From Microbacterium sp. Root61 (lineage in GTDB: Bacteria; Actinomycetota; Actinomycetes; Actinomycetales; Microbacteriaceae), in NCBI RefSeq assembly GCF_001427525.1, contig NZ_LMGU01000001.1, positions 372,001 to 436,000 of the forward strand: a stretch of DNA of 64,000 bases, given 5' to 3'. The notes below the pieces were generated by a model, which was given only the letters and a program-made list of their open reading frames with translations, was not told the DNA's origin and made no database searches. A program made the translations under genes and the position numbers. Position 1 is the stretch's first letter. The number at the start of each line of letters is the position of its first letter. Shown piece after piece: positions 1 to 64,000 of the stretch.

Positions 1-1731
1 AAGGCGATCGAGGACCGCGCCGAGATCACTGGATCCCAAACTGATCTGGGCTCAGCACTGACGGAGTATCTGGCAGCCATGCGGGTGGATACGGCGGCCC
101 CGATGGATCGGTGTGTCGCAGCGATGAGGGCGGCCGCCCTGTCGACCGCCCAGGATGCCTCCGCCTGCTATGCGGAGGCCATCACGCTCCTCCCTTCCGT
201 CCTCCAGCCCTGGCTCGATCGAACCGACACACTGGCGCGCGTCGCGGCGCTCAGCGGACTCGGCATGAATGCCGCCGCGGCGTACCTCGCGACTGACCAG
301 CCGCGACAGGCGCTGTCGGCTGTGGAGCACGGACGGGCTCTCACCCTCAGCGGGCTCATTCAGCTTCGTGGTGACTTCGACAAGCTCCAAACTGCACATC
401 CAGAGACGGCAGATCGCCTGAGTGCGCTGCTGAAGGTGCTGAATGCTCCGCGAAAACTACGCGCCGCAGACGCTGCACGGGACCTCTCGGCACAGGAGAA
501 CAGTCGACGCCGTGAGGCGCAATCCCAACTCACGCCTGTCCTCGAGCGGATCCGAACTCAGCCAGGTTTTGAGCAGTTCTTCTTGCCTCCCGACCCTGAC
601 CAACTGGTCGCAGGTGGGCGGGAGGGGCCGATCGTAGTCGTGAATGTCGCGCGCACGCGTTGTGACGCACTCGTGGTCAATGACGGCGATGTGGACGTGG
701 TCGAGCTCAAGGACCTCACAGCTGCTGACTGTGCAGACGCGGCCATGGCCCTGCTCAGTGCTACCGATCAGCTATTTGCCCCAGATGTACCCGATAAGGC
801 GTTCGCCGCGGCAGAGGCAGACCTCATCCGCCTACTTGCTTGGGCGTGGGACCGGATCGCCGATCCCGTTCTGACACACCTCGGGTTCTCTGCACCGAGA
901 TCGGATAGCGAGTATGGCGCCTGGCCTCGCATCTGGTGGGTTCCGACCGGTCCCCTCACGGTCTTCCCGATGCATGCGGCCGGGTATCACTCTGCCAGTA
1001 ATGCCGGGGAGCCGGCGCGCGAGCGGACGGTAATGGATCGTGTCGTCTCAAGCACTGTGCCTTCGATCAGTGCGCTCCTTCACGCTCGGACGCGGCCTCT
1101 CGCCGACCTTCAACCGCGCGCTCTTCTGCTGGCGATGCCGACCACCCCTGGGCTCCCCGAACTCGAAAGTGTGATTGACGAAGTGGAGCGTGTGGCACGG
1201 CTGATCCCACGCGCAGACGTCACGATGATTGGGGTCGATCCATCTCAGCAAACCGGCGAGCCTTCGCGGCGAACCGTGCTCGGGCTACTCCCGACGCACG
1301 CGTGGACGCACTTCGCGTGTCACGGCGAGGCGAACCCCACCGACCCGGCAAAGTCAAACCTCGTCCTCGCCGATCACCAGAGTGACCCGCTGACGGTCGA
1401 GGACATCGTCGGGCTGAAACTGGAGCAGGCACAACTCGCATACTTCTCCGCGTGCACTACCGCGCGCCCGGGTCGCAAGGTGCTCGATGAACCCGTCCAC
1501 TTCGCTGCGGCGGCCCTTCTCGCTGGTTATCGGCACGCCATCGGCACATTGTGGCCGATCCCCGATCGTCCCCATTCTGCCGAGACTATTTACCGGATCC
1601 TGTCCTCGGATGGATTCGACTGGACGGCGGCCTCAGCTGCAGTTGCGGTTCACACTGCAGTGCATGGAGAGCGCCGAGCCTTCCCAGACCAACCCCAATA
1701 TTGGGCTGCACTCCTGCATCAAGGCCCGTAG
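1..1731 (+). CDS. CHAT-domain protease, N-terminally partial
   Basis: The frame is open from the first base, so the true start lies upstream; the first ATG in view is at 79. Numbered from that ATG, the first ~110 residues are alpha-helical and resemble tetratricopeptide-type repeats. A charged linker follows, then a CHAT domain (caspase HetF-associated, clan CD protease) over roughly residues 215-550. The candidate catalytic pair is visible: His415 in HFACHGE and Cys459 in FSACTTA. CHAT proteins are activated proteases in bacterial conflict and cell-death systems; substrate and trigger cannot be read here. A hydrolase and a caspase-like gene follow on the same strand after a 196-bp gap. Base composition looks less GC-rich than the core genes, fitting an island. 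The domain call is firm; the defence role is inference. Confidence 0.85.
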   Translation, partial: KAIEDRAEITGSQTDLGSALTEYLAAMRVDTAAPMDRCVAAMRAAALSTAQDASACYAEAITLLPSVLQPWLDRTDTLARVAALSGLGMNAAAAYLATDQPRQALSAVEHGRALTLSGLIQLRGDFDKLQTAHPETADRLSALLKVLNAPRKLRAADAARDLSAQENSRRREAQSQLTPVLERIRTQPGFEQFFLPPDPDQLVAGGREGPIVVVNVARTRCDALVVNDGDVDVVELKDLTAADCADAAMALLSATDQLFAPDVPDKAFAAAEADLIRLLAWAWDRIADPVLTHLGFSAPRSDSEYGAWPRIWWVPTGPLTVFPMHAAGYHSASNAGEPARERTVMDRVVSSTVPSISALLHARTRPLADLQPRALLLAMPTTPGLPELESVIDEVERVARLIPRADVTMIGVDPSQQTGEPSRRTVLGLLPTHAWTHFACHGEANPTDPAKSNLVLADHQSDPLTVEDIVGLKLEQAQLAYFSACTTARPGRKVLDEPVHFAAAALLAGYRHAIGTLWPIPDRPHSAETIYRILSSDGFDWTAASAAVAVHTAVHGERRAFPDQPQYWAALLHQGP

Positions 1732-1927
1732 GGACAGACGGAACGATCCTGCGGGCGCGAAAACCACCACGGGACGGGCGGCGCGGCCATCAGAGCACGC
1801 CGGTGCTGACCGTTCCCCGCTTGCGGCTCGGTGCCAACCCCGACATCGCGCAACATCGGTGCGCTCTCATCACCTGATGGACGACCGCCCTCTGGCGCGG
1901 GTGCGGTGTGGATGCTATTTGTATTCC

Positions 1928-2788
1928 ATGTCACGCATCATCGGTGTGCACGGAATGGGCGCGCAACAGGTCGGCAGCGACCAGCTATCAGCGGACTGGC
2001 GACTCGCGCTCAGGGGGGGACTGCGAAAGGCAAAGAGGCCCGACCTCGCAGACGGGCTGAGCGACAACGACGTTCGCGTCGTCCACTATGGAGATCTCTT
2101 CTTCGACCCGAACTCGATGGGCGACACACCGTCGGTTTCTGACCTGACAGAGGCGGATCGTGAGATGTTGCGGCGGCTGTATGAGGCGGCGCTAGAACGT
2201 GATCCCGGGCTGGGTGCGTCGGAAGGCGGAATGGGCGCGGTGGGGTTTCCCCCGATCAACGCGATTCTTCGGAAGCTCGTATCATCCCGATTCTTCGGAG
2301 GAGTGACTCAGCGGCTGTTCATGGGGAACTTGCGGCAGGTGAATAGATTCCTTGACGACCCTGCGCTCAAGAGCCGCGTCTTTGATCGAATGGACGAGCT
2401 GGTTACGATTGGCACCCGCGTCATCATTGGTCACTCGCTCGGCTCGATCGTCGCGTATGAGTACCTATGTGCCCGTCCCCTGGAAACCCCCGTAAAGTTC
2501 CTGACGATTGGGTCGCCGCTTGGTATGCGGAACGTGATCTTTGACAGGCTCACCCCAGCACCGAGGAACGGCAAAGGGACATGGCCCTCGGGGGTCAGTT
2601 CCTGGACCAACGTGGCGGATACGGATGACATAGTTGCGCTCGAACAGAAACTCTCAGGACGATTCCCCCACCCACCCGGCCTCGACAAGATCGACGACCG
2701 TCTTGTCAACAATGAGGATGAACCCCACAGTGCCGAGAGGTATCTGGTGAAGACAGTCGTCGGTGAGTCGCTCGCCAAGGCCTTGTGA
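1928..2788 (+). CDS. alpha/beta hydrolase (lipase/PGAP1-like serine hydrolase)
   Basis: A 286-residue protein with an alpha/beta-hydrolase start (VHGMG near residue 8, an oxyanion-type loop) and a nucleophile elbow GHSLGS with Ser170. A late Asp and His that could complete the triad are present (DTDD region and EPHSAER). The ATG at 1928 is chosen because homology-like sequence begins there; the frame is open back to 1487 and no strong ribosome-binding site is visible, so the start is uncertain. The stop overlaps the GTG of the downstream caspase gene by 4 nt, implying translational coupling. Such hydrolases occur beside CHAT and caspase genes in actinobacterial conflict loci, possibly as lipase effectors. 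It could instead be an unrelated esterase; no signal peptide is seen. Confidence 0.75.
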   Translation: MSRIIGVHGMGAQQVGSDQLSADWRLALRGGLRKAKRPDLADGLSDNDVRVVHYGDLFFDPNSMGDTPSVSDLTEADREMLRRLYEAALERDPGLGASEGGMGAVGFPPINAILRKLVSSRFFGGVTQRLFMGNLRQVNRFLDDPALKSRVFDRMDELVTIGTRVIIGHSLGSIVAYEYLCARPLETPVKFLTIGSPLGMRNVIFDRLTPAPRNGKGTWPSGVSSWTNVADTDDIVALEQKLSGRFPHPPGLDKIDDRLVNNEDEPHSAERYLVKTVVGESLAKAL

Positions 2789-4191
2789 CAGCCCGGGACG
2801 CAGGTGGAGGGAGCAGCCGGCGGTTCGTCGTCGCTGGCACCTCGACGTATGCGGATACGTCTTGGCCACAGCTCAACGGCGTTGCAGAGTCGATCGACAT
2901 AGTCGCCGACGCATTGGGGCGGCTTGGACTCCGTCCGGACGGTGGCAAGGGGGCTCCGGGCGGACGAGTTCTGAACGCCAAGATCGGCGCACTGCTCCGG
3001 CGAATCGAGCATGCGGCGCGGAGTGCCGACGTCGTCGCGCTGTACTTCACCGGGCACGGACACAGTGCCAGTCGGATCGGCTACCGGCTTGTTCTCACGA
3101 ACTCGACTCGCAAAGATCTCGCAAATACCGCGCTCGCCCCCAGAGACCTCCTGGACAAGTTGGTGCGAGTCGATGAGTATGGCGATCCTGTCGATAAGCA
3201 GCCCCAAATCCTCTGCGTCATCGACGCGTGCTACGGCGGCCATGGTGCCCTCGAGGCGCTGCGATCATCGCTTCAAGGCGTGGGATTGGACACCGTTTGG
3301 TTCTTGGCATCCGCGGCCCCGGACGACGAGGCCCTGGATGGGCGATTTGCTGAGGCGTTCGCGAAGGCCCTGGCGGGCGTGCTCGATCGCCCTCGTGCTG
3401 GCCCCTCGCAGGAATACATCGAACCGGTGGAGCTGAGAAACGCAATCAATAACATCCTTGATGCCGGCGGAGTGCAGCAGCGCGCGCACCTCTGGCCGGC
3501 TACGGCCGGTGCCGATCAGACGCCCCCGTTCATCCCCAACTCGCAATACCAGCCGCCGAATGATCCGACGGCCGTGGATGACTCACGGAGGAGGCTTAGA
3601 ACCCGTCATGCTGCGGAGAGCATCTGGTCGTGGACGGCGGAGAGCAACGAGGGAGTACGGATGCGGATGATCGTTGACGAGCTGGTTCCGCCAGCGACCC
3701 CCTCGCGAAGCCTCGTCAGCGCGTTGGCATGGGCCAAAGGCGACGGGCTGCCCTGGGGCGCGGTTTGGGTGCCCGTCGCGAAGGCGATCGCCCGAACGGT
3801 CGGGATCGAGGAGAGCACTGTGTCGGCAATCACCGACGAGGCTGTGCGGCGACTGCTCCGTGATGCGCGCGAGTTGATCGTCGAAGGGATAGGACCCGGT
3901 GATCTGTCGGTCTTTAGGCTCACTCACCCCTCGATGTCCGCGTTGATCCGAGATGATGCTCCGGCGCGGTTCACACATTCCCGCAGCGCGGCCTCCGATG
4001 TGGAGTCGGCGATAGCTCATGCGCTCATAGCGACAGTTGGCGAAGACAACAATCAGATCGACTGGCCCAATGCTCACCCATATGTGATGAAGTACCTGCT
4101 GACGCACGTTGAGCTGGCCAGTGACGCGTCGACGCTGACCCGCGAACTCCGCGACGGCGGATTTCCGGGCCCGTTTCCGGGAGTTGTTTAG
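2785..4191 (+). CDS. caspase-like (peptidase C14) protein with C-terminal STAND-type winged-helix segment, no NTPase core
   Basis: The GTG start at 2785 overlaps the previous stop (GTGA). Residues ~10-250 form a caspase-like domain with the clan CD dyad visible: His91 in YFTGHGH and Cys149 in VIDACYGG. Residues ~300-460 match the winged-helix region that follows a NACHT/STAND NTPase in long actinobacterial WD40 or TPR proteins (ALAWAKGDGLPW, then FRLTHPSMSALIR, then NAHPYVMKYLLTH). No P-loop NTPase lies between the two parts, and the protein stops just where repeats normally begin. It is therefore an internally deleted or naturally minimal version. Together with the CHAT protein and the hydrolase it suggests a protease-based immune or cell-death module. 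The caspase call is strong; the winged-helix call is from remembered family patterns. Confidence 0.8.
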   Translation: MTARDAGGGSSRRFVVAGTSTYADTSWPQLNGVAESIDIVADALGRLGLRPDGGKGAPGGRVLNAKIGALLRRIEHAARSADVVALYFTGHGHSASRIGYRLVLTNSTRKDLANTALAPRDLLDKLVRVDEYGDPVDKQPQILCVIDACYGGHGALEALRSSLQGVGLDTVWFLASAAPDDEALDGRFAEAFAKALAGVLDRPRAGPSQEYIEPVELRNAINNILDAGGVQQRAHLWPATAGADQTPPFIPNSQYQPPNDPTAVDDSRRRLRTRHAAESIWSWTAESNEGVRMRMIVDELVPPATPSRSLVSALAWAKGDGLPWGAVWVPVAKAIARTVGIEESTVSAITDEAVRRLLRDARELIVEGIGPGDLSVFRLTHPSMSALIRDDAPARFTHSRSAASDVESAIAHALIATVGEDNNQIDWPNAHPYVMKYLLTHVELASDASTLTRELRDGGFPGPFPGVV

Positions 4192-4425
4192 TAACACAGC
4201 CACGAAGTGCGCCAAGCTCGGCTCCGACCGTTCGGCCGCGAACCGTGGGCGGTCTGGTCGGCCTCAACCGCGCGCGCGTCAAAAAGTGACGTGGGGGATG
4301 TGTGAACAACGGTGTGAACAAATGAGGAGGTGGAGTGCAGCCGTAGAGCAGTGCTTGAGAACTCGGCACCCGCGTGATTTCAGGGGAGTGCAGGGCGCCC
4401 GAGATCGAGTGCAGGCGTTGGGGTC

Positions 4426-4452
4426 AGGGGTTCGAATCCCCTCAGGACCACC
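4426..4452 (+). mobile_element. tRNA 3'-end fragment, putative attachment site (att)
   Basis: A perfect T-arm is present: stem AGGGG (4426-4430), loop TTCGAAT (4431-4437), stem CCCCT (4438-4442). It is followed by a 3' acceptor strand CAGGACC (4443-4449), discriminator A (4450) and CC. No matching GGTCCTG 5' strand lies upstream, so only the 3' end of a tRNA gene is here. Integrases commonly recombine at tRNA 3' ends, leaving such a copy at the far edge of the inserted island. The adjacent terminator and the change of gene content on either side support this. The tRNA identity is unresolved; the A discriminator argues against tRNA-Asp. Confidence 0.65.
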
Positions 4453-4457
4453 GAAGG

Positions 4458-4485
4458 CCTCCGGTTCGCCGGGGGGTTTCGTTTT
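4458..4485 (+). terminator. Rho-independent terminator after the tRNA fragment
   Basis: A 7-bp stem CCTCCGG / CCGGGGG (one T-G pair) with a TTCG loop spans 4458-4475 and is followed by a T-rich tail to 4485. It sits where the terminator of an intact tRNA gene would be. Confidence 0.7.
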
Positions 4486-4515
4486 CCTCCGGCGGTGACG
4501 ATCCGGTGCTTCGGA

Positions 4516-4818
4516 TCACTTCGGCCCCAAATCGACGCCATCTGCAGGTCTGGGACCCCGGCCGCGCCGGATCAACACCAGGATCGTGATGGCCACGACC
4601 ACGACGAGAGCACCGAGCCAGATCCACAAGGACGTGCGGAGGCCGACGAGCGACCACTGAGTGATCTGGCAGACAGACATTCCGCTCGAGGTTGCAACCG
4701 CACACCAGCCGTCCTCGTGCACCGGTGCGAGCAGGAGTGAGACGACGACCACAGCAAGAACTCCAAGCCAGATCACCCCGGCAGCCGAGGGGCGACGAGT
4801 GGGCACGGTGACCGCCAA
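4516..4818 (-). CDS. small two-span membrane protein, unknown function
   Basis: A 100-residue protein with a TTG start at 4818 (an in-frame GTG lies four codons in, at 4806). Two hydrophobic helices are clear, ~12-31 and ~63-82. They are joined by a loop with two cysteines (WCAV...SVCQ) that could form a disulfide outside the membrane. A basic, proline-rich C-terminal tail follows. No family is recognised. It is the first gene on the chromosomal side of the putative island boundary and is divergent from the three-span membrane protein at 4909. Confidence 0.55.
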   Translation of the reverse strand: MAVTVPTRRPSAAGVIWLGVLAVVVVSLLLAPVHEDGWCAVATSSGMSVCQITQWSLVGLRTSLWIWLGALVVVVAITILVLIRRGRGPRPADGVDLGPK

Positions 4819-4908
4819 TCAGCTACTTGAGTGCTCGGGTGTTCAGCTCGAAGAGTTGCACGGCCCCAGCCTAGGGTCGAGGCGGGCGGCGAAAGGAGAG
4901 GACCTGTC

Positions 4909-5229
4909 ATGACGGCAGTAGCCGAACGATGGTGGTTCGCCTTCCTGTTGTGGGCCTCACTCGGTCTGGTGTTTCTCCTCGGTGGCATCATTCTGGTGTG
5001 GTTCGCGATGGCGCACATCGATTGCGCCGGTTGCACGACCCGACCAAAAGACACCGCCCTCACCATGTACTTCGTCGCGGGGCTGGGAATCATCCTCGTC
5101 ACCGCGATCGTGGCCGCGGCAACGACCGATCGAATCCCTGCTCGCCGCGTGCTGATCCCCGGGCTCGGCCTCCTTCTCCTCACTCTGGCGATCTGTTTCG
5201 TGATTCTCCTCAGTTCCCTCCCCGGCTGA
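4909..5229 (+). CDS. small three-span membrane protein, unknown function
   Basis: A 106-residue protein with three hydrophobic helices, roughly residues 8-34, 51-72 and 80-104, and a CAGC motif in the first loop. The ATG at 4909 is chosen because an AAGGAGAGG ribosome-binding site lies just upstream (4893-4901). The frame is open further back to 4831 but that part looks non-coding. No family is recognised. The divergent neighbour is another small membrane protein of unknown role. Confidence 0.6.
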   Translation: MTAVAERWWFAFLLWASLGLVFLLGGIILVWFAMAHIDCAGCTTRPKDTALTMYFVAGLGIILVTAIVAAATTDRIPARRVLIPGLGLLLLTLAICFVILLSSLPG

Positions 5230-5722
5230 CCGACGCGATTGCCTGACCCTCAGGCGCGCCGAATGCCCCCATCTCTGGACCTGAACAGCCCTGGCCGGAA
5301 CCGGCTCCGAGAAGTGCCTCTCCAGGCGGTCACACTATGGTCGCGCCCGGGGGGGTAATGATGCAGGCGAGCGAGGCGCGCTGGTCCTGCTCTACAGAGC
5401 ACATTTGTACTTGCCACACATGAACGCCACCGAGGGCGATGTACCGCCTGCTTCGGTTCCGCTCCCGGCGGATGCCAAGATCCTCCGAGCTGGTTGGTGC
5501 GACGTCGCAGCTGGAGACCCCGGAGACTTCCTCGATCCGCGCTCGACCTGGGTGTCGGCAAGACCAGCAGACGGGGTCCTGACGCTCATTCTCGACTACT
5601 GGTCCGAGGAGTGGGCTGCCGTAGCAGGGAATGCGCGAATTCGTGCCACGATTGCGACTTTATGGCGTCACCCAATGGATGCTGTTTGGCTCGATGCACC
5701 TGTTCCGTGCAGGCTGAGACAT
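5230..5722. other. 493-bp stretch without a confident gene; possible ORF remnant 5405-5722
   Basis: A reading frame from an ATG at 5405 (or 5420) runs in frame into the lipoprotein gene at 5723. Its ~100 residues (containing GWCDVAAGDPGDF and ILDYWSEEWAAVAGN) look protein-like but match nothing I recognise. It may be the start of a longer protein, a degraded gene, or chance. The part 5230-5404 shows nothing. Confidence 0.3.
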
Positions 5723-6187
5723 GTGGATCGGCGAGTCAGAACTCTGTATGCGGTACTTCTGGGAACGCTTGCGATCGCCCTGGCCGGCTGCACCTTGCTG
5801 GATGGTGAGGCCACCCCGGTGATGCCCCCTTCGCCTTCTTCGATTGCGACACCGACCGCCGAGCCTTCTCCGCCCGAGACTCTCGTGGCAACACCGCCTG
5901 ACGCCGAGAAGCCGTTGGGTGAAATGTCGTCGGTGCGAGGGACGGATCAGATCGGCCCATTCTCGAGCGCATCCGGGCATGTCTTCGTCTACGTCAATTG
6001 CTACGGCACCGGCATCGTGACCGTGGAACTCGTGGGTTCCGCGACGATCACTCAACAATGTCTGCCCGATGCAAACGATCCAGGCACACGCAACAAGATT
6101 CAAGCGCTCACGCCCGAGGAGATTGTCGTGCGGGGTACCGCCGAGAATTCCAACCTATGGGCTATCGCCGTCACAGATACCGAGTAG
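5723..6187 (+). CDS. putative lipoprotein, unknown function
   Basis: From the GTG at 5723 the 154-residue product has a standard lipoprotein signal: basic start (RRVR), hydrophobic core, and lipobox ALAGC with Cys23. A Pro/Ser/Thr-rich linker (~30-60) is followed by a ~90-residue extracytoplasmic domain with two cysteines. The frame continues upstream to 5405, but a start there would bury the lipobox inside the protein, so the GTG is preferred. Function unknown. The next gene is also a lipoprotein with a similar low-complexity linker. Confidence 0.6.
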   Translation: MDRRVRTLYAVLLGTLAIALAGCTLLDGEATPVMPPSPSSIATPTAEPSPPETLVATPPDAEKPLGEMSSVRGTDQIGPFSSASGHVFVYVNCYGTGIVTVELVGSATITQQCLPDANDPGTRNKIQALTPEEIVVRGTAENSNLWAIAVTDTE

Positions 6188-6313
6188 CCCAGACGGCAAT
6201 CGGATCTCGGCCGCGCATCGCCAGCGGGAGTCTTCGGGGCGGTCGAATGCCAGCGAGACTCCTGCGAAGAACGGCGCTGACGCGCGACGCATCCCTTCCC
6301 ATAATGTGAGGGG

Positions 6314-6913
6314 ATGCGGCGTCTGCAGAGTCTCATTGTCTTGTCGGTCACGGCTGTGTTGCTGGCGGGCTGTGCGACTGCCACGGCGGGGGCAGCGCCA
6401 GGCATCGGCGCCGAGCCGACACCGTCGAGCACATCCTCGCCCACACCGTCTCCTACCGCGACGATCGTGGATCCCGAGGCCGCCGCTAAGGCTGACTCGT
6501 GGCTCGAGGGTGCGGTTCTACCGCCCGGTACCGTCCGATCTGAGAACGTTCCGAGCACGACACCGCCGTTCGCGAACTCGTACTACCGCTGGCCGTGCTC
6601 GCCGATGGAACTGCGGACCGGCTACTGGACGCTCGAGGGCGCCAACGTTGTCGATACGGGGAACTGGCTCAGGGAGAATCCGACGGCGGGTCTGATCGCT
6701 TCGAACTCCTCGCCGTATTCCGGGGGTCCGGAAATCGACAGCCTGTCGCTCGGAAACGTTCCTGAGTGGGACTCGCTCGAAGGCATCGCCTACACGGTGT
6801 CGCGCACCTCAGACGGTGTCGCGATCCGTGCGGAGATCGGCGTCTTCATGACGGACACTGTCTGCACGCCGCCTCCGGGCGGCGGGATGTGGGGCGGCCC
6901 CGGACAGGGTTGA
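6314..6913 (+). CDS. putative lipoprotein, unknown function
   Basis: A 199-residue protein with lipobox LLAGC (Cys20) after a typical signal. A linker of Pro/Ser/Thr repeats spans ~35-55, then a globular domain of ~145 residues with Trp and Cys residues (YRWPCSP, DTVCTPPP). It ends in a glycine-rich tail. It is likely anchored on the outer face of the membrane. No family is recognised. It is one of several lineage-specific surface proteins in the 5-8 kb stretch. Confidence 0.7.
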   Translation: MRRLQSLIVLSVTAVLLAGCATATAGAAPGIGAEPTPSSTSSPTPSPTATIVDPEAAAKADSWLEGAVLPPGTVRSENVPSTTPPFANSYYRWPCSPMELRTGYWTLEGANVVDTGNWLRENPTAGLIASNSSPYSGGPEIDSLSLGNVPEWDSLEGIAYTVSRTSDGVAIRAEIGVFMTDTVCTPPPGGGMWGGPGQG

Positions 6914-6990
6914 TGCGACCGAGCTTGGACGAAGATGCGAAGTTGCGTGAGCGGCTCCGCAGCGAGCAATTCCGGGCGCGCCGCGTGAAG

Positions 6991-7341
6991 CTACGTCGCG
7001 TCGTGGATGAACTCGACGTCTTCGGCTGAGGCTTCGGCTCGGGCCTCCTCCGGAGCCTCAGGCTCGTGGACGAGATCGTCTTCGTCCACGATCTCGTGCA
7101 GCAGCTCGCGACCTCGGGTCGGATCCGCGATCGACTGATGAATGATGTCGCGAAGCGCAGCGTGAGCCTCGGGCCGGATCTCCTTGAGCGAGTCCTCGAC
7201 GATCGTCTCCAACTCCTGCTCGATCGCATCGGAGAGTTGGGGACCGGGGTATCGGTAGTGGCCGGGCTCGCTCCACATCGCCCAGCTGCCCACGCGGCGC
7301 GTGAGGTCTTCCCATTCGTCCAGGCTCAGGTGAACCGTCAT
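6991..7341 (-). CDS. small acidic hypothetical protein
   Basis: A 116-residue soluble protein starting at the ATG at 7341 (MTVHLSLDEWEDL). The frame is open upstream but the extra 63 residues look like out-of-frame sequence. It is helical and strongly acidic, with a long Glu/Asp/Ala-rich tail. No signal peptide, membrane helix or known motif is visible. The next leftward gene (7425-7898) lies 83 bp upstream and is probably co-transcribed. Function unknown. Confidence 0.55.
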   Translation of the reverse strand: MTVHLSLDEWEDLTRRVGSWAMWSEPGHYRYPGPQLSDAIEQELETIVEDSLKEIRPEAHAALRDIIHQSIADPTRGRELLHEIVDEDDLVHEPEAPEEARAEASAEDVEFIHDAT

Positions 7342-7424
7342 GGGACCATTTTCCCCCGCCGACCGGCCGGCTGCCAGACAGGTGCTTTGCACACGCCTCA
7401 GGTTCGGCGTCGGTGTCGGCGGCT

Positions 7425-7898
7425 TCAATTCCCGAGCCAGGGCAAATCGCTTGTGTCCACCCCGTGGCGGTGGTGCATCCGCCCGCCGTCGATGGGGGCC
7501 GTCTCGTGGCCGGCCAGCTCCTGCACCCACAGCGGCTGCTGCTCCATCGCCACCGAACCCGCGCCCGCCGTGAAGTAGGCGACGATCGGAGGGCTCGCGA
7601 CGAACTCGGCCGCGAAGGCACCGGCACCGCGGACGCGCACCAGGGCGTCGCGCGCATACAGATCGCGCATGAACACAGCGAACGCTTCGGGATCGTCGGA
7701 TGCCGGTTCCTTCGGCGCGACCGGCAATTGCGATCGCAGCTGGCCGAGCAACTCTGGACGCTGCGCCGCGGAAAGCCGAGCGAAGGCGGCGGCGTATGCC
7801 TTGTCGGCGATGCTTGCGGGAACGTTTCCCAATAGATAGGCATATCTCGCGATCTGCTCGTCTTCGCTGATCGCCTGCTGCTCGTGTCGCCTTTTCAC
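7425..7898 (-). CDS. hypothetical protein
   Basis: A 157-residue soluble protein with a basic start (MKRRHEQQ). The first ~70 residues are helical (ARYAYLLGNVPASIADKAYAAAF). A middle segment contains a phenylalanine-rich strand (VFMRDLYARDALVRVRGAG), and the tail is histidine-rich. I do not recognise the family. It is co-oriented with the small acidic gene downstream. Confidence 0.6.
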   Translation of the reverse strand: MKRRHEQQAISEDEQIARYAYLLGNVPASIADKAYAAAFARLSAAQRPELLGQLRSQLPVAPKEPASDDPEAFAVFMRDLYARDALVRVRGAGAFAAEFVASPPIVAYFTAGAGSVAMEQQPLWVQELAGHETAPIDGGRMHHRHGVDTSDLPWLGN

Positions 7899-8113
7899 GA
7901 TCCCTCCTGACTGATGAGGGTCAGAGTACGCCGACCGGAGCGCTCCGTCGACCGGTGTGCTGGGCGCAGATCACCCCGGCAAAGTCCAGGACTCCGGTCG
8001 GGAACTGTGGGGGTCGCAGTGTGTCGTCCCCATTCAGGATCCGCTGGCGGCGCCAACCCGTCAGGCGCGCTCACCGGCCTCGACGCCGGCACCCCATCGG
8101 CTAGCATTCTGGG

Positions 8114-8341
8114 ATGACGAAACCGCCTCCGATCGACGACGTCCGGATCGGCGGCGACGCCATTCGCCTCGGGCAGTTCATGAAGTTCGCGGGGCTCCTC
8201 GACTCCGGTGGAGACGTGAAAGAGGCCATCATCGACGGCTACGTGAAGGTGAACGGTGAGGTCGATCGCCGTCGCGGACGCCAGCTGCAGCTCGGCGATG
8301 TCGTGACGTTTGAGGGACGCGGAGTCCGCGTCTGCGAGTGA
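8114..8341 (+). CDS. S4-domain RNA-binding protein (YbcJ/YaaA type)
   Basis: A 75-residue protein that is essentially a single S4 RNA-binding fold. The hallmark segments are visible: IRLGQFMKFAGLLDSGGDVKEAI, then DGYVKVNGEVDRRRGRQL, then GDVVTFEG near the end. Stand-alone S4 proteins of this size bind structured RNA and often relate to ribosome assembly or tRNA. The substrate cannot be inferred. It is separate from the leftward pair upstream and followed by a GNAT gene. Confidence 0.85.
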   Translation: MTKPPPIDDVRIGGDAIRLGQFMKFAGLLDSGGDVKEAIIDGYVKVNGEVDRRRGRQLQLGDVVTFEGRGVRVCE

Positions 8342-8523
8342 GGTCCCGGGGTACACGACCCTGCGGCGAGCATTCTGCTGGGGTACGGCGCCTCGAGTCC
8401 GTACGGCCCGACATGGAATGAAGCGTCGTCCCCTGTCGTTGCTGATGTGGCTCGTGTGAATCGTCGTGGAAGCCGACGATGCGACCATCCGGCGAGCAAG
8501 AATGCAATCGGAGCATGCCCCTC

Positions 8524-9228
8524 ATGTCAGAAGCCCCAGCCCCTCATCTCGATGCCACCGTGCTCGACAACGCCGCGTGGCACGCGCTGTCCGGCGCTCA
8601 CGCACGCTTCGCGGAGGGCGACGATCTCGTGCGTCGGTACCATCCCGATGTCGCCCCGTTCGTCGCGGTGCGGAACTGGGATGACCCGCAGGTGTGGGAT
8701 TCGCTGATCGGGCTGGTCGGACACGGGGCGGAGATCGGTCTGTCCGGCGGCGTGCCCGAGTTCCCCGATGGCTGGGAGGAACTGTGGCGCGGCGAAGGGG
8801 TGCAACTCGTTGAGACGGACGCGCTCCACCCGGTGCCTGATCCGGAGGCTCTTCTCCTCGGGGAGGCCGACGTGCCCGAGATGCTCGCGCTCGTCGAACG
8901 CAACCAGCCCGGCCCGTTCCTGCCCCGCACGTATGAGCTCGGACGCTACATCGGGTTCCGTCGCGAGGGACGTCTCGTGGCGATGGCGGGGGAGCGCCTG
9001 CAGCCGAATGGGTGGACCGAGATCAGCGCGGTCTCGACCGACGATGCGTACCGCCGGCAGGGGTTGGCATCCCGGCTCGTGCTGGACGTCGCTTTCCACA
9101 TCCAGCAGCGGGGAGACCGCGCGCTCATGCACGCGTCGGCGACCAACGTCGGAGCGATCGCGGCCTACGAGCGCCTCGGATTCGCACTCCGCACCCGCAC
9201 GACATTCGCGGGGGTGCGCGTTCCCTGA
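8524..9228 (+). CDS. GNAT-family N-acetyltransferase (FR47-like)
   Basis: A 234-residue protein whose C-terminal half carries the GNAT acetyl-CoA fold. ISAVSTDDAYRRQGLASRLV is the typical motif A (R/Q-x-x-G-x-G/A pattern), and NVGAIAAYERLGF is motif B. The N-terminal half is variable and probably shapes the acceptor site. The ATG at 8524 is preferred over 8515 because a GGAG sequence (8510-8513) sits 10 nt upstream of it but only 1 nt from the other. The acceptor is unknown: small molecule, peptide or antibiotic are all possible. Confidence 0.8.
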   Translation: MSEAPAPHLDATVLDNAAWHALSGAHARFAEGDDLVRRYHPDVAPFVAVRNWDDPQVWDSLIGLVGHGAEIGLSGGVPEFPDGWEELWRGEGVQLVETDALHPVPDPEALLLGEADVPEMLALVERNQPGPFLPRTYELGRYIGFRREGRLVAMAGERLQPNGWTEISAVSTDDAYRRQGLASRLVLDVAFHIQQRGDRALMHASATNVGAIAAYERLGFALRTRTTFAGVRVP

Positions 9229-9252
9229 AGCGCGCGAGTCGGCGTGGGTTCC

Positions 9253-9393
9253 CTACACCGGCTCGGTCGTGCGGATCAGACCACAGTTCAGACACGACCA
9301 CACGACAATCAACCGCTCATCGTCGAAAATCTCGAACCGGAGAACGTCGCCGCAGGTCGGGCAGACTCGCGGATCCGGAGCATGCGCCTGCAT
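9253..9393 (-). CDS. 46-residue zinc-ribbon protein, copy 1
   Basis: A mini-protein with two CxxC knuckles (Cys11/Cys14 and Cys34/Cys37), a classic zinc-ribbon layout. It starts at ATG 9393 and ends at 9253. A second copy of the same length and about nine-tenths identical in sequence lies at 10131-10271 in the opposite orientation, so the GNAT gene at 9544 sits between an inverted pair. The function is unknown; such small ribbons may bind nucleic acid or act as structural zinc sites. Conservation of frame, length and all four cysteines in both copies argues that both are real genes. Confidence 0.7.
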   Translation of the reverse strand: MQAHAPDPRVCPTCGDVLRFEIFDDERLIVVWSCLNCGLIRTTEPV

Positions 9394-9543
9394 TTCGTCA
9401 GTCTGCGGGCGCGGCGCGGCGGCAGCCAGAGACAGACTGCGGGCGGCATTCCGCGCGACGCGAGGTCCGAGTACCGTGGAGTCCGCGCGGGGTCCTCGGT
9501 CGACAGCGGTCGGGCCTCCGACAGCTTGCGAAAGAGGTTTCCC

Positions 9544-10134
9544 ATGGGTGACTCGACGAGCTCGCACGTGATCAAGCCGCTCACGCCCGAGACCTTCACT
9601 GCGTGGCTGGCGCTCGCGCAGAAGCACAACGGGGTCTGGGGCGGGTGCTACTGCTCGTACTTCCACGGGGATACCGATCACACCGTCAAGCGTGAGTACG
9701 ACGGACCGACGTTCAAGCAGCGACTCGTGGCGGAGGGCATCGCCCACGCCGCGCTCGTCTTCGACGGCGACGACGCGATCGCGTGGTGCGAGTACGGCAG
9801 TCCGGTCGAACTGCCGAACATCTATCACCGCAAGCAGTACGACGCGGACGAGACCAAGCCGGCGCCGTGGCGCATCACCTGCTTCTTCGTCGACCGCGAC
9901 CACCGACGTTCGGGCGTGGCCCGCGAGGCGCTGGATGGCGCGCTCGACCTGATCGCGCAGGCCGGTGGCGGCGAGGTGGTCTCGTTCCCCAACGAGCTCG
10001 CTCCCGACAAGAGGACGTCATCCTCGTTCCTGCACAACGGCACGAGAGCGATGTTCGAGAAGGCCGGATTCACGTTCGAGCGCCACATCGGCAAGAGCAA
10101 GACTGTGATGCGCAAGACGGTGCTGCCGACGTGA
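9544..10134 (+). CDS. GNAT-family N-acetyltransferase
   Basis: A 196-residue protein. The core ITCFFVDRDHRRSGVAREAL is GNAT motif A (the acetyl-CoA pyrophosphate loop). A later segment, FLHNGTRAMFEKAGF, is motif B. The N-terminal part has GGCYCSYF, a Cys-rich stretch typical of this subfamily. The ATG at 9544 fits the family start; the frame upstream is shadow sequence. Its TGA overlaps the GTG of zinc-ribbon copy 2 by 4 nt, so the two are translationally coupled. The substrate is unknown. Confidence 0.82.
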   Translation: MGDSTSSHVIKPLTPETFTAWLALAQKHNGVWGGCYCSYFHGDTDHTVKREYDGPTFKQRLVAEGIAHAALVFDGDDAIAWCEYGSPVELPNIYHRKQYDADETKPAPWRITCFFVDRDHRRSGVAREALDGALDLIAQAGGGEVVSFPNELAPDKRTSSSFLHNGTRAMFEKAGFTFERHIGKSKTVMRKTVLPT

Positions 10135-10271
10135 ACGCGCATGCTCCGGATCCGCGCGTCTGTCCCACCTGCGGCGACGCTCTCCGGTTCGAGATCCTCG
10201 ACGATGAGCGATTCCTCGTGGCGTGGTCGTGTCTGAACTGCGGCCTGATCCGCGCGACTGAGCCGGTGTAG
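10131..10271 (+). CDS. 46-residue zinc-ribbon protein, copy 2
   Basis: The GTG start at 10131 overlaps the GNAT stop. The product has the same length and cysteine spacing as copy 1 at 9253-9393 (CPTCG and CLNCG knuckles). The DNA of the two copies is nearly the same over ~140 bp, in opposite orientation. Differences are mostly synonymous or conservative (for example Leu/Phe, Ala/Thr), which suggests that both remain under selection. Function unknown. Confidence 0.7.
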   Translation: MNAHAPDPRVCPTCGDALRFEILDDERFLVAWSCLNCGLIRATEPV

Positions 10272-10321
10272 CGAACCCCTCATCCCTTGCGCCCGCGCAG
10301 GCGGCCGAGGATGCTGGTCGA

Positions 10322-10798
10322 ATGACGGCTGTGACGAGCTTCCTGTGGTTCGACAACGACGCCGAGGCGGCGATCCGGTTCTACACGGATCTGATCCCGG
10401 GTTCGGAGATCGTCGAGCTGTCGCTGTATCCCGATGACGTCCCCGGCATGGGCGGCAAAGTGATGTCGGCGCAGTTCCGGCTCGCCGGCACCGACTACTT
10501 CGCGATGGATGCCGGGCCGCAGTTCCCGTTCACCGAGGCGATCTCGCTGTTCGTCTCGTGTGCGGATCAAGCCGAGGTCGACCGCTACTGGGACGCGCTG
10601 ACCGCGGACGGTGGCCAGGAGCAGCCCTGCGGGTGGTTGAAGGACCGGTGGGGCCTCTCCTGGCAGATCATCCCCGAGCGCCTCATCGCGCTGATCCGCG
10701 ACCCCGACCCGGCTCGCGCGCACAGGGCTGTGCAGGCGATGCTGACCATGTCCAAGATCGAGATCGCCGTGATCGAGGCGGCCGCAGCCGAGAGCTGA
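10322..10798 (+). CDS. VOC-superfamily protein (PhnB / 3-demethylubiquinone-9 methyltransferase-like fold)
   Basis: A 158-residue protein of the vicinal-oxygen-chelate fold, in the group often annotated as PhnB-like or 3-dmu-9 3-methyltransferase. Visible hallmarks are SFLWFDNDAEAAIRFY at the start, DYFAMDAGPQFPFTEAISLFV in the middle, and DRYWDALTADGG followed by CGWLKDRWGLSWQI. The annotated methyltransferase activity of this family is not established; most members are probable metal-dependent or binding proteins of unknown substrate. The downstream sugar dehydrogenase begins 2 nt after the stop, so the two are likely one transcript. Confidence 0.82.
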   Translation: MTAVTSFLWFDNDAEAAIRFYTDLIPGSEIVELSLYPDDVPGMGGKVMSAQFRLAGTDYFAMDAGPQFPFTEAISLFVSCADQAEVDRYWDALTADGGQEQPCGWLKDRWGLSWQIIPERLIALIRDPDPARAHRAVQAMLTMSKIEIAVIEAAAAES

Positions 10799-10800
10799 GC

Positions 10801-11958
10801 GTGCCCGCCCCCGTCCGCACACATCGCGTCGCACCAGGCTGGGTTGCGGCACCCCGTTGCGCGTCGGTGCTCGTCCTCGTTCTGGTCGCGCTCACCGCGT
10901 GCACCTCGGCCCCGCCAGACCGTGCGCCGACTCGTGCACCGTCCGCGTCGGGCAGCCCGTTGCCGCGCCTCGTCGGAACACCCGTGACGCTTGCGACAGG
11001 GCTGGCGGCCCCGTGGTCGGTGGTGCCGCTGCCCGCGGGCGGCGCGCTGATCTCCGGGCGCGGCGACGGCACGGTCCTCGAACTCACCGCGGCGGGGGAG
11101 GTGCGCACCGCAGGCGTCGTCCCCGGCGTCGTCTCGGGCGGTGAGTCCGGGCTGCACGGCCTGGCGGTCCTGGAGGCCGACGGCGAGCGCTGGCTCTACG
11201 CCTACCACGGGGCATCCGACGACAATCGTGTGGTGCGGATGCCGCTCACCGGCGACGAAGGAGCCCTCCAGCTCGGCGCGGCCCAAGTCGTGCTCGATGG
11301 CATCGCGCGTGCGCGCAACCACGACGGCGGCCGGATCGCGTTCGGGCCGGACGGATTCCTCTACATTGCGACGGGGGACGCCGGCCGGGGCGACACCGCG
11401 CAGGACCCGGCATCCCTCAATGGCAAGATCCTCCGTGTGACGTCGGAGGGGGATCCAGCACCGGGCAACCCGTTCGGCACCGCCGTCTTCAGCATGGGCC
11501 ACCGCAACGTGCAGGGTCTCACCTGGACCACGGACGGAACCCTGTGGGCGACCGAGTTCGGGCAGAACGCGTGGGACGAGGTGAATGCGATCCGCGCCGG
11601 CCAGAACTACGGCTGGCCGCTCGTCGAAGGGATCGCGCAGGATGAGCGCTTCGTCGACCCCGCGATCGCCTGGACACCGGAGGAATCGAGCCCCAGCGGC
11701 ATGGCCGCCCTCGGCGACACCCTCTTCGTGGCGGGACTCCGCGGCGAGCGGCTCTGGATGCTGGACACTGCGGGCGAAGAGGTGGTCAGCGCCACGCCAC
11801 TGCTGATCGGCGAGTACGGACGGCTGCGGGATGCCGTGGCGGCGCCGGACGGAGGCCTGTGGGTTCTCACGAACAACACGGACGGACGAGGCTCGCCGGG
11901 CGCCGAGGACGACCGCCTGCTGCAGTTGCCGGTCGCGGCGAAACAGACGGGTTCGTGA
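10801..11958 (+). CDS. PQQ-dependent sugar dehydrogenase (glucose/sorbosone type), lipoprotein
   Basis: A 385-residue product from the GTG at 10801. A lipoprotein signal ends in ALTAC (Cys34), so it is anchored outside the membrane. A six-bladed propeller of the soluble glucose dehydrogenase / sorbosone dehydrogenase family follows. Markers include GLAAPWSVVPLP, then ESGLHGLAVLE, then HDGGRIAFGPDG, then GDAGRGDTAQDPASLNGKIL, then GHRNVQGLTW. These enzymes oxidise sugars with pyrroloquinoline quinone, although many actinobacterial members are uncharacterised. It follows the VOC gene by 2 nt, and its stop overlaps an in-frame ATG of the metallopeptidase gene. Confidence 0.87.
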   Translation: MPAPVRTHRVAPGWVAAPRCASVLVLVLVALTACTSAPPDRAPTRAPSASGSPLPRLVGTPVTLATGLAAPWSVVPLPAGGALISGRGDGTVLELTAAGEVRTAGVVPGVVSGGESGLHGLAVLEADGERWLYAYHGASDDNRVVRMPLTGDEGALQLGAAQVVLDGIARARNHDGGRIAFGPDGFLYIATGDAGRGDTAQDPASLNGKILRVTSEGDPAPGNPFGTAVFSMGHRNVQGLTWTTDGTLWATEFGQNAWDEVNAIRAGQNYGWPLVEGIAQDERFVDPAIAWTPEESSPSGMAALGDTLFVAGLRGERLWMLDTAGEEVVSATPLLIGEYGRLRDAVAAPDGGLWVLTNNTDGRGSPGAEDDRLLQLPVAAKQTGS

Positions 11959-11984
11959 TGCAGCCAGGGCGCTACGGTGAGGGA

Positions 11985-13070
11985 GTGAGCTCTCAGCCCC
12001 GCTGTCCGCATTGCCGGCACTTCATCTACCTCGACACGCTGACGTGCCCGAACTGCGAGGCGGATCTCGGCTTCCACATCATCAGCCGCCGGTTCTACGG
12101 CATCCGTGCGGGACAGACGGTGATCGACGGGCAGACCTGGCACGCGTGCTCGAACCGCGGCTGGTCCTGCAACTGGCTCGTGCGCGACGACGCTCCCGCC
12201 GGCCGCTGCTTCTCGTGCCGCCTCACGCGGCGCCGCCCCGAGCCCGACGACACCGTGGCCATGGAGAAGCTGGCCAAGACCGAGGAGTCCAAGCGCCGCC
12301 TCGTCCTGCAGCTGGCCGACCTGGGCCTGCCGATCGTTCCGTGGGACGTCGCGCCCGGCGGACTCGGCTTCGACCTGATCTCGAGCCTGTCGCACGGCGA
12401 ACGCGTCACGATCGGCCACGCGAACGGCATCATCACCCTCGACCTCGCCGAGAGCCTCGACGACCGTCGCGAAGCGCTCCGGGTAAAGCTGGGCGAGCCG
12501 TACCGCACGATGCTCGGGCACCTGCGGCACGAGGTCGGGCACTACTACCAGAACGTGCTCCTCACCGACGATGAGGCCTGGGCGCGCTGCCGAGAGCTGT
12601 TCGGCGACGAGCGCGCCAGCTACAAGGACGCGCTCAGCCGGCATTACTCGACGGGTGCACCCGCGGATTGGCACACGTCCTTCATCTCGGAGTACGCGAC
12701 GATGCACGCGTGGGAGGACTTCGCCGAGACCTTCGCGCACTATCTCCACATCACCGGCACGCTCGAGACGGCGGCGGCGATCGGCATCCATCTCGACGCC
12801 AGCGCCACCAACCTGCGCGACATCGACGTCATCCCGCTCGAGTCGTACGAGGACGAACCCGTGCAGCGGCTGCTGACCGACTGGGAATGGATGTCGCAGG
12901 CGTTCAACCGGATCAACCGCTCGATGGGGTTCGGTGACCTCTACCCGTTCGTGATCGTGCCCGCGGTCCGCACCAAGCTCGGCTTCATCCACGACGTCAT
13001 CACGCGTGCGCCCCTCACCGGGGAGGAGCAGGAGGCGCTCGCCCTGCCACAGACCCTGGAGCGCACATGA
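11985..13070 (+). CDS. putative zinc-binding metallopeptidase with N-terminal zinc ribbon
   Basis: A 361-residue protein. It opens with a double CxxC ribbon (CPHC, CPNC), with further cysteines (ACSNRGWSC, RCFSC) to ~residue 85. The body carries HEVGHYY, a zincin HExxH motif with His182, and a later EDFAETFAHY helix supplying a plausible third ligand. This matches the putative zinc-binding metallopeptidase family seen across proteobacteria and actinobacteria. The GTG at 11985 is preferred because the ribbon begins directly after it; an in-frame ATG at 11958 overlapping the previous stop is an alternative. It overlaps the AidB-like gene by 4 nt. Confidence 0.8.
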   Translation: MSSQPRCPHCRHFIYLDTLTCPNCEADLGFHIISRRFYGIRAGQTVIDGQTWHACSNRGWSCNWLVRDDAPAGRCFSCRLTRRRPEPDDTVAMEKLAKTEESKRRLVLQLADLGLPIVPWDVAPGGLGFDLISSLSHGERVTIGHANGIITLDLAESLDDRREALRVKLGEPYRTMLGHLRHEVGHYYQNVLLTDDEAWARCRELFGDERASYKDALSRHYSTGAPADWHTSFISEYATMHAWEDFAETFAHYLHITGTLETAAAIGIHLDASATNLRDIDVIPLESYEDEPVQRLLTDWEWMSQAFNRINRSMGFGDLYPFVIVPAVRTKLGFIHDVITRAPLTGEEQEALALPQTLERT

Positions 13071-14746
13071 CGTCCTTCTCCCGCGGCCAGCGCGTCATCG
13101 GCTCGGCTACGCACTACGTGCAGAATCAGCCGCCGTTTCGAGTGGACATCGACGAGTACGCGCTGAACGCGCCGTTGATCGACGCCGTCACGCAGTTCGG
13201 CGCCGCATGGGCGCACGACGACCTGCACGAGGCCGGAGCGCTCGTCGGAACGGCATCCTTCCAACGGGATGCCGAGCTCGCCAACGTGCACGGTCCCGTC
13301 GCCCACACCCACGACCGGTGGGGGTTCCGGCTCGACGAGGTCGACTACGACCCGTCGTATCACCGCATCATGACCGAGTCGATCCGTCGTGGCACCCACT
13401 CGTCGGGATGGACCGATCCGCGCGGGGGCGCCGCGGTCGCACGCGGAGCGATGTTCATGCTCTTCGCGCAGGTCGAGCCCGGTCACGCCTGCCCGGTGTC
13501 GATGACCCACGCCGCCGTCGCCTCGATCGCGGATGCGCCCTGGATCGCCGACGAATGGCTGCCCCGCATGTACTCGCGCGACTACGAGCCGCGGCTGCTG
13601 CCGAACGAGGAGAAGTCCAGCGCGCTCATCGGCATGGCGATGACCGAGAAGCAGGGCGGATCGGATGTCCGGGCGAACACGACCAAGGGCGTGCACATGG
13701 GCGGCCACTCGTACCAGCTGACCGGCCACAAGTGGTTCTGCTCCGCCCCGATGTCGGACGGGTTCCTCGTGCTCGCCCAGACGCGTCGTGACAACGTCGA
13801 CGAGGGGCTCACCTGCGTGTTCGTGCCGCGCATCCTGCCGCGTGGCATGCGCAACTCGTTCCGCGTGATGCGGCTCAAGGACAAGCTGGGCAACCGTTCC
13901 AACGCCTCCGCCGAGATCGAGCTCGACGGCACCGTCGGACTGCTCGTGGGGGAGCCGGGGCGAGGCGTGCGCGCGATCATCGAGATGGTGCAGCGCACCC
14001 GCCTGGACTGCGTGCTGGGCTCCGCCGCGGGCATGCGCCAGTCGGTCGCCGAGGCGGTCTGGCACGCGCGCGGGCGCGAAGTGTTCGGCGCGAAGCTGGT
14101 GGATCAACCCGCCATGACCGCGGTGCTGGCCGACCTCGCACTCGAATCGCAGGCCGCGATGCTCGCCGGGCTGCGGCTCTCACAGCTCTTCGACACGCAC
14201 GCGTCCGATCGCGACATCGCGCTGCGCCGGCTCGCCACCCCCGTGACGAAGTACTGGGTGAGCAAGCGCGGACCGCAGCACGCCTACGAGGCCATGGAGT
14301 GCCTCGGCGGCAACGGGTACATCGAGTCCTTCCCGCTGGCGCGCCGGTACCGGGAGCAGCCCGTCATGGCCATCTGGGAGGGCTCCGGCAACGTCATCGC
14401 GCTCGACGTGCTGCGCGCGCTGACCCGCGACCCCGACTCCGCGGCGGCATTCGAGGACGAGCTGCGCTCCACGCGCGGCGGCTCGGCACTGCTGGACACC
14501 CACATCGACCGGACGCTACGGCTGCTGGGTGAACTCGCGGAAGCCGATCCCGCGGTCGCCCAGACCCAGGCGCGTCGGGTCAGCGAGGGGCTCGCCCTCG
14601 CGTTCCAGTCCTCGCTCATGCTGCGCCATGCCCCGAGCCTCGATGCCGAGGCATTCATCGCCGCGCGTCTGGGTGAGGATCGCGGGGCGCAGTACGGCGT
14701 GCTTCCGCGGGGGACGGATGCCGCGGCCATCGTCGCGCGGCACTGA
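13067..14746 (+). CDS. acyl-CoA dehydrogenase family protein, AidB-like
   Basis: A 559-residue FAD-dependent acyl-CoA dehydrogenase fold. MAMTEKQGGSDVRANTT is the FAD-binding signature and resembles AidB. GHKWFCSAPMSDGFLVLAQ, and RLKDKLGNRSNASAEIE follow. Near the C-terminus, ECLGGNGYIE and WEGSGNVIALD are typical of AidB-type enzymes. AidB in E. coli is part of the adaptive response to alkylating agents and binds DNA; that role is not proven here, and it could be a metabolic dehydrogenase. The ATG overlaps the metallopeptidase stop (ATGA). Confidence 0.88.
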   Translation: MTSFSRGQRVIGSATHYVQNQPPFRVDIDEYALNAPLIDAVTQFGAAWAHDDLHEAGALVGTASFQRDAELANVHGPVAHTHDRWGFRLDEVDYDPSYHRIMTESIRRGTHSSGWTDPRGGAAVARGAMFMLFAQVEPGHACPVSMTHAAVASIADAPWIADEWLPRMYSRDYEPRLLPNEEKSSALIGMAMTEKQGGSDVRANTTKGVHMGGHSYQLTGHKWFCSAPMSDGFLVLAQTRRDNVDEGLTCVFVPRILPRGMRNSFRVMRLKDKLGNRSNASAEIELDGTVGLLVGEPGRGVRAIIEMVQRTRLDCVLGSAAGMRQSVAEAVWHARGREVFGAKLVDQPAMTAVLADLALESQAAMLAGLRLSQLFDTHASDRDIALRRLATPVTKYWVSKRGPQHAYEAMECLGGNGYIESFPLARRYREQPVMAIWEGSGNVIALDVLRALTRDPDSAAAFEDELRSTRGGSALLDTHIDRTLRLLGELAEADPAVAQTQARRVSEGLALAFQSSLMLRHAPSLDAEAFIAARLGEDRGAQYGVLPRGTDAAAIVARH

Positions 14747-14783
14747 GTCCCCTCGATTTCCCGGCGGTCGCGCCGCGTAGGCT

Positions 14784-16001
14784 GTGGCGGTGACTTCTCG
14801 ACGGCGCCGCATCGGCAGCGCGACGCTCGCCGTGGGCGTCGTCCTGACCTTGACGGCGGTGTCGTCCGCCCAGGCCGCGACCCCGAGCGACACCGACACG
14901 GCTGAACCCGCGGTGCGGGTGCACGCCGCCGCGGCGGACGACCTCGCCGACGCGGCATCCGCCCGGGTGGCGGCGATGTCGGTGCGCGAACAGGCTGCCA
15001 GCGTCGTGATGGGACACGTGCCGACCAGCGACCCGGCGGCACTGAACGCCTACATGGCCGCCACCGGCATCGGCGGATTCATCCTGATGGGCGCCAACGT
15101 CCCGGCATCCGAAGCCGAACTGCGCGCGGTCACCGCCGCGCTGACGCTGGACGCGGCGCTCCCGCCGCTGATCGGCATCGACCAGGAGGGCGGCGACGTG
15201 TCCCGCCTGCCGTGGGATGACTTCGCCGGCGCGACCACGCTGAAGAACGAGGACCCCGCGGCGACCCGGTCCGCATTCGCCGGGCGCGCGGCGCTCCTGC
15301 AGCGGGCGGGCATCGGCGTGAACTTCGGCATCGTCGCCGATGTCACCGGCGACCCGTCGATGTTCATCTACCGTCGTGCCCTCGGAACGACTCCGGATGC
15401 GTCCGCGGCCCGAGTGGCGGCGGCGGTCGAGGGCGAGTCCGTCGAGGCGATGTCGACCCTGAAGCACTTCCCGGGGCACGGCGCCGCGCCGGGCGATTCG
15501 CACAGCAGCCTGCCCGCCGCCGGCCTGTCGCTGCAGGAATGGGCGACGACGCAGGCGCCGTCGTTCCAAGCCGGTATCGAGGCGGGCGCACCGCTGCTGA
15601 TGTTCGGGCATCTCGTGTACTCCGCGATCGATCCGGCACCGGCGACGATGTCGGCCGAGTGGCACCGCATCGCGCGGGAGCAGCTGGGCTTCACGGGCGT
15701 GGCCATCACCGACGACCTCGGGATGCTGCAGGCCTCCGGCGATGCCGCGTACGCCGATCCCGTGGCCAACGCGGTCGGAGCGCTGGCGGCCGGGAACGAC
15801 ATGGTGCTCTCGGTCGTCTACACGAACGCGCAGTCGGCCTCGACCATCGTCGACGGCATCGTGGCGGCGGTGGAGGCGGGCACATTGCCTGCCGAGCGGC
15901 TGCAGGAGGCAGCGGAACGCGTCACAGCGCTGCGGCTGGAGCTGGCGGCGGAAGGCCGCGGCCTTCCGCCGTGTGGAGACTGCGCTCCGGCCGACGGCTG
16001 A
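14784..16001 (+). CDS. secreted glycoside hydrolase family 3 (beta-N-acetylhexosaminidase type)
   Basis: A 405-residue protein from GTG 14784 (or 14790). It has a basic start and a hydrophobic signal ending near AQAATPS, so it is exported. The GH3 catalytic domain shows IGIDQEGGDVSRLPW, then KHFPGHG (residues 227-233, the NagZ-type histidine loop), then AITDDLGM (Asp310/311, candidate nucleophile). This subgroup removes N-acetylglucosamine from peptidoglycan or chitin fragments. The last 80 bp overlap the convergent gene at 15922-16881, and a 24-bp perfect palindrome lies in that overlap. Confidence 0.88.
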   Translation: MAVTSRRRRIGSATLAVGVVLTLTAVSSAQAATPSDTDTAEPAVRVHAAAADDLADAASARVAAMSVREQAASVVMGHVPTSDPAALNAYMAATGIGGFILMGANVPASEAELRAVTAALTLDAALPPLIGIDQEGGDVSRLPWDDFAGATTLKNEDPAATRSAFAGRAALLQRAGIGVNFGIVADVTGDPSMFIYRRALGTTPDASAARVAAAVEGESVEAMSTLKHFPGHGAAPGDSHSSLPAAGLSLQEWATTQAPSFQAGIEAGAPLLMFGHLVYSAIDPAPATMSAEWHRIAREQLGFTGVAITDDLGMLQASGDAAYADPVANAVGALAAGNDMVLSVVYTNAQSASTIVDGIVAAVEAGTLPAERLQEAAERVTALRLELAAEGRGLPPCGDCAPADG

Positions 16002-16881
16002 TCGAACCGTCCACGGCGTACGCGTCCTCCGAGAGGAAGGCGGCATCGGCGATGAGGTGGCGCAGGCGGTTGGAGCGGTCCGCGAAGTCGCGCTGGCGAC
16101 GCACGTAGTCGGCTTTGCCTTCCGCGGTCTCGATTCGCACCGGCTCGACGTCCCACGCGCGCAGGTCGTACGGCGACGCCTGCATGTCGAGCAGCCGGAT
16201 CTCGCCCGCGAGCTCGAACGCGTCGAGCAGGAGCTCTCCCGGCACGAGCGGGCCGAGCTTGACGGCCCACTTGTAGACATCCATGCCGGCATGGAGGCAC
16301 CCGGGCTGCTCGATCTGCGGCTGGAGCGCCCGACTCGGCTCGGTCTGGTTGCGCGGCACCGCCGACGGGGTGAAGAAGCGGAACGCGTCGAAGTGGGTGC
16401 AGCGCAGCTCATGGGACTCCACGACCGCATCGGTGCCGGCCTGGCCGAGCCGCAGCGGGACGTCGTGCCGATGCTCGCCCTGCCGGTACACCATGGCCCA
16501 TTCGTGCAGCCCGAAGCATCCGAACGACCCCGGGCGCGCGGCTGTGCGCCGCAGCATCCGCTCGATCAGTGTGAACAGATCCGGACGGGCGCCTCGCAGG
16601 CCCGCGGAATCGACGATGAGCCCGTCAGCGGTGCCGCCCGGGACGTACCAGCGCCATACCGCACGCGGTGAGTCGGCGGCATCCTCCAGCTCCACCCCCG
16701 CGCCGGGGTGCCAGCGCCGGAGCACCGCCGGCTTGAACGAGTAGTACGTGAAGAGGAAGTCCTCGATGGGATGTTTCTCGGCCCGTGCCGCTCGTTCGCT
16801 GTGCGCGGCGGTCAGCTCATTCGCGCGGTGCACGTGCACGCGCTCTCGTTCGCGCCAATCGTCAGCTTCGAGCGTGCTCAC
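15922..16881 (-). CDS. conserved actinobacterial protein often labelled 3-methyladenine DNA glycosylase
   Basis: A 319-residue protein with the conserved opening HPIEDFLFTYYSFKPAVLRRWHPG and a later CFGLHEWAMVYR. Databases commonly label this family 3-methyladenine DNA glycosylase, but no helix-hairpin-helix or known glycosylase motif is evident to me, so the activity should be treated as unproven. It overlaps the upstream SRAP gene by 4 nt, and SRAP proteins handle abasic DNA, so a DNA-repair link is plausible by context. The 3' end overlaps the GH3 gene by 80 bp on the other strand. Confidence 0.7.
   Translation of the reverse strand: MSTLEADDWRERERVHVHRANELTAAHSERAARAEKHPIEDFLFTYYSFKPAVLRRWHPGAGVELEDAADSPRAVWRWYVPGGTADGLIVDSAGLRGARPDLFTLIERMLRRTAARPGSFGCFGLHEWAMVYRQGEHRHDVPLRLGQAGTDAVVESHELRCTHFDAFRFFTPSAVPRNQTEPSRALQPQIEQPGCLHAGMDVYKWAVKLGPLVPGELLLDAFELAGEIRLLDMQASPYDLRAWDVEPVRIETAEGKADYVRRQRDFADRSNRLRHLIADAAFLSEDAYAVDGSISRRPERSLHTAEGRGLPPPAPAAAL
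15947..15970. terminator. 24-bp perfect palindrome in the convergent gene overlap
   Basis: The sequence reads GGCGGAAGGCCG followed by its exact reverse complement, with no unpaired loop. It lies where the GH3 gene and the opposing 15922-16881 gene overlap tail to tail, so it encodes amino acids in both and can fold in both transcripts. There is no T-tract. It may work as a bidirectional, Rho-assisted or pausing terminator. Confidence 0.45.
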
Positions 16882-17591
16882 GGCTCCACGGGCTCGATCA
16901 GCTCGGGGCCGTTGTTGCGGACGTTGCCGACGGCCTTCGCCACGACGTGATCAGCCAGGGTCTCGGCGACGTCCGGAGCCGCGTCGATCGCGGCATCCAG
17001 GATGTCGCCCACGTTGTCGGTCGTCGGATCCAGCCAGGCATCGGCGAAGTCGGGATCGAGGAACAGCGGCATGCGGTCGTGGATCGACCCCAGATGTCCG
17101 ATGGCGTCCCGCGTCAGGATGGTGAAGCTGAGCACCCAGCGCGCCGGGTCGTCGTCGGCAAGCACCGGGTTCTTCCACCACTCGTACAGGCCCGCCATGA
17201 ACAGCGGGGAGTCGTCGGCCGGGTGGATGTAGTGCGGCACCTTGGCGTCGCCGACCTTCTTCCACTCGTAGTACCCGGATGCCGGCACCACCGCGCGCCG
17301 CTTCTCCAGGGCCTTGCGGAACATCGGCTTGTCTTCGACCTCTTCGGCGCGGGCATTGATAGCGCGGGCGCCGATGGACAGGTCCTTCGCCCAGGCGGGC
17401 ACGAGCCCCCACCGGGCGGACTCGAGCCGACGCGTGGGCGGCTCGGTCTTGATGGAATCGAGCACGATGGCCACTGGATCCGTCGGCGAGACGTTGAACG
17501 ACGGCGCGGGAAGGTCATCGGCCTCGAGGTCGACGCGGAGCACCCCCACGAGTTCGGAGCCGACATTCGCCACGACGAAGCGTCCACACAT
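16878..17591 (-). CDS. SOS-response-associated peptidase (SRAP / YedK / HMCES family)
   Basis: A 237-residue protein with the catalytic Cys immediately after Met (MCGRFV). The other SRAP active-site elements are visible: the Asn in INARAEEV, the Glu in ASGYYEWKK and the His in GSIHDRMP. SRAP proteins form a covalent thiazolidine crosslink with abasic sites in single-stranded DNA and protect them. The start at ATG 17591 is fixed by the requirement for Cys2; the open frame upstream is ignored. The downstream gene overlaps by 4 nt. Confidence 0.93.
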   Translation of the reverse strand: MCGRFVVANVGSELVGVLRVDLEADDLPAPSFNVSPTDPVAIVLDSIKTEPPTRRLESARWGLVPAWAKDLSIGARAINARAEEVEDKPMFRKALEKRRAVVPASGYYEWKKVGDAKVPHYIHPADDSPLFMAGLYEWWKNPVLADDDPARWVLSFTILTRDAIGHLGSIHDRMPLFLDPDFADAWLDPTTDNVGDILDAAIDAAPDVAETLADHVVAKAVGNVRNNGPELIEPVEP

Positions 17592-17625
17592 AGAGATCAG
17601 CGTACGCGGGGGATCCGACAACGGA

Positions 17626-18681
17626 TCAGGCGGAAGGTTCCGGATCGTCGGCGATGACGCCCGCGGCATGCAGTCGTTCGAGCAGTCCGGCGCCATCGGC
17701 CTCGGTCACCCACGGAACTCCGGCGGCCGAGTGATCGTCCACGGCCGTGCGTCCACCCGCGAGGACGGCCTCGGTCGGGGAGAGGCGCCGGATGGCGACG
17801 GCCACGACGTTCTCGGGGTGCTCGCTCGTGAAGGTCGTGTAGATCGCGTCGTCGTGCTGACCGTCGTCGCCGATCAGCAGCCAGCGCATGTGCGGGAACT
17901 CCGCGGCGAGGCGGCGCAGGTTGGTCAGCTTGTGGATCCTGCCGCTGCGGAACCAGCGGTCGTGCGTGGGGCCCCAGTCTGTGAGGAGCACCGCACCCGG
18001 CGGGAACAGGTGCCGGCTGAAGAAGCGCAGCAGCGTGGGGGCGATGTTCCAGGCGCCGGTGGACAGGTAGATGACCGGAGTTCCGGGGATGTCGCGCACC
18101 AGGCGCTCCATCATGACCGCCATGCCGGGCACGGGCTGGCGGGCGTGCTCATCGACGACGAACGAGTTCCAGGCGGCGACCAGCGGACGGGGGAGCGCGG
18201 TCACCATCACGGTGTCGTCGACATCCGAGACGACGCCGAACCGGACGTCGGCGCCGACGATGAACACACGCGTCTCGATCGACACGCCGCCCTCGACGGA
18301 CATCGTGAGCGTCTGCCATCCGGGCGCCAGGTGCGCGGGCAGCACCACATCGATCACGCCGCCGCGGTCGGCGACGACTTCGTGCGTCGCGCCGTCGACG
18401 GTGATCGTCACCTGGGCGAAGCCGATCGGCACCGCCGCGAAACTGCGCCAGCCGCGCACCGACGCGTATTCGCCTGTCGCCGTGCGGGGAGCGGGCGGCA
18501 CGATCAGCACGCGACCGAGGACGCGCACCCACTGCTCGCTGCCGTAGCCGGGGAACGGCGTCACCGTGGGAGTCTGACCACGCGCGCGAGCGCGGCGCTC
18601 GCGCCAGGCGTGGAAGCGGTACTCCAAACGCGCGAGCCACAGCACCTTGGGGCGCGCGGCGGAATCGGGAGTCGCGCGCAT
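17626..18681 (-). CDS. App1-family phosphatase (DUF2183)
   Basis: A 351-residue protein. The phosphatase signature SDVDDTVM (DxDxT class) is in the middle, followed by NSFVVDEHARQPVPGMA and VIYLSTGAWN, then GPTHDRWFRSG and LLIGDDGQHD. These are the hallmarks of the App1 / DUF2183 phosphatidate-phosphatase-like family. The N-terminal ~140 residues form a beta-rich domain. In bacteria the substrate is not established. It lies 4 nt downstream of the DedA gene in the same direction, which would fit a membrane-lipid role. Confidence 0.87.
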   Translation of the reverse strand: MRATPDSAARPKVLWLARLEYRFHAWRERRARARGQTPTVTPFPGYGSEQWVRVLGRVLIVPPAPRTATGEYASVRGWRSFAAVPIGFAQVTITVDGATHEVVADRGGVIDVVLPAHLAPGWQTLTMSVEGGVSIETRVFIVGADVRFGVVSDVDDTVMVTALPRPLVAAWNSFVVDEHARQPVPGMAVMMERLVRDIPGTPVIYLSTGAWNIAPTLLRFFSRHLFPPGAVLLTDWGPTHDRWFRSGRIHKLTNLRRLAAEFPHMRWLLIGDDGQHDDAIYTTFTSEHPENVVAVAIRRLSPTEAVLAGGRTAVDDHSAAGVPWVTEADGAGLLERLHAAGVIADDPEPSA

Positions 18682-18685
18682 CCCC

Positions 18686-19378
18686 TCAGTCTTTCATGTC
18701 CTCGGCACCATCGCTGGGAACTGCCTGGTCGGCGGCCGGGTCGTCGGCCAGATGCTTGCGCTCGACGCGTTCGATGACTTTCTTGCTGACGAGCACGAGG
18801 GCCAGGAACAGGACGATCACGCCGACGAAGATGTAGCCGGCGTAGTGCAGCTGGTCGGCGAGCTCTCGGTAGGTGCCTGCGGCGGCGGCCGCGACGGAGA
18901 TGTACACGGACGCCCACAGGATGCAGGCCGGAGCGGTCCACGCCAGGAAGCGGCGGTAGGAGAACCCGCTCATCCCGACGGTGAGCGGTACGAGCGAGTG
19001 CAGCACCGGAAGGAATCGCGAGAGGAAGATCGCCGGTCCGCCGCGGCGCTGCAGATATCGCTCGGAGCGGTCCCAGTTCGCCTCGCCGATCTTGCGGCCG
19101 AGACGCGAATGACGGATGCGGGGACCGAGGAATCGGCCCAGGGCGAAGCCGATGCTCTCGCCGATGAGCGCCCCGATGACCACGGCGATCCCGAGCATCA
19201 CGCCCTCGGCCGGAGAGCTCACGGCCGTGCCCGCCACGATCACGATCGTGTCGCCGGGGAAGAACAATCCGATCAGCACGCTGGTCTCGAGCATGATCGC
19301 GACACCCGCGAGCAGTGTCCGCACGACGGGGTCGACACTCTGCACGGCATCGAGCAGCCACGTGAGGATCTCGTTCAC
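18686..19378 (-). CDS. DedA-family membrane protein
   Basis: A 230-residue integral membrane protein from GTG 19378. DedA features are visible: an early hydrophobic segment ending GLFFPGDTIVIVAG, the GESIGFALGRFLG motif and FLSRFLPVLHSLVPLTVGMSGFSYRRF (the conserved arginine motif of the family). Two further C-terminal helices and an acidic tail follow. DedA proteins are implicated in undecaprenyl-phosphate or phospholipid recycling. It is divergent from pabB with 42 bp between, and probably co-transcribed with the App1 phosphatase. Confidence 0.92.
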   Translation of the reverse strand: MNEILTWLLDAVQSVDPVVRTLLAGVAIMLETSVLIGLFFPGDTIVIVAGTAVSSPAEGVMLGIAVVIGALIGESIGFALGRFLGPRIRHSRLGRKIGEANWDRSERYLQRRGGPAIFLSRFLPVLHSLVPLTVGMSGFSYRRFLAWTAPACILWASVYISVAAAAAGTYRELADQLHYAGYIFVGVIVLFLALVLVSKKVIERVERKHLADDPAADQAVPSDGAEDMKD

Positions 19379-19420
19379 GGTGATGAGCCTAGGGGGCGCA
19401 CCGCCCTCTAGCCTGGGAAC

Positions 19421-20728
19421 GTGCCCGCACCTTTGGCCGCTGTCGCCCTGCCCGCCTGGATCGATCCCGCGCGTCTGTTCGCGGGCGGTCCCGCGCGGCA
19501 TCCGCACGCCTTCTGGCTGGATGCCGGACCAGACGCCGGCGACGGGTGGAGCTGGCTCGGCATCGGCGCGCCCGAGGCCGATCCCGATGTGGTGCGGGAG
19601 GTCCGTAGCGGTGTCACGGCGGACCCGGAATCCGAGTGGGGACGTTTCCGCGGCGGCTGGGTGGGCTGGTTCGGCTACGAATATGCCGCCGCGCGCATGC
19701 AGGCTCCGGCATCCGTCGCCGAGTCCGCGGTGCCGCAGGCGCTGTGGCTGCGCGTCGACTGCTTCGTCGCGTTCGACCACGCCGCGCAGCGCGCGTGGGC
19801 CGTCGCGCCGCTCGGGCAAGAGGACGCCTTCGCCGCGCAGGTGCACGGGTGGGCCGAAGCCGAGCCCGTCGCTGCGTCGGCCCCCCGGCAGACCGTCGCG
19901 ACCCCACGGCACGAGCCGGGGGAGTACGCCGGACTGGTCGAGCGCTGCCGCGACGCGATCCGCGAAGGCGACGCCTACCAGCTGTGTCTGACGACCCGGT
20001 TCTCGGTGCCGCACGAGGTGGACCCGCTCGCCGTGCACACGGCGCTGCGCGCCGCCACTCCCGCCCACCACGGCGGGATCGTCCGAAGCGCGGGCGTGGC
20101 GCTGGTCAGTGCCAGCCCGGAGCGCTTCCTCGAGGTCGAGGGCGGCATCCTGCGCACCCGCCCGATCAAGGGGACGCGTCCACGCGGGACGGATGCCGCC
20201 ACCGACGCCGCCCTCGCCGCCGAGCTGCTCGCAAGTCCGAAGGAGCGCGCCGAGAACGTCATGATCGTCGATCTGATGCGCAACGACCTCTCCCGCGTGT
20301 GTGCGGACGGAACCGTCGCGGTCGATGCGCTGCTCAGCGTCGAGTCGTACCCGGCGGTGCATCAGCTCGTCAGCACGGTCTCGGGCACGCTCAATGCGGA
20401 CGCCTCGGTCGGCGACATCCTGGACGCCACCTTCCCCGCCGGGAGCATGACCGGCGCCCCCAAACTGTCGGCGATGACGATCCTGGACGGCCTCGAGCAC
20501 GCGCCGCGCGGCGTGTTCGCGGGCTGCTACGGCTGGATCGGCGCCGACGGCGCGCTGGACCTCGCCATGGTGATCCGCTCCGTCGTGACGCACCCCGGCG
20601 GGGCCTATGTCGGCGCCGGCGGAGGCATCACGTGGGGGTCCGAGGCCTGGGCCGAAGTCGCCGAAGTGGGCATCAAGGCGCGGGGTCCGCTGGCCGCGAT
20701 GGGGGCCGTGCTGCCGTCGGGATGGTGA
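19421..20728 (+). CDS. pabB: aminodeoxychorismate synthase component I
   Basis: A 435-residue chorismate-binding enzyme from GTG 19421. RPIKGTRPRG carries the Lys diagnostic of aminodeoxychorismate synthase (anthranilate synthase has PIAGT). SPERFLEVEG, then IVDLMRNDLSRVC, then SYPAVHQLVSTVSG and PAGSMTGAPK follow. With a glutaminase partner it converts chorismate to 4-amino-4-deoxychorismate for folate synthesis. No glutaminase (pabA) or lyase (pabC) is adjacent in the window. The gene is followed closely by leuS. Confidence 0.92.
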   Translation: MPAPLAAVALPAWIDPARLFAGGPARHPHAFWLDAGPDAGDGWSWLGIGAPEADPDVVREVRSGVTADPESEWGRFRGGWVGWFGYEYAAARMQAPASVAESAVPQALWLRVDCFVAFDHAAQRAWAVAPLGQEDAFAAQVHGWAEAEPVAASAPRQTVATPRHEPGEYAGLVERCRDAIREGDAYQLCLTTRFSVPHEVDPLAVHTALRAATPAHHGGIVRSAGVALVSASPERFLEVEGGILRTRPIKGTRPRGTDAATDAALAAELLASPKERAENVMIVDLMRNDLSRVCADGTVAVDALLSVESYPAVHQLVSTVSGTLNADASVGDILDATFPAGSMTGAPKLSAMTILDGLEHAPRGVFAGCYGWIGADGALDLAMVIRSVVTHPGGAYVGAGGGITWGSEAWAEVAEVGIKARGPLAAMGAVLPSGW

Positions 20729-20797
20729 TTCCCCCGGTCGGGTAACCTGGAATACGCGCTTTGCGCGCGTTTCCGGCATCCCACGATTGGTCCTCCC

Positions 20798-23389
20798 TTG
20801 TCGCAGATCTCCTCGCCGCCCACCGCCTCCGGTCCCGAGACCGGCGGTTACGACGTCCACGCGGTCCAGGAGAAGTGGCAGCGACTTTGGACGGAGAGCG
20901 ACCCGTTCCGCGCCGGCGGCGAGGAGGACACGCGCCCGCGCAAGTACGTGCTGGGCATGTTCCCGTACCCTTCCGGCGATATGCACATGGGCCACGCCGA
21001 GAACTACGCGTACGTCGACACGGTGGCCCGGTTCTGGCGGCACCGCGGCTACAACGTGCTCAACCCGATCGGCTGGGACTCGTTCGGTCTGCCTGCCGAG
21101 AACGCGGCCATCCAGCGCGGCGCCGATCCCCGCGAGTGGACCTACAGCAACATCGCGCAGCAGAAGGCGAGCCTGAAGCAGTTCGGCACGTCCTATGACT
21201 GGAGCCGGGTGCTGCACACCAGCGACCCCGACTACTACCGCTGGAACCAGTGGCTGTTCCAGAAGCTCTACGAGCGTGGACTGGCGTACCGCAAGGACAG
21301 CCCGGTCAACTGGTGCCCGCACGACCAGACCGTCCTGGCCAACGAACAGGTCGTCGACGGCCGGTGCGAGCGCTGCGGCACCGAGGTCGTCAAGAAGAAG
21401 CTGACGCAGTGGTACTTCCGCATCACCGACTACGCCGACCGCCTGCTGGATGACCTGAACCAGCTCGAGGGCTTCTGGCCGCAGAAGGTCATCCGGATGC
21501 AGCGCAACTGGATCGGCCGCTCCATCGGTGCCGACATCGACTTCGAGATCGAGGGCCGCGCCGAGAAGGTTCCGGTGTTCTCCACGCGTCCCGACACGCT
21601 GCACGGCGCGACGTTCTTCGTCGTGGCGCCCGACAGCGACCTGGCCGCCGAGCTCGCGGCCGGCGCATCCTCCGCCGTGCGCGTGCAGTTCCAGGACTAC
21701 CTGGAGCGGGTGCAGAAGACGACCGACATCGACCGCCAGAGCAGCGATCGCCCCAAGACGGGCGTCTTCCTCGAGCAGTACGCGATCAACCCGATCAACG
21801 GTGCGCGTCTGCCCATCTGGGCCGCGGACTACGTCCTGGCCGACTACGGGCACGGTGCCGTCATGGCCGTCCCCGCGCACGACCAGCGCGACCTCGACTT
21901 CGCCCGCGCCTTCGACCTGCCCGTGAAGATCGTCGTGGACACCACGGCCCCTATCACCGGTGCGATCCCGGTGATCGAGCTCGACGAGCACGGCGCGCCG
22001 ACGGATGCAGCGATGGATGCCGCCTCCCTCGACAGCATCGACCCCGCGGTCACCGGCATCGCGCTGGTGGGCGAGGGCCGCATGATCAACTCCGCCACCC
22101 TGGACGGGCTGTCCATCCGCAACGCGACCGCGCGCGCCATCGAGGAGCTCGAGGCGGCCGGTACCGGACGGGCCTCCAAGAACTTCCGCCTGCGCGACTG
22201 GCTGATCTCGCGTCAGCGGTTCTGGGGCACCCCGATCCCGATGATCCACACCGAGGACGGCCGCATCGTCCCCGTCCCGGACGAGCAGCTGCCGCTGATG
22301 CTGCCGGATGCCCAGGGCCTCGACCTGAAGCCGAAGGGCACGTCGCCCCTGGGCGGCGCCGCCGAATGGATGGCGACCGTCGACCCCGAGACCGGCGAAC
22401 CCGCATTGCGCGACCCCGACACCATGGACACGTTCGTGGACAGCTCGTGGTACTTCCTGCGGTTCCTCGCCCCGGGCGACGCCACCGAGGCGTTCTCGCC
22501 GCGGATGGCGGACCGCTGGGCCCCCGTCGACTCGTACATCGGCGGTGTCGAGCACGCGATCCTGCACCTGCTGTACGCACGATTCATCACGAAGGTCCTC
22601 TACGACATGGGCCTCATCGACTTCAGCGAGCCGTTCTCCAGCCTGATCAACCAGGGCATGGTGCTGCTGGACGGCTCGAAGATGTCCAAGAGCAAGGGCA
22701 ACCTCGTCGAGTTCGCCTCGAGCATGGTGGATCCGGGCGCCGATGCCGTGCGCGTCGCGATCGCCTTCGCCGGGCCGGTCGAGGACGACATCAACTGGGA
22801 GGACGTCTCAACGACCGGCGCCCAGAAGTTCCTGGCTCGCGCCATGCGCATCGCGCAGGACGTGACCAGCGCTCCGGATGTCGTCTGGGCGGAGGGCGAC
22901 ACCGCGCTGCGGCGCGTCACGCATCGCCTGCTCGCGGACGCTCCCGGACTGGTCGAGCACACGAAGTTCAACGTCGTCATCGCACGACTGATGGAGCTCG
23001 TCAACGCCACCCGCAAGACGATCGACTCCGGCGCCGGTGCGGCCGATCCTGCCGTCCGTGAGGCCGCCGAGGTCACCGCGATGGTGCTGGACCTGTTCGC
23101 TCCGCACACGGCCGAAGAGATGTGGGAGATCCTCGGCTACGAGCCGTTCGTCGGCCTCGTGACCTGGCGTCAGGCCGACCCGACGCTCCTGGTCGATGAG
23201 ACGGTCACCACCGTCGTGCAGATCGACGGAAAGGTGCGTGCGACACTCACGGTTCCCGCGCGCATCGGCGCCGACGAGCTGGAGAAGCTCGCCCGGACCG
23301 ACGAGCGGATCGTGCGCTCGCTGGACGGCCGCGAGATCGTCCGCGCCATCGTCCGCGCGCCGAAGGTCGTCAGCTTCAGCACGAAGTAG
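20798..23389 (+). CDS. leuS: leucyl-tRNA synthetase
   Basis: An 863-residue class I synthetase. The HIGH-equivalent HMGH is at residues 63-66 after MFPYPSGD, the zinc-type insert CPHDQ...CERCG at ~180-200, the editing domain with [11 protein letters not shown], and KMSKSKGN from residue 628. It charges tRNA-Leu in the cytoplasm. The TTG at 20798 is the only start that gives the normal N-terminus. A TAACCT element at 20743-20748 could be its -10 box. The last 11 bases are part of a direct repeat that recurs near 24660. Confidence 0.97.
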
Positions 23390-23469
23390 CCGCTGCTCCC
23401 CACCGGCGCAACGGTGCCCGCGTCTCCACGAGCGCGGTGCCCGCGCCGGTGGGAGGCACGTGCCGCTCA
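23379..23469 (+). repeat. direct repeat copy 1 (leuS 3' end plus hairpin)
   Basis: About 91 bp starting in the last codons of leuS (GCACGAAGTAG) is repeated at 24660-24749 with high identity. Within it a 13-bp stem, CTCCCCACCGGCGC (one bulged C) with GCGCCGGTGGGAG, spans 23396-23455 and could serve as the leuS terminator. Confidence 0.75.
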
Positions 23470-23527
23470 GGGTGACCCCGCGAGCTGCTCGTGCTGTGCA
23501 TCGACGTCGCGGGAATCGCGGTGATCT

Positions 23528-23824
23528 CTAGGCGACAGCCTGTCGCGCGACGCGACCGTTGTGGATCGGGATCATCAGCAGCGGGATGGCGAGCATCCCC
23601 AGCAGGATCAGCATCCAGCCCCACCCGTTTGCGGAGAGCGGCACTGCGCCGAGGACCGTGAGACCTGCGCCGGCTGAACGCATCAAGACCGTGCCGGGCG
23701 GGATGATCCGCGCATTCCGCCAGTACGGGATCCTGACGTTCGCGTTCGCGCGCAGAGTGAGCGCGAATGACGTGAGAAAGAGCACAGCCCCACCCACAGA
23801 TACGAATACTCCCAACGCGACCAT
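23528..23824 (-). CDS. small membrane protein, unknown function
   Basis: A 98-residue protein with two or three hydrophobic segments (~4-24, ~50-64 and ~67-84), separated by a polar stretch ANVRIPYWRNARIIPPG. It begins at ATG 23824. No family is recognised. It lies within the segment bounded by the direct repeats that carry the leuS end, so it is probably a lineage-specific insertion together with the DUF2510 gene. Confidence 0.55.
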   Translation of the reverse strand: MVALGVFVSVGGAVLFLTSFALTLRANANVRIPYWRNARIIPPGTVLMRSAGAGLTVLGAVPLSANGWGWMLILLGMLAIPLLMIPIHNGRVARQAVA

Positions 23825-23871
23825 GACTCGAACGTATCAAGCTTGCTCAGTAGTCGGTCGGCAACTCTGCG

Positions 23872-24477
23872 TCATCTGCCGCTGAAGTGCTGGCGCGAGA
23901 CGGTGTTCACCCAGGCGACGAACTGTCGGGCCTGCGTGCCTAGTGCTGGAGGGACTGCCACGATCCAATACTGGTCGGCCCCGTCGATGGCGAGGTAGAA
24001 CTCGCGTCGGTCGACCTTCTTCTTGAAGAGCGCACCGGTGTTCATTCCCGGCGGACCGAGTACAAGACCTCCGGCAGTCGCCCGAGTGAAGGTGGATCGC
24101 TCCAGGATGGCGCCCGCCGTCTCGTAGGTGGCGATGACGTCCGCAGTGGGTTGACTCGCGTCGAGATAGTGGATCCATCCGCCGTCGACGGTGATGCCTG
24201 CGAAGGAGTGCGCCGTCGGGGAGAACTGGGTCTTCGAAGACCAGTGATGTCCGTCCCACCAGCGAATCCGACCGCGCTTGTCGTCGTACCACCCGGGCAT
24301 CACCGCAATGGTCGAAGCGACAGCTGCCGAGTCGGCACGGGTCGCAACAGGAGCATCCGCATGCAGTTCGACTCTGCTGCCGCTCATGTCGGCGTAGTGC
24401 TCGGTCCACTTCGCGCCGTCCCACCACCTCTGCAGCCCCCTGCCGTCGTCGTACCAGCCTGCTTCCGCGTTGCCCAT
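23872..24477 (-). CDS. protein with two DUF2510 (GWYDD/WWDG) motifs
   Basis: A 201-residue protein from ATG 24477. Two short tryptophan-rich motifs are visible: AGWYDDGRGLQRWWDGAKW (residues ~6-25) and PGWYDDKRGRIRWWDGHHW (~60-79). Both match DUF2510, a small actinobacterial domain usually fused to membrane or secreted domains. The C-terminal ~110 residues look like a compact soluble domain with ERSTFTRATAGG and DRREFYLAIDGADQYWIV. No membrane helix is evident. It is co-oriented with the small membrane gene at 23528, inside the repeat-flanked segment. Confidence 0.8.
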   Translation of the reverse strand: MGNAEAGWYDDGRGLQRWWDGAKWTEHYADMSGSRVELHADAPVATRADSAAVASTIAVMPGWYDDKRGRIRWWDGHHWSSKTQFSPTAHSFAGITVDGGWIHYLDASQPTADVIATYETAGAILERSTFTRATAGGLVLGPPGMNTGALFKKKVDRREFYLAIDGADQYWIVAVPPALGTQARQFVAWVNTVSRQHFSGR

Positions 24478-24659
24478 GCACGGATGCTACCGATCGGCGC
24501 GGTAGACGGGGAAGGCGCGCACGCGCCGCTTCTGTTCGGGCGCCCCGTGCCGACGGTCGAGCTACGCGCGCTTCGCCACCGGCTTCGTCTGGGGCGGTCG
24601 CTGTCGTGCCCGCATCCGAAAGCACCGCCCTGACCAATAGGATCCCCGCCGAAGATGGG

Positions 24660-24749
24660 GCACGAAGTAGCCGCTCCTCCCCACCGGCGCAACGGCGCCC
24701 GCGCCTCCACGAGCGCGTCGCCGCCGCCGGTGGGAGGTGTGGGCCGCTC
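24660..24749 (+). repeat. direct repeat copy 2
   Basis: This repeats the leuS stop region and following hairpin of 23379-23469, including GCACGAAGTAG although no leuS reading frame leads into it. It lies just before comEA, the usual neighbour of leuS. The 1.2 kb between the copies holds two leftward genes. Confidence 0.75.
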
Positions 24750-24762
24750 CTAGCGTGAGCGG

Positions 24763-25353
24763 GTGACCCTGCCCGACGCACCCGTCAGTCCCGCCCGGCG
24801 TCTCGGTGTCGGGGCTGCGGTCGTGGTGGTCGTGCTGGCTCTCGCAGTCACGGTCGGGATCGGCATCCTGCGCGGTGGGGCAGCGCCGACCGAATCGGTC
24901 GCGGTCGATCAGACGACGGCGGATGCAGCGCCCGCCGATGTCGTCTACGTGCACGTGTTCGGGGCCGTGGCGGCTCCGGGGCTGTACGTGCTGCCCGACG
25001 GTGCGCGGGTCGTGGATGTGGTGGCCGCCGCGGGCGGCTTCGCGGAGAACGCCGATGGTGACGCCGTCAACCTCGCGCGTCCGATCGGCGACGGCGAGCA
25101 GCTGTACGTTCCGGTCGTGGGGGAGTCGCCGCCAGCGACCGCTGCGGCGCCGGCCGGCGACGGGCGGGTCAACCTCAACACCGCCGACGCCGCGGCGCTG
25201 GACACGCTGCCGCGGATCGGCGCGGCGATGGCCGAGCGCATCATCCAGTGGCGCGAGAGCAACGGCCGCTTCACCAGCGTCGAGGACCTGCTGGCCGTGC
25301 CCGGTATCGGCGACAAGATGCTCGAGGCGTTACGCGACCTGGTGACGGTCTGA
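24763..25353 (+). CDS. comEA: competence protein ComEA (DNA-binding)
   Basis: A 196-residue protein from GTG 24763. It has one N-terminal membrane anchor (~17-38), a SLBB domain (VYVHVFGAVAAPGLYVLPDG ... NLARPIGDGEQLYVP) and a C-terminal helix-hairpin-helix domain (VNLNTADAAALDTLPRIG ... LLAVPGIGDKMLEAL). ComEA binds incoming double-stranded DNA outside the membrane and passes it to ComEC, whose gene starts 1 nt after this stop. Whether the organism is naturally competent is not shown by these genes alone. Confidence 0.94.
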   Translation: MTLPDAPVSPARRLGVGAAVVVVVLALAVTVGIGILRGGAAPTESVAVDQTTADAAPADVVYVHVFGAVAAPGLYVLPDGARVVDVVAAAGGFAENADGDAVNLARPIGDGEQLYVPVVGESPPATAAAPAGDGRVNLNTADAAALDTLPRIGAAMAERIIQWRESNGRFTSVEDLLAVPGIGDKMLEALRDLVTV

Positions 25354-25354
25354 C

Positions 25355-27790
25355 GTGGTGGTGCGCACGACGCTGCGGCGGTTGCGTCTGGCGCCGGTCG
25401 CGATCGCGGCGTGGGCGGTGGCGTTCTGGGCGACGCGCGTTCCCGAGGTCGCGGGCGGTGCGGCGCTGGCGCTGTGGGTGGGGACGCTGGCGGTGCTGGG
25501 GGTGTTCGCGACGCGCAGACATGCACGCGCTCGGACGGCACTGATGCTCGTCGTCATCGTGCTGGCCGGGGCGGCGGCCGCGGCATCCCACGTCGCCCTG
25601 GCTGAGCCCGCGCGCGCAGCGGCGCGCGCGCTCCCCGTCGACGGCGGTCGCGCGGTGACCGTCGACGCGATCGTCACCGGCAAGATCGAGCGCCGGGCCG
25701 GCGACCGGCTGGTCTTCGACGCACGCGCGACCGGCGTGACCATCGGGACGCAGAACCAACCGGTCGGTGTGGAGGTGAGTGTCATCGTCGCGCCCGATCG
25801 GGTCGACGGTCTTCTCGACGTCGGCGCCGTCGTGGTGGTGCGAGGGACCGTGTCGCCGGCGCGGCCCGGCGATCGTGCCGTCTGGTTCGTGTCGGCCTCG
25901 CGCGGGGTCGAAGTAGTCGCGACGCCGAGCGGGCTGTTCGCGGTGACGTCGGAGCTGCGGCGCAGCCTGGTCGCAGCCGTCGCAGGGCTTCCACCGCCCG
26001 GAGCAGGACTGGTGCCCGGGCTCGCCGTCGGCGACACGAGTGCGGTCGACGCAGAGCTGGACGCGCAGATGAAGGCGTCGAGCCTGTCGCATCTGACCGC
26101 GGTGTCCGGAGCGAACTGCGCGATCGTCGTCGGTCTCACGTTCGCCGCGGCCGCTGCGCTGGGAGCGCGACGGTCGGTTCGTGTGCTCGCGGCCGTCGGA
26201 GCCCTTGCCGGATTCGTGCTGCTGGTCACACCCGAGCCGAGCGTCGTACGGGCCGCCGCGATGGGGGCGATCGCGATGATCGGCATCCAGCTGGGTCGAG
26301 CGGGGCCGGGCATCGCCGTCCTGTCGCTCGGAGTCGCCGTCCTGCTGATCGGCGACCCGTGGCTGGCCGGCTCCCTCGGCTTCGCGCTGTCTGTCGCTGC
26401 GACGGGCGCGCTGCTGCTGTGGACGCCGAGCCTGACTGCCGGACTGGCGAGACGGATGCCGCAGGCCCTCGCCCTGGCTCTGTCGGTGCCGCTCGCGGCC
26501 CAGCTGGCCTGCGGTCCGCTGCTGGTGCTGATCACGCCCAGCGTGCCGCTGTACGGCGTGGTCGCGAATCTCCTCGCCGCTCCCGCGGCCCCGGTCGCGA
26601 CGATCGTCGGTCTCGCGGCATGTCTCGCGATGCCGCTGCCCGTGCTCGCCTCCGGGCTGGCCGCGGTCGCGTGGCTGCCTGCCGCCTGGATCTCGGGAGT
26701 CGCGAGCACGATGGCCGAGCTCCCCGGACACGCCGTGCCGTGGGTCGAGGGGTGGTGGGGGCTGATGCTGCTGGCCGTGACCGGCGCGGCCATCGGCATC
26801 GTCGTGCGGGGTCGACGGCCATCTGTGCGGCTGGGGTCGGTCTCGGTACATCTGGGCGCGGTGGCCGTTCTTGCGGCGGTGGTCGGCGTGGTGACCGGTG
26901 GTGCGGCGCTGACCTCGATCGCGGGACCGTTGACCGTGCCGCAGGCCTGGTCGATCGCCGCGTGCGACGTCGGGCAAGGGGATGCGCTGCTGGTACGGGA
27001 CGCAGGGCGCATCGCCCTCATCGACACCGGTCCGGCCCCCGAACTCTTGACGGCGTGTTTGACCCGGTTCGGGATCGAGCGCATCGACCTGCTCGTGCTC
27101 ACACACTTCGACCTCGATCACGCGGGTGGGGTCGACGCCGTGCGCGGCCGGGTGGGGGTGGTCCTGCACGGTCCGCCCGGCGACGGGGGCGATGAGGCGC
27201 TGATCGCGGCCCTGGAGCACGCGGGGGCCCGGGCGGTGGCGGCGCACGCGGGAATGACCGGCGCACTGGGCGACGCGCGTTGGCGGGCGCTGTGGCCACG
27301 GGAGGGCAGTCGCGCGTACGAGCCCGGCAACGACGCCGGCGTCGTGCTCGAGTTCACCGGGGGAGCACTTCCCTCGGTCGTGTTCCTCGCCGACCTCTCG
27401 GCTTCGGCCCAGCGGTCGCTGCTGGCATCCGGCATCCTGCGTCCGCGCTACGACGTCGTCAAGGTCGCCCACCACGGCAGCGCAGACCAGGCGCCCGAGC
27501 TGTACGACGCGATCGGGGCATCCGTGGCCCTCATCTCGGTCGGGCTCGGCAACGACTACGGGCACCCGCGCGCCGAGACGCTCACTCTTCTCGAGGAGCG
27601 CGGTGTGTCGATCGCCCGCACCGATCTCAGCGGGGTGGTGGCGGTCTGGGCCGGGACGACCGGGGTCGTGGTGTGGCGTGAGCGCGCGCCTCCCGGGGGC
27701 TGGGCGACGGCGGCCGCGTGCTGCGCGGTGTGCTCCGTTCCCGCGCCGACGGGGCGATCTGTGGGCCGGACTGTCGGCGAGGCTCAGTAG
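25355..27790 (+). CDS. comEC: DNA internalisation channel ComEC/Rec2
   Basis: An 811-residue polytopic membrane protein. An N-terminal OB-like domain (VDAIVTGKIERR ... DRLVFDARATG) comes first, then the competence core with HLTAVSGANCAIV and many transmembrane helices to ~520. The C-terminal metallo-beta-lactamase-like domain has CDVGQGDALLV, THFDLDHAGG (the metal-binding HxDxDH motif) and KVAHHGSADQ. ComEC translocates single-stranded DNA, and the lactamase-like domain may degrade the other strand. It is in one operon with comEA (1-nt gap) and probably holA (9-nt gap). Confidence 0.94.
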   Translation: MVVRTTLRRLRLAPVAIAAWAVAFWATRVPEVAGGAALALWVGTLAVLGVFATRRHARARTALMLVVIVLAGAAAAASHVALAEPARAAARALPVDGGRAVTVDAIVTGKIERRAGDRLVFDARATGVTIGTQNQPVGVEVSVIVAPDRVDGLLDVGAVVVVRGTVSPARPGDRAVWFVSASRGVEVVATPSGLFAVTSELRRSLVAAVAGLPPPGAGLVPGLAVGDTSAVDAELDAQMKASSLSHLTAVSGANCAIVVGLTFAAAAALGARRSVRVLAAVGALAGFVLLVTPEPSVVRAAAMGAIAMIGIQLGRAGPGIAVLSLGVAVLLIGDPWLAGSLGFALSVAATGALLLWTPSLTAGLARRMPQALALALSVPLAAQLACGPLLVLITPSVPLYGVVANLLAAPAAPVATIVGLAACLAMPLPVLASGLAAVAWLPAAWISGVASTMAELPGHAVPWVEGWWGLMLLAVTGAAIGIVVRGRRPSVRLGSVSVHLGAVAVLAAVVGVVTGGAALTSIAGPLTVPQAWSIAACDVGQGDALLVRDAGRIALIDTGPAPELLTACLTRFGIERIDLLVLTHFDLDHAGGVDAVRGRVGVVLHGPPGDGGDEALIAALEHAGARAVAAHAGMTGALGDARWRALWPREGSRAYEPGNDAGVVLEFTGGALPSVVFLADLSASAQRSLLASGILRPRYDVVKVAHHGSADQAPELYDAIGASVALISVGLGNDYGHPRAETLTLLEERGVSIARTDLSGVVAVWAGTTGVVVWRERAPPGGWATAAACCAVCSVPAPTGRSVGRTVGEAQ

Positions 27791-27799
27791 GCTGGAGGT

Positions 27800-28837
27800 A
27801 TGGCGACACCAGCTCGACGAGCACCCGCGAGCAAAGCGCGCATCGCCATCCCGCAACTCTCCTGGCGGACCCCGCAGCCGGCGCCGATCGTCCTCGTATC
27901 GGGACCGGAGGAAGTGTGCGCGGAGCGCGCGACCGCCGCGATCCGCGACTATCTGCGCGCCGAGGATGCGAGCCTCGAGGTCACCGACCTACGCGCCGAT
28001 GATTACTCCGCCGGGTCGCTCCTCGGCATGACCTCGCCGTCGTTGTTCGGCGAGCCACGGCTGATCCGCGTCACCGGCGTCGAGAAGTGCAGCGACGCGT
28101 TCCTGAGCGAGGCGATCGCCTACCTCTCGATGCCGCAGGAGGGCGCGACCGTCGTGCTGCGGCACACCGGCTCGAGCGTGCGCGGCAAGAAGCTGCTCGA
28201 TGCGATCCGTGCGGGGGAGGGCGGCGGCGTCGAAGTCCCGTGCCCGGCCGTCAAACGCGACTCGGATCGCTTCGACTTCGCTGCGGGCGAGTTCACCACC
28301 GCGGGAAAGCGCATCGCGTCTCCGGCGCTCCGCACCCTCGTGTCGGCATTCGCGGGCGATCTCACTGAACTCGCCGCCGCCTGTCAGCAGCTGATCTCCG
28401 ATGTCCCCGGCGATGTCACGGAGCAGATCGTCGAGCGTTACTACGGAGGCCGGGTAGAGACATCCGCTTTCGCCGTCGCCGACACCGCGATCGCGGGACG
28501 CTACGGAGAAGCCCTGATCACCCTGCGCCACGCGCTCGCGTCGGGAGCGGATCCGGTCCCACTGGTCGCGGCGATCGCCTCGAAGCTCCGCACGATGGCG
28601 CGTGTCGCGGGCACGAGGGAATCCTCGTCGGCCCTGGCCGCGCGGCTCGGAATGAAGGACTGGCAGGTCGACCGCGCGCGACGCGACCTTTCCGGCTGGA
28701 CCGACGCGACGCTCGGCATGGCCATCCAGGCGGCCGCCCGCGCCGACGCCGAGGTCAAGGGCGCCTCCCGCGACCCCGTGTTCTCCGTCGAGCGCCTCGT
28801 GACGGTCATCGCGACTCGAGTCCCGTTCGGCGAGTAG
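27800..28837 (+). CDS. holA: DNA polymerase III subunit delta
   Basis: A 345-residue clamp-loader subunit. It contains VLVSGPEEVCAERA near the start (the degenerate P-loop region of delta), then LFGEPRLIRVTG and the C-terminal helical collar (GRYGEALITLRHAL). Delta opens the beta clamp as part of the clamp loader. The order comEA-comEC-holA-rpsT is conserved in actinobacteria, which supports the call. No unusual features are seen. Confidence 0.92.
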   Translation: MATPARRAPASKARIAIPQLSWRTPQPAPIVLVSGPEEVCAERATAAIRDYLRAEDASLEVTDLRADDYSAGSLLGMTSPSLFGEPRLIRVTGVEKCSDAFLSEAIAYLSMPQEGATVVLRHTGSSVRGKKLLDAIRAGEGGGVEVPCPAVKRDSDRFDFAAGEFTTAGKRIASPALRTLVSAFAGDLTELAAACQQLISDVPGDVTEQIVERYYGGRVETSAFAVADTAIAGRYGEALITLRHALASGADPVPLVAAIASKLRTMARVAGTRESSSALAARLGMKDWQVDRARRDLSGWTDATLGMAIQAAARADAEVKGASRDPVFSVERLVTVIATRVPFGE

Positions 28838-28911
28838 TCCCTAGTGGCCCGGGTCCCGGCTGCGATGCCGAGGCCCGATCCGGCTAGCCCGGGCTCCCCG
28901 CCAAGCCCGAG

Positions 28912-28992
28912 CGCCGCCGAGAAACGACCTTCCGGCGGGGAAACAGTGCGCCGCAGCGTCTCCCGGCCGGGTTGCTGTTTCTCGCGGTCGGC
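28912..28992. repeat. nested palindromic element, type B, copy 1
   Basis: Outer arms GAGAAAC / GTTTCTC enclose inner arms GGGAAAC / GTCTCCC around a GTGCGCCGCAGC centre. The layout is the same as copy 2 at 29131-29201. Confidence 0.65.
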
Positions 28993-29040
28993 TCGCGGAC
29001 GGGCGCTAGCCGCTGCCGCCGGTCTCCCGCTGCTGCCCAT

Positions 29041-29110
29041 CGAGACTGCAACCGAGGGTCGAGACTGTGGGCATTACCCGCAGTCTCGACCCTCGGTTGC
29101 AGTTTCGCGG
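29041..29110. repeat. nested palindromic element, type A, copy 1
   Basis: Outer arms CGAGACTGCA / TGCAGTTTCG and inner arms GTCGAGACTG / CAGTCTCGAC surround GGGCATTACCC. The whole unit is close to a perfect dyad of about 70 bp. Related units lie at 48222 and 63343. Confidence 0.75.
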
Positions 29111-29130
29111 TCTGACGAGCCACTACCGCC

Positions 29131-29201
29131 GCCGAGAAACGATTCTCCGACCGGGAAACACTGCGTCGCAGCGTTTCCAGACCGGAACCTCGTTTCTCAC
29201 G
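29131..29201. repeat. nested palindromic element, type B, copy 2
   Basis: GAGAAAC ... GGGAAAC ACTGCGTCGCAGC GTTTCC ... GTTTCTC. Four copies of a short GAAAC word are arranged as two nested inverted pairs. Confidence 0.65.
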
Positions 29202-29239
29202 ACCGCTCCCGCCCCGCGCCACCCGCACCACAAACGCAA

Positions 29240-29271
29240 GAAGGCCCACATCCCGAGGGGAGTGGGCCTTC
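29240..29271 (-). terminator. rpsT terminator
   Basis: A 10-bp perfect stem GAAGGCCCAC / GTGGGCCTTC with a 12-nt loop lies just downstream of rpsT. Read leftward it is followed by a T-containing tail (TTGCGTTTG). Confidence 0.75.
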
Positions 29272-29285
29272 GTGCGTGAAGGGGC

Positions 29286-29546
29286 TCAGAGAGCCGCGAC
29301 CTGCTTCGCGATCGAGGACTTGCGGTTCGCAGCCTGGTTCTCGTGGATGACGCCCTTGCTCACAGCCTTGTCGAGCTTCTTGGACGCCGTCACAAGAGCC
29401 TTCTCAGCCGCGGCCTTGTCGCCCGCGGCGATGGCCTCGCGCGTGCGACGCACCTCGGTCCGGAGCTGGCTCTTGACAGCCTTGTTGCGCTCGTGCGCCT
29501 TCTCGTTGGTCTTGTTGCGCTTGATCTGCGACTTGATATTCGCCAC
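29286..29546 (-). CDS. rpsT: 30S ribosomal protein S20
   Basis: An 86-residue basic protein from GTG 29546. The sequence [20 protein letters not shown] and the tail [20 protein letters not shown] are diagnostic of S20, which binds 16S rRNA early in 30S assembly. Length is normal. It is transcribed opposite to holA and lepA, as usual in this conserved neighbourhood. The longer open frame upstream is not used. A clear terminator follows. Confidence 0.97.
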
Positions 29547-29778
29547 GTGTAAACGTCTTTCGTGTCTGAGGAGTGTTTCGGTCGGATGCCGGAAGCAGAA
29601 GAGGGCTGCCGCACGGCGGTCGTGAGGGAGCGAACCCACACGCAAGCCAATCACCGAGTCTATCACCTTGTCGCCTCTCCACCGATTCGCGCCGCAGAGC
29701 GCGTGAGGGCGCCGGATACGGCAGGATCGAGTCGCCGGCATCGTCGCCGACAACGCCCGAGACCCGGAGGACCCGTTC

Positions 29779-31134
29779 GTGGCCGCACCTTCATCAGTGA
29801 ATCTGTCCGCATTCCCCGCAGGCTTCCGTTGGTCTGCCGCCACCGCGGCCTTCCAGATCGAGGGCGCGCGTACCGCCGATGGGCGCGGCCGCTCCATCTG
29901 GGACGACTTCGTCGAGATGCCGGGAGCCGTGCGCGACGGAAGCACGGCCGAGCCGGGACCGGACAGCTACCACCGCTATGCGGAGGATGTCGACCTGCTG
30001 CGGACACTCGGGGTGGACCGCTACCGCTTCTCGATCTCGTGGACGCGCGTGCAGCCCGGGGGAACGGGCGAGGGCAACGCCGCGGGCCTGGACTACTACC
30101 GACGACTCGCCGACGCCCTGCACGCGGCCGGCATCACGCCGTTCGCGACGCTCTACCACTGGGACCTGCCGGTCGAGCTCGAGGCGGCCGGCGGCTGGAT
30201 GAACCGCGACACGGCCTTCCGGTTCGCGGAGTACTCGGCGATCGTCGCGGACGCACTCGGCGATGTGATCGGCCACTGGTACACCCTGAACGAACCGGTC
30301 TCGACGTCGTTGCAGGGCTACGCGATCGGCGAGCTGGCACCGGCGCGGCAGGAGCTGTTCGCATCTCTGCCGACCGTGCATCACCAGCTCCTCGCGCACG
30401 GCCTCGCCCAGCGGGAACTGCGCGAGCGCGGCGCGACGGAGGTCGGCATCGTCAACAACCACACGCTGGTGCTGCCCGCCGCCCAGACGGAGGAAGACCA
30501 CACGGCGGCCGCGATCTACGACCTGCTGCACAACCGGATCTTCGCCGACCCGGTGCTCACCGGTCAGTACCCGCCGCTCGAGCAATTCGGCCTCCCTCCG
30601 ATGCCGATCGAGGACGGCGACCTGGCGCTCATCTCGGCGCCCGGCGACTTCTACGGCATCAACTTCTACAACCCGACGACGGTCGCGGCGGCGCCGGCGG
30701 AGAGCCCGATCCCGTTCGACATCGTGCCCACACCCGGGGTGCCGCACACCGGGTTCGGCGACCTCTGGCCGATCCAGCCCAGCGCTCTACGCGACATGCT
30801 GATCGGGTTCCGCGACACCTACGACGCGCTCCCACCGATCATCATCGGCGAGAACGGGGCATCCTTCCCCGAGCCGGAGCACACGGATGCCGCGATCTCC
30901 GACGCCGACCGCATCGGATACCTCACCGGGCATATCGACGCCGTCGGCGAGGCGATCGCGGCGGGCGTCGACATCCGCGAGTACACGGTCTGGTCGTTGC
31001 TGGACAACTTCGAATGGGCGGAGGGGTTCACACAACGCTTCGGATTGGTGCACGTGGACATGAGCACCAGTCAGCGCACACCGAAGGCATCCTTCGACTG
31101 GTTCCGCGCACTCATCGCAGAGGCACGCGCATGA
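29779..31134 (+). CDS. beta-glucosidase, glycoside hydrolase family 1
   Basis: A 451-residue cytoplasmic enzyme from GTG 29779. The GH1 acid/base Glu172 lies in TLNEP and the nucleophile Glu358 in IIGENGAS. The N-terminal [14 protein letters not shown] and [13 protein letters not shown] also match the family. It hydrolyses beta-linked glucosides or galactosides entering the cell. The MFS transporter gene overlaps its stop (ATGA), so uptake and cleavage are coupled in one operon. No regulator is adjacent. This block sits between rpsT and lepA, which are usually neighbours. Confidence 0.94.
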
Positions 31135-32402
31135 CCGCGGCATCCGCTGACGCCACGAAGGGCGAGACGAAGACCGGTGCCAAGAAGGTCGGCGCCGGGT
31201 GGATGACCCTGTTCACCCTCGCCTGGCTCGCGCTGTGGACCGTGCAGCTGACGCCGGTGCAGCTGCTGCTGCCGCTGCAGTTGAACACTCCGGATGACGC
31301 GGACGGCTGGATCCGCGGCGTCGTCTGGTCGGGCATGGTGCTGGCCGCCGGCGGGATCGCCGCGATCATCGCGGGTCCGCTCGCGGGGGCGTTGTCCGAC
31401 CGCACCACCGTCCGACTCGGTCGCCGCCGGCCGTGGGCGCTGGGCGGCACCTGGCTCGGCACGATCGCGCTCGTCCTGATCTCGTTCGCCGAGGGCCCAT
31501 GGGCGGTCGGACTGGCCTGGATCGGCGTGTCCGTCGGGATCGCGGTCGCCTCTGCGGCCTTCACCGCTCTGATCGCCGATCAGCTCACGACGCAGCGCGG
31601 TGCGGCATCCGCGGCCGTCGGTTCCGCCCAGGCGGTCGGCATCGTCGTGGGCGTCGGCGTCATCGTCGTGCTCGGACTCGGCGTGATGACCGGGTACCTG
31701 GTGCTGGCCGGCATCCTGGTCGTCGTCGGCACCGTCACGGCGCTCCTGCTGCCCGACCCGGTGCTGCCCGCCCTCGAGCGGTCGGCGGCACGTCAGTCAC
31801 CGCTGCTCAGCGCCCTCCGCGACCGCGACTTCGCGTGGATGCTCGCCGGTCGCTTCACGGTCAACCTCGGCAATGCGCTGGGGACCACGCTGCTGCTGTT
31901 CTTCCTCATGTACGGGATCGGCTCGGACGCCGCGTTGGCCGAGGAGCAGCTGCTGCTGCTGATCGTCGTCTACACGGTCTTCATCGTGATCGCCTCGATC
32001 GTGGGCGGCATGGTGTCGGACCGCATCGGCAAGCGCCGGGGCATGGCGGTGATCGGCGCCTGCATCCAGGGCGTCGCCTCGCTCATGCTCGCCGCGGTGC
32101 CTACACTGCCGATGGCGTTCGTCGCGGCCGCGCTGCTCGGCGTCGGCTACGGCATCTTCTCGGCCGTGGGCCTGGCCTTCGCGACCGACCTGCTGCCGTA
32201 CGCGGACGACAACGCTCGCGACCTCGGCATCGTGAACGTCTCGGTCAACCTCGGACAGCTGCTGGGCCCGCTCATCGGCGCGGGACTGGTCGCGCTCGTG
32301 GGCGGGTTCTGGCTGCTGTTCGCGGTCGGAGCGCTGTTGTCCATCGTCGGTGCCTTCATGACGCGGGCCGCGCGGGTACCGGCGCCGATTCCAACGTCGT
32401 GA
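31131..32402 (+). CDS. MFS transporter, probable sugar importer
   Basis: A 423-residue membrane protein with about twelve hydrophobic helices. The cytoplasmic loop GPLAGALSDRTTVRLGRRRPWALGG is the MFS signature motif between helices 2 and 3, and GGMVSDRIGKRRG is its repeat in the second half. It starts at ATG 31131, overlapping the beta-glucosidase stop. The likely substrate is a beta-glucoside, inferred only from the neighbour. Its last 47 bp overlap the convergent hydrolase gene. Confidence 0.88.
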   Translation: MTAASADATKGETKTGAKKVGAGWMTLFTLAWLALWTVQLTPVQLLLPLQLNTPDDADGWIRGVVWSGMVLAAGGIAAIIAGPLAGALSDRTTVRLGRRRPWALGGTWLGTIALVLISFAEGPWAVGLAWIGVSVGIAVASAAFTALIADQLTTQRGAASAAVGSAQAVGIVVGVGVIVVLGLGVMTGYLVLAGILVVVGTVTALLLPDPVLPALERSAARQSPLLSALRDRDFAWMLAGRFTVNLGNALGTTLLLFFLMYGIGSDAALAEEQLLLLIVVYTVFIVIASIVGGMVSDRIGKRRGMAVIGACIQGVASLMLAAVPTLPMAFVAAALLGVGYGIFSAVGLAFATDLLPYADDNARDLGIVNVSVNLGQLLGPLIGAGLVALVGGFWLLFAVGALLSIVGAFMTRAARVPAPIPTS

Positions 32403-33099
32403 TCGCGACGTTCAGCAGGGCGTTGAACACCTCGGGGCGCATCGCCGTCACCAGGTGACTGGTGCGCGGCACGACGATCAACTCGGCGTGCCGCGCCACC
32501 TTCAGGAACAGCTTCTCGTTGAGGCGCAGCTGGTCGAACTGTCCGTTGATGAACCACAGCGGCACGTCGATGCGGTGGAGCGCGGCGAGGAGGTCCAGCA
32601 CCGACAGGCTGCGCAGAGCGACATCCTGCGCGTCGAACGCGTAGCCGCCGGCGCCGAAGTCCGCGCGCGTCTGGGACGGCAGGGTCCGGTCCAGCATCTG
32701 GTTGGTCAGCCACATGCCCCGATCCGGGAGCGCGTCGAAGCCGCGCGCGAGCACCCGATAAGTCGCCAGCCCCACACCGCGGGGGATCGCCGTACACGAC
32801 GCCGCGATGAACCCGGCGACCGGCGGCGGATCCTCCCGCCCGACGTAGTCGATCGAGACCAGTCCGCCCATGGAGTGCGCGACGAGCAGCACGGGGCCGC
32901 GCTCCGCGGCGTCCCGCACCGCACCGTCGATCGTGGCGAACGCGCCGTCCAGCGTGAACTCCTCGGCCATCCGTGTGCCGTGGCCGGGCAGATCCACCGC
33001 CGTGACCGGATTGCCGCGCGTGCGCAGGTACTCCACCTGCGCACGCCACATGGTCGCGGACGTGCGGATGCCGTGCACCAGGACGATCTGAACGACCAT
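32356..33099 (-). CDS. alpha/beta hydrolase
   Basis: A 247-residue hydrolase. VLVHGIRTSATMW is the oxyanion loop, AHSMGG holds the nucleophile Ser76, Asp189 in NGQFD and His215 in RTSHLV complete the triad. There is no signal peptide, so it is cytoplasmic. The substrate is unknown; esters, lactones or aromatic ring-cleavage products are all possible. It is convergent with and overlaps the MFS gene by 47 bp, and lies 35 bp downstream of the leftward secreted nuclease gene. Confidence 0.88.
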   Translation of the reverse strand: MVVQIVLVHGIRTSATMWRAQVEYLRTRGNPVTAVDLPGHGTRMAEEFTLDGAFATIDGAVRDAAERGPVLLVAHSMGGLVSIDYVGREDPPPVAGFIAASCTAIPRGVGLATYRVLARGFDALPDRGMWLTNQMLDRTLPSQTRADFGAGGYAFDAQDVALRSLSVLDLLAALHRIDVPLWFINGQFDQLRLNEKLFLKVARHAELIVVPRTSHLVTAMRPEVFNALLNVAITTLESAPVPARPAS

Positions 33100-33134
33100 G
33101 TGCCCAGGCTAGAGCGAACCCGTGCTCGGCGAGG

Positions 33135-35939
33135 TCATCGCAGGACGATCACCGTCACCGCCCGGCTGGTCGAGGAGAGCGCACTCTCCGGATCCGTCGG
33201 CACGAACGTGGCCGTGTACTGATGGATGCCGCGGGTCAGGGTCGCCGGCAGTCGCAGGCTCGCGAGTCCCCGGGTGACCGCAGCCGAACCGACGACGGTG
33301 TCGCCCTCGCGGAACTCCACCGTGCCGGTGACGCGGGGCACGTCGCTCACGTACGCCACGAGGGTGGCCCGCAGCAGACGGTTGATGTGCACCGGGGGCA
33401 GTGCGACCAGCGAGGTCGTACTCTGCGCGCGCTCGTCGACACCGGCCGCGACGCCGACCAGCACCGGATCGTGGTCCGACGAGCGATACGGGTCGGGGGC
33501 GTAGAACAGCGACCCGTGCACGTTGTAGCGGCTGTACTCCAGTGCCACCGCCTCGCCCGAGTTGATGTTCCAGATGTCGCCGCCGGTCGCGCGTTCCCGT
33601 GCCCCGGCGCTCATCAGGATGTGGTCGAGTGAGCCGACCATGCCGGAGAACAGGTACGACGAGGTCTCGATGCCCAGCGACTGCTCGGCATCGACATACC
33701 CCGCGTCGTAGAGCACCTGCAGCGGGTCCTCGTGGCCGTACGAGTTGAAGTCGCCGGCGAGGAACACCGAGTCGATGTCGCCCTGGATCGTGGCGATCCA
33801 GTCGCGCAGAGCCGCGGCCTGCCGTTCCCGAGACTCGTTCGAAGCGCCCTGACCGTCCAGCACGTCGGCATCGCCGGGCCAGGGGCCGGGGGAGGACTTC
33901 GACTTGAAGTGGTTCACGGCGAACAGGAAGCGCTCGCCGCCTGCGGCCGGACGGAACACCTGGGCGATGGGCTCGCGGGCGTTGCCGAAGGCCTGGTCGT
34001 CGGCCGACTGGGTGCCGAGTGCACGGGAGGCGCCGACCGGGGTCACTGTTGCGGGCTGGTAGATGATCGCGTTGGTGATGACGTCCTGCCCCGCGGGGTC
34101 CGGCAGCTCGGTGGACGACGGCACGAAGGCCCACCTGGTCGCACCGGCGGCCGTGTTGAGCGCCGTCACGAGTGAGGCGGTGGCTTCGTCCGCGGCCTCG
34201 CCGAGCGCGGCCGAGTTCTCGATCTCCATCAGACCGACGACATCGGCGTCCAGCGCGTTGATGGCCGCGACGATCTTGGACTGCTGGCGAGCCAGGTCTT
34301 CGGCATCCCACGCGCCGCGCTGATCGCAGCCCTGGCGCACCGAGATGCCGTCGCCGGTGCGATCCGGGAAGGACACGCACGTCGCCGTCTGGGTGCCGAG
34401 CGTCGTGAAGTAGTTCAGGACGTTGAAGGATGCCACCGACACATCGCCGCCGACGGCTGCGGGTGCGGCCGTGCGCAGGTCGGCGAACTGCACGCCGTCC
34501 AGGCCCGCACCGTCACCGACGAGCGGGGCGGTCGGGTTGAGCTTCCACGTGCTGTTGCGCCAATCCACGATCACGGGCTCCGTGAATGTGGCGGAGGCCC
34601 CGACGACGATCGGTTCGGTCAGCGAGACGTACGGCGGTGTCAGGGAGCTGTTGGCGGGCGACAGATAGTTCGTCGACGCGCCGTCGTCGAGCACGACCGC
34701 TCGCGCGACGTTGTCCGCCGCGACGGCCGCCGCTTCCGGCGACCCGGGGCGGGCGGCATCCGTCGGCTGACGCAGGGGCGTCGTGCCGAACGCGAGGCCG
34801 ACCTCGCCGTACTGGTTCGTCGCATAGGTGTTGCTGACCGTGTAGGTGCCCTGCGGGGCCAGGAGCATCGACTCGAGGCTCTCGCGCTCCGCTTCGGTGG
34901 CGGGCCAGGCGACGGTGGCGGGTGCCGGTGCGGCACCGACCGCAGGAACGACCTTCGCGTCGGCCGCGGCCACCGTGATCTCGGTGAGACCGTTGAACTC
35001 CGACACGACGCCGGTGACCTCGAGCGTCTCGCCGATGCTCACCGCGGCAGCGCCGTCGGGGGAGTAGACGAAGACGGCGTCCGAGGCCGTGTGGGTGGCG
35101 AGGTCGATCGCTCCGCCGGTGCCGGCGGTCTGGATCACGTAGCCGTTGAATCCGCCGCTGGCATAGCGGGCGGTGACGACGCCGGTTGTGGTGACGGCCT
35201 TGTCGACGTACCCCGGAGCGCTCTGGATCTGGGCGATCGTCACGGTCTCGGGATCCGGATCGGGATCAGGGTCGGGAATCGTTCCCGCCGGCGTCGGCGT
35301 AGGCACGCCGGCCGTGAAGTCGGCGGCGTTGTTCGCCGTGTTGACGGATGCCGCATTCCGCGCCACGGAGGTGCCGTTGTTGGTCACCGGGGCAGCGCCG
35401 GTGCCGGCGAAGTCGCTCGCCGTGCCCCAGCCGACGTAATCCACCACCTGCGGCAGGGCAGCCATGCTCAGCCCGCCGCTGAGCGCGGTGACGGAGTCGA
35501 CGAGGGCGACCTTGCCCGCGGTGCCAGACATCGGAATGACGCCGTCGGCGTCGGGCAGGAAGGACGGCAGCGCCACGTTCGCGCCGGTCGCCTCGCCGAC
35601 GAGATAAGTCCCTCCGGGAGGGAGCGTCACATTCGTCAGTGGGGTGACCTGCCAGTTGACCCCCGCGGTGGACGCGTACTGCACGCTCCATCCGTTGATG
35701 TTCACCGGCGCGGCGCTGACGTTGCGCAGCTCGATGAAGTCGCGGTTGAAGGCGGCGCCGGCGTTTCCTCCACCGCCGTAGATCTCGTTGATCACGACGG
35801 GAGCGCTCGCAGAAACGGCCGCCGAGGAGGCGGCCGGAAGGGCGAGGACGGAGACGGCGAGCGTGGCGGCGGCGAGGCCGGCCAGCAGCGGCATGCGCAC
35901 CCGGGAGGCGGACGGCACGCGAGAGGCGAGGTGGTTCAC
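33135..35939 (-). CDS. secreted ExeM/NucH-family extracellular endonuclease
   Basis: A 934-residue exported protein. It starts at GTG 35939, where an AAGGAG ribosome-binding site precedes a signal peptide ending near SSAAVSASA. The order is: lamin-tail domain (~45-185, VINEIYGGGGN ... NGWSVQYAS), an OB-fold-like nuclease-associated domain (~230-330), an endonuclease/exonuclease/phosphatase domain (~450-790, SFNVLNYFTT, then DVVGLMEIEN, then VNHFKSKSS, then GDFNSYG, then SDHDPVLV) and a C-terminal Ig-like repeat. Such enzymes degrade extracellular DNA for nutrients or biofilm turnover. The frame upstream of the GTG is not used. Confidence 0.92.
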   Translation of the reverse strand: MNHLASRVPSASRVRMPLLAGLAAATLAVSVLALPAASSAAVSASAPVVINEIYGGGGNAGAAFNRDFIELRNVSAAPVNINGWSVQYASTAGVNWQVTPLTNVTLPPGGTYLVGEATGANVALPSFLPDADGVIPMSGTAGKVALVDSVTALSGGLSMAALPQVVDYVGWGTASDFAGTGAAPVTNNGTSVARNAASVNTANNAADFTAGVPTPTPAGTIPDPDPDPDPETVTIAQIQSAPGYVDKAVTTTGVVTARYASGGFNGYVIQTAGTGGAIDLATHTASDAVFVYSPDGAAAVSIGETLEVTGVVSEFNGLTEITVAAADAKVVPAVGAAPAPATVAWPATEAERESLESMLLAPQGTYTVSNTYATNQYGEVGLAFGTTPLRQPTDAARPGSPEAAAVAADNVARAVVLDDGASTNYLSPANSSLTPPYVSLTEPIVVGASATFTEPVIVDWRNSTWKLNPTAPLVGDGAGLDGVQFADLRTAAPAAVGGDVSVASFNVLNYFTTLGTQTATCVSFPDRTGDGISVRQGCDQRGAWDAEDLARQQSKIVAAINALDADVVGLMEIENSAALGEAADEATASLVTALNTAAGATRWAFVPSSTELPDPAGQDVITNAIIYQPATVTPVGASRALGTQSADDQAFGNAREPIAQVFRPAAGGERFLFAVNHFKSKSSPGPWPGDADVLDGQGASNESRERQAAALRDWIATIQGDIDSVFLAGDFNSYGHEDPLQVLYDAGYVDAEQSLGIETSSYLFSGMVGSLDHILMSAGARERATGGDIWNINSGEAVALEYSRYNVHGSLFYAPDPYRSSDHDPVLVGVAAGVDERAQSTTSLVALPPVHINRLLRATLVAYVSDVPRVTGTVEFREGDTVVGSAAVTRGLASLRLPATLTRGIHQYTATFVPTDPESALSSTSRAVTVIVLR

Positions 35940-36092
35940 TGCGCTGGACTCCTTCGATCGTGTGAATCGCCCGGTGTCGGGCTCATCGCTCTCCCCGGCT
36001 CTACCCTGTCGATCGGCCGACGCCGACACAAGAGGCATCGCGCCCAACACTCGGTGAACACCGCCCGGCCGTGTTGAGGCATCCCACCCCGG

Positions 36093-36098
36093 TAGAAT
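36093..36098 (+). promoter_or_regulatory. possible -10 box of lepA
   Basis: TAGAAT ends 9 nt before the lepA ATG, so transcription would start almost at the start codon. No good -35 box is seen. An AAGGTGA sequence lies directly before the ATG. Confidence 0.35.
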
Positions 36099-36107
36099 CA
36101 AGGTGAC

Positions 36108-37961
36108 ATGTCACCTCGCGCCCTCAAGCCCCTCGAACCGTCGGCCACGCCGCCCGAGCTGCTTCGTAACTTCTGCATCATCGCCCACATCGACCACGGC
36201 AAGTCGACGCTTGCCGACCGCATGCTGCAGATCACCGGTGTGGTCTCCGATCGCGACATGCGCGCGCAGTATCTCGACCGCATGGACATCGAGCGCGAGC
36301 GCGGCATCACGATCAAGAGTCAGGCGGTGCGGATGCCGTGGGCCACGGCCGACGGCACCTTCGCGCTGAACATGATCGACACGCCCGGTCACGTCGACTT
36401 CACGTACGAGGTCAGCCGCTCGCTCGCCGCATGCGAGGGCGCGATCCTGCTGGTGGACGCCGCGCAGGGCATCGAGGCCCAGACGCTCGCGAACCTGTAC
36501 CTGGCGCTCGAGAACGATCTGCAGATCATTCCGGTGCTGAACAAGATCGACCTTCCGGCGGCCGACCCGGAGAAGTACGCCAAGGAGCTGGCCAGCCTGA
36601 TCGGCGGCAAGCCCGAAGACGTCCTGCGCGTCAGCGGCAAGACCGGCATGGGCGTGGAAGAGCTCCTCGATCACGTCGTCGCGAAGATCCCCGCCCCGAA
36701 GGGCGACCCGAACGCGCCCACTCGCGCGATGATCTTCGACTCCGTCTATGACTCCTACCGCGGCGTGATCACCTACGTCCGCATGATCGACGGCAAGCTC
36801 AACCCGCGCGAGCGCATCCAGATGATGTCGACCCGTGCAGTGCACGAGCTTCTCGAGATCGGCGTCTCCTCGCCCGAGCCGACCCCCACCAAGGGTCTCG
36901 GCGTCGGCGAGGTGGGCTACCTCATCACGGGTGTGAAGGACGTGCGCCAGTCGAAGGTCGGCGACACGGTCACCAGTGCCGCCAAGCCCTCCAAAGAGGC
37001 GCTGCCCGGCTACACGGACCCGAAGCCCATGGTCTTCTCGGGCCTGTACCCGATCGACGGCAGCGACTACCCGGTGCTGCGCGAAGCGCTCGACAAGCTG
37101 AAGCTCTCGGACGCCTCGCTCAACTACGAGCCGGAGACCTCGGTCGCGCTCGGCTTCGGTTTCCGCTGCGGCTTCCTGGGCCTCCTGCACCTCGAGATCG
37201 TCACCGAGCGCCTGGAGCGCGAGTTCGGTCTCGACCTCATCTCGACGGCACCGTCCGTGACGTACGAGGTCATCACCGACGACAAGAAGAAGTTCGTCGT
37301 CACCAACCCGAGCGAGTTCCCCTCGGGCACCAAGATCTCCAGCGTGACCGAGCCGATGGTCAAGGCCGCGATCCTCGCGCCCAAGGACTACGTCGGCACG
37401 ATCATGGAGCTGTGCCAGTCGCGTCGCGGCACGCTGCTCGGCATGGAGTACCTCGGTGAGGACCGCGTCGAGATCCGCTACTCGATGCCCCTCGGTGAGA
37501 TCGTCTTCGACTTCTTCGATCACCTGAAGTCCAAGACTGCCGGCTACGCCTCCCTCGACTACGAGCCGAGCGGCGACCAGGAGGCCGACCTCGTGAAGGT
37601 CGACATCCTGCTGCAGGGCGAGCCGGTCGACGCGTTCAGCGCGATCGTGCACCGCGACAAGGCGTACGCGTACGGCGTGCTCATGACCGAGCGCCTCAAG
37701 AAGCTCATCCCGCGCCAGCAGTTCGAGGTGCCCATCCAGGCCGCCATCGGCGCCCGCATCATCGCGCGCGAATCGATCCGCGCCATGCGCAAGGACGTCC
37801 TTGCCAAGTGCTACGGCGGCGATATCAGCCGTAAGCGCAAGCTGCTGGAGAAGCAGAAGGAGGGCAAGAAGCGCATGAAGATGGTCGGTCGCGTGGAAGT
37901 GCCCCAGGAGGCGTTCATCGCCGCACTCTCGGGCGATACCGAGAAGAAGGACGCGAAGTAG
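36108..37961 (+). CDS. lepA: elongation factor 4 (LepA)
   Basis: A 617-residue translational GTPase. The G1 loop is AHIDHGKST (26-34), G3 is DTPGHVDF and G4 NKIDLP. The LepA-specific C-terminal domain is present (RPxQ-type region replaced by [41 protein letters not shown] at the end). It acts on the ribosome, probably in back-translocation or assembly. Length and domain order are normal. The following DUF1990 gene starts 9 nt later. Confidence 0.97.
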
Positions 37962-37970
37962 GCTTTTCTC

Positions 37971-38621
37971 ATGCGCCGCGGAACGTTCAGGGACGAAACC
38001 GTCGACTACGCCGCAGTCGGCGCCACGCAGGCGCCGGATCTGATGCAGTACCCGCCGGAGCGCAGCATCCCGGCGGAGGAGTCGTGGCGCATCGGCAGCG
38101 GTGAGGCGCGCTTCACCTCGGCCGGCGAGGCGCTGCTGTCGTGGACCGCGCAGCGCGGCGGCGGACTGGAGCTGAGCGATGTGCGCCCGGCGGCCGGTCC
38201 GATGTACGCGGGCGTGAGCTTCGACGACGAGGGCAACCCCGTCACGCCCAGTCGCATGGAGGCCGACCAGCGGTTCGACTCGGACGGCACGCCGTACGTC
38301 GGCGCCGGTACGACGATCTCGCTCAGCGGGCGAGTGGACGGGATGCGCGCCGACGGCGAGCTGCGCGTCATCTTCGCCGTCGAGGAGCCGCGACGCGTCG
38401 GGTTCGCGCTCGGCACCGTCGGGGGCTCGGTCGTGAGCGGCGAGGAGTCGTTCATGCTCGAGTGGCACCCCAACGACGAGGTCTGGTTCACGGTGCGCGC
38501 GTTCGATGCGCCGGTCTCGTTCTTCTATCGGATGTTCCCGCGGCTCACTCGTCGTCGTCGTCAAGCCCTGTTCACGCGGTACCTCCGGGCGATCTCGCCC
38601 CTGTACACGACCCCCGCCTGA
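37971..38621 (+). CDS. DUF1990 family protein
   Basis: A 216-residue soluble protein. Visible family features are FTSAGEALLSWTAQRGG near residue 50, TISLSGRVDGMRADGELRVIFAVEEPRRVGFALGT in the middle, and EESFMLEWHPNDEVWFTVRAFD before the basic C-terminal helix. DUF1990 has no established function. Its stop overlaps the ATG of hemW by 1 nt (TGATG), so it belongs to the lepA-hemW transcript. Confidence 0.82.
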   Translation: MRRGTFRDETVDYAAVGATQAPDLMQYPPERSIPAEESWRIGSGEARFTSAGEALLSWTAQRGGGLELSDVRPAAGPMYAGVSFDDEGNPVTPSRMEADQRFDSDGTPYVGAGTTISLSGRVDGMRADGELRVIFAVEEPRRVGFALGTVGGSVVSGEESFMLEWHPNDEVWFTVRAFDAPVSFFYRMFPRLTRRRRQALFTRYLRAISPLYTTPA

Positions 38622-39838
38622 TGGGCTCCGCCCTGCCGCTGGGAGACCCGGCGCCGGTGGACGGCCGTCTCCCGGCCGAATCCCGCATCGATCCCGATGC
38701 GGACTTCGGCGTCTACCTGCACGTCCCGTTCTGCCGTGTGCGCTGCGGCTACTGCGACTTCAACACCTACACCGCCAGCGAGCTGCGCGGTGCACGCCAG
38801 GACGAGTACGCCGACACCCTGCTGCGTGAGGTCGACTTCGCCCGCAGCGTGCTGGCCGAGGCCGGACCTCTCCGCCCCGCTTCAACCGTCTTCTTCGGCG
38901 GCGGCACCCCGACGCTGCTGCCATCCGGCGACCTCGGGCGCATGCTGCAGGGCGTCCGCGACACGTTCGGCATCCGCCCCGGCGCCGAGATCACGGTCGA
39001 GGCGAACCCCGACACGGTCACGACCACGGTCGCCGAGGAGCTCGCGGCATCCGGAGTCACGCGCTTCTCGATCGGTATGCAGTCCGCTGTGCCCCATGTC
39101 CTGGCCGCACTCGACCGCACCCACAACCCGGCCAACGTCGCCACCGCCGTCGCGGCGGCACGTGCGGCGGGCCTCGACGTGAGCGTCGACCTGATCTACG
39201 GCGCACCGGGGGAGTCGCTGGAGGACTGGCGTCTCTCGGTCGAGACCGCGATCGCGCTGGCACCCGACCACATCTCGGCGTACGCGCTGATCATCGAGGA
39301 TGGCACCAAGCTCGCCCGCCAGATCCGTCGCGGCGAGGTCCCGGCGCCCGACGACGACCTGCAGGCCGACATGTACGAGCTCGTCGACGACCTGCTCGCC
39401 GCAGCCGGGTATGACTGGTACGAGGTGTCGAACTGGTCCATGGGGCCCGAGCACCGCTCCCGCCACAACCTCGCGTACTGGCAGGGGACGGACTGGTGGG
39501 GATTCGGCCCCGGCGCGCACAGCCACGTCGCCGGGCTGCGCTTCTGGAACGTCAAGCACCCCGCGGCCTACGCGCAGCGCGTCACCGCGGGCGAGTCGCC
39601 CGCGGCGGGTCGGGAGACACCGGATGCCGAGGCACGGGCCCTCGAGAACGTGCTGCTGCGCTCGCGCATCCGCGAAGGGCTGCCGATCTCGGAGCTGCTC
39701 GGCGAGGGGCGCCACGCGGTCGCGGCGCTCATCGCCGACGGACTGATCGACGGCACGGCCGCCGTCCACGGACGCATCGTGCTGACCCGGCGCGGGCGTC
39801 TGCTCGCGGACGCGGTCGTGCGCGCGCTGACAGACTGA
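38621..39838 (+). CDS. hemW: radical SAM heme chaperone HemW
   Basis: A 405-residue radical SAM protein. The 4Fe-4S motif CxxxCxxC is Cys38, Cys42, Cys45 (CRVRCGYC), followed by GGGTPTLL (the SAM-binding GGE-like motif). The HemW C-terminal region (NLAYWQGTDWWGFGPGAHSH) separates it from HemN, the oxygen-independent coproporphyrinogen oxidase. It is thought to insert heme into respiratory proteins. The start at ATG 38621 overlaps the DUF1990 stop, and hrcA follows after the CIRCE operator. Confidence 0.93.
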   Translation: MGSALPLGDPAPVDGRLPAESRIDPDADFGVYLHVPFCRVRCGYCDFNTYTASELRGARQDEYADTLLREVDFARSVLAEAGPLRPASTVFFGGGTPTLLPSGDLGRMLQGVRDTFGIRPGAEITVEANPDTVTTTVAEELAASGVTRFSIGMQSAVPHVLAALDRTHNPANVATAVAAARAAGLDVSVDLIYGAPGESLEDWRLSVETAIALAPDHISAYALIIEDGTKLARQIRRGEVPAPDDDLQADMYELVDDLLAAAGYDWYEVSNWSMGPEHRSRHNLAYWQGTDWWGFGPGAHSHVAGLRFWNVKHPAAYAQRVTAGESPAAGRETPDAEARALENVLLRSRIREGLPISELLGEGRHAVAALIADGLIDGTAAVHGRIVLTRRGRLLADAVVRALTD

Positions 39839-39870
39839 CGCGCCTCCCGGCCGCATCCGGCTCGATCCGG

Positions 39871-39876
39871 TAGAAT
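39871..39876 (+). promoter_or_regulatory. -10 box of the hrcA promoter
   Basis: TAGAAT, whose last T is also the first base of the CIRCE element. A -35 box is not obvious. The overlap means HrcA binding would block polymerase. Confidence 0.5.
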
Positions 39877-39902
39877 TGGCACTCCAGACATGTGAGTGCC
39901 AG
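39876..39902 (+). promoter_or_regulatory. CIRCE operator upstream of hrcA
   Basis: TTGGCACTC, nine bases, then GAGTGCCAG: the CIRCE inverted repeat (consensus TTAGCACTC-N9-GAGTGCTAA) with matching A-to-G and T-to-C changes that keep the arms paired, except for the final base. It lies 18 nt before the hrcA start, overlapping the -10 box, which fits HrcA autoregulation of the hrcA-dnaJ heat-shock operon. Confidence 0.9.
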
Positions 39903-39919
39903 GCGTGGGAGGAGGCGAG

Positions 39920-40960
39920 ATGGTCACCGACCGAGGGCTTCAGGTGCTGCGCGCGATCGTGCAGGACTACGTCGACACCCGCGAACCCGTGGGCAGCAAG
40001 GCCATCGTCGAGCGCCACGCCTTCGGCGTGTCGGCCGCAACGATCCGCAACGATATGGCGCTGCTCGAGGATGAGGATCTGATCGCGGCTCCGCACACCT
40101 CGTCCGGCCGGGTGCCGACCGACAAGGGGTATCGCGTCTTCGTCGACCACCTCGCCGAGCTGCGACCACTCAACCACTCGCAGCGCACGGCGATCTCGTC
40201 CTTCCTCGAAGGTCCCGCCGACCTCGACGACCTGCTCTCGCGCACGGTCCGCGCCCTCACCCAGCTCACCGGCCAGGTCGCGATCGTGCAGTATCCGTCG
40301 TTCGCGCGCGCCAGCGTGACGCACGTCGAGCTCGTCGACCTCGGCAGTGGGCGGATGCTGGTCATCGTCGTCACCGACACCGGCCGCGTCTCGCAGCGCA
40401 TCGCCACCGTCCGTGAAGAGTTCGACGAGACCGATCTCGCTCGCCTCCGCAGCCGCATGGCGGCCCTGGTCGTCGGGCGCTCCGTCCGTGACGGCGCCCA
40501 GCGCGTCGCCGAGATGCTCGAGACCGAGTCCACGGCGGTCACCCGCGATTCGGCCGCGGCGGATTCGATCGCGCGCATCTTGGCGGAGGAGCTCGACGAG
40601 TTCCGGCAGGACCGCATGCTGATGGCGGGCGCGGCCAACCTCGCACGACGCGAGTCCGACTTCCGCGGCAGCATCTATCCGCTGCTCGAGGCGATCGAGG
40701 AGCAGGTCACCCTGCTGCGGCTGATGAGCGAGATGGTCGCCGACGAGCACGGTCTGGCGGCGAGCATCGGACGCGAGAACGAGCAGTTCGGCCTGTCCGA
40801 GGCATCCGTCCTCGCGAGCGACTACGACGTGACCAGCGGGCACGCGCGCGTCGGCGTACTGGGCCCGATGCGCATGGACTATCCCACCAATCTCGCGGCG
40901 GTCCGTGCCGTCGCGCGCTATCTCACTCGGATGCTGGAAGAAGACGACAGCGCCCGCTAG
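39920..40960 (+). CDS. hrcA: heat-inducible transcription repressor HrcA
   Basis: A 346-residue repressor. Its N-terminal winged helix is visible (RGLQVLRAIVQDYV ... EPVGSKAIVERH ... SAATIRNDMALLED), followed by HTSSGRVPTDKGYRVFVD and a GAF-like and dimerisation region. It binds CIRCE, helped by GroEL, and represses chaperone genes. ATG 39920 is preferred because GGAGGAGG lies 5-10 nt upstream. dnaJ follows after 55 bp. The CIRCE box in its own promoter indicates autoregulation. Confidence 0.96.
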   Translation: MVTDRGLQVLRAIVQDYVDTREPVGSKAIVERHAFGVSAATIRNDMALLEDEDLIAAPHTSSGRVPTDKGYRVFVDHLAELRPLNHSQRTAISSFLEGPADLDDLLSRTVRALTQLTGQVAIVQYPSFARASVTHVELVDLGSGRMLVIVVTDTGRVSQRIATVREEFDETDLARLRSRMAALVVGRSVRDGAQRVAEMLETESTAVTRDSAAADSIARILAEELDEFRQDRMLMAGAANLARRESDFRGSIYPLLEAIEEQVTLLRLMSEMVADEHGLAASIGRENEQFGLSEASVLASDYDVTSGHARVGVLGPMRMDYPTNLAAVRAVARYLTRMLEEDDSAR

Positions 40961-41015
40961 GGCGCCGGCATCCCTGAACGAACGATCCCGCGGATGACGC
41001 GGCAGGAAGGCGAAT

Positions 41016-42128
41016 GTGGCTGACCACTACGAGGTTCTCGGTGTGTCGCGCGAAGCGACTCTGGATGAGATCAAGAAGGCGTACCGCCGTCTCGCCCGAG
41101 AACTCCACCCCGATGTGAACCCGGGCGAAGACGCCTCCGAGCGCTTCAAGCTCGTCACGCACGCGTACGACGTGCTCAGCGACACCGAGCAGCGCCGGCG
41201 TTACGACATGGGCGGCGACTCCGCGTTCGGCGGGGGCGCCGGCGGGTTCAGCGGCTTCGGCGACATCTTCGAGACGTTCTTCGGCGCGCAGGGCGGCCAG
41301 CGCGCCGGCCGTCCGCGCTCGCGACGCGAACGCGGCCAGGACGCCCTGGTGCGGGTCACCCTCGACCTCGGCGATGTAGTGTTCGGCGCGCACCGCGACC
41401 TCGAGGTCGACACGGCCGTGCTCTGCGAGACGTGCGAGGGCTCGTGCTGCCAGACCGGCACCTCCCCGGTGACGTGCGACATCTGCCACGGCTCCGGCCA
41501 GGTGCAGCGCACTGTGCGCAGCCTCCTCGGCAACGTCGTGACCAGCGCCCCGTGCAACATCTGCCAGGGCTACGGCACGACCATCCCGTACCCCTGCGCC
41601 ACGTGCCAGGGGCAGGGCCGGGTCCGCGCCCGCCGCACCGTCTCGCTCGACATCCCGGCCGGCGTCGAGACCGGACTGCGCCTGCAGTTGCCCGGCTCGG
41701 GCGAGGTCGGCCCCGCCGGCGGCCCGAACGGCGACCTGTACCTCGAGGTCACCGTCAACCCGCACGAGACCTTCAGCCGCGACGGCGATGACCTGCTCGC
41801 GACGCTCGAGGTGTCGATGCCCGACGCGATCCTCGGAACGACGACGACCATCGAGTCGCTCGACGGACCCGTGGACCTCGAGGTGCGCCCCGGCGTCCAG
41901 GCCGGCGACGTGCTCACGATCAAGGGTCGCGGCATCACGCCGCTGCGCGGCACCCAGCGCGGCGATCTGCGCGTGGGCGTGCACGTGGTGACCCCGACGC
42001 GCCTCGACGCGAAGGAGCGAGCCCTCATCGAGGAGTTCGCCAAGAAGACGAAGTCCCCGCCGCCGCACCTCGCCGAGTTCCACCAGGGACTCTTCGCGAA
42101 GCTGCGCGACCGCTTCCGCAACAGCTGA
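41016..42128 (+). CDS. dnaJ: chaperone DnaJ (actinobacterial DnaJ2 type)
   Basis: A 370-residue type I J-protein from GTG 41016. The J domain (1-65) contains HPD in RELHPDVNP. A Gly/Phe-rich stretch (GGGAGGFSGFGD) follows, then four zinc-finger repeats: CETCEGSC, CDICHGSG, CNICQGYG, CATCQGQG. The first departs from CxxCxGxG by GSC for GSG, which I recall as normal for actinobacterial DnaJ2. It stimulates the DnaK ATPase. Linkage to hrcA under CIRCE is the standard arrangement; dnaK is not in the window. Confidence 0.95.
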   Translation: MADHYEVLGVSREATLDEIKKAYRRLARELHPDVNPGEDASERFKLVTHAYDVLSDTEQRRRYDMGGDSAFGGGAGGFSGFGDIFETFFGAQGGQRAGRPRSRRERGQDALVRVTLDLGDVVFGAHRDLEVDTAVLCETCEGSCCQTGTSPVTCDICHGSGQVQRTVRSLLGNVVTSAPCNICQGYGTTIPYPCATCQGQGRVRARRTVSLDIPAGVETGLRLQLPGSGEVGPAGGPNGDLYLEVTVNPHETFSRDGDDLLATLEVSMPDAILGTTTTIESLDGPVDLEVRPGVQAGDVLTIKGRGITPLRGTQRGDLRVGVHVVTPTRLDAKERALIEEFAKKTKSPPPHLAEFHQGLFAKLRDRFRNS

Positions 42129-42132
42129 TCCG

Positions 42133-42870
42133 ATGGCGCTGCACTTCCTCCTCGACGAACCGACGTCCGCGCACGCGGGCGACGCGGTCATGCTGACCGG
42201 CGCCGAGGCGCACCATGCCGCCGCCGTGCGTCGCGTGCGCGTCGGCGAGGAGGTCTCGGTCGGCGACGGCCGAGGTGCCTGGCTGAGCGGGGTCTGCGAG
42301 ACCGTGAGTCCGCGCGAGGTGGTGGTGCGGATCACGGCACGGACGGATGCCGCCGCACCGCGTCCGCGCCTCGTGCTGGTGCAGGCGCTCGCGAAGGGCG
42401 ACCGCGACGAACTCGCGGTGCAGGCCGCGACCGAGCTCGGGATCGACGAGATCGTGCCGTGGCAGGCCGCCCGCAGCGTGTCGCGGTGGGACGCCACGAA
42501 GGCCGTGAAGGGTCGCGCGCGCTGGGCGACCATCGTGCGCGAGGCGGGCAAGCAGGCGCACCGCCCGTGGATCCCCGAGGTGACCGACCTGTCCAGCACG
42601 GCGCAGCTCGCCGCCCGCGCCGTGACCGCGCGGGTGCTGCTGCTGGAGCCGACCGCGCCTCAGGCTCTGACGGCGTGGAGCGCGGATGCGACCGATGATC
42701 GCGACATCCTGCTCGTGGTGGGCCCGGAAGGCGGCATCGCATCCGAGGAGCTCGATGCCCTGACCCGGGCGGGCGCGACGCAGGTGCGGCTCGGGCACGA
42801 GGTGCTGCGCACCTCGACCGCGGGTCCGGCCGCGATCGCGCTGCTCAGTGCCGCACTCGGGCGCTGGTGA
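42133..42870 (+). CDS. rsmE: 16S rRNA (uracil1498-N3)-methyltransferase
   Basis: A 245-residue SPOUT-class methyltransferase. An N-terminal PUA-like domain (AEAHHAAAVRRVRVGEEVSV) precedes the knotted domain with LVQALAKGDRDEL, WQAARSV, REAGKQAHRPWIP and the SAM-site motif LVVGPEGGIASEE. It methylates U1498 of 16S rRNA. It starts 4 nt after dnaJ, in the usual actinobacterial order dnaJ-rsmE-HIT-phoH. Confidence 0.95.
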   Translation: MALHFLLDEPTSAHAGDAVMLTGAEAHHAAAVRRVRVGEEVSVGDGRGAWLSGVCETVSPREVVVRITARTDAAAPRPRLVLVQALAKGDRDELAVQAATELGIDEIVPWQAARSVSRWDATKAVKGRARWATIVREAGKQAHRPWIPEVTDLSSTAQLAARAVTARVLLLEPTAPQALTAWSADATDDRDILLVVGPEGGIASEELDALTRAGATQVRLGHEVLRTSTAGPAAIALLSAALGRW

Positions 42871-42894
42871 GGGGTGCCTCGATAGACTGAGGGC

Positions 42895-43242
42895 ATGAGC
42901 GAATCGACGATCTTCACCCGCATCCTTCAGGGAGAGATCCCTGGCGAGATCGTCGCCGAGACCGACAACGTCTTCGCCATCCGCGACATCGCCCCGAAGG
43001 CGCCCGTGCACCTGCTCGTCATCCCGAAGACGCAGGAGTACCGCAACGTCGTCGAGCTCGCCGCCGGCGACACCGCCCTGATGGCCGAGATGGTCGAGGT
43101 GGCACAGAACCTCGCCGCGGAGCGCTCCGACGGCGACTTCCGCCTGATCTTCAACACCGGAGCCGGCTCCGGTCAGACCGTCTTCCATGTCCACGCCCAC
43201 GTTCTCTCGGGCGGCCTCGACGAAACGAGCCTTGGTGGCTGA
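42895..43242 (+). CDS. HIT-family nucleotide hydrolase
   Basis: A 115-residue protein. The histidine triad His98, His100, His102 lies in FHVHAHVLSGG, and the start FTRILQGEIPGEIV is typical of HinT-like proteins. Members hydrolyse adenosine phosphoramidates and related nucleotides. It overlaps the beginning of the phoH gene by 8 nt if phoH starts at GTG 43235. Confidence 0.94.
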   Translation: MSESTIFTRILQGEIPGEIVAETDNVFAIRDIAPKAPVHLLVIPKTQEYRNVVELAAGDTALMAEMVEVAQNLAAERSDGDFRLIFNTGAGSGQTVFHVHAHVLSGGLDETSLGG

Positions 43243-44347
43243 ACCTTTCGATTCCCGTCCTGCCGACGATGACGACCCGGACCGCACGGTCCAGCGGGTC
43301 TATGCCGACGGCGTCGCCATGGTGCAGCTGCTCGGTCCGCAGGACCGGCTGCTGCGCGTCGTGGAGCGCGAGCACCCCGACGTCGACGTGCACGTGCGGG
43401 GCAACGAGATCACGCTCACGGGGGAGGCGGCCGCGGTCGCCTCGGCCCGATCGCTCGTCGACGAGCTCCTCGCGATGACGCGCGCCGGACACGACCTGTT
43501 CCCCGCGGATGTCACCTCCTCCAGCCAGATCCTGCGCTCGGACGGTGGACCGCGGCCTTCCGAAGTGCTCGGCGAGGCGATCCTCTCCTCGCGCGGCAAG
43601 GTCATCCGGCCCAAGACCCTGGGCCAGAAGGCGTACGTCGACGCGATCGAGGAGAACACGATCGTGTTCGGCATCGGTCCCGCCGGTACCGGCAAGACGT
43701 ATCTCGCGATGGCCAAGGCCGTGCAGGCGCTGCAGCGCAAAGAGGTCAGTCGCATCATCCTGACCCGCCCCGCCGTGGAGGCGGGGGAGCGGCTCGGGTT
43801 CCTGCCCGGCACGCTCAACGACAAGATTGACCCGTACCTGCGTCCGCTCTATGACGCGCTCAACGAGATGATCGACCCGGAGATCGTGCCCAAGCTCATG
43901 GCGAGCGGCACGATCGAGGTGGCGCCGCTCGCATATATGCGCGGACGCACGCTCAACGATTCGTTCGTCGTCCTCGACGAGGCGCAGAACACCACGCCCG
44001 AGCAGATGAAGATGTTCCTCACACGTCTGGGGTTCGGCACGCGCATGGTGATCACGGGTGACATCACCCAGGTCGACCTGCCGCAGGGGACGTCCGGTCT
44101 GCGCCTGGTGACGCGGGTCCTGTCCGACATCGAGGACATCCACTTCTCCTACCTGACCAGCGCCGATGTGGTGCGGCACACGCTCGTCGGCCGTATCGTC
44201 GACGCCTACACCGAGTTCGACGAACAGCGCATGGCCTCCCGCCGGGAGCGGGAGGAGGCAGCCGCATTCGCCGCCCGCACCGAGCGACGCGGCGGATCGC
44301 GCACCGGCGGACCACGGGACCATCTTCCGAAACGGGGACACTCATGA
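43235..44347 (+). CDS. phoH: PhoH family ATPase
   Basis: A 370-residue P-loop protein. Walker A is GPAGTGKT (148-155), and Walker B is in FVVLDEAQNTTPEQ, followed by TRMVITGDITQVDLP (sensor region). The N-terminal part resembles a KH-like fold. The GTG at 43235 gives the family N-terminus; an ATG at 43187 within the HIT gene is an alternative. PhoH proteins are linked to RNA metabolism, and in many bacteria PhoH sits next to ybeY as here (4-nt overlap). Confidence 0.93.
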   Translation: MAEPFDSRPADDDDPDRTVQRVYADGVAMVQLLGPQDRLLRVVEREHPDVDVHVRGNEITLTGEAAAVASARSLVDELLAMTRAGHDLFPADVTSSSQILRSDGGPRPSEVLGEAILSSRGKVIRPKTLGQKAYVDAIEENTIVFGIGPAGTGKTYLAMAKAVQALQRKEVSRIILTRPAVEAGERLGFLPGTLNDKIDPYLRPLYDALNEMIDPEIVPKLMASGTIEVAPLAYMRGRTLNDSFVVLDEAQNTTPEQMKMFLTRLGFGTRMVITGDITQVDLPQGTSGLRLVTRVLSDIEDIHFSYLTSADVVRHTLVGRIVDAYTEFDEQRMASRREREEAAAFAARTERRGGSRTGGPRDHLPKRGHS

Positions 44348-44814
44348 CGATCGAGATCAACAACGAGTCCGGCATCCCCGTCGATGAGACGGTGCTGCTG
44401 CGACTGATGGAGCACAACCTCGCGGAGCTGCACGTCAGTCCAGACGCCGACGTGGCCATCGTGCTCGTCGACGAGGGCGCGATGGAGGCTCTCCACGTGC
44501 AGTGGATGGATGAGCCGGGGCCGACCGACGTCCTGAGCTTCCCGATGGATGAGCTGCGCCCGGGCACCGAGGAGATGCCGACCCCGGCCGGCCTCCTCGG
44601 CGACATCGTGCTGTGCCCGCAGGTCGCCGAGACGCAGGCGGTCGCCGCCCAGCACTCGACGATGGACGAGCTGGTCATGCTCACCACGCACGGACTGCTG
44701 CACCTGCTCGGCTTCGACCACGCCGAACCGGCCGAGGAACGTGAGATGTTCGGACTGCAGAAGGACCTCATCATCGGGTTCCAGCATTCCGAACGTCGAC
44801 GACCCCGCGCATGA
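44344..44814 (+). CDS. ybeY: rRNA maturation RNase YbeY
   Basis: A 156-residue zinc metalloprotein. The zinc motif HGLLHLLGFDH holds His116, His120 and His126. PTDVLSFPMDE and GDIVLCPQVAE are also family hallmarks. YbeY is needed for 16S rRNA 3' maturation and ribosome quality control. Both ends overlap neighbours by 4 nt (phoH upstream, CNNM gene downstream), so the three are translationally coupled. Confidence 0.95.
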   Translation: MTIEINNESGIPVDETVLLRLMEHNLAELHVSPDADVAIVLVDEGAMEALHVQWMDEPGPTDVLSFPMDELRPGTEEMPTPAGLLGDIVLCPQVAETQAVAAQHSTMDELVMLTTHGLLHLLGFDHAEPAEEREMFGLQKDLIIGFQHSERRRPRA

Positions 44815-46169
44815 CCCCTTTCCTCCTGCTCGTCGCGGCCGTCCTCCTGGTCGCGTTCGGAGCGCTCATGGCCGCGCTGGACTCGGCGCTCGGGGTCACC
44901 TCCCGCGCCGACCTGGTGGAGCTCGGGATGACCGGTCGCAATGCACAGTCGCTGCGCAAGATCGCGGTCGATCCGGACGCGCACGAGAACGCCGTCGTGT
45001 TCATCCGCATCCTCGCCGAGACCGCGGCGGCAGTGCTGGTGACGGTCGCCTTCACGTTGATCTTCGAGAACATCTGGTGGGCGATGCTCGCCGCCGCGAT
45101 CCTGATGTCGGGCATCTCGTTCGTCGTGGTCGGCGCGAGTCCGCGCACCGTCGGGCGTCAGCACGCCAAGGGACTTCTCCGCGGCGCCGCGCCGATCGTG
45201 CGCTTCGTGCGGATCCTGCTCGGCCCGCTCGCGCACGGGCTCGTCGCGCTGGGCAACCGCGTCACACCGGGTGTGGCGCGCAACGCGTCGTTCGCCTCGG
45301 AGGAGCAGCTGCTCAGCATGGTCGACGAGGCTGCCTCGCAGGACCTCATCGAGGAGGACGACCGCGAACTGATCCACTCGGTGTTCGACTTCACCGACAC
45401 GTTCGTGCGCGCCGTCATGGTGCCCCGCACCGACATGGTCACGGTGGATGCCTCGGCATCGACCCGTGAGGCGATGACGATCTTCCTCGAGAAGGGCGTC
45501 TCGCGCATCCCGATCGTCGACGACGACGCGGACGACGTCGTCGGGATGCTGTACCTCAAAGACCTCGTGCAGTTCGGCTTCAGCGATGAGGCGGGATGGC
45601 GGGATGCGCCGATCACGCGCATCGCGCGCCCCGCGGTCTTCGTTCCCGAGTCGATGAAGGCCGAGTCGCTGCTGCAGCAGATGAAGCGCGACGCCGTCCA
45701 CGTCTGCCTCGTCGTGGACGAGTACGGCGGCGTCTCCGGCCTGGTCACACTCGAAGACCTCATCGAAGAGCTCGTCGGCGAGATCGCCGACGAGTACGAC
45801 GCTCGCGTCGACGGGTTCGCCGAGATCGAACCGGGGAAGTACCGCGTCAGCGCACGTCTCGCCCTCGACGAGGTCGGCGATCTGTTCGGCATCGAGCTGG
45901 ACGACGAGGACGTGGACTCGATCGGCGGTCTGCTCGGCAAGGCTCTCGGACGCGTCCCGCAACCCGGGTCCAGTGCCGCGTATGCGGGTCTGGTGATGAC
46001 GGGGGGCGCCTCGCTCGGTCGCGGCCGTGGCATCTCCGCGGTCATCGTCGAACGCGCCGAATCACTCGAAGCGGCCGAGGATGCCTTCGGCGGCCGCACG
46101 CCACGCACGGGCGAGATCCGCCTGCACAAGAGGGGCGCTGGAGACGCGGGCGGCTCCCGGTCCTCCTGA
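44811..46169 (+). CDS. CNNM/CorC-family membrane protein (hemolysin family), DUF21 plus CBS
   Basis: A 452-residue protein. The N-terminal DUF21 domain has three to four hydrophobic helices (~1-22, ~60-85, ~90-112, ~130-150). A CBS pair follows (VMVPRTDMVTVDASAS ... GVSRIPIVDDDADDVVGMLYLKDL ... VHVCLVVDEYGGVSGLVTLEDLIEELVGEI). A C-terminal CorC/HlyC transporter-associated domain ends near residue 420. Such proteins are linked to magnesium or cobalt efflux; the hemolysin name is historical. It is usually followed by era, but here a bile-salt-hydrolase gene intervenes. Confidence 0.92.
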   Translation: MTPFLLLVAAVLLVAFGALMAALDSALGVTSRADLVELGMTGRNAQSLRKIAVDPDAHENAVVFIRILAETAAAVLVTVAFTLIFENIWWAMLAAAILMSGISFVVVGASPRTVGRQHAKGLLRGAAPIVRFVRILLGPLAHGLVALGNRVTPGVARNASFASEEQLLSMVDEAASQDLIEEDDRELIHSVFDFTDTFVRAVMVPRTDMVTVDASASTREAMTIFLEKGVSRIPIVDDDADDVVGMLYLKDLVQFGFSDEAGWRDAPITRIARPAVFVPESMKAESLLQQMKRDAVHVCLVVDEYGGVSGLVTLEDLIEELVGEIADEYDARVDGFAEIEPGKYRVSARLALDEVGDLFGIELDDEDVDSIGGLLGKALGRVPQPGSSAAYAGLVMTGGASLGRGRGISAVIVERAESLEAAEDAFGGRTPRTGEIRLHKRGAGDAGGSRSS

Positions 46170-46314
46170 ACCCCCGCGCCAGGACCGGTGGGGTACTGGT
46201 GTCGTATTGCGATCCGCGATAGGCATGACGGGGGCCCGCTGCCGACGGATGAAACGGCACAACGGTCTCTTCCCGACCAGATGATGCAGATCAGAAGAAA
46301 TGGGAGACACACCA

Positions 46315-47289
46315 ATGTGCACTGGCGCCAACTACACCACCAAGGATCACTACTTCGGTCGCAATCTCGACCTGGAGTTCTCCTACAACGAGACGGTCAC
46401 CGTCACGCCGCGCAACTTCCCGTTCGAATTCCGCAAGGCTCCGACGATGACCACACACCACGCGATCATCGGCATGGCGACGATCTCGGAGGGCTATCCG
46501 CTCTACTACGACGCGACCAATGAAAAGGGCCTCAGCATGGCTGGGCTCAATTTCCCCGAGAACGCCGACTACAAGCCCGAAGCCGCGGACAAGACCAACA
46601 TCACGCCGTTCGAGCTCATCCCCTGGATTCTGGGGCAGTACGAAACCGTCGACGAGGTGAAGGCGGCTCTGGTCGGCATGAGCCTGGTGAACATCTCGTT
46701 CAGCAAGGCATTCCCGCTGTCTCCGCTGCACTGGATCATCTCCGACAGGGACCAGTCCATCACCGTCGAGTCCGTGAAAGAGGGGCTCAAGGTCTACGAC
46801 AATCCGGTGGGAGTACTCACCAACAACCCGACTTTCGACATTCAGTCGTTCGGTCTGAACAACTACATGCACCTGTCGAGGTACGCGCCAGTGAACAACT
46901 TCTCGGACAAATTGGATCTGGACATCTACAGCAGGGGGATGGGCGCGATCGGTCTCCCGGGTGATCTGTCGTCAGCGTCCCGCTTCGCAAAGGTCGCATT
47001 CACCAAGATGAATTCGATATCGGGCGACTCCGAGTCGGAGTCGATCAGCCAGTTCTTCCAGATCCTCGGGTCCGTCGCGCAGCAGCGCGGATGTGCGAAC
47101 GTCGGCGACGACAAGTATGAGATCACGATCTACTCCTCGTGCTGCAACACGGACAAGGGGATCTACTACTACACGACCTACGAGAACAGCCAGGTCACGG
47201 GCGTCGACATGCATAAGGAAGACCTCGACGGAAGTACACTGGCTGATTACCCCTTGATCAAAGGCCAACAGATCCTCATGCAAAATTGA
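46315..47289 (+). CDS. choloylglycine hydrolase (bile-salt hydrolase / penicillin V acylase family)
   Basis: A 324-residue N-terminal-nucleophile hydrolase. Met is followed by Cys2 (MCTGANYTT), the nucleophile released after Met removal. Arg16 and Asp19 in FGRNLD, Asn79 in MAGLNFP, Asn170/171 in LTNNPTFD and Arg223 in SSASRF match the catalytic set. The sequence resembles Firmicutes bile-salt hydrolases (for example SYNETVTVTPR, PLYYDATNEKG, ESVKEGLKVYDNPVGVLTNNP). There is no signal peptide. Its codons are visibly less GC-rich than its neighbours, suggesting transfer. The substrate may be conjugated bile salts or N-acyl compounds such as homoserine lactones. Its stop overlaps the era start. 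Confidence 0.93.
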   Translation: MCTGANYTTKDHYFGRNLDLEFSYNETVTVTPRNFPFEFRKAPTMTTHHAIIGMATISEGYPLYYDATNEKGLSMAGLNFPENADYKPEAADKTNITPFELIPWILGQYETVDEVKAALVGMSLVNISFSKAFPLSPLHWIISDRDQSITVESVKEGLKVYDNPVGVLTNNPTFDIQSFGLNNYMHLSRYAPVNNFSDKLDLDIYSRGMGAIGLPGDLSSASRFAKVAFTKMNSISGDSESESISQFFQILGSVAQQRGCANVGDDKYEITIYSSCCNTDKGIYYYTTYENSQVTGVDMHKEDLDGSTLADYPLIKGQQILMQN

Positions 47290-48200
47290 ACGAGCATCCG
47301 ATCGACGATGCTGAGAAGCGATCGGGCTTCGTGACGTTCGTCGGACGCCCGAACGTCGGCAAGTCCACGCTGACCAACGCCCTCGTGGGGGAGAAGGTCG
47401 CCATCACGAGCGACAAGCCGCAGACCACGCGCCGCGCCATCCGCGGCATCGTGAACCGTCCTGCCGGTCAGCTCGTGATCGTCGACACCCCTGGCATCCA
47501 CAAGCCCCGCACCCTCCTCGGCGAGCGGCTCAACAGCCTCGTCGACCAGGTGCTCGGCGACGTCGATGTGATCGGGTTCTGCGTGCCGGCCACCGAGAAG
47601 GTGGGCCCCGGCGATCGCCGCATCGCGGAGTCGCTCGACGGGTATCGCCGTGCGAAGAAGGTCGCGATCGTCACCAAGACGGATGCCGCGTCCCGTGACC
47701 AGATCACGGAGCGACTGATGGAGGTCGATGCCCTCCGCGAGGACTGGGCCGCCGTCATCCCGCTGTCCGCGTTGACGAACGATCAGCTGGACATCCTCAC
47801 CGACGAGCTCCTGTCGCTCATGCCGGAGGGCCCCGCGCTGTACGAAGAGGGCGTCGTCACCGACGAGTCGATCGAGGACCGCGTCGCCGAGATCATCCGC
47901 GAGGCGGCTCTGGAGGGCGTGCGCGACGAGCTGCCGCACTCCATCGCCGTCACGATCGAGGACATGCGCCCGCGCGAGAACTCCGACCTCACCGACATCT
48001 TCGCGAACATCGTGGTCGAACGGGACAGCCAGAAGGCCATCATCATCGGCCACAAGGGATCGCGCCTGGCCGACGTGGGCAAGCGCGCCCGCGCGGGAAT
48101 CGAGCCGCTCGTGGGCACCCGAGTGTTCCTGTCGCTGCACGTCCGCGTGGCGAAGGAATGGCAGCGCGACCCGAAGCAGCTCGGCCGCCTCGGGTTCTAG
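47286..48200 (+). CDS. era: GTPase Era
   Basis: A 304-residue GTPase. G1 is GRPNVGKST (20-28), G3 DTPGIHKP and G4 TKTD. The C-terminal KH domain contains VERDSQKAIIIGHKGSRL. Era binds 16S rRNA and the 30S subunit during maturation. The TTG at 47286 overlaps the BSH stop (TTGA), with no strong ribosome-binding site. An in-frame GTG further in is too close to the P-loop, so the TTG is retained. Confidence 0.95.
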   Translation: MNEHPIDDAEKRSGFVTFVGRPNVGKSTLTNALVGEKVAITSDKPQTTRRAIRGIVNRPAGQLVIVDTPGIHKPRTLLGERLNSLVDQVLGDVDVIGFCVPATEKVGPGDRRIAESLDGYRRAKKVAIVTKTDAASRDQITERLMEVDALREDWAAVIPLSALTNDQLDILTDELLSLMPEGPALYEEGVVTDESIEDRVAEIIREAALEGVRDELPHSIAVTIEDMRPRENSDLTDIFANIVVERDSQKAIIIGHKGSRLADVGKRARAGIEPLVGTRVFLSLHVRVAKEWQRDPKQLGRLGF

Positions 48201-48221
48201 GTTCGTCCGCCGGCCACGGCA

Positions 48222-48294
48222 CCGCGAGACTGCAACGGAGCGGCGAGACTGCGGTCGATACCCGCTGTCTCGCCCTCCCCATGCAGTCTCGGTG
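48222..48294. repeat. nested palindromic element, type A, copy 2
   Basis: CCGCGAGACTGCA ... GGCGAGACTGCGG TCGATA CCCGCTGTCTCGCC ... TGCAGTCTCGG. It has the same layout as copies at 29041 and 63343, and lies between era and the leftward lipoprotein gene. Confidence 0.7.
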
Positions 48295-48304
48295 GATCTG
48301 CGTG

Positions 48305-48928
48305 CTATTCGAACGGCCATATCGCCGAGCTGATGACCACGACACCCGGGCCGTACTCGGCGTCGACGGCGTCCTGCCACGTGCCGTCGTCCCACAGGAC
48401 GGAGACCCACAGGTATCCGTTCTGCGGCGACGAGGTCAGGTAGCCGGCGCCGAGCTGTGCGGGGAGCTCGTCCGCGATGGCGGTCAGCGTCGCGTCATTC
48501 GACGCACCCGGCACGCCGCCGGTGGGGTCCTCCCGCGCGATCGGATCGAACAGCGCCAGCATGATCGGCGGTCGCGTGTTCGTGAAGGTCTCGCCGTCGT
48601 ACGTCCCATAGACCGCGTAGGCACCCCAAGTCGTCGCGCCCGAGGTCTCGCTGCCCTCGACGCCGTCCCAGGCCCAGCCGGACAGCGGAATGCCGTCGCA
48701 CTGCGGCGGGTAGGACTCCATGATCGGTCCGAGGCAGAGCTCGACGGCGCCGTCGACATCCATCACCGTGCCCGTCGCGATGACCTCGCCCTCCGGTGGC
48801 GCGGGCCACGCGGCGCCGAGTGGGGCGCCGGAGGACGGAGCGGATGCCGCGGGTGTCGCGCACCCGGCGAGCAGCGCAAGGATCATGCCGGCGGCGGCAG
48901 CGGTCGCGACGGAACGGTGTGGCCTCAT
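48305..48928 (-). CDS. putative lipoprotein, unknown function
   Basis: A 207-residue protein from ATG 48928. It has a signal with lipobox LLAGC (Cys23), a short Ala/Pro/Ser linker, then a ~170-residue domain with two cysteines (LCLGP, PPQCDG) and the motif VLWDDGTWQDAVDAEYG near the end. No family is recognised; it is probably a surface protein. It is divergent from the leuA leader with a 57-bp gap, and convergent with era across a type A repeat. Confidence 0.7.
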   Translation of the reverse strand: MRPHRSVATAAAAGMILALLAGCATPAASAPSSGAPLGAAWPAPPEGEVIATGTVMDVDGAVELCLGPIMESYPPQCDGIPLSGWAWDGVEGSETSGATTWGAYAVYGTYDGETFTNTRPPIMLALFDPIAREDPTGGVPGASNDATLTAIADELPAQLGAGYLTSSPQNGYLWVSVLWDDGTWQDAVDAEYGPGVVVISSAIWPFE

Positions 48929-48973
48929 ACCCGTGAAGTGTCGCTCGTGACGCGATCGTCTCGGTGTCGGGTG

Positions 48974-48979
48974 TACTCT
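48974..48979 (+). promoter_or_regulatory. -10 box of the leuA leader
   Basis: TACTCT lies 6 nt before the ATG of the leader peptide, so the mRNA would begin at or very near that ATG (a leaderless leader ORF). No strong -35 box is seen. Confidence 0.45.
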
Positions 48980-48985
48980 GAATGC

Positions 48986-49036
48986 ATGCGCGCGGGTTCG
49001 CTTCTCCTTAGCCGCCGCGACGAGACCTCGTTCTAG
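48986..49036 (+). CDS. leuL: leucine leader peptide
   Basis: A 16-residue ORF, MRAGSLLLSRRDETSF, ending in TAG, with three consecutive Leu codons (CTT CTC CTT) at positions 6-8. It precedes leuA by 79 nt. Leader peptides of this type control leuA by attenuation in actinobacteria: ribosome stalling at Leu codons when charged tRNA-Leu is scarce alters folding of the downstream RNA. The stop codon lies in the loop of the hairpin at 49015-49053. Confidence 0.85.
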   Translation: MRAGSLLLSRRDETSF

Positions 49037-49053
49037 GGCCTTCCTCGTCGCGG
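49015..49053 (+). promoter_or_regulatory. leuA attenuator hairpin
   Basis: A perfect 10-bp stem CCGCGACGAG (49015-49024) with CTCGTCGCGG (49044-49053). The 5' arm begins just after the Leu codons of the leader peptide, so a ribosome stalled there would block it. The alternative pairings downstream to the leuA start were not resolved. Confidence 0.7.
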
Positions 49054-49085
49054 AGCTTCGTGTTTGGCCCGCCCATTTCCGGTGA

Positions 49086-51526
<2,441 letters not shown>

Positions 51527-51550
51527 GGTCAGAGCGTAACGCTCGCGCGG

Positions 51551-52237
51551 TCAGGTCTTGATGATCGGAATCGCCGTGGTTTCGGCGGCCACCTTGCGCC
51601 GGTACAGCATCCGCTGCTCGGGCAGGGACAGGTCGAAGATGACGGCGAGGATGCGGATGACGGCGGTGACGCTCGCACCGATGATCGCCGCCGCGACGAG
51701 CGGGAGACCGAGTGTGTGGCTGCCGGCCAGGACGAGGCATCCCGCTCCCGCCGCGACCGCGTAGAGCGAGCCGACGTGCATGATGGCGACCGGGAGCCCC
51801 ATCATCACATCGCGCAGGATGCCGCCGCCGACCGCGGCGCAGACGCCGACGAAGACTGCGGGTACGAGCGGCATGCCGAGCCCGAGCGCCTTGCTGGTGC
51901 CGAATGCTCCGAACAAGCCGATGACGACGGCGTCGAGGACGACGATGACCGCGTTGAGACGCTGGAAGACGCCGGCCAGGAGCATCCCGAACAACGCTGC
52001 GCCCGTGGCCGTGAGCAGATACCAATTGCTCTGCAGCGTCGTCAGCGGCACGTTCAGCAGCAGGTCGCGGATGAGTCCTCCGCCCATGCCCATCACGATG
52101 CCGATGATCGCGACGCCGAGCATGTCGAGTCGCCGCTCACCGCGGAACCCGGACGCGAACAGGGCGCCCTGGATGCCGCCGAGGCCCACGGCGATGAGGT
52201 CGGCCCAGAGGGGGATCACGAAGAGCGGCTCGTCCAC
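51551..52237 (-). CDS. TRIC-type cation channel (UPF0126)
   Basis: A 228-residue membrane protein from GTG 52237. Two repeats of three helices carry the family glycine motif: GIVMGMGGGLIRDLLL and GVCAAVGGGILRDVMMG. The first helix ALFASGF and the LDAVVIGLFGAFGTSKAL helix also fit. Prokaryotic TRIC channels are trimeric potassium/sodium channels. The preceding open frame is not used. It lies 20 nt downstream of the leftward membrane gene at 52258, probably in the same transcript. Confidence 0.9.
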   Translation of the reverse strand: MDEPLFVIPLWADLIAVGLGGIQGALFASGFRGERRLDMLGVAIIGIVMGMGGGLIRDLLLNVPLTTLQSNWYLLTATGAALFGMLLAGVFQRLNAVIVVLDAVVIGLFGAFGTSKALGLGMPLVPAVFVGVCAAVGGGILRDVMMGLPVAIMHVGSLYAVAAGAGCLVLAGSHTLGLPLVAAAIIGASVTAVIRILAVIFDLSLPEQRMLYRRKVAAETTAIPIIKT

Positions 52238-52257
52238 CCCTCTATTCTCGGGGCGAG

Positions 52258-52893
52258 TCAGGGGATGTGCGTACGCACCGCCGACAGGAATCCTGCGGGA
52301 TCGTCCGCCCAGAGTCGCACGGCGTCGATGTCCGAGGCGGTGCCGGCGACCCGGGCGGTGACAGGTCGCTCGAGCACGATGAGGATATTCGTCTCGTTCT
52401 GCATGCGCAGTGCCAGTGTGCGGCCATGCGCCTCGTCCCGGATCTTGGGTGCCTTCTCTGCGATATCGCGCGATCGCTCGACGGATGCGACGGCGGACCA
52501 CGGGAGGTCGACATCGATGTCGGGGCCGAAGCGGGCGCGAATCCCGTCAGGACCCACCGAGTGCGGGCGGGTGACGAATCCGAGCAGGAGGCCGAGCATC
52601 CAGGTCAGACCCCAGATGCCGAGGATCAGAAGTGGGATCCTCACCCACGGCCAGGGATGGACGATCAGGTCGATGATCGGGATCTCGATCGCGGACAGCA
52701 CGATGAAGACGATCAGGATCGTCAGGATGGGGGAGTGATACCGGAATCCGGTGGCTCCTGCCGGCACGCGCGGCCGGCGGCTGGCGAACCTCCACACGCT
52801 GAGCCAGACCGCCGATTCCGCGCGCCACGCGGCGTGCGCGAGCTTTCGCGTCCGGTCGAGGGTCGTCGGCGTGTCGGCCGTTGCTTCCGTCAT
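52258..52893 (-). CDS. hypothetical two-span membrane protein
   Basis: A 211-residue protein from ATG 52893. Two central hydrophobic helices (~55-78 and ~83-107) are followed by a C-terminal soluble domain of ~100 residues, with GPDGIRARFGPDIDVDLPWSAVASVE, that resembles a PH-like fold by pattern only. No firm family is assigned. It overlaps the MarR gene upstream by 4 nt, so the two are co-expressed. Confidence 0.65.
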   Translation of the reverse strand: MTEATADTPTTLDRTRKLAHAAWRAESAVWLSVWRFASRRPRVPAGATGFRYHSPILTILIVFIVLSAIEIPIIDLIVHPWPWVRIPLLILGIWGLTWMLGLLLGFVTRPHSVGPDGIRARFGPDIDVDLPWSAVASVERSRDIAEKAPKIRDEAHGRTLALRMQNETNILIVLERPVTARVAGTASDIDAVRLWADDPAGFLSAVRTHIP

Positions 52894-53351
52894 GGTGCGA
52901 GGTTGTCGGTCGAAGGGTGCGCGGCCTCGATCTCGGCTTGCAGGCGAGTGGTGACGTGCTCCAGCGCGCGTTGCAGGGCGGAGCGCTCGGCAGCCGTCAT
53001 GCCTGCGGACAGCGCGGCGTCGAGGTGGGCGTGGTCGAGTGCCATCTGCTCCATCAGCGAGATGCCGCGCTCCGTCAGTCCGACCAGGACGGCGCGCCGA
53101 TCATGCGGGTGCTCGCGGCGGAGCACGAGCCCGGCATCCACCAGCTCGTCGACCAGGGTCGTGACGTGACGTGGGGTGACCGCCATCGCATCGGCGATGT
53201 CCCGCTGCATGCTCGGGCCGCGGTGGTGCAGGATCCACAGCGCGTGGGTGCGACTCTGGGTCAGCCCGAGTGCGCTCAACTCGCGGTCCTGGTCCTGCTG
53301 CAGCATCGTCGTCAGGGCGATCAACTGATCCAAGAGCGGCGGATGGGACAT
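52890..53351 (-). CDS. MarR-family transcriptional regulator
   Basis: A 153-residue winged-helix regulator. LSALGLTQSRTHALWIL, then MQRDIADAMAVTPRHVTTLVDELVDAGLVLRREHPHDRRAVLVGLT is the MarR recognition helix and wing. It starts at ATG 53351. A 35-bp dyad covers the start codon and promoter region, suggesting autoregulation. On the minus strand TACTCT lies 7 nt before the ATG, so the message may be leaderless. Its partner is the membrane protein that overlaps its 3' end. Confidence 0.9.
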   Translation of the reverse strand: MSHPPLLDQLIALTTMLQQDQDRELSALGLTQSRTHALWILHHRGPSMQRDIADAMAVTPRHVTTLVDELVDAGLVLRREHPHDRRAVLVGLTERGISLMEQMALDHAHLDAALSAGMTAAERSALQRALEHVTTRLQAEIEAAHPSTDNLAP

Positions 53352-53377
53352 AGTGAATAGAGTACACGATGTCCCAT
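53343..53377. promoter_or_regulatory. 35-bp dyad over the MarR start, putative operator
   Basis: Arms ATGGGACAT (53343-53351) and ATGTCCCAT (53369-53377) are perfect reverse complements. Inside them GTG (53353-53355) and CAC (53365-53367) add to the symmetry. The left arm contains the MarR start codon read leftward and the core includes its probable -10 box. Confidence 0.6.
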
Positions 53378-53440
53378 TCGACTCATGTGCCCGCGCGCGG
53401 CGGGCGCCCGAACGTCGGTGCGACGCCGGATAATGGAATC

Positions 53441-54169
53441 GTGCCCACTTATCGCGACGAGGTCGTGATTCTGCGCACCCACAAGCTGGGTGAGGCGGAT
53501 CGCATCCTCACCATGCTCAGCCGCCGCCACGGCAAGATCCGGGCGGTCGCCAAGGGCGTGCGGCGCACCTCCTCGCGGTTCGGGTCGCGGTTGGAGCCGT
53601 TCATGGTCGCCGATGTCCAGCTCTACGAGGGACGCTCGCTCGACATCGTGCAGCAGGCCGAGTCGCTCGGCTCCTACGGTGCCGACATCGTCGTGCACTA
53701 CGACCGCTACACCTCCGCCAGCGCCATGGTCGAAGCCGCCGATCGCCTCAACGAGGCCGAAGCCACGGCGCAGCAGTACCTGCTGCTGGTGGGCGGCCTC
53801 CGCGCCCTGGCACGGGGCGAGCACGCCTCCCGCAGCATCCTGGACTCCTATCTGCTCCGCGCGATGGCGCTCTCGGGGTGGGCGCCCGGCCTCGTCGAAT
53901 GCGCCCGCTGCGGCGCGCCCGGCCCGCACAGCGCGTTCGTCGCGCAGCTGGGCGGCATGATCTGCCACGACTGCGCCCCGGTCGGGTCCGCGCGCATCGA
54001 CGGCGCGACCACGGGCCTGCTCACGGCGTTGATGTCGGGGGAGTGGGACGACGTGGATGCGGCGCCGCGCGGTGCGACCTCCGCGGCATCCGGACTGATC
54101 GCGGCCTACGCGCAGTGGCATCTGGAACGCGGCATCCGTTCGCTCGAGCACGTAGAGGCGGCACAGTGA
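53441..54169 (+). CDS. recO: DNA repair protein RecO
   Basis: A 242-residue protein. The OB-fold N-terminus is [23 protein letters not shown] and [21 protein letters not shown] zinc knuckle is present as Cys154, Cys157, Cys175 and Cys178 (CARC ... CHDC). RecO loads RecA on single-stranded DNA in the RecFOR pathway. The GTG at 53441 gives the family N-terminus; the frame is open from ATG 53369, which may give 24 extra residues. uppS overlaps its stop by 4 nt. Confidence 0.93.
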
Positions 54170-54969
54170 GTCCGAAACCGTTCACGCATCGGGATGCCGA
54201 GCCCTATCGGCCGATCGATTGGACGGGCATCACGCCACCGGTCTTCCCGCCGGGCGCGGTCCCCGGTCACGTCGCAATCGTGATGGACGGCAACGGCCGA
54301 TGGGCGAACCGGCGCGGCCTGACCCGCGTCGAGGGGCACAAAGCCGGCGAGGCCGCGCTGCTCGACGTGGTCGCAGGCGCCATCCAGGCGGGTGTGAAGC
54401 ATCTGTCGGTCTACGCCTTCTCGACCGAGAACTGGTCGCGGTCGCCCGACGAGGTCCGCTTCCTGATGGGGTTCAACCGGGATGTGCTGCACCGACGACG
54501 CGATCAGCTCAACGAGTGGGGCGTCCGCGTCCGCTGGTCCGGTCGCAAGCCGCGCCTGTGGGGCTCGGTGATCAAGGAGCTCCAGGTCGCCGAACGGCTG
54601 ACCGCCGACAACGATGTGCTCACCCTGACGATGTGCGTCAACTACGGCGGGCGCGTCGAGCTCGTCGACGCGATGCGCTCGATCGGTGACGACATCGCGG
54701 CCGGGCGCCTCAGGTCCTCGGCCATCACCGAGAAGCTCATCCGGAAGCGGCTCTATCAGCCGGACATGCCGGATGTGGACCTGTTCGTGCGCTCCAGCGG
54801 TGAGCAGCGCACCTCGAACTTCCTGCTGTGGGAGTCCGCGTACGCCGAGTTCGTGTTCCTGGACACGCTGTGGCCGGACTTCAGCCGCGTCGACCTCTGG
54901 GAGGCGATCCGGCTGTACCTCGACCGCGACCGGCGCTTCGGCGGCGCCGTGGACGTGCCCGCCCTCTGA
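54166..54969 (+). CDS. uppS: isoprenyl transferase (undecaprenyl/decaprenyl diphosphate synthase)
   Basis: A 267-residue cis-prenyltransferase from GTG 54166. [12 protein letters not shown] holds the catalytic Asp41, with [10 protein letters not shown] and [26 protein letters not shown] as family motifs. It extends farnesyl-type diphosphates to the lipid carrier for cell-wall synthesis; chain length (C50 or C55) is not readable. It is coupled to recO by GTGA overlap, a conserved actinobacterial pair. Confidence 0.95.
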
Positions 54970-54975
54970 CGCGGC

Positions 54976-56019
54976 TCAGCCGACCCAGAGCTCGGCTTCG
55001 CTGCGCATGTATTGCCGCTGCAGCCACTGGCCGAAGCGCGGCATCGCGAGGCAGGTGGCGTCGTCGGTGCATCCGACCACCACACTGTCGTCTGCGGCGT
55101 AGGAGCGGAACGCGGCGATCTTGCGGGAGAGTTCCTCGCCGGTGACATTGACCGGGTAGCCGGCCGACTGGTAGCCGATGACGTACGACACCGACTCGGC
55201 GGGAAGCCCCGCCTGCTGCCAGGCCGCGCGCCCGATCACGCCGGTGATCGCATGGTCGGCGTGGTCGCCCTTGGCCCACTTCTGAGCTCCGCCCGGTACA
55301 TGGGTGTACGTCGCCGTCGGGTGGAAGTCCGTCATCAGCTCGGCGATCGAGCTGACGATCTGCGACCAGCTCAGCTGAGCGCTGCCGTACAGGTTGGGCA
55401 GCGTGAGGATCTTGTCCGATGCCAGCTTCGCGAGGCTCACCTCACCGGTGGTGGGGAATCCCTGACCGTTGAGGTTGCCGTCGGGAAGATGCAGGAAGAC
55501 CAGCGAGATGCGGGGATCGTCCGCCGGCTGCCAGACCACGACGGGTGCACCGGTCGCCAGGGTGATGTCGGTCGCGGCCCACGGCGTCGCGGCGCCGCGC
55601 ATCACGTCGTAGGCGCGCATGATGCCCCGTTCGCGCCCGTTCGCGTAGTCCATGCCGCGACCGGCATCGCCGCCGGTGAGGAACACGGTACGCACGCAGC
55701 CTCCGGCACGGATGGCATCGCCGATCCGTGAGCCCAGGAAGAGCAGGTCATCGTCGTAGTGCGCCCAGACCGACATCGTCGTGCTGGGGCCGGAGCACGG
55801 CGTATCGAGCGGTCCCGTGACGACGACCGGTGTCGGAGTGGGAGTCAGCGTCGGTGTGGGCGTCGGGGTCGGTGTCGGGGTCTGCGTCGCGCTCGCGCTG
55901 GGCGTCGCGGCACTCGCCCCCGGCCCAGGCACGCAGCCGGCCAGCAGCATCAGCGCGACCGGCAGTGTCAGCATCGCCAGCGCGCGCGCACGCCGACGTC
56001 CCACGAGAGCGGAGCTCAC
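54976..56019 (-). CDS. PIG-L/LmbE-family deacetylase, lipoprotein
   Basis: A 347-residue protein. The GTG at 56019 is chosen because a ribosome-binding site (AAAGGGA) precedes it and a lipoprotein signal follows, ending in MLLAGC. A Thr-Pro repeat linker comes next. The PIG-L domain opens with SVWAHYDDDLLFLG where the family has AHPDDE, and continues with VFLTGGDAGRG and the distal histidines GDHADHAITG. The changed residues (Pro to Tyr, Glu to Asp) leave metal binding possible but altered. The likely activity is deacetylation of an N-acetyl sugar at the cell surface. Confidence 0.83.
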   Translation of the reverse strand: MSSALVGRRRARALAMLTLPVALMLLAGCVPGPGASAATPSASATQTPTPTPTPTPTLTPTPTPVVVTGPLDTPCSGPSTTMSVWAHYDDDLLFLGSRIGDAIRAGGCVRTVFLTGGDAGRGMDYANGRERGIMRAYDVMRGAATPWAATDITLATGAPVVVWQPADDPRISLVFLHLPDGNLNGQGFPTTGEVSLAKLASDKILTLPNLYGSAQLSWSQIVSSIAELMTDFHPTATYTHVPGGAQKWAKGDHADHAITGVIGRAAWQQAGLPAESVSYVIGYQSAGYPVNVTGEELSRKIAAFRSYAADDSVVVGCTDDATCLAMPRFGQWLQRQYMRSEAELWVG

Positions 56020-56621
56020 GAGTTCCCTTTCCCGCCCGGCATCCCCACACCGAGCTCTGGGTCTCATCGTCGCAGACCGAGGACGGAGAACTTGGTTGCG
56101 CTCGCCTGAAAATCCCGATAATCCGCCGTGAATTCGGCCGAACTCGGCACTTTTCCGTGCATCGCGACCCACGTGCGCACGAATCACCGCGACCGGTCGC
56201 GGCTCTGCGTTGGTGAGCGATCGTCGTGTTCGGAGGCGCGACATGCGGGATCATCGAGCATTCGGGATGCCGCCGGCGCTTGCGAACCCCGTCGTCATCG
56301 CCGTCCTGATCACGGGCTGCGCGGGCGGATCGCCGAATGCTGGGCGACCGATCGAGAGCGCAGGCACGCGCGCTGGCGGCCGACCTCACTACGCTGCCTG
56401 CCGTCGTGCTGGACACCGAGAAACGCCTGTATCCCGGCAACGATGCGGTGACGTTCCAGCAGCCGGGGGAACCCACTGAGGTCGGCGCCGAAGCCGCCCC
56501 CGAGGCGAAGTATCAGTATCGGTCTTTCGGACTCCGGCTGCTGGTGCACGGCGGTGACGCGATTTCGGCGAATCCGCCGTGAGGCGGAATATGGCGAGCA
56601 GGTGCGCGAGTTGTCCCTGAC
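56020..56621. other. 602-bp stretch with a possible degraded lipoprotein gene
   Basis: No intact gene is supported. Two overlapping frames at 56210-56479 and 56337-56582 each contain protein-like segments. The first has a lipobox-like ITGCAGGSPNAG after a hydrophobic run. The second has LTTLPAVVLDTEKRLYPG. They look like one small lipoprotein split by a frameshift near 56340. Nothing is recognised in 56020-56209. Confidence 0.4.
56210..56582 (+). pseudogene. possible frameshifted lipoprotein remnant
   Basis: The first frame gives a signal-like hydrophobic stretch ending in ITGC, then loses sense. A second frame from 56337 carries on with a plausible C-terminal part to 56582. A single-base indel near 56340 would join them. 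The family is unknown. It could equally be unrelated open frames in GC-rich DNA. Confidence 0.3.
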
Positions 56622-57305
56622 ATGACGAATGCCATCAAGATCGACGTGTGGAGTGACATCGCCTGCCCCTGGTGCTACATCGGGAAGCGAAACCTGGAGA
56701 AGGGGCTGGCCGAGGTCTCGGCCGACGAGGACGCCCCCGTGATCGAGGTGACGTACCACTCGTTCGAACTGTCGCCGGATACCCCGGTGGACTTCGTCGG
56801 CGGCGAGGGCGAGTACCTCGCGCAGCACAAGGGCATCTCGACCGAATCGGCCAAGCAGATGCTCGACCAGGTCACCGGCGTCGCCGCGGCAGCGGGTCTC
56901 GAGTATCGCTTCGACCTGCTCAAGCACACGAACACCGTGAAGGCGCACGAGCTGCTGCACTTCGCGAAGGAGAACGGCCGTCAGCTCGAGCTGGCGGAGC
57001 GTCTGATGTCGGCCTACTTCACCGAGGGACGCCACGTCGGTCGCGAGGACGACCTCGTCGAGCTGGCCGTCGATGCCGGACTGGACGCGGATGCCGCGCG
57101 CGAGGCGCTGCAGAGCGGTCGCTACCTCGACGCGGTCCGCGCCGATCAGGATCAGGCGCGCGCCTACGGCATCAACGGCGTGCCGTTCTTCGTCGTCGAC
57201 GGCAAGTACGGCGTCAGCGGTGCGCAGCCCGCCGAGGCGTTCGCGCAGATCGCCCGTCAGGTCTGGGCCGAGCACCGCGAAGGCGCGGAGTCACCCGTCG
57301 CGTAG
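56622..57305 (+). CDS. DsbA-family oxidoreductase (FrnE-like)
   Basis: A 227-residue thioredoxin-fold protein. The active site is CPWC (Cys15-Cys18), followed by YIGKRNLEKGL. The helical insert and the cis-Pro loop NGVPFFVVDGKYGVSGAQP are typical of FrnE-like DsbA proteins. No signal peptide is present, so it is cytoplasmic. Likely role: thiol-disulfide exchange or 2-hydroxychromene-2-carboxylate-isomerase-like chemistry. The convergent neighbour is a glutathione-peroxidase-family gene 29 bp away, consistent with redox defence. Confidence 0.9.
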   Translation: MTNAIKIDVWSDIACPWCYIGKRNLEKGLAEVSADEDAPVIEVTYHSFELSPDTPVDFVGGEGEYLAQHKGISTESAKQMLDQVTGVAAAAGLEYRFDLLKHTNTVKAHELLHFAKENGRQLELAERLMSAYFTEGRHVGREDDLVELAVDAGLDADAAREALQSGRYLDAVRADQDQARAYGINGVPFFVVDGKYGVSGAQPAEAFAQIARQVWAEHREGAESPVA

Positions 57306-57334
57306 ACCTCGCAGCGGTTCCGCCCGACGCCGGC

Positions 57335-57838
57335 TCAGGCCGGCAGGCTCTCTTCGATGACGCGCACGATCGCGGCGTCATCGGGCTTCACGTTCGGGCG
57401 GAACCGGTGCACGACGCCTTCGGGCGTCAGCACGAACTTCTCGAAGTTCCACAGGATCGGACCGTGGTTGCCCTCGGCATCCTCCGCCTTCTTGAGCGCC
57501 TTGTAGAGCGGCGCGGCCTTGCCGCCGTTGACCTTCACCTTGTCGACGACGGGGAAGGAGACGCCCCACGTCGTCGAGCAGTACTCCAGGATGTCGTCCA
57601 TCGAGCCCGGCTCCTGCCCCATGAACTGGTTGCAGGGGAACCCGACGACGGAGAATCCGCGGTCACCGTACTCGCGCTGCAACTGCTCGAGCTGCTCGTA
57701 CTGCGGGGTGAGCCCGCACTTCGAGGCCACGTTGACGACGAGGAGTACCTTGTCGCCGAAATCGGCGAGCGTCGTCTCACTCCCGTCTGCCGCGGCGAAG
57801 GGGATGTCTCGAAGCGAGGTCTGGACAGGCGTTGTCAT
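57335..57838 (-). CDS. glutathione peroxidase family protein
   Basis: A 167-residue peroxidase. The peroxidatic Cys41 lies in VNVASKCGLTPQ, with GFPCNQFMGQEPG and WNFEKFVL supplying the Gln and Trp of the catalytic set. A cysteine is used in place of selenocysteine. In actinobacteria such enzymes usually take electrons from thioredoxin or mycothiol-linked systems rather than glutathione. It starts at ATG 57838. Length is normal. Confidence 0.94.
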   Translation of the reverse strand: MTTPVQTSLRDIPFAAADGSETTLADFGDKVLLVVNVASKCGLTPQYEQLEQLQREYGDRGFSVVGFPCNQFMGQEPGSMDDILEYCSTTWGVSFPVVDKVKVNGGKAAPLYKALKKAEDAEGNHGPILWNFEKFVLTPEGVVHRFRPNVKPDDAAIVRVIEESLPA

Positions 57839-57945
57839 GATTCCGAGTGTAGAACCGCTCCGAGCGCGGAGGGCCGAACCGACTCCTATTCATGCGTATC
57901 GGATCGGGCGGGACGAAGGCCGTGCCGGTCTGGGAGAATGGATGG

Positions 57946-59112
57946 ATGACCACCGCCGTTTCCACCGCATCACCACTGCGCATCGGGCCCATCACGCTCG
58001 ATGCGCCGGTCGTGCTGGCGCCGATGGCGGGCATCACCAACACCGCCTTCCGTCGACTCTGCCGCGAGTACGGTGCGGGCCTCTACGTCAGCGAGATGAT
58101 CACTTCTCGCGCGCTCGTCGAGCGCAACGACACGACGATGCGCCTCATCCGCCATCACGAATCCGAGACCCCGCGCTCCATCCAGCTCTACGGGGTTGAC
58201 CCGAAGACGATGGCGGATGCCGTGCGCATCCTCGTCGAAGAGGACCACGCCGATCACATCGATCTGAACTTCGGATGCCCCGTGCCCAAGGTCACCCGCA
58301 AGGGCGGCGGCGCGGCACTGCCCTGGAAGCTCGGTCTCTTCCGTGACATCGTCACCCAGACAGTCCAGGCCGCCGGTGACATCCCGCTGACCGTCAAGAT
58401 GCGCAAGGGCATCGACACCGACCACTTGACATTCCTGGATGCCGGCCGCATCGCGGAGGACGCCGGGGTCGCCGCGGTCGCGCTGCACGCGCGGACCGCC
58501 TCCGAGTTCTACTCCGGCACCGCTGACTGGGATGCGATCACGGCCCTCAAGCAGGCCGTGACCAGCGTCCCGGTGCTCGGCAACGGCGACATCTGGGCCG
58601 CGGAAGACGCCCAGCGGATGATGGACGAGACCGGGTGCGACGGCGTCGTGGTCGGACGCGGCTGCCTCGGCCGTCCCTGGCTGTTCGGCGATCTCGCCCG
58701 CGCCCTCGGCGGACCGGGTGCTGCTCCCGCGGCACCGGTCGACGCCACCCTCGGCTTCGTCGCCCAGGCGTTCCGCCGTCACGCCGAGCTCCTGGTCGAG
58801 TTCTTCGACGACGAGGGCCGCGGATGCCGCGACATCCGCAAGCACGTCGCCTGGTACTTCAAGGGGTACCCGGTCGGCGGCGACATCCGCGCCGCACTCG
58901 CGACCGCCTCGACCCTGGTCGAGATCGACGAGCTGCTCGCGCAGCTCGACCTGGACGCGCCGTACCCCGGCGCCGCTGCGGAGGGTCAGCGCGGACGCGC
59001 CGGCACACCCAAGCGCCCGGCGCTGCCGGACGGCTGGCTGGACTCGCGCGAACTCGGGGTCGCGGCATCCACGATCCTTCGCGAAGCGGAGCTCGATACC
59101 AGTGGTGGCTGA
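57946..59112 (+). CDS. dusB: tRNA-dihydrouridine synthase
   Basis: A 388-residue FMN enzyme. VVLAPMAGITNTAFRRLCRE, then HIDLNFGCPVPKVTRKGGGAAL (split), with the catalytic Cys in NFGCP, then TVKMRKGID and LHARTASEFYSG are family hallmarks. GNGDIWAAEDA and VGRGCLGRPWLF complete the flavin site. It reduces uridines in tRNA D-loops. ATG 57946 gives the family N-terminus. It overlaps dgt by up to 11 nt. Symbol dusB is by resemblance to the bacterial DusB type. Confidence 0.94.
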   Translation: MTTAVSTASPLRIGPITLDAPVVLAPMAGITNTAFRRLCREYGAGLYVSEMITSRALVERNDTTMRLIRHHESETPRSIQLYGVDPKTMADAVRILVEEDHADHIDLNFGCPVPKVTRKGGGAALPWKLGLFRDIVTQTVQAAGDIPLTVKMRKGIDTDHLTFLDAGRIAEDAGVAAVALHARTASEFYSGTADWDAITALKQAVTSVPVLGNGDIWAAEDAQRMMDETGCDGVVVGRGCLGRPWLFGDLARALGGPGAAPAAPVDATLGFVAQAFRRHAELLVEFFDDEGRGCRDIRKHVAWYFKGYPVGGDIRAALATASTLVEIDELLAQLDLDAPYPGAAAEGQRGRAGTPKRPALPDGWLDSRELGVAASTILREAELDTSGG

Positions 59113-60448
59113 GCACGCGGCCGCGGTCGGCGTGGCGCAGGGCCGGCCCACCGGGTACACCGACACCGATGCCGCCCGGTTCCAGAACGAGAGCCACCGC
59201 TCGCAGCGCGACGACTTCGCGCGCGACCGCGCCCGGGTGCTGCACTCGGCCGCGCTCCGGCGCCTCGCCGCCAAGACCCAGGTGCTGAGCCCGGCCAGCC
59301 CCGCCGACTTCGCCCGCAATCGCCTCACGCACTCGCTCGAGGTCGCCCAGGTCGGTCGCGAGCTGGCAACGGCCCTGCTGCTGTCGCCGGACGTCGTCGA
59401 CACGGCCTGCCTCAGCCACGACCTCGGGCATCCGCCGTTCGGGCACAACGGCGAACGGGCGCTGAACGACTGGGCCGAAGACATCGGCGGGTTCGAGGGC
59501 AATGCCCAGACGCTGCGGATCATCAGCCGCCTCGAGCCGAAGGTGTTCGGCGAGAACGGGGAGAGCTACGGGCTCAACCTGACGCGCGCGAGCCTCGACG
59601 CGACCTGCAAGTACCCGTGGACGGCGGATCATCCGGTTCCGGATCCCGGCGGCCGCCTCAAGTTCGGCGTGTATCCCGACGACGAGCCCGTCTTCCACTG
59701 GATGCGCGAGGGCGCGCCCGGCCGGGTGCGCTGCATCGAGGCCGAGGTCATGGATCTCTCCGACGACATCGCGTACTCGGTGCACGACTTCGAGGACGCG
59801 GTCGTCAACGGCTACCTCGATCCTGCGCAGCTGATCGCCCCCGACGAGCACGAGTCGCTGCTGACGGCGATCCAGACGTGGGTCGGCTACGACTTCGCCC
59901 GCGAGGAGCTCGAGGAGGCCCTGTTCCGGCTGACGCGGCTCCCCGAGTGGATCACCCGGTTCGACAGCACCCGTGTCGACCTGGCGGGATTGAAGAACCT
60001 CACGTCGGACCTCATCGGACGCTTCGCACGCGCCGCGACGACCGCGACCCGCGAGGCCTATCCCAGCACCGTCCTGACGCGCTACAGCGCTCACGTGATC
60101 GTGCCCCGCGTGGTCGAGGCCGAGATGGCGGTGCTCAAGGGAATCATCGGTGCGGTGGTCGTCTCGATCGACGGGCGCAAGGAGCTCTACAAGGAGCAGC
60201 GCCGGTTGCTCAAGCGCCTCGCGACGGCGCTGTGGGACAGCCCGCAGGACCTCGACCCGCTGCACGCCGTCGACTTCGCGACCGCGGATTCGGATGCCGC
60301 ACGTCGCCGCGTCGTCGTCGACCAGGTCGCCAGCCTCACGGATCAGCACGCGATCGCGTGGCACGGGCGTCTCGTCGGCGAGGTGGACGCGGCATCCGTC
60401 GGCGTCTGGGCGCCGGGTTCCAAGCCCGCCGTGCGGACGGCGCCCTGA
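59102..60448 (+). CDS. dgt: deoxyguanosinetriphosphate triphosphohydrolase (dNTPase)
   Basis: A 448-residue HD-domain enzyme from GTG 59102 (59105 is also possible). The metal ligands are visible: His77 in RNRLTHSLEV, and His106-Asp107 in LSHDLGHPPFGHNGE. EVMDLSDDIAYSVHDFEDA is the second metal motif. It hydrolyses dNTPs to deoxynucleosides and triphosphate, controlling nucleotide pools. It overlaps dusB, and dnaG starts on its stop (TGATG), the usual actinobacterial dgt-dnaG pair. Confidence 0.94.
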   Translation: MVAEHAAAVGVAQGRPTGYTDTDAARFQNESHRSQRDDFARDRARVLHSAALRRLAAKTQVLSPASPADFARNRLTHSLEVAQVGRELATALLLSPDVVDTACLSHDLGHPPFGHNGERALNDWAEDIGGFEGNAQTLRIISRLEPKVFGENGESYGLNLTRASLDATCKYPWTADHPVPDPGGRLKFGVYPDDEPVFHWMREGAPGRVRCIEAEVMDLSDDIAYSVHDFEDAVVNGYLDPAQLIAPDEHESLLTAIQTWVGYDFAREELEEALFRLTRLPEWITRFDSTRVDLAGLKNLTSDLIGRFARAATTATREAYPSTVLTRYSAHVIVPRVVEAEMAVLKGIIGAVVVSIDGRKELYKEQRRLLKRLATALWDSPQDLDPLHAVDFATADSDAARRRVVVDQVASLTDQHAIAWHGRLVGEVDAASVGVWAPGSKPAVRTAP

Positions 60449-62301
60449 TGGCGGGTCGGATCCGGCAGGCCGACGTCGACGAGGTCAAGTCCCGCACCAA
60501 CATCGCTGACGTCATCGGCGAACGGGTCGCTCTCAAGTCTGCCGGCGTGGGCTCGCTGAAGGGCCTGTGCCCATTCCACGACGAACGCAGCCCGAGCTTC
60601 AACGTGCGATCGCAGAGCGGCTTCTATCACTGCTTCGGATGCGGCGAATCGGGCGACGTCTATTCGTTCCTGCGCGCGATCGACCATGTCTCCTTCACGG
60701 AGGCCGTGGAGATCCTGGCCGGTCGCATCGGCTACACGCTGCACTACGAGGACGGCGGCGCCGCCCCGGAGACCGCCGGGCGTTCGCGCCTGTACGCGGC
60801 CAACTCCGCCGCCGCAGAGTTCTATCGGGCACAACTGCTCACCCCGGACGCCGACGCCGGACGCAAGTTCCTGGGGGAGCGCGGATTCGATGCGGGCGCG
60901 GCTGCGCACTTCGGCGTCGGCTACGCCCCGCGCGGCTGGCAGGGATTGACCGACGCGCTCACGGCGCAGGGATTCACCCGTGACGAGCTGACGGCCGCCG
61001 GCCTGGTCTCGCAGGGGCAGCGCGGCGTCTACGACCGGTTCCGCGGTCGTCTCGTGTGGCCGATCCGCGACCTCACCGGACAGGTGATCGGGTTCGGCGC
61101 ACGGCGGCTGTACGACGACGACAACGGGCCGAAGTACCTGAACACGCCCGAGACCTCGATCTACAAGAAGGCCCAGGTCCTATACGGCCTGGACCTCGCC
61201 AAGCGCGACATCTCCCGCCAGCACCGTGTCGTGGTCGTGGAGGGCTACACCGATGTAATGGCGTGCCACCTGGCCGGGATCACGACCGCGATCGCGACCT
61301 GCGGCACCGCGTTCGGCGCCGACCACATCACTGTGCTGCGGCGCGTGATGGGGGATGACTCGACCGCAGGCGAAGTGATCTTCACGTTCGACCCGGATGA
61401 GGCTGGGCAGAAGGCCGCGCTGCGCGCCTTCGCCGACGAGAAGCGGTTCGCCGCCCAGACCTACGTCGCCGTCGCTCCGGGCGGCCTCGACCCGTGCGAC
61501 CTGCGCCTCCAGCGCGGCGATGGCGCCGTGCGCCTGCTGATGGAAGCCAAGGCGCCGATGTTCGAGTTCGTCATCGATCAGCGCCTCAAGGGGTTCGACC
61601 TCGCCTCCGTGGAGGGTCGGGCCGGTGCCCTGCGCTCCGCTGCGCCGATCGTCGCCGAGATCCGCGATCCGGCCCTGCGCCCGGGCTACACGCGCGTTCT
61701 GGCGCGTCGTCTGGGCCTGGACCTGCCCGAGGTCGAGAAGGCCGTGGATCGTGCCGCACGCGCCGGGTCTGCGGCATCCGCCCGCCGTTCCACGCCGGAG
61801 CCTGTCGAGCCGGAAGCCGTCGATCCGCAGCTGCGTGTGACGCTCGCCTCGCTGCCGCGGTCTCCGGATGTCGCGCTGGAGCGCGACACGCTGATGGGCT
61901 TCCTGCAGTTCGGGCACCGGCTCGACCCCGAGCTCGTCGAGCGTGCCATCGCGCTGCCGTTCCGGCATCCGGCCCTCGAGGCCGTGCGCCAATCGATGCT
62001 CGGGGCGGACATGTCGCGCGCCGGATGGGCGGCCGACGCCGTGACCTCCGTGCGCGAGCCGTACCGAGGTCTCGCGGCCGAACTGCTGACGGGGGCATTC
62101 CCCGCGCGTGACGACGCTCATGCGATCGCGTCCACGACCGACTTGGCGCGGGGCATCGTGATGCGCGAGATCAACCGCGAGAAGGTCGAGCTGCGCGGCA
62201 CCATCCAGCGCGTCGCCCCCGATTCGGATGAGGGACGCGCGATCAGCGTCCGGCTGCGCGACCTGGAGAACGCCCGGCGCGTTCTGCTGGCCGAGCAGTA
62301 G
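60448..62301 (+). CDS. dnaG: DNA primase
   Basis: A 617-residue primase. The N-terminal zinc-binding domain has Cys41, His44, Cys62 and Cys65 (CPFH ... CFGC). The TOPRIM core follows with VVVEGYTDVMA and FTFDPDEAGQKAA. The C-terminal helicase-interacting domain is ~450-617. It makes RNA primers at replication forks. Its start codon overlaps the dgt stop. Length is normal. Confidence 0.96.
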   Translation: MAGRIRQADVDEVKSRTNIADVIGERVALKSAGVGSLKGLCPFHDERSPSFNVRSQSGFYHCFGCGESGDVYSFLRAIDHVSFTEAVEILAGRIGYTLHYEDGGAAPETAGRSRLYAANSAAAEFYRAQLLTPDADAGRKFLGERGFDAGAAAHFGVGYAPRGWQGLTDALTAQGFTRDELTAAGLVSQGQRGVYDRFRGRLVWPIRDLTGQVIGFGARRLYDDDNGPKYLNTPETSIYKKAQVLYGLDLAKRDISRQHRVVVVEGYTDVMACHLAGITTAIATCGTAFGADHITVLRRVMGDDSTAGEVIFTFDPDEAGQKAALRAFADEKRFAAQTYVAVAPGGLDPCDLRLQRGDGAVRLLMEAKAPMFEFVIDQRLKGFDLASVEGRAGALRSAAPIVAEIRDPALRPGYTRVLARRLGLDLPEVEKAVDRAARAGSAASARRSTPEPVEPEAVDPQLRVTLASLPRSPDVALERDTLMGFLQFGHRLDPELVERAIALPFRHPALEAVRQSMLGADMSRAGWAADAVTSVREPYRGLAAELLTGAFPARDDAHAIASTTDLARGIVMREINREKVELRGTIQRVAPDSDEGRAISVRLRDLENARRVLLAEQ

Positions 62302-62344
62302 CAACGGGGTGGCATTCGGTCGTCCGGCAGGGCAGGATGAGGAC

Positions 62345-63136
62345 ATGCCCCGCCGACGAGAATCCGACGTCGCGATCCGCGCTGTCGACCTGTCCGTGGC
62401 GCGCTCGTCCAATCGATCCGGCGGAACCGCCCGGGTAGTGGACGGCGTCTCGTTCGAACTGCCGCACGGCGCCACTATCGCCGTCATGGGACCGACCGGC
62501 GCGGGCAAATCGAGCCTCGCCGCGGTCCTCGCCGGTGCGGATGAGCCCGGCCTGGCCGTCGTCGGCGGCGCCGCGCACGTCGAAGGCATCCCGGTACGAC
62601 GCCCCGGCCGCGCGCACCGCACGCTCACCTACGTCACCGGCTACCTCGCTCAGGCTGCGGGCGCACACCTGCCCGCGCGCCTCACCGTGGCGGAGGTCAT
62701 CGCCGAGCCGATCACGAGCCGCGACCGCCGCGTCAACGCCCGTGCGCTGGCGGTACGTGTCGCCACCCTTCTGGACGAGCTGCAGCTCCCGCTCGGGGCC
62801 TCGGCGAAGTACCCGTACGAGCTCAGCGCGGGCATGCGGCAACGTGTCGCGCTCGCCCGCGCGCTCGTGCTGCACCCGCGGGTGCTGATCGCCGACGAGC
62901 CGTTCTCGACGCTCGACGTCGAGGTGCGCCGCGCGGCCAAGGAGGCGCTCATCCGCCGCCGTGACGCGTACGGCATGGCGACTTTCGTCGTGACGAACGA
63001 GAAGGATGTCGCGACCGACCTGGGAGCGTCGGTGCTGGTGCTGCGTGCCGGCCACGCGATCGCCTACGGCTCGCGGCCCGGAGACCTGCTGTGGACCCCC
63101 AGTGCGGAGGCGGATCACCGATTGGTGGCCTCCTGA
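62345..63136 (+). CDS. ABC transporter ATP-binding protein, unpaired
   Basis: A 263-residue ATPase. Walker A is GPTGAGKSS, the signature is ELSAGMRQRV, and Walker B is VLIADEPFSTLD. The arrangement VVDGVSFELPHGATIAVMGPTG fits an importer-type peptide/nickel or similar ATPase. The switch His appears as Asn in VVTNEKD. No permease or binding-protein gene is next to it in the window, so partners must be elsewhere. ATG 62345 is the start. Confidence 0.86.
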   Translation: MPRRRESDVAIRAVDLSVARSSNRSGGTARVVDGVSFELPHGATIAVMGPTGAGKSSLAAVLAGADEPGLAVVGGAAHVEGIPVRRPGRAHRTLTYVTGYLAQAAGAHLPARLTVAEVIAEPITSRDRRVNARALAVRVATLLDELQLPLGASAKYPYELSAGMRQRVALARALVLHPRVLIADEPFSTLDVEVRRAAKEALIRRRDAYGMATFVVTNEKDVATDLGASVLVLRAGHAIAYGSRPGDLLWTPSAEADHRLVAS

Positions 63137-63162
63137 GGTCACGAGCACCCTCCGACATTTGC

Positions 63163-63168
63163 TACGAT
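63163..63168 (+). promoter_or_regulatory. possible -10 box of tRNA-Asn
   Basis: TACGAT lies 30 nt before the tRNA. A convincing -35 box was not found. Confidence 0.35.
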
Positions 63169-63176
63169 GGTGTGGT

Positions 63177-63199
63177 TGCCCGCTCACGGCGGGCATTTT
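63177..63199 (+). terminator. hairpin with T-tail just before tRNA-Asn
   Basis: A 7-bp stem TGCCCGC / GCGGGCA with loop TCACG and a TTTT tail that ends at the first base of the tRNA. It may terminate transcription from the ABC gene or be part of the tRNA precursor leader. Confidence 0.5.
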
Positions 63200-63271
63200 C
63201 CTCGGTAGCTCAATTGGCAGAGCAATCGGCTGTTAACCGATAGGTTCTTGGTTCGAGTCCAAGCCGGGGAG
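63199..63271 (+). tRNA. tRNA-Asn (anticodon GTT)
   Basis: A complete 73-nt cloverleaf. The acceptor TCCTCGG pairs with CCGGGGA. The D-arm has AGCTCAATTGGCAGAGC, the anticodon loop is CTGTTAA (GTT), and the T-arm is CTTGG TTCGAGT CCAAG. The discriminator is G. CCA is not encoded. A strong terminator follows. Confidence 0.97.
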
Positions 63272-63273
63272 CG

Positions 63274-63306
63274 AACGGCCTGGGACTCCACTCCCGGGCC
63301 GTTTTT
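63274..63306 (+). terminator. tRNA-Asn terminator
   Basis: A 12-bp stem AACGGCCTGGGA / TCCCGGGCCGTT (one T-G pair), 6-nt loop, then TTT. Confidence 0.85.
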
Positions 63307-63342
63307 CGTGCCCTGTGTGAGTCCGGTCGTGATGCCTTCCGA

Positions 63343-63435
63343 CCGCGAGACTGCAGCGGGACGTCGAGACATTGGGTATTGCCCGCAGTCTCGACGCCTG
63401 CGTGCAGTCTCGACGCCCGCGTGCAGTCTCGACGG
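63343..63435. repeat. nested palindromic element, type A, copy 3 (extended)
   Basis: CCGCGAGACTGCA ... GTCGAGAC ... GGGTATTGCCC GCAGTCTCGAC ... TGCAGTCTCGAC, with an extra tandem copy of the outer right arm (GCGTGCAGTCTCGACG). It lies between tRNA-Asn and def. Confidence 0.7.
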
Positions 63436-63507
63436 GTTCTCCCGCATACGCAAAACCGCGCCCGGCCCCATCGGGGGCGCGGACGCGGTGTAAGAAGCGG
63501 GGGAGTG

Positions 63508-64000
63508 TTACGCGTCGATGTCGTCGACGCCCGGCATCCAGGCCTGGCCGGGGCGACCCCAGCCGCGCTTGCGGGCGATCTTCTGCACGATCTTCCAGTC
63601 GCCGTCGTCCAGGCGATCGATGTACAGCACTCCGTCGAGGTGATCGAACTCGTGCTGCATGATCCGGGCGCGCCAGCCGTCGACCTCGACGCGCACCGGC
63701 GCACCGTCGAGATCGATACCGGTCACGAGCGCGCGCTCGGAACGGCGCAGCGGGAACCGCTCGCCCGGGAACGAGAGGCAGCCTTCGGACTCCTCGTCGG
63801 GGTCGGGCTCGCCGGGTTCGATCGGGTGCATCCACAGCTCGGGGTTGATGATCACGCCGCGCCAGGGTTGGCCGTCGTCATCGCTGTAGTTGTACGTGTA
63901 GATCCGGAGGCCCACTCCGACCTGCGGTGCCGCCAGACCCACGCCGGGTGCGGCATCCATCGTCTCGAACATGTCATTGACGAGTTGTCGCACGTCGTCG
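63508..64000 (-). CDS. def: peptide deformylase, N-terminally partial
   Basis: The frame is open to the window end, so the start lies outside. All three deformylase motifs are visible: GVGLAAPQVG (motif 1), EGCLSFPG (motif 2, metal Cys) and QHEFDHLDGVL (motif 3, HExxH). It removes the formyl group from nascent proteins. It is leftward, towards the type A repeat. Nothing unusual is seen in the visible part. Confidence 0.96.
   Translation of the reverse strand, partial: DDVRQLVNDMFETMDAAPGVGLAAPQVGVGLRIYTYNYSDDDGQPWRGVIINPELWMHPIEPGEPDPDEESEGCLSFPGERFPLRRSERALVTGIDLDGAPVRVEVDGWRARIMQHEFDHLDGVLYIDRLDDGDWKIVQKIARKRGWGRPGQAWMPGVDDIDA

Follow-up and report, generated by a model that had tools for sequence, protein, structure and literature searches.

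An acquired tRNA-Ala island in Microbacterium sp. Root61 with a TPR-CHAT protease gene and a probably recently truncated hydrolase/caspase-STAND-WD40 module

The locus described here lies at the left end of a 64,000-nucleotide stretch of DNA (hereafter, the window; contig positions 372001-436000) from Microbacterium sp. Root61, a genome that is 99.9% complete and has its chromosome in one contig of 3.5 Mb. Three genes, all open on the plus strand as the initial annotation had stated, encode a CHAT protease, an alpha/beta-hydrolase and a caspase-like protein. The first of these (1..1731 in the window) is the 3' part of a gene for a TPR-CHAT protease of 1003 amino acids that starts 1,281 nt to the left of the window (contig 370720-373731; L003:16721-19732) and matches the Pfam families CHAT (E=1.9e-34) and TPR_10 (E=2.2e-6). 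Both of the clan CD dyads originally proposed, in this protein and in the caspase-like protein, are present, but the numbering of the former had been counted from a downstream ATG: His415/Cys459 are His868/Cys912 of the full gene. At 1e-3, 229 relatives of the CHAT protein were detected, the best match among the 120 listed being at 42% over the searched part.

The hydrolase gene (1928..2788, plus strand; 286 amino acids, ATG start) begins after a gap of 196 nt, so that it is not coupled to the CHAT gene. The Pfam match of the protein, to Abhydrolase_6 (E=1e-4), is below the cut-off of that family, and a search of the PDB by sequence gave no match; 109 relatives were found at E <= 1e-3 among 5.8 billion proteins. 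When 42 of these relatives were aligned with the window protein (43 sequences altogether), Ser170 (in the motif GHSLG), His267, Asp231 and Asp234 proved invariant, which bears out the earlier assignment to the serine hydrolases. The caspase-like gene (2785..4191, plus strand; 468 amino acids, GTG start) overlaps the hydrolase gene by the four nucleotides GTGA at 2785-2788, again as annotated. The encoded protein consists of a caspase domain (approximately residues 1-268; Peptidase_C14, E=7.6e-6), in which His91 and Cys149 are invariant across 26 aligned sequences, fused to a STAND winged-helix/helical region (approximately residues 302-460). For the caspase family, searching the PDB by sequence yielded weak matches to MALT1 and metacaspases.

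The trio fills an island of 6.06 kb that spans the 3' end of a tRNA-Ala(GGC) gene (L003:16320-16395), located 325 nt before the start of the CHAT gene, to a second copy of the same sequence. The latter (4420..4487, plus strand) comprises 68 nt of the tRNA 3' end and the downstream hairpin region, is 85% identical to the first copy, with the first 27 nt exact, and resembles an attR site at the right end of the island; the spacing of the two 68-nt copies is 6,059 nt. Rfam detects a single tRNA in this region (L004), the left one, so the right copy represents only the 3' part of the tRNA. The proposal that the genes stand at the edge of an island holds for the island itself, but the edge of the island is not that of the window: the left border is the tRNA gene, about 1.6 kb to the left of the window, and the right border lies near position 4487. 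The initial annotation had also expected the remaining parts of the module to the left of the window; extension of the sequence leftward gave the rest of the CHAT gene, the tRNA and then housekeeping genes, with no further part of the module. From inspection of the sequence by eye, we take the ORFs on that side to be ileS, folC, ndk, RNase E/G, obgE, proB, proA, nadD and a gene for a VOC-type protein. The three genes are the sole large ORFs of the island, share the same strand and are similar in composition, with GC3 values of 0.69, 0.71 and 0.72; the values for the housekeeping genes ileS, obgE and proA are 0.92, 0.89 and 0.85, respectively.

For a survey of empty sites, the VOC protein encoded left of the tRNA served as query against 149 genomes of the same genus. 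Matches came from 31 of them, the source genome among these; the other genomes contributed 29 loci, and in 10 the stretch contains tRNA-Ala(GGC). The island DNA is missing from all 10 of these tRNA-Ala sites (blastn, 1e-6), and the left flank is colinear in each. At one of the 10 sites, a second tRNA-Ala copy was observed 13 kb further on, as if a different island had inserted there. Hydrolase matches at or below 1e-12 occur in at least 15 of 366 genomes of the genus; among the matches listed, a close one (1e-109) comes from the source genome only, followed by one at 1.7e-36. The locus is bounded on either side by the direct repeat of a tRNA 3' end and is absent from relatives, as is typical of a tRNA-targeted island, and it has no integrase of its own among the ORFs between the repeat copies, which were inspected in the ORF list and consist of the trio and overlapping frames; because of this, it is the repeat alone that speaks for att sites. 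Judging from these features, the locus is an island of about 6 kb that was apparently acquired horizontally at tRNA-Ala(GGC).

The genomic context of the hydrolase was compared across 80 named loci, the best 80 of 458, which were collected with the hydrolase alignment and include flanks of up to 10 kb, shorter at contig ends. In 73 of the 80, a caspase ORF on the same strand overlaps the hydrolase gene or lies within 400 nt of it, and overlaps of 4 nt are frequent. The seven exceptions are five loci without a caspase in the available flank (L009, L013, L015, L045, L062) and two in which the caspase is on the opposite strand (L054, L077). The hosts include Streptomyces, Nocardia, Mycobacterium, Amycolatopsis, cyanobacteria, Nitrosospira and Chitinophaga, and another genus of the class has the hydrolase at 1e-40 in at least 69 of 343 genomes, at most a handful of candidates having been scored per genome in such searches. 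Hydrolase matches are present in 47 plasmid records, among them a Rhodococcus ruber megaplasmid (L277) on which the hydrolase gene precedes that of a 1645-aa WD40 protein with a caspase domain and a winged helix, near recombinase genes. None of 50,697 phage records gave a hydrolase match; viral contigs contributed four hydrolase loci, two of them with a caspase match in the available DNA. By the measure of these comparisons, the core of the locus is evidently a conserved pair of an alpha/beta-hydrolase and a caspase.

The caspase partner is normally a large protein. Among seven partners scanned with Pfam, six contain AAA/NACHT/nSTAND-type P-loop matches (mostly below cut-off) and C-terminal WD40-type repeats, and the seventh, from a cyanobacterium, combines a caspase with VMAP-M14 and VMAP-C. 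Short partners include a caspase-chaperonin protein split in two ORFs (L008) and a caspase-STAND gene broken after the Walker A motif (L023); the remaining ones are cyanobacterial proteins, either caspase-VMAP or untyped, and frames that break off at the end of a contig or locus.

The window protein departs from this layout. Aligned with the partner from Nocardia, it matches residues 59-307 (37% identity) and then residues 585-707 (44%), and six other partners behave alike; in the 26-sequence alignment, its gap opens shortly ahead of Walker A and closes where the winged-helix part is about to begin. For comparison, we assembled 80 other pairs in which the caspase protein has a winged-helix region, deduplicated by hydrolase DNA, using caspase and winged-helix profiles seeded with the window's own protein. 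The stretch between the caspase and the winged helix measures 153 nt in the window vs 804-1113 nt (median 969) in these pairs, and the stop-to-stop ORF has 474 codons vs a median of 1480. A Walker A motif ([AG]xxxxGK[ST]) is found between the two domains in all 80 other pairs (the stricter G-x4-GK[ST], sought over the whole ORF, in 64 of the 80) and a Walker B-like motif in 73; both are missing from the window protein, which stops directly after the helical region, without C-terminal WD40 repeats. A P-loop supplied from elsewhere in the island was rejected, with Walker A present in no frame of the island, as was one from a close paralogue, the source genome having yielded the two pieces of the window protein and 10 weak P-loop matches (E 0.007-0.56). 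The possibility of WD40 relics past the caspase gene was likewise dismissed: the 280 bp around the gene end contain no relic of the C-termini of the relatives. A search with the window caspase protein (8000 candidates scored) returned only the protein itself among the matches listed, and neither there nor among the 80 other pairs was a second caspase-winged-helix protein without a P-loop seen. To all appearances, the window protein derives from a caspase-STAND-WD40 protein by an internal and a C-terminal deletion.

The third gene of the island has a different distribution. According to the CHAT family profile, a related CHAT gene flanks two of the 80 named hydrolase loci: in Streptomyces hiroshimensis (L005), a CHAT remnant lies upstream of the pair, and in Saccharothrix (L064), a related CHAT protein is encoded about 9 kb from it. 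The remnant is nearer to other CHAT proteins: of 120 sequences, the window CHAT is its match of rank 96. The same profile detected a related CHAT at none of 27 wide loci from further genomes. Conversely, 10 loci around CHAT relatives all proved to be without members of the hydrolase and caspase families in question. Across 394 genomes of the class, at least 51 contain the hydrolase (1e-15) and at least 42 the CHAT part (1e-40), with 11 in both lists; among the matches listed, the two are less than 5 kb apart only in the source genome, the next nearest being about 22 kb apart (G055). A fixed third member of the module is therefore rejected for CHAT on the strength of 2/80 hydrolase loci and 0/10 CHAT loci. 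Thus, of the trio proposed as a unit, the hydrolase-caspase pair withstands the co-occurrence check but CHAT does not. Because the pair and CHAT do not co-occur, CHAT was most likely a separate cargo gene brought in by the island.

An island with clan CD proteases and a serine hydrolase is indeed of the kind described by Aravind and colleagues, as had been suggested, and the pairing of hydrolase and caspase is already published for VMAP proteins: according to the accessible portion of Kaur et al. 2020 (eLife, PMC7159879), caspase-type VMAPs always come with an adjoining alpha/beta-hydrolase gene, and caspase and related hydrolase effectors are mentioned in GTPase systems. The accessible text of Kaur et al. 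2021 (PMC8195603) places caspases near AP-ATPases and EACC1/EACC2 systems, and that of PMC5587647 places cyanobacterial caspases near WD40 genes. A cyanobacterial relative of the window hydrolase (L012, 39%) adjoins a caspase-VMAP-M14-VMAP-C protein, which links the locus to the VMAP ternary systems; however, Pfam finds no VMAP match in the window protein, the island has no MoxR or vWA partner genes, and the relatives of the window protein are caspase-STAND-WD40 proteins. The caspase domain also scores 50.7 bits against the model of EACC1-associated caspases (NCBIfam NF047832; Kaur et al. 2020), far below the curated cut-off of 140, but its neighbours are the hydrolase and the end of the island, with no adjoining EACC1 gene. 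The CHAT protein shares the TPR plus CHAT layout of Csx29/Craspase (NCBIfam NF041237; PDB 8d9f, 7x8a and others), its CHAT part scoring 30.3 bits and matching PDB entries at residues 865-949 (E 2e-4), but the cut-off of the model is 300 bits, and the island encodes no Cas protein or gRAMP neighbour as in type III-E CRISPR. PADLOC (2023 library) assigned a generic caspase model to the caspase protein (26.3 bits, E 1e-6) and a weak PDC-M29B match to CHAT (E 0.045); no model in that library matched the hydrolase.

The closest likeness is to the actinobacterial loci for a caspase-STAND-WD40 protein and a hydrolase (for example, Nocardia L006/L007 and the Rhodococcus ruber plasmid L277). The window locus shares with them the hydrolase beside a same-strand caspase gene, the His/Cys dyad, the homologous winged-helix/helical region, the gene order and the overlap, but it is without the P-loop region (Walker A) between the caspase and the winged helix and without the C-terminal WD40 repeats. 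The literature searched, whose coverage excludes most subscription papers, contained in its accessible portions no paper on the actinobacterial pair of caspase-STAND-WD40 protein and hydrolase as a tested defence system and no report of a P-loop-less form of the caspase-STAND protein. The initial annotation had recognised no named defence system in the combination of CHAT, lipase and a caspase without an NTPase, but the idea that such a caspase forms a separate architecture is not supported. Since the P-loop is present in all 80 other pairs, and the hydrolase-caspase pairing is already published, the missing NTPase is, as far as comparison of sequences can tell, a secondary loss and not a new defence architecture.

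The truncated gene carries no frameshift or stop in its 468 codons, and the catalytic residues of both the hydrolase and the caspase are intact. Relative to the expectation based on the hydrolase, the identity of the caspase is elevated (mean residual +0.06, rank 92 of 96 loci, with 0 the most diverged) and that of the winged helix lies on the line (residual +0.002, rank 41 of 80), in a test that is rough, since the window protein served as seed of its profiles and some loci entered it twice. Accelerated divergence of the caspase gene was rejected by the same rough test. The lack of excess divergence would fit a recent deletion and, just as well, selection that has preserved a shortened protein.

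Considering all these observations, we deem it probable that the locus is an acquired tRNA-Ala island whose cargo comprises a TPR-CHAT gene and a recently truncated hydrolase/caspase-STAND-WD40 module, which could not be triggered in the usual way. By analogy with the family, the WD40 part of an intact module would sense the trigger, whereupon the P-loop part would assemble the protein and bring the caspase domains together; the coupled hydrolase would be released or activated and would damage the cell by lipid or ester hydrolysis, resulting in abortive infection or suicide. Here, an in-frame deletion of the P-loop region, together with loss of the WD40 part, appears to have joined the caspase domain directly to the winged helix, such that the effector and the protease are still encoded and the module's own switch and sensor are gone. 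A doubtful alternative is a working, streamlined trio, in which the TPR-CHAT protein, as the new sensor and activator, would cleave the P-loop-less caspase or serve as its scaffold, and the caspase would then act on the hydrolase in an NTPase-free protease cascade. Craspase TPR-CHAT proteins are protein-triggered proteases, and it is Craspase chains that the CHAT part matches in the PDB (E 2e-4); this idea would further account for the island having no large ORFs besides the three genes, which lie on one strand and are similar in composition, with every catalytic residue intact and neither the caspase nor the winged helix accelerated. It is at odds with the scarcity of related CHAT genes at the named loci (two of 80, one a remnant and one about 9 kb off), the absence of the pair from all 10 loci of CHAT relatives, the uncoupled 196-nt gap, and the failure to find a second short architecture among the matches listed or the 80 other pairs. 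Rather unlikely, too, is an NTPase-free suicide module in which the TPR-CHAT protein has replaced both the STAND switch and the WD40 sensor and would trigger the caspase-winged-helix protein and, through it, the lipase-like hydrolase, in a purely proteolytic cascade of two proteases.

The pair might also act without CHAT, either as a processing pair that is constitutive or triggered by stress, or as a decoy that mixes with the full-length STAND assemblies of incoming elements. The source genome is without a full-length relative to mix with, and the short form has no second example in the matches listed or the 80 other pairs, so that this scenario seems improbable even with the hydrolase-caspase pair intact and coupled by 4 nt and the winged-helix region kept. 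Finally, WD40 repeats are prone to collapse during assembly, and the true gene could be of full length, the deletion having been made by the assembler; this is highly improbable given that the non-repetitive P-loop region is missing as well, that the genome is 99.9% complete, with a single 3.5-Mb contig for the chromosome, and that the island runs on into the right-hand tRNA copy.

With the truncation as the preferred reading, what appeared to be a new combination of genes would be explained by two domains having been lost from an actinobacterial module of a hydrolase and a caspase-STAND-WD40 protein, which is widespread though little described and for which the 80 other pairs provide a clear anatomy. 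An active short form would amount to a natural 'switch-less' caspase, from which one could learn which part of such proteins killing requires and whether an NTPase can be replaced by a CHAT protease.

Immediately to the right of the island, the stretch at positions 4488-10331 of the window, which encodes a GNAT acetyltransferase (8479-9228) as well as small proteins that are possibly membrane proteins or lipoproteins, has no blastn match at two tRNA-Ala sites from the same genus (L146 and L153), where colinearity with the window returns only from ~10.3 kb. At the corresponding locus of another genome of the genus (L145, positions 1-13759 after reversal), a second, complete tRNA-Ala(GGC) is located 13 kb past the first, as if a different island were present at the same site in this genome.

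Microbacterium sp. Root61 itself encodes another CHAT-domain protein (L002, G000:C1:3205276-3205947; frame of 840 codons) that is only distantly related to the CHAT protein of the island.

Relatives of the island alpha/beta-hydrolase were identified in several caspase-containing contexts. The second-best match within the genus (L183 in genome G741) is flanked by ORFs of ~1,400 codons each (three in 14 kb) that match the caspase-winged-helix proteins only weakly. At locus L008 (3535-5889), the neighbour of a member of the hydrolase family is an ORF that joins a caspase domain to a Cpn60 chaperonin domain, and the chaperonin part is divided between two ORFs. Finally, on the Streptomyces plasmid NZ_CP120991.1 (L278), the hydrolase-caspase-WD40 module looks divided into separate genes: one for the hydrolase, one for a caspase/ATP-binding protein and one for a WD40 protein are consecutive, with a further WD40 gene preceding this row.
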